9,309 nucleotides of DNA. Origin: Thermotoga sp. Its GTDB lineage: Bacteria; Thermotogota; Thermotogae; B3-G13. The stretch spans positions 1-9,309 of the forward strand of contig QNAT01000023.1 of NCBI GenBank assembly GCA_003641555.1, given 5' to 3'. Position 1 is the first letter of the stretch, and the number at the start of each line of letters is the position of its first letter. Shown in pieces: positions 1 through 9,309 of the stretch. Made by a program: the position numbers and the translations under genes. A model generated the notes under the pieces. It was not told the DNA's origin. It did not search any database and saw only the letters and a program-made list of their open reading frames with translations.

Positions 1-1
1 A

Positions 2-553
2 GTTCTACAGCGAAACATGGAGAAAAAGCAGAAAGAATTACGCATACTTTCCGCGGGTTGCTCATCTGGAGAAGAACCATATACCTTATCGATAATATTG
101 CACGAAATGGTAGATGATCTTAGGGATATCGATGCGAAGATCGTGGGAATAGATATAGATGAATCGGCTTTGAAAAAGGCGGAAAGGGGTATTTATGACG
201 AACGTTCTGTAAAAGATGTTCCCGGGAAATATTTAGATAAGCACTTCGATATCCTCCCCTCTGGATATTCTGTTAAAGAACACGTACGTAGACTCGTGAG
301 GTTTCATAAGATCAATCTTTTCGATTCTACAAATCTACTGAGAGTTGGCAAACAATTCGATTTTGTCTTCTGCAGAAATGTGCTTATTTATTTCTCAGAT
401 GAATCGAGAAGACAGGTAGTAGAAAATCTTTATATGATGATGAAACCTGGGGCATATATCTTTCTCGGTTACTCGGAATCTATGACCAGGATAACGCGCG
501 CATTCAGAATAAAAAGGGCAGGAAATACCTTGGTTTACCAAAAACCTATGTGA
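2..553 (+). CDS. cheR: Chemotaxis protein methyltransferase CheR, C-terminal part (5' end outside window)
   Basis: CheR transfers methyl groups from S-adenosylmethionine to glutamates of chemoreceptors, giving sensory adaptation. What remains is the SAM-binding catalytic domain. The family signature SAGCSSGEEPYTL lies at about 50-88, followed by VGIDIDESALKKAERGIY with its acidic SAM-contacting residues, then FCRNVLIYFS near 368-397 and LGYSES near 463-480, all strong CheR hallmarks. The frame stays open to the left edge and reads VLQRN before the ATG at 17. The CheR N-terminal helical domain normally precedes this point, so that ATG is internal and the gene is cut by the window. It ends with TGA 12 bases before cheY. 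Its likely substrate is the double-hairpin receptor encoded downstream, which carries candidate methylation sites. No beta-subdomain peculiarity is visible. Identification is secure; the N-terminus is unseen. Confidence 0.96.
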   Translation, partial: VLQRNMEKKQKELRILSAGCSSGEEPYTLSIILHEMVDDLRDIDAKIVGIDIDESALKKAERGIYDERSVKDVPGKYLDKHFDILPSGYSVKEHVRRLVRFHKINLFDSTNLLRVGKQFDFVFCRNVLIYFSDESRRQVVENLYMMMKPGAYIFLGYSESMTRITRAFRIKRAGNTLVYQKPM

Positions 554-565
554 GAAGGTGAAGTT

Positions 566-943
566 ATGACCAGAATTTTGATCGTCGATGATTCACAGAT
601 GACACGTAACTTCCATACCTATGTCTTAAGATCTGCGGGATTCGACGTAATAGACGCCTCGGATGGAGCAGAGGCATTAGAAATATTGTACAGAGAAGGG
701 AATATAGACTGTATTATCACTGATCTGAATATGCCCAATGTAGATGGTTTTACTATGATAAAGAGGATTCGAGAAGATCCTGTTTTCACTGATCTACCCA
801 TAATAATAGTTTCTACACTCGATGAGATAAAAGATAAAGAAAAAGGCTTTACTATCGGAGCAAATTTCTATATTATAAAACCTATTGTACCCCAGGTTTT
901 GGTTGAACATGTGAGGATCGCTGTGGGAGGAAACAAAGGATGA
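566..943 (+). CDS. cheY: Single-domain response regulator, CheY-like
   Basis: This is a 125-residue receiver domain with no output domain, the usual CheY size. It should accept phosphate from CheA and carry the signal to a motor or another target. The acidic pair is D8/D9 in ILIVDDS, the phosphoacceptor is D53 in IITDLNMPNVDG, the switch Ser/Thr position is S83 in IIIVST, the aromatic switch position is Y102 and the conserved lysine is K105 in YIIKP, so all catalytic positions are filled. The start is ATG 566 with GAAGGTGA just upstream. The gene overlaps cheA by four bases (ATGA), which implies translational coupling with its kinase. The sequence alone does not say whether the output is flagellar, pilus-based or something else, because no motor gene is in the window. 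It could also act as a phosphate sink for the two-HPt CheA. Confidence 0.95.
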   Translation: MTRILIVDDSQMTRNFHTYVLRSAGFDVIDASDGAEALEILYREGNIDCIITDLNMPNVDGFTMIKRIREDPVFTDLPIIIVSTLDEIKDKEKGFTIGANFYIIKPIVPQVLVEHVRIAVGGNKG

Positions 944-3591
944 AAAAAAGGTTTACCTCTGAGGATATAGAACTCCTGCGAGAGATATTGGAAGAAAGTC
1001 CCCAATATTTAGAAGGGATAGAAGACAATATCCTTTCTTTAGAAAAAAATCCCTCAGAAGAAATCATAGATGAAGTTTTCAGAACCTTTCATTCCTTAAA
1101 GGGAATTACTGGCTTTGTTGATCTGCCCTCCGTCACAAAAACTTGCCATTCATTGGAATCCCTTGTTAAGATGATCAAAGAAGATAAAGCAACTATCACG
1201 AATTCCATCATAGATTTATTGTTAGATGGAACAGATTTGATCAAAGAAATAATGGCTAACATAGAAAGTGCTATATCCAATTATAATGGGGGAGAAATAG
1301 AAATAGATGTTATTGGCTTGGGTGAAGATGAAATAGAGAAAAGGGTACAGGACATAAGCAATCTGGAAGTGGAATCGAAACCTGAGCGAGAAGAGATTAT
1401 TCCCGAAAAGGATATTTCTGAAGGAATCCTTTCGGATACATTCCTAACCGAGTCTCTTAATGATTTCACAGAGGAATTTTCTGAGAATATCAGCGAGCTG
1501 GATGAATTGATGTTGAATCTGGAAAATCATCCCGAAAATAAAGAATTGATAGCAGACATCATGAGAGCCTTTCATACTATAAAAGGAGGTGCAAGACTCC
1601 TTATCTCTCTGAATCCAGAACCGAATATCTTACTGAGTTTAAAACGAGTAGAGAAGATATCTCATAGTCTCGAAGATGTATTTCAATCTGTCCGAGAATC
1701 AGGTACAGATTTTCCAACAACTCTCGTAGATCTTATTTACCCTGGTATAGATATGCTGAAAGCATTGAACAACTCCATACTCCAGAATGAAACTCCCGTT
1801 GAAATCGAGAATTATATAGAAAAGCTCGAAAAAAGCCTGGATGAACTGGCATCTGAGCAAAAGGTGCAAAAAAGAGTAGAAGGCAAAAGAGAAGAAACAG
1901 AAATCCCTCCAAGTTTTCAGGCGTTTTTGAATATAACAGAGCAATTTTTAGATTTCGCCGAGCATTTCAATATCAAAGAAGGAGATATAAAACAACTCGA
2001 AAGAATGGCAACTATGACGATTTCCGCATTAAACGCCGTGGAACTCAAAAAGGTAGATACCGTACAGAAGATCTTAAAAGCAGCGGAAGAAAAAAATTCT
2101 AAAGTTTATAAAGATAGATTGAAGAATTTTTCTACATGGTTTGCGGATGTCGTATCTCGCTACACTCGTATAACGGCTACCATTTCTCCAGAAGATGAAA
2201 CAAAGAGAATTGGCGAATTACTCAAAGAAGATGAGAAGATCTCAAATCAAATTCTTGAACAGGCTCTCGTTGAACAAAAAGGAACATCAGAGAAGATAGG
2301 TAAGATACTCCAGAAAAAAGGGATTACTTCAGAAGAAATAAGTACCGCTTTGATGAAACAATCGGCCGCAAGGCGCAAAGCCATAGAGAAAACACTACCC
2401 ACAGCTTTAACAACCCGTACTATCCGTGTAAATAGCGAAAAACTCGACAAATTGATGAACCTTGCCGGTGAAGTCCTTACACTTAAAAATCAATACCAAC
2501 ATATAGCAAAGGAAGCGGAACTGGGCGTTCAAAGTGTGACTAAAAGATTAAAGAATTCTGTTGCCGAGATGTCACGATTATCGAACGAACTCCAGGCTGT
2601 AGTAATGTCTATGCGGATGGTCCCAATAGGAACCCTGTTCAATAAGTATAAGAGAACAGTTCGAGATCTTGCTAAGAGTCTTGGAAAGAAAATAGAATTG
2701 TATATGGAAGGTGAGGAAACAGAGGTAGATAGAAATGTTCTGGAAAAATTAGCGGATCCTATAACACATATGGTGAGGAATTGCGTTGATCATGGAATAG
2801 AACTCCCCACTGAAAGAAAAGCAATCGGAAAAAATGAAACGGGATATATACGATTCAAGGCATATTATCGTGGAAGTTACGTTTTCGTGGAAGTTGAAGA
2901 TGATGGAAAAGGCATTGATCCAAATGCTGTAAGAGCAAAAGCGATAGATAAAGGCCTGGTATCACCTGAAGAAACTATGAGATACAATGATGAAGAAATT
3001 TTGAATTTCATCTTCATCCCGGGATTCAGTACTTCAGAGGTCGTTTCAAATGTTTCAGGGAGAGGAGTAGGGATGGACGTTGTTAAGACGAATGTAGAAT
3101 CTATGGGTGGAAAAGTCTATGTGGATTCTAAGGTAGGCAAGGGTACGAAGATAACAATGAGAATTCCGCTTTCTCTTTCGATCTTCAAAGGTCTTATGGT
3201 TGAAATAGGTTCACAACAGTATATATTACCTCTTGATGTTGTAGAAGAAACGATCAAAGTTAACATGAAAAAGATACATAATTACAAAAATTTTATGCTC
3301 GTAGAGGTGAGAAGCGAGACTATTCCTCTCTTTATAGCTGAAGAACTTCTGAATGGGCTTCACATTGAATTGAAGGAAAAGAGCTTTGAATTCGATTTGG
3401 TTCCTTTAGTCATTGTATCCGAGGAAGGGAATAGATTTGCTTTAGTCGTGGATCAATTTCTTGAAGAATCTGAATTCCTTATAAAAAGTATTCCTGATTA
3501 TCTCAGGTCGGATAGCTTCATTACAGGAGTTACGATCCTCGGAGATGGTACACCTGTTCTTATATTGAATCCAACGAAAGTGGTGAGGTAG
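940..3591 (+). CDS. cheA: Chemotaxis histidine kinase CheA with two HPt domains and a GspE-N-like repeat
   Basis: This is an 883-residue kinase, longer than the roughly 650-residue E. coli CheA. Domains in order: HPt1 (about 5-110, phospho-His H51 in FHSLKGITG); HPt2 (about 168-300, H212 in FHTIKGGARL, with an extra segment after it); a helical region (about 324-415) without an obvious phospho-His; a tandem repeat IGELLKEDEKIS and IGKILQKKGITS (423-475) resembling the GspE/MshEN N-terminal fold; the dimerisation helices (about 494-555); the ATPase domain with N box HMVRNCVDHGIE (610-621), G1 EDDGKGID (653-660), GFSTSEVVSNVSGRGVGMD (695-713) and GKGTKI (733-738); and a CheW-like regulatory domain (about 749-883). 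No recognisable P2 (CheY/CheB-docking) domain is present. ATG 940 follows GGAGG at 926-930 and overlaps cheY. The TAG stop abuts the next gene's GTG. Catalytic residues look intact, so this should be an active kinase with two phosphorylation sites. Confidence 0.97.
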   Translation: MKKRFTSEDIELLREILEESPQYLEGIEDNILSLEKNPSEEIIDEVFRTFHSLKGITGFVDLPSVTKTCHSLESLVKMIKEDKATITNSIIDLLLDGTDLIKEIMANIESAISNYNGGEIEIDVIGLGEDEIEKRVQDISNLEVESKPEREEIIPEKDISEGILSDTFLTESLNDFTEEFSENISELDELMLNLENHPENKELIADIMRAFHTIKGGARLLISLNPEPNILLSLKRVEKISHSLEDVFQSVRESGTDFPTTLVDLIYPGIDMLKALNNSILQNETPVEIENYIEKLEKSLDELASEQKVQKRVEGKREETEIPPSFQAFLNITEQFLDFAEHFNIKEGDIKQLERMATMTISALNAVELKKVDTVQKILKAAEEKNSKVYKDRLKNFSTWFADVVSRYTRITATISPEDETKRIGELLKEDEKISNQILEQALVEQKGTSEKIGKILQKKGITSEEISTALMKQSAARRKAIEKTLPTALTTRTIRVNSEKLDKLMNLAGEVLTLKNQYQHIAKEAELGVQSVTKRLKNSVAEMSRLSNELQAVVMSMRMVPIGTLFNKYKRTVRDLAKSLGKKIELYMEGEETEVDRNVLEKLADPITHMVRNCVDHGIELPTERKAIGKNETGYIRFKAYYRGSYVFVEVEDDGKGIDPNAVRAKAIDKGLVSPEETMRYNDEEILNFIFIPGFSTSEVVSNVSGRGVGMDVVKTNVESMGGKVYVDSKVGKGTKITMRIPLSLSIFKGLMVEIGSQQYILPLDVVEETIKVNMKKIHNYKNFMLVEVRSETIPLFIAEELLNGLHIELKEKSFEFDLVPLVIVSEEGNRFALVVDQFLEESEFLIKSIPDYLRSDSFITGVTILGDGTPVLILNPTKVVR

Positions 3592-4359
3592 GTGGCAAAG
3601 ACGATCGCCTTTGCTAATAGGAAAGGAGGTTGTGGAAAGACAACATTGGCTTACAATGTGGTTTCTTATATATCGAAGATCAATAAAAGGGTGCTTGCTA
3701 TCGACTTCGATTCTCAGGCACAAATGACATTGTATGCGGGTTTAATGCCCCACACGATCGAATATGGCATATATGAAATGTTGATGTATTTTTTAAATAA
3801 AGGAAGAAGATTACAGAAATGCATGAAACAGGTGAGAAATATGTTCATAATACCAGCAAATCAAAATCTCGCATCTTTTGATACTGCAATTGTCAATTTT
3901 GAACATAAAGAGATGATACTCAGAGACCTTCTTATGGAAATAGAAGCGGAATACGATTATGTTATAATCGACACACCCCCATCTTTAGGATACAGCACGA
4001 TTAATGCCCTTGCAGCTTCGGATTTTGTTGTAATTCCTGTTAAGACGGATTTTTTATCTCTCGCAGGCTTAGCGCAGATGATGAAGGTGTTTTACAAAGT
4101 AAACGTCACATTGAATCCATTACTTCAACTGTTGTGTGTTGTTCCAACTATGTTTGATACCCGAACTCGTATCTCGCATGAAGTCCTCGAGGAACTCAAA
4201 GATAATTTCGGACCGTCTATGGTTTCCGATCCTATCAGAGTAGATGTCAAAATAGCAGAATCAGCCAGTCATGGCCTCTCTATATTCGATTACAAACCTA
4301 AGAGTAGGGGAGCACAAGATATCAAAGGGTTAGTAGACTTTCTCTTAGAAAAGATGTGA
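3592..4359 (+). CDS. ParA/Soj-family partitioning ATPase, chemosensory-cluster type
   Basis: This is a 255-residue P-loop ATPase of the small ParA type without an N-terminal helix-turn-helix. ParA dimers bind DNA non-specifically when ATP-bound and are released by a partner protein, moving cargo over the nucleoid. The deviant Walker A motif is NRKGGCGKTT (9-18, with signature K11 and K16), Walker A' is IDFDSQAQMT around D40, and Walker B is VIIDTPPSL with D127. The C-terminal stretch IAESASHG followed by KPKSRGAQ is typical of ParA/Soj. No parB or parS-like site lies nearby. Instead the gene sits between cheA and a soluble receptor, as in the Rhodobacter PpfA/TlpT locus, so its cargo is inferred to be the cytoplasmic receptor array rather than DNA. 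GTG 3592 immediately follows the cheA stop, with GTGAGGT just upstream, so translation should be coupled. The Cys in the P-loop replaces the usual Val. Confidence 0.93.
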   Translation: MAKTIAFANRKGGCGKTTLAYNVVSYISKINKRVLAIDFDSQAQMTLYAGLMPHTIEYGIYEMLMYFLNKGRRLQKCMKQVRNMFIIPANQNLASFDTAIVNFEHKEMILRDLLMEIEAEYDYVIIDTPPSLGYSTINALAASDFVVIPVKTDFLSLAGLAQMMKVFYKVNVTLNPLLQLLCVVPTMFDTRTRISHEVLEELKDNFGPSMVSDPIRVDVKIAESASHGLSIFDYKPKSRGAQDIKGLVDFLLEKM

Positions 4360-4363
4360 GGAG
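4358..4363 (+). promoter_or_regulatory. Ribosome binding site of the TPR gene
   Basis: GAGGAG overlaps the parA stop codon and lies 4 bases before GTG 4368 (6 bases if only GAGG pairs). It favours GTG 4368 over the upstream in-frame GTG 4356, and places the ParB-like motif right at the N-terminus. Confidence 0.6.
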
Positions 4364-4367
4364 TATA

Positions 4368-4688
4368 GTGAGAAACAAAAAGCTCGGAATGGGTTTGAAA
4401 GATCTATTAGATCTCGATGTTAAAACTTTATTTGGGGAAGCGATCAGACTCGATGAGGCTGGAAAGATATTTCAAGCTTATCACCTTTATATGAAGATCT
4501 CTGAAATAGATAGATCGCCCACAGCGAGCAAAGCCTTTAACAACGCTGCCATCATACTGGCAGAAAATGGTTTCATAAAAGATGCAATAGCATTGTTGGA
4601 ACACGCCGTTAGCCTTGATCCGGATAGCGAAGATGTTAAACGGAATCTTGAGGTACTCAGAGGTGATAGTGATGATAATGGGGATTGA
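4368..4688 (+). CDS. Small TPR protein with ParB-like N-terminus (probable ParA partner or adaptor)
   Basis: This is a 106-residue protein in two parts. Residues 1-16, MRNKKLGMGLKDLLDL, resemble the extreme N-terminus of ParB/Spo0J (pattern K-x-LG-[RK]-G-L-x-x-L-[LF]), the segment that stimulates ParA ATPase; the usual Arg/Lys position is Met8 here. Residues about 25-100 form two TPR-like helix pairs, from AIRLDEAGKIFQAYHLYMKI through KAFNNAAIILAENGF to DAIALLEHAVSLDPDSEDVK. TPRs mediate protein-protein contacts, including with Hsp70s. The start at GTG 4368 is preferred because GAGGAG lies at 4358-4363. A GTG at 4356, overlapping the parA stop, would add four residues but has no comparable Shine-Dalgarno. 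The 3' end overlaps the hsp70 gene by 17 bases. There is no J-domain HPD motif. The TPR call is fairly secure; a role linking ParA to Hsp70 is inference. Confidence 0.85.
   Translation: MRNKKLGMGLKDLLDLDVKTLFGEAIRLDEAGKIFQAYHLYMKISEIDRSPTASKAFNNAAIILAENGFIKDAIALLEHAVSLDPDSEDVKRNLEVLRGDSDDNGD
4659..4666 (+). promoter_or_regulatory. Ribosome binding site of the hsp70 gene
   Basis: AGAGGTGA sits inside the end of the TPR gene, 5 bases before ATG 4672. It sets the Hsp70 start so that the protein begins MIMGIDFGTTNS, as expected for the family. A second ATG at 4678 is 11 bases away and less well placed. Confidence 0.65.
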
Positions 4689-6153
4689 TTTCGGTACGAC
4701 GAATTCACTTGGTGCATATATAGATAAGTCTAAAAAACCTGAAGTTATTATTAATGAAAGAGGTATGCGTTTAACTCCATCGATCGTATTCTTTAAGAAT
4801 CCTCAAGAAGCTGTGATAGGGGAACTTGCTCGTTCTCAGATGCTCGTTCGTCCCGGGCAAACGATCTTCCGTGTGAAGAGAAAGATGGGAACGAGGCACA
4901 TATATAAGATCTTTGACAGAGAATACACCCCTTCTGAAGTAGGAAGCCTGATCCTGAGAAAAATCAAAAAATATACTTCTGAATATCTTGATAAGGAAGT
5001 GAAAAAGGCTGTTATTACGGTACCTGCTTACTTCGATGATAACCAACGCCAGGCTGTTCTACAGGCAGCGAAATTGGCTGATATAGAGATTATGAAGCTC
5101 TTGAACGAACCCACTGCAGCTGCACTGGCTTATCAACTTTATTCCAGGGATACAGGAACGATATTGGTGTTAGATTTAGGAGGAGGTACTTTCGATATCA
5201 CTCTAATGAGATGTACAAAGGGGCTTTTCGAGGTCCTTACCACCGGAGGCAGTACCGAACTCGGAGGAGCAGATTTCGATAACATACTGGCTAAATGGGT
5301 AATTGAAACGATGAAAGAAAAGGATAATGTGGATCTCTCTAAGGATCCGATTGCCTTACAGCAGATCTACAATTGTATCGAAAGGACCAAAGTAGATCTT
5401 TCAACTACTACTGAATCTACGGTCGTAATTCCTTACATAGCCATGAACAAGGATGGCCCAATTCACGTGAACCTGGAAATATCGAGGGAAAGATTTGAAA
5501 ATCTTACCGATGATTTGTTTCAAAAGGCAAAGCAATTGGTTATTTCAACGTTGAATGAGATCGAATTCGATCCCGATGATGTAGATATCGTTGTTTTTGC
5601 AGGCGGAGCAACACGTATGCCAAGATTCAGAGAAGAGATGGGTAAGATCTTCAAGAGATCTGAAATAAAAACTGACATCAATCCTGATGAGGTCGTTGCA
5701 TTAGGGGCAGCCGTTCAGGCCGCGATCATCGAGGGGCGAATAAAACATGTAGAATTGAAGGATATCTTACCCCATAATCTGGGAATCTTAGATGATGAGG
5801 GAAGGTTTGTACCAATCATAGAGAGAGGAAAGGTGTATCCTACCGTATCTACTAAAATCTTCACGAATACTCAGGATGAACAAAATACCGCTAATATAGA
5901 AATATTACAAGAGCGGAGTGATAGAATCGTAAGTCTTGGAAACTTTCAATTCAAGTCAAAAAGTAAATGGAAGAAAGGAGAAGCTAACATAGCAGTTAGT
6001 TTCAACATAGATGGAAATGGAGTCTTAAACGTTTCAGCTGAAGATATCGATACTCATGAAGCGGAGGAGGTGATCATATCCAATGGGATCCTTTCATTGG
6101 ATAATAACCCCGACCATACGGAACGCAGAGGGCCGGGAATAAAAATTTTGTGA
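4672..6153 (+). CDS. Hsp70/DnaK-family protein lacking the C-terminal lid
   Basis: This is a 493-residue Hsp70, against about 610-640 for DnaK. The ATPase domain (about 1-355) is complete: MGIDFGTTNS (phosphate 1), a Lys equivalent to DnaK K70 at K69 in FRVKRKMG, NEPTAAALAY with E146, VLDLGGGTFDIT (phosphate 2, T173), TELGGADFD, and VVFAGGATRMP (adenosine). The loop insertion seen in proteobacterial DnaK after the K70 region is absent. The linker reads VELKD (360-364) instead of VLLLD. A beta substrate-binding domain follows, including DIDGNGVLNVSAEDID-like sequence (read as FNIDGNGVLNVSAED, 444-457). The protein ends 21 residues after ISNG, so the helical lid is missing. Start ATG 4672 has AGAGGTGA at 4659-4666; longer in-frame starts add residues unlike any Hsp70. 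It is embedded in the che operon with no dnaJ or grpE, so it is probably a dedicated chaperone or ATP-driven switch rather than housekeeping DnaK. Confidence 0.94.
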   Translation: MIMGIDFGTTNSLGAYIDKSKKPEVIINERGMRLTPSIVFFKNPQEAVIGELARSQMLVRPGQTIFRVKRKMGTRHIYKIFDREYTPSEVGSLILRKIKKYTSEYLDKEVKKAVITVPAYFDDNQRQAVLQAAKLADIEIMKLLNEPTAAALAYQLYSRDTGTILVLDLGGGTFDITLMRCTKGLFEVLTTGGSTELGGADFDNILAKWVIETMKEKDNVDLSKDPIALQQIYNCIERTKVDLSTTTESTVVIPYIAMNKDGPIHVNLEISRERFENLTDDLFQKAKQLVISTLNEIEFDPDDVDIVVFAGGATRMPRFREEMGKIFKRSEIKTDINPDEVVALGAAVQAAIIEGRIKHVELKDILPHNLGILDDEGRFVPIIERGKVYPTVSTKIFTNTQDEQNTANIEILQERSDRIVSLGNFQFKSKSKWKKGEANIAVSFNIDGNGVLNVSAEDIDTHEAEEVIISNGILSLDNNPDHTERRGPGIKIL

Positions 6154-6160
6154 AGGAGGT
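6153..6160 (+). promoter_or_regulatory. Strong ribosome binding site of the receptor gene
   Basis: AAGGAGGT, nearly the full anti-16S complement, lies 7 bases before ATG 6168. It rules out the in-frame GTG 6150, which would place the Shine-Dalgarno inside the coding region. It is the strongest ribosome binding site seen in the cluster, fitting high receptor stoichiometry. Confidence 0.8.
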
Positions 6161-6167
6161 AAGTAAT

Positions 6168-8147
6168 ATGGCAGGAAAAAGATTAGAGGTACCTGAAACC
6201 ATGAAAAAAACAGGAGATACTGGAAGAGCTGGGACAGGTATAGTGCAAAAAGCAGGTGTTAACGAAGAAGAACTCAAAACGAAACGTGAGGCGGCTAAAA
6301 AGAGGGCGATGGAAAGGGCAAGAGCTCGTACATTGGCAAAGAGACAGGCAATGGCGGAACGACTCTCTGCCGCCGCTGAACAATTGCTCTCCGGTGTGGA
6401 GGAGGCTTCATCGGCTGTAGAAGAGCTCAGTAAGGCCTCAGAACAAATAGCTGCGGGAGCAGAACAATCATCCAGCGCCGCTGATGAATCGAGGGCTGCG
6501 ATCAACCAAATCAACACGAGTGTTGAAAATGTCCTAAAACTCGTTCAAGAGATGGTACAAGATGCGGAAAATACCCAGAGTCAGATTCAAGAAATGGCTG
6601 ATGATATCAATTCCCTTATAGCTTCTGTCGATGAATCTGCAGAAAGGAATAAGGAATCCACCAGGATGATCCGGGAACTCGAAGGTCAATCTAATAAGAT
6701 TGAGGAGATCGTAAAAACGGTAACGATGATAGCAGATCAAACGAATCTTCTCGCACTCAATGCGGCAATAGAAGCTGCAAGAGCCGGGGAGCATGGCACT
6801 GGTTTTGCTGTTGTCGCAGATGAGGTAAGAAATCTGGCAGAAGCATCAGAAAAGTCGGCACGTGAGATAAGAGATGGGGTTGGGAAGATAAAGAATGCGG
6901 TTGCAGATATCGTTAAAAATATTCAAGCCATCGTTGAAGATGCCAATCAACAGGTGAAACTTGGTAAGGAAGTAACAAATATCCTGGGAGATGTTATTGG
7001 AAACCTCAACAAATTGATGGAATTAATAGGTAGAGTAGAAGAAATGATGAATGAGATTGCGAATGCAAGTAAGGAATTTCTCGAAACTTCGGAAACGGTT
7101 GCCAGTGCCTCCGAAGAACTCAGCTCATCTGCGGTAGAAGCGTCCAAAGCTCTGGAACAGCAGACAAAGGCTTTCTCCGAGATCAACACGGCAACGCAGG
7201 AACTCGTAGACCTTGCAGAGGATCTGAAAACAGCTACGGATACGGAAAAATCAGCGGAGACAGTTGCTGCAGCCGCAGAAGAACTTTCTTCGAATATCGA
7301 GGAAGCATCGAGCAGTTCACAAGAGATAATGGCTTCATTAGAACAGCTCTCCAAGGCTGCTCAACTTCTATCGGAAGCCACAGATAAAGGTGGAGAATTG
7401 GCAGCAAGAATTGTTGAAATGATGGAAGAATTGCGCAACCTGGTTGAAGAGAGTAGAAAGGTCCTGGATACTCTTGGAAAGGCAATGAATGAAAATGATA
7501 AAAAGGCTGGCAATATGATAGAAGGACTTTCGAAGGCATCGGATATGTTTTCTGAAGCGAGTAGCAGCCTGGGAAGATTGGGAGAAGAGGGGAATCAAAT
7601 CGATAAGACAGTGGATGCGATAGATAAGATAACCATTCAGGTGAATATGCTCGCTGTAAATGGCTTTGTCGAAGCAGCGCATGCGGGAGAATATGGAAAA
7701 GGATTCTCGGTCGTCGCAAACGATATCCGAAGTCTGGCAAACGAATCAGGTGAAAATGCTGAACAGATAAAAGAACTCGTGAAGGGAATCCAGAGACAGA
7801 TCACATTGGTATCCGCAGACATCGATGAATCCTCAAAACAAAATAATGCAGGAGTAGTCCAGGCTCGTGGAACGACAAAGATCCTTAAAAAAGTAGAAGA
7901 GGCAGTGGTAAGAACGGAAGGACAGCTGGAGAATATCGCTAAAGAATTTGAACAAATAGCAAGTGCGACTGAAGAGGCACAGAAAGCGGTTGAGCAGATC
8001 AAATCTGCTACTGCTGAATCTGCTTCTGCCATCGAAGAGGCCTCTAAAGGAGCGCAAGAACAGGCAAGAGGTATGGAGGAATTGACAAAAGCCATCGAGG
8101 ATATCGCCGCTACTGCCGATGAACTGCAATCAGAAACGGGGGCGTAA
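6168..8147 (+). CDS. Soluble chemoreceptor with two tandem MCP signalling hairpins
   Basis: This is a 659-residue, almost entirely helical Ala/Glu/Ser-rich protein with no signal peptide, membrane segment, HAMP or recognisable sensor domain, hence a cytoplasmic receptor. Residues 1-35 look unstructured and 36-66 are strongly basic. Two units of about 290 residues follow, offset by about 300 (about 68-353 and 367-653). Tip 1 is canonical: IADQTNLLALNAAIEAARAG (188-207). Tip 2 diverges: ITIQVNMLAVNGFVEAAHAG (488-507). Sites matching or nearly matching the methylation consensus flank each hairpin at E71/Q72, E316/E317, E371/E372 and E602/E603, plausible CheR targets. No C-terminal CheR-tethering pentapeptide is present. 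The start is ATG 6168 behind a near-perfect AAGGAGGT. The gene lies 14 bases after hsp70 and 3 before the CheW-domain gene. By position it is the likely ParA cargo, like TlpT. MCP identity is certain; the partition role is inferred. Confidence 0.95.
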   Translation: MAGKRLEVPETMKKTGDTGRAGTGIVQKAGVNEEELKTKREAAKKRAMERARARTLAKRQAMAERLSAAAEQLLSGVEEASSAVEELSKASEQIAAGAEQSSSAADESRAAINQINTSVENVLKLVQEMVQDAENTQSQIQEMADDINSLIASVDESAERNKESTRMIRELEGQSNKIEEIVKTVTMIADQTNLLALNAAIEAARAGEHGTGFAVVADEVRNLAEASEKSAREIRDGVGKIKNAVADIVKNIQAIVEDANQQVKLGKEVTNILGDVIGNLNKLMELIGRVEEMMNEIANASKEFLETSETVASASEELSSSAVEASKALEQQTKAFSEINTATQELVDLAEDLKTATDTEKSAETVAAAAEELSSNIEEASSSSQEIMASLEQLSKAAQLLSEATDKGGELAARIVEMMEELRNLVEESRKVLDTLGKAMNENDKKAGNMIEGLSKASDMFSEASSSLGRLGEEGNQIDKTVDAIDKITIQVNMLAVNGFVEAAHAGEYGKGFSVVANDIRSLANESGENAEQIKELVKGIQRQITLVSADIDESSKQNNAGVVQARGTTKILKKVEEAVVRTEGQLENIAKEFEQIASATEEAQKAVEQIKSATAESASAIEEASKGAQEQARGMEELTKAIEDIAATADELQSETGA

Positions 8148-8150
8148 ACG

Positions 8151-9309
8151 ATGGCGATCAAGCAATACGTGACATTCCTTCTTAAGGATGAAATCTACGC
8201 AATACTTGTTAAAGAGGTCCAGGAAATAATCCGACCTCCTAAGGTAATTCGCCTTCCTCTCGTCCCTGATTATGTGGAAGGCATTGCCAATTTGCGTGGT
8301 GAGATTCTCCCTGTTGTAGATTTCAGAAAGAAACTGGGTCTTGAAGAAAAAGAATTACCGACGCGAAAGGTTATAGTACTCCAGCATGAAGGCAAACTTC
8401 TCGGCATATCTGTAGATAGAACATCACAGGTTATTCGTGCAGACGATGGGCAGCTCGAAGAAGTAGGTACAAGCAGTAATTTTGTGTCCCATATCATTCA
8501 TGGTGGAAATGAAAGATTGTACATGCTGGTAGATGTGGGAAAGGTAATGGAGTTTCAAGTGCAGAATATCGAAAAAGCGAAGGTTAATCTGAAAGAAGCG
8601 AAGACTGACAAGGTTAAGAGCGTAGAAGAATACATTCAGATCGTCACCTTTGAGATGTCAGGAGAGGAATACGCATTCCCCATAGAGGAGATCCAGGAGA
8701 TAATTAGATTTGCAGAACCCACAGTCATCCCTGATGTACCTGATTACGTGAAGGGAATCGTGAATCTCCGAGATTCTGTTTTACCAATCATCGATCTCAG
8801 GTTGATGCTTGGGCTTGAAGCAACGAATGTAGATGAATTCACAAAGGTCATAGTTTTAAATTGTTCTGGAATGAAGATAGGATTTGTAGTCGACAGGATC
8901 TATGAGGTGCTTCGCATTGAAAAATCCAGGATCGATAAACCACCCTCTCTTATATCCGGGGATGATGCGAAGAGGATCAAAGGCATCATCAAAATGGATG
9001 AACGTGTTATCCTGCTCTTAGACAGCACAGCGCTCGTTCCTGAAGAAGTATCTTCACTGAGCTCTGTTGAGGAAAAAGGAGAGAAAGAGAAAGGGGGTAT
9101 GATGAACGAAGAGCAATATGTTGTCTTCAAAGTCGGCGAAGAGGAATACGGAGCTTCTATAGAACAGGTTAGGGAGATCAACCGAATGACCAATATAACG
9201 AAAGTTCCTCGCGCCCCAAAATTTGTGGAGGGAATAATGAATCTCAGAGGAGAAGTCATTCCCGTTGTCGATCTCAGAAAACGTTTTGAACTCGAAACCG
9301 TAGAAAAAA
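8151..9309 (+). CDS. cheW: Tandem CheW-domain scaffold protein (at least three CheW domains, 3' end outside window)
   Basis: An open frame from ATG 8151 to the right edge gives 386 visible residues with no stop. It holds three CheW-like domains in series: domain 1 at about 3-138 with GIANLRGEILPVVDFR (44-59), domain 2 at about 160-295 with GIVNLRDSVLPIIDLR (202-217), and domain 3 from about 321 with GIMNLRGEVIPVVDLR (361-376), cut by the window. Charged linkers join them (about 139-159 and 297-318). CheW couples receptors to CheA inside the array, and the NLR[G/D] arginine is kept in all three copies. Domain 2 replaces the conserved Gly with Asp. The gene starts three bases after the receptor stop, with GGGGG at 8138-8142 as a plausible ribosome binding site. 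Ordinary CheW is about 150-170 residues with one domain, so this is a multivalent scaffold. The total number of domains is unknown. Confidence 0.94.
   Translation, partial: MAIKQYVTFLLKDEIYAILVKEVQEIIRPPKVIRLPLVPDYVEGIANLRGEILPVVDFRKKLGLEEKELPTRKVIVLQHEGKLLGISVDRTSQVIRADDGQLEEVGTSSNFVSHIIHGGNERLYMLVDVGKVMEFQVQNIEKAKVNLKEAKTDKVKSVEEYIQIVTFEMSGEEYAFPIEEIQEIIRFAEPTVIPDVPDYVKGIVNLRDSVLPIIDLRLMLGLEATNVDEFTKVIVLNCSGMKIGFVVDRIYEVLRIEKSRIDKPPSLISGDDAKRIKGIIKMDERVILLLDSTALVPEEVSSLSSVEEKGEKEKGGMMNEEQYVVFKVGEEEYGASIEQVREINRMTNITKVPRAPKFVEGIMNLRGEVIPVVDLRKRFELETVEK

Follow-up and report, generated by a model that had tools for sequence, protein, structure and literature searches.

A parA–TPR–hsp70 cassette in an F9-signature chemosensory operon of Thermotoga sp. 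as a candidate array-positioning module

The window analysed is the whole of one Thermotoga sp. contig (G000:C23; 9,309 nucleotides), so the ends of its operon lie beyond view. All features are on the forward strand. The contig opens within a cheR methyltransferase gene truncated at its 5′ end (2..553; Pfam CheR, 167.7 bits), followed by a single-domain response regulator (RR, 566..943; Pfam Response_reg) and by the cheA of an F9-type operon (940..3591), whose product matches Pfam Hpt (twice), H-kinase_dim, HATPase_c and CheW. On the base directly after the cheA stop begins parA (3592..4359), encoding a Soj-type Walker ATPase without an extra N-terminal domain (Pfam AAA_31, ParA type, 170 bits). 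A small TPR protein (4356..4688, starting at GTG 4356 or 4368; Pfam TPR_2) and a lidless Hsp70 (4672..6153; Pfam HSP70, 455.7 bits) are encoded next, then a soluble, DosM-like receptor that has two signalling domains (6168..8147, or from GTG 6150; two Pfam MCPsignal stretches) and a concatenated triple CheW (CheW3, 8151..9308; three Pfam CheW stretches, 303.5 bits), open at its 3′ end where the contig stops. The parA, TPR, hsp70 and receptor genes are co-directional and closely packed: parA and TPR overlap by 4 bases if the TPR start is 4356, TPR and hsp70 overlap by 17 bases, and the better receptor start, ATG 6168 (preceded by AAGGAGG at 6153–6159), leaves a gap of 14 bases after hsp70. Coordinates, Pfam matches and hydropathy agree with the sequence-only reading of cheA followed by tightly coupled genes for ParA, a TPR protein, a lidless Hsp70 and a membrane-free double MCP.

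Residues 198 and 498 mark the signalling tips of the receptor, which is predicted to lack a membrane helix, since its top 19-residue hydropathy is 1.0. It is 40–41% identical to four proteobacterial DosM proteins across about 615–630 aa, and Pfam detects no sensory domain in it. In CheW3, three CheW stretches are present within 386 aa, with the 3′ end cut. The DosM-type receptor and the triple CheW place the operon among the F9-class chemosensory systems, a class assigned from signature components only. This signature had not been foreseen in the earlier reading. The F9 components cheR, RR and cheA are all present in the window; cheB lies downstream in the relatives L077, L078, L084, L085 and L093, and the window contig stops before that place. 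As in the F9 system of Vibrio cholerae (CheA VC1397, triple CheW VC1402, DosM VC1403), a soluble receptor with a double signalling domain accompanies CheW3 and CheA, and the genome usually has a second chemosensory system. Of seven proteobacterial F9 loci, two have ParA and not one has the TPR adaptor or Hsp70; the accessible portions of the F9 literature mention none of the three, whereas here all stand between cheA and dosM.

Several candidates were set aside. Input of c-di-GMP through CheA was dropped because the MshE-N-like stretch is below the cut-off, occurs in the window CheA only and is absent from three orthologues scanned. On a plasmid of Marinitoga okinawensis, a triple CheW is present but no DosM-type receptor. 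The second CheAs of G076, G009, G003 and G077 have no dosM–CheW3 pair, and the ParA matches in G016, G013 and G022 no che neighbours, in the stretches examined.

Contiguous parA–TPR–hsp70 genes are found at 11 loci in Thermotogota and Atribacterota, and the order parA–TPR–hsp70–receptor is not due to chance, as it is found again in other genomes. Conservation of this module beyond one genome is borne out by 11 loci with gene context in two phyla, which excludes an arrangement peculiar to one genome, the outcome that the earlier reading had named as its refutation. Relatives of the TPR protein and Hsp70 are also present in Syntrophomonadaceae. The ParA of this group was not recovered, which counts against the positioning reading developed below and means that only a TPR–Hsp70 linkage is indicated there (3 pairs of equal-length longest source sequences; 10 of 50 TPR entries match one of 70 Hsp70 entries in length). 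Scanning viral_contigs with the longer TPR group, for Bacillota context, returned no relative.

Within the genus Marinitoga, the cassette is complete (as in Marinitoga 38H-ov), lacks hsp70 only, or is missing from a still recognisable operon. Marinitoga aeolica has the operon without hsp70, and G036 and G073 retain dosM, cheW3 and cheA with parA, TPR and hsp70 all absent; the operon can therefore persist without the cassette. We infer that the Marinitoga absences are losses. FlhA is present in 11 of the 12 genomes with a TPR gene (not in G054) and PilT exceeds its cut-off in 8, so neither flagella nor type IV pili fit all as the single output, and both were rejected in that role.

The N-terminus of the TPR protein carries the sequence LGMGLKDLL (4383..4409), in register with the ParA-binding motif of ParB. 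The pattern LG[R/K/M]G[L/I]xxhh, referenced to M. xanthus ParB residues 11–19 (L11, R13, L15, L18 and I19), is kept in register in 45/48 aligned family members, as against 270/24000 shuffled N-termini. None of the other 7 window proteins has it, and it is missing within residues 1–60 of the window DosM and of 15/15 further DosM proteins. Considering that the family keeps the ParB motif and that this is the sole window protein with the pattern, the TPR protein is probably a ParA adaptor. Its four hydrophobic motif places are kept in the window, with Met at the activating Arg/Lys place. At this place, the window adaptor together with P0001–P0030 gives 25 R, 2 K, 1 M and 2 without the motif, the only Met being that of the window; in the longer Syntrophomonadaceae-type group (P0031–P0049), Met occurs in 12/18. 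The R13A change in M. xanthus leaves almost no ATPase stimulation and makes DNA segregation fail in vivo, although binding is weakened only moderately. Given these effects, the window Met counts against reading the protein as a ParA adaptor for positioning.

The TPR_2 match scores 22.7 bits, under its 27-bit cut-off, and is the only Pfam domain in the protein; Pfam finds no ParB domain and NCBIfam gives no match. An AF2 model has five helices (mean pLDDT 86.5), and designed TPRs are its nearest solved structures (best E 1.5e-3, none <= 0.001). Neighbours of the model include TPR domains that bind Hsp70/Hsp90 tails, a fold so common that the likeness is no evidence of tail binding. The idea that the TPR groove serves only as receptor of the Hsp70 tail is weakened by Marinitoga aeolica, which is without any hsp70 and retains NNAAVILAENGF.

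The best solved relatives of the window ParA are 8ray and Soj proteins. At the positions of the M. xanthus ParA pocket, Leu is found in 31/31 module ParAs at L150 and in 25/31 at L152. Two features of the pocket count against the positioning reading: L187 is replaced by Arg, Lys or Tyr in 31/31, and the window ParA deviates at two positions (Y134 and A99). Glu at position 99 is also missing from P0141, P0148 and P0149. Co-variation of the adaptor Met with ParA position 99 was dropped on account of these three ParAs, at least two of which are paired with R-type adaptors (P0141 with P0005; the P0149-like ParA of L094). Searches with TIGR00180 found no ParB in 5/6 tested parA–TPR genomes and were positive in 10/14 control genomes.

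The Hsp70 keeps its ATPase catalytic residues, the nucleotide domain and the beta substrate domain. The alpha-helical lid is absent: the protein stops at 493 aa and lid helices are missing in the model. Its C-terminal tail, IKIL (6139..6150), belongs to a hydrophobic-x-hydrophobic-hydrophobic ending conserved in 63/64 aligned members. Full-length lidless Hsp70s occur in 7/103 class genomes, each time adjoining a TPR gene, and form a clade well apart from DnaK (SH-aLRT 100). The DnaK fold and ATPase residues are shared with DnaK. The Hsp70-like StkA of Myxococcus xanthus, described in the accessible part of PMC4319316 as working upstream of the Dif chemosensory proteins, offers a comparison from another chemosensory pathway. 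Unlike DnaK and StkA, it has no alpha lid, an altered linker, a hydrophobic C-terminus, its own clade and a fixed place in an F9-type operon.

Several known systems share parts of this arrangement. In Rhodobacter sphaeroides PpfA/TlpT, as described in the available portions of the source, a ParA-like ATPase likewise shares an operon with a soluble receptor and a ParB-like N-terminal peptide is present. The receptor TlpT itself bears the peptide in that system, whereas the present locus has it on a small stand-alone TPR protein and contains, besides, a DosM-type receptor and an additional Hsp70. The earlier comparison with PpfA/TlpT holds for the shared operon; it had not foreseen a ParB-like end on the TPR protein instead of the receptor, and ParA is not beside the receptor, since TPR and hsp70 stand between. 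ParABS systems share the Soj-type ParA and a motif with hydrophobic residues at 0, +4, +7 and +8 and Arg/Lys at +2. They differ in that the partner here has no ParB domain, the predicted cargo is a protein array and the window has Met at +2. Vibrio ParC/ParP also pairs a ParA-family ATPase with an adaptor for chemosensory arrays; the C-terminus of ParP, according to partial text, itself integrates into the array, whereas the adaptor here is only a weak TPR by Pfam.

Judged from gene content and motifs, it is moderately probable that the parA–TPR–hsp70 cassette positions or partitions, along the nucleoid, an array of receptors predicted to be cytoplasmic. Two CheA/CheW3 layers facing each other would be held together by DosM, as in the Vibrio cholerae F9 system, and ParA in its ATP form would attach to the nucleoid. 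With the ParB-like peptide at its N-terminus, the TPR protein may hold the ParA dimer, and with its TPR body the array, a grip modelled on ParB with DNA and on the TlpT N-terminus with PpfA. The lidless Hsp70 might act on the ParA–TPR–array link by loading, release or remodelling, the weakest step of the scheme. A more specific version, which we consider unlikely, is a chaperone-gated partition machine: a ParB-mimicking TPR adaptor would couple ParA to the whole array, and the Hsp70, docked by its hydrophobic tail, would provide ATP-driven release or reset, replacing stimulation where the adaptor has lost Arg/Lys (the window and the 12/18 longer Syntrophomonadaceae-type adaptors).

The same genes could instead assemble or stabilise the array without moving it, with ParA and the TPR protein setting array size or nucleation and Hsp70 folding or unstacking DosM/CheW3. 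In Halothiobacillus, CheY foci are typically missing from cells that lack the ParC homologue Hn0722 (PMC10241942, accessible part), indicating that ATPases of the ParC kind can be needed for array assembly, and assembling a very long coiled-coil receptor would suit a dedicated Hsp70. This alternative is nonetheless unlikely, as dosM, cheW3 and cheA persist in G036 and G073 without any cassette gene, and partial text on the V. cholerae F9 system describes DosM as the receptor apparently essential for array formation. The missing sensory domain of DosM raises another alternative, in which the nucleotide or client state of Hsp70, relayed through the TPR protein, sets CheA activity. According to the accessible part of PMC9321776, 98% of DosM homologues likewise have no sensory domain and arrays require other receptors or sensory proteins; the action of StkA upstream of the Dif proteins also speaks for this alternative. 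Such an input role is very improbable, considering that the operon is kept without hsp70 in Marinitoga aeolica and without the cassette in G036 and G073, and that nothing in the analysis ties Hsp70 to CheA or speaks for the feeding of folding status into it that the earlier reading had proposed.

The three genes might also be mere passengers: a partition pair of plasmid type plus a copy of DnaK, carried along with the operon and having no action on it. F9 gene clusters are sporadic, with many horizontal transfers, in the same partial source (PMC9321776); the cassette is sometimes absent and the window adaptor has no activating residue. The constant internal order at 11 loci in two phyla, the overlapping frames, the separation of the Hsp70 clade from DnaK and the lack of a ParB domain in the TPR protein speak against mere co-travel and make it highly doubtful.

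The locus supplies three candidate partners for F9 arrays, in which, according to published analysis, the scaffold receptor depends on further components for its input. Here a TPR adaptor carries a ParB-like motif, and a single genus offers a natural series from the complete cassette, through one without hsp70, to operons without the cassette. If the positioning reading is true, an Hsp70 dedicated to ParA-driven positioning would connect chaperones with the spatial organisation of bacterial cells in a new way.

The window is one entire contig (G000:C23) of a draft genome 72% complete, and its eight genes run in the same direction: cheR', a response regulator (RR) gene, cheA (940-3591), parA (3592-4359), a TPR gene (4356-4688), hsp70 (4672-6153), a soluble receptor gene (6168-8147) and a triple CheW gene (8151 to the end). 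The frames from cheA through hsp70 overlap or abut, and the preferred receptor start, ATG at 6168 after AAGGAGG, lies 14 bases beyond hsp70, which bears out the tightly coupled parA/TPR/hsp70/receptor run described in the sequence-only reading. The membrane-free double MCP described there is also recovered: two MCP signalling domains were found in the receptor, but neither a sensory domain (Pfam) nor a membrane helix. The last gene encodes three CheW domains. A soluble receptor with two signalling domains (DosM) and a concatenated triple CheW are given as marks of the F9 chemosensory class, whose arrays in Vibrio cholerae are described as cytoplasmic and two-layered and whose function is called poorly understood (PMC7534058, PMC9321776). 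Because its receptor and CheW gene match these marks, the operon is assigned to F9 by predicted signature components. CheA residues 423-473 form an MshE-N-like c-di-GMP-binding stretch just under the cut-off (37.2 of 38 bits), not seen in the three orthologous CheAs scanned.

parA-TPR-hsp70 in an F9-type operon is a real, recurrent cassette. The TPR profile finds 9 of 103 Thermotogae genomes at E < 1e-39 (next match 2e-8). The Hsp70 profile at E <= 1e-140, which would overlook more divergent lidless Hsp70s or copies in missing parts of draft genomes, finds 7 of 103 (787-886 bits; remaining matches <= 496 bits). An eighth lidless copy, in G094, is truncated by the contig end, and all eight adjoin a TPR gene. 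Among 50 Atribacterota genomes, three have the TPR gene, with parA and hsp70 adjoining in all three. The conserved-order check across genomes and phyla thus yields 11 contiguous loci in Thermotogae and Atribacterota (genomes G000, G017, G054, G058, G074, G075, G079, G094, G103, G118 and G120). The receptor directly follows the cassette in nine of them; G058 has a rearranged order, and G094 reaches the contig end. Four related loci (L077, L078, L084, L085) read HEAT-cheR-RR-cheA-[parA-TPR-hsp70]-dosM-cheW3-cheB, as does L093, but with cheA split. Further TPR and Hsp70 members carry the names Syntrophomonadaceae, Syntrophomonas or Syntrophothermus and thereby suggest a third phylum, where only three pairs on contigs of equal length indicate TPR-Hsp70 linkage.

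Seven proteobacterial plasmid loci from the best matches (three of them Azospirillum; annotation was supplemented by BLAST of the reading frames in four and used alone in three) share the order dosM-cheW3-cheB-HEAT-cheR-RR-cheA plus a small gene. Annotated ParA adjoins two of the seven, whereas neither the TPR adaptor nor Hsp70 was found next to any of them, the plasmid gene tables being incomplete. Of 206 species, 77 are reported to carry ppfA within a che operon (PMC2829493). Therefore, ParA is an occasional F9 part, and the TPR adaptor and Hsp70 are new elements. Literature searches covering open-licence PMC papers found no chemosensory operon described as combining ParA with TPR and Hsp70, in line with the earlier view, which knew of no described version with TPR and Hsp70 partners; an Hsp70-like protein upstream of a chemosensory pathway is reported in Myxococcus (PMC4319316). 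In proteobacterial F9 operons a small protein (78-87 aa) follows cheA at the position held by the cassette in the window (L102 17257-17520; L103 17178-17414; L104 17138-17374; L105 16904-17146), and no ParB-like motif was seen in it by eye. The 28 kb plasmid pMO1 of Marinitoga okinawensis (L101) carries at 14292-21299 a triple-CheW-like gene, a pair of MCP genes and a gene for an HD-domain phosphodiesterase.

In Myxococcus xanthus ParB, the ParA-binding motif is described as residues 11-19, with hydrophobic L11, L15, L18 and I19 and a central, activating R13 (PMC12462528). The N-terminus of the window TPR protein contains KKLGMGLKDLL, and the motif register is present in 45 of 48 aligned members (the window and 47 of 50 matches, omitting the fragment P0034, the unrelated TPR protein P0050 and the window's own entry P0007), against 270 matches in 24000 shuffled N-termini. 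P0028, P0039 and P0030 are without it, the first two looking like late starts. The charged place holds 26 R, 13 M and 6 K. The window and P0001-P0030 account for 25 R, 2 K and two motif-less members, the sole Met being that of the window; in the longer group P0031-P0049, Met occurs in 12 of 18. Because M. xanthus ParB R13A is reported to bind ParA with moderate reduction, to lose stimulation almost entirely and to fail in DNA segregation in vivo (PMC12462528), the window adaptor, with Met at this place, is predicted by analogy to be a ParA binder but a poor stimulator, an argument also against plain partition of the ParB type in this one organism. The AlphaFold model shows a flexible N-terminus and five helices. 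In Rhodobacter sphaeroides, the TlpT receptor itself is described as bearing the ParB-like end (PMC3964821, PMC7333895), whereas the pattern was found neither in other window proteins, DosM included, nor in 15 further DosM N-termini; the ParB-like part therefore appears, by sequence, to reside on a separate adaptor.

The best solved relatives of the window ParA are 8ray and Soj proteins. Residues were mapped through 8ray, taken as M. xanthus ParA (the cited residues coincide with the stated amino acids), onto 31 module ParAs, namely the window and P0121-P0150; P0135 is the window's own entry, hence the window counts twice. L150 is Leu in 31/31, L152 in 25/31 (Tyr in the window) and L192 in 20/31; E117 is Glu in 26/31 (Ala in the window), and L187 is unconserved. 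TIGR00180 ParB matches one of six genomes with parA-TPR (G017) and 10 of 14 control genomes. With no match in G053, G054, G058, G074 and the incomplete G000, chromosome partition in these five may not use ParB.

The Hsp70 is lidless as claimed, its structure model being DnaK-like without a lid. Among 7999 candidates scored, 70 proteins match at E <= 1e-150, including a 610-aa DnaK (P0120) and a borderline case (P0119). The alignment of 64 (the window and 63, omitting its own entry P0052 and P0073, P0114, P0117, P0118, P0119 and P0120) shows no variation at seven catalytic positions and has Glu at linker position 361 in 49 members; the C-terminal end is hydrophobic-x-hydrophobic-hydrophobic in all except P0069 (63/64). 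A quick tree of 36 rows splits the group from DnaK (SH-aLRT 100) and places P0120 with DnaK. G000 has a second, DnaK-type gene at C239 (40% identical).

The genus of Marinitoga aeolica (g7) offers a natural series. The cassette is complete in G074 and G075; in M. aeolica (G053) hsp70 is missing and 49 bases separate TPR from dosM; and parA, TPR and hsp70 are all absent from G036 and G073. In G036, dosM follows cheA after 74 bases, and since its dosM, cheA and cheR match their G074 counterparts at 68%, 56% and 71% identity, the two are taken as the same operon. The G073 operon (L096) is F9-type and weak evidence, broken by many frame breaks that reflect decay or assembly error. We infer that these absences are losses. 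The coexistence of complete, hsp70-less and cassette-less operons suggests that Hsp70 depends on parA-TPR, not vice versa.

A second CheA occurs in 8 of 9 Thermotogae genomes with the TPR gene. Flagellar control is ruled out as a general output, because Thermosipho sp. GB_MAG9_058 (G054, locus L044), where no FlhA match was found, has the F9-type CheA as its sole CheA; a flagellum is thus an unlikely output there. Of the 12 genomes carrying the TPR gene, 8 give a PilT match above cut-off. Regulators downstream of cheB hint at c-di-GMP as output: two CheX phosphatases with an HD-GYP-type response regulator in L093 (1407-3332; Pfam), and HD-GYP-type response regulators in L077 (13246-14698) and L044 (16051-17109), both by BLAST.

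The operon is best read as one whose array is probably positioned through a TPR adaptor that mimics ParB, with Hsp70 as a possible participant.
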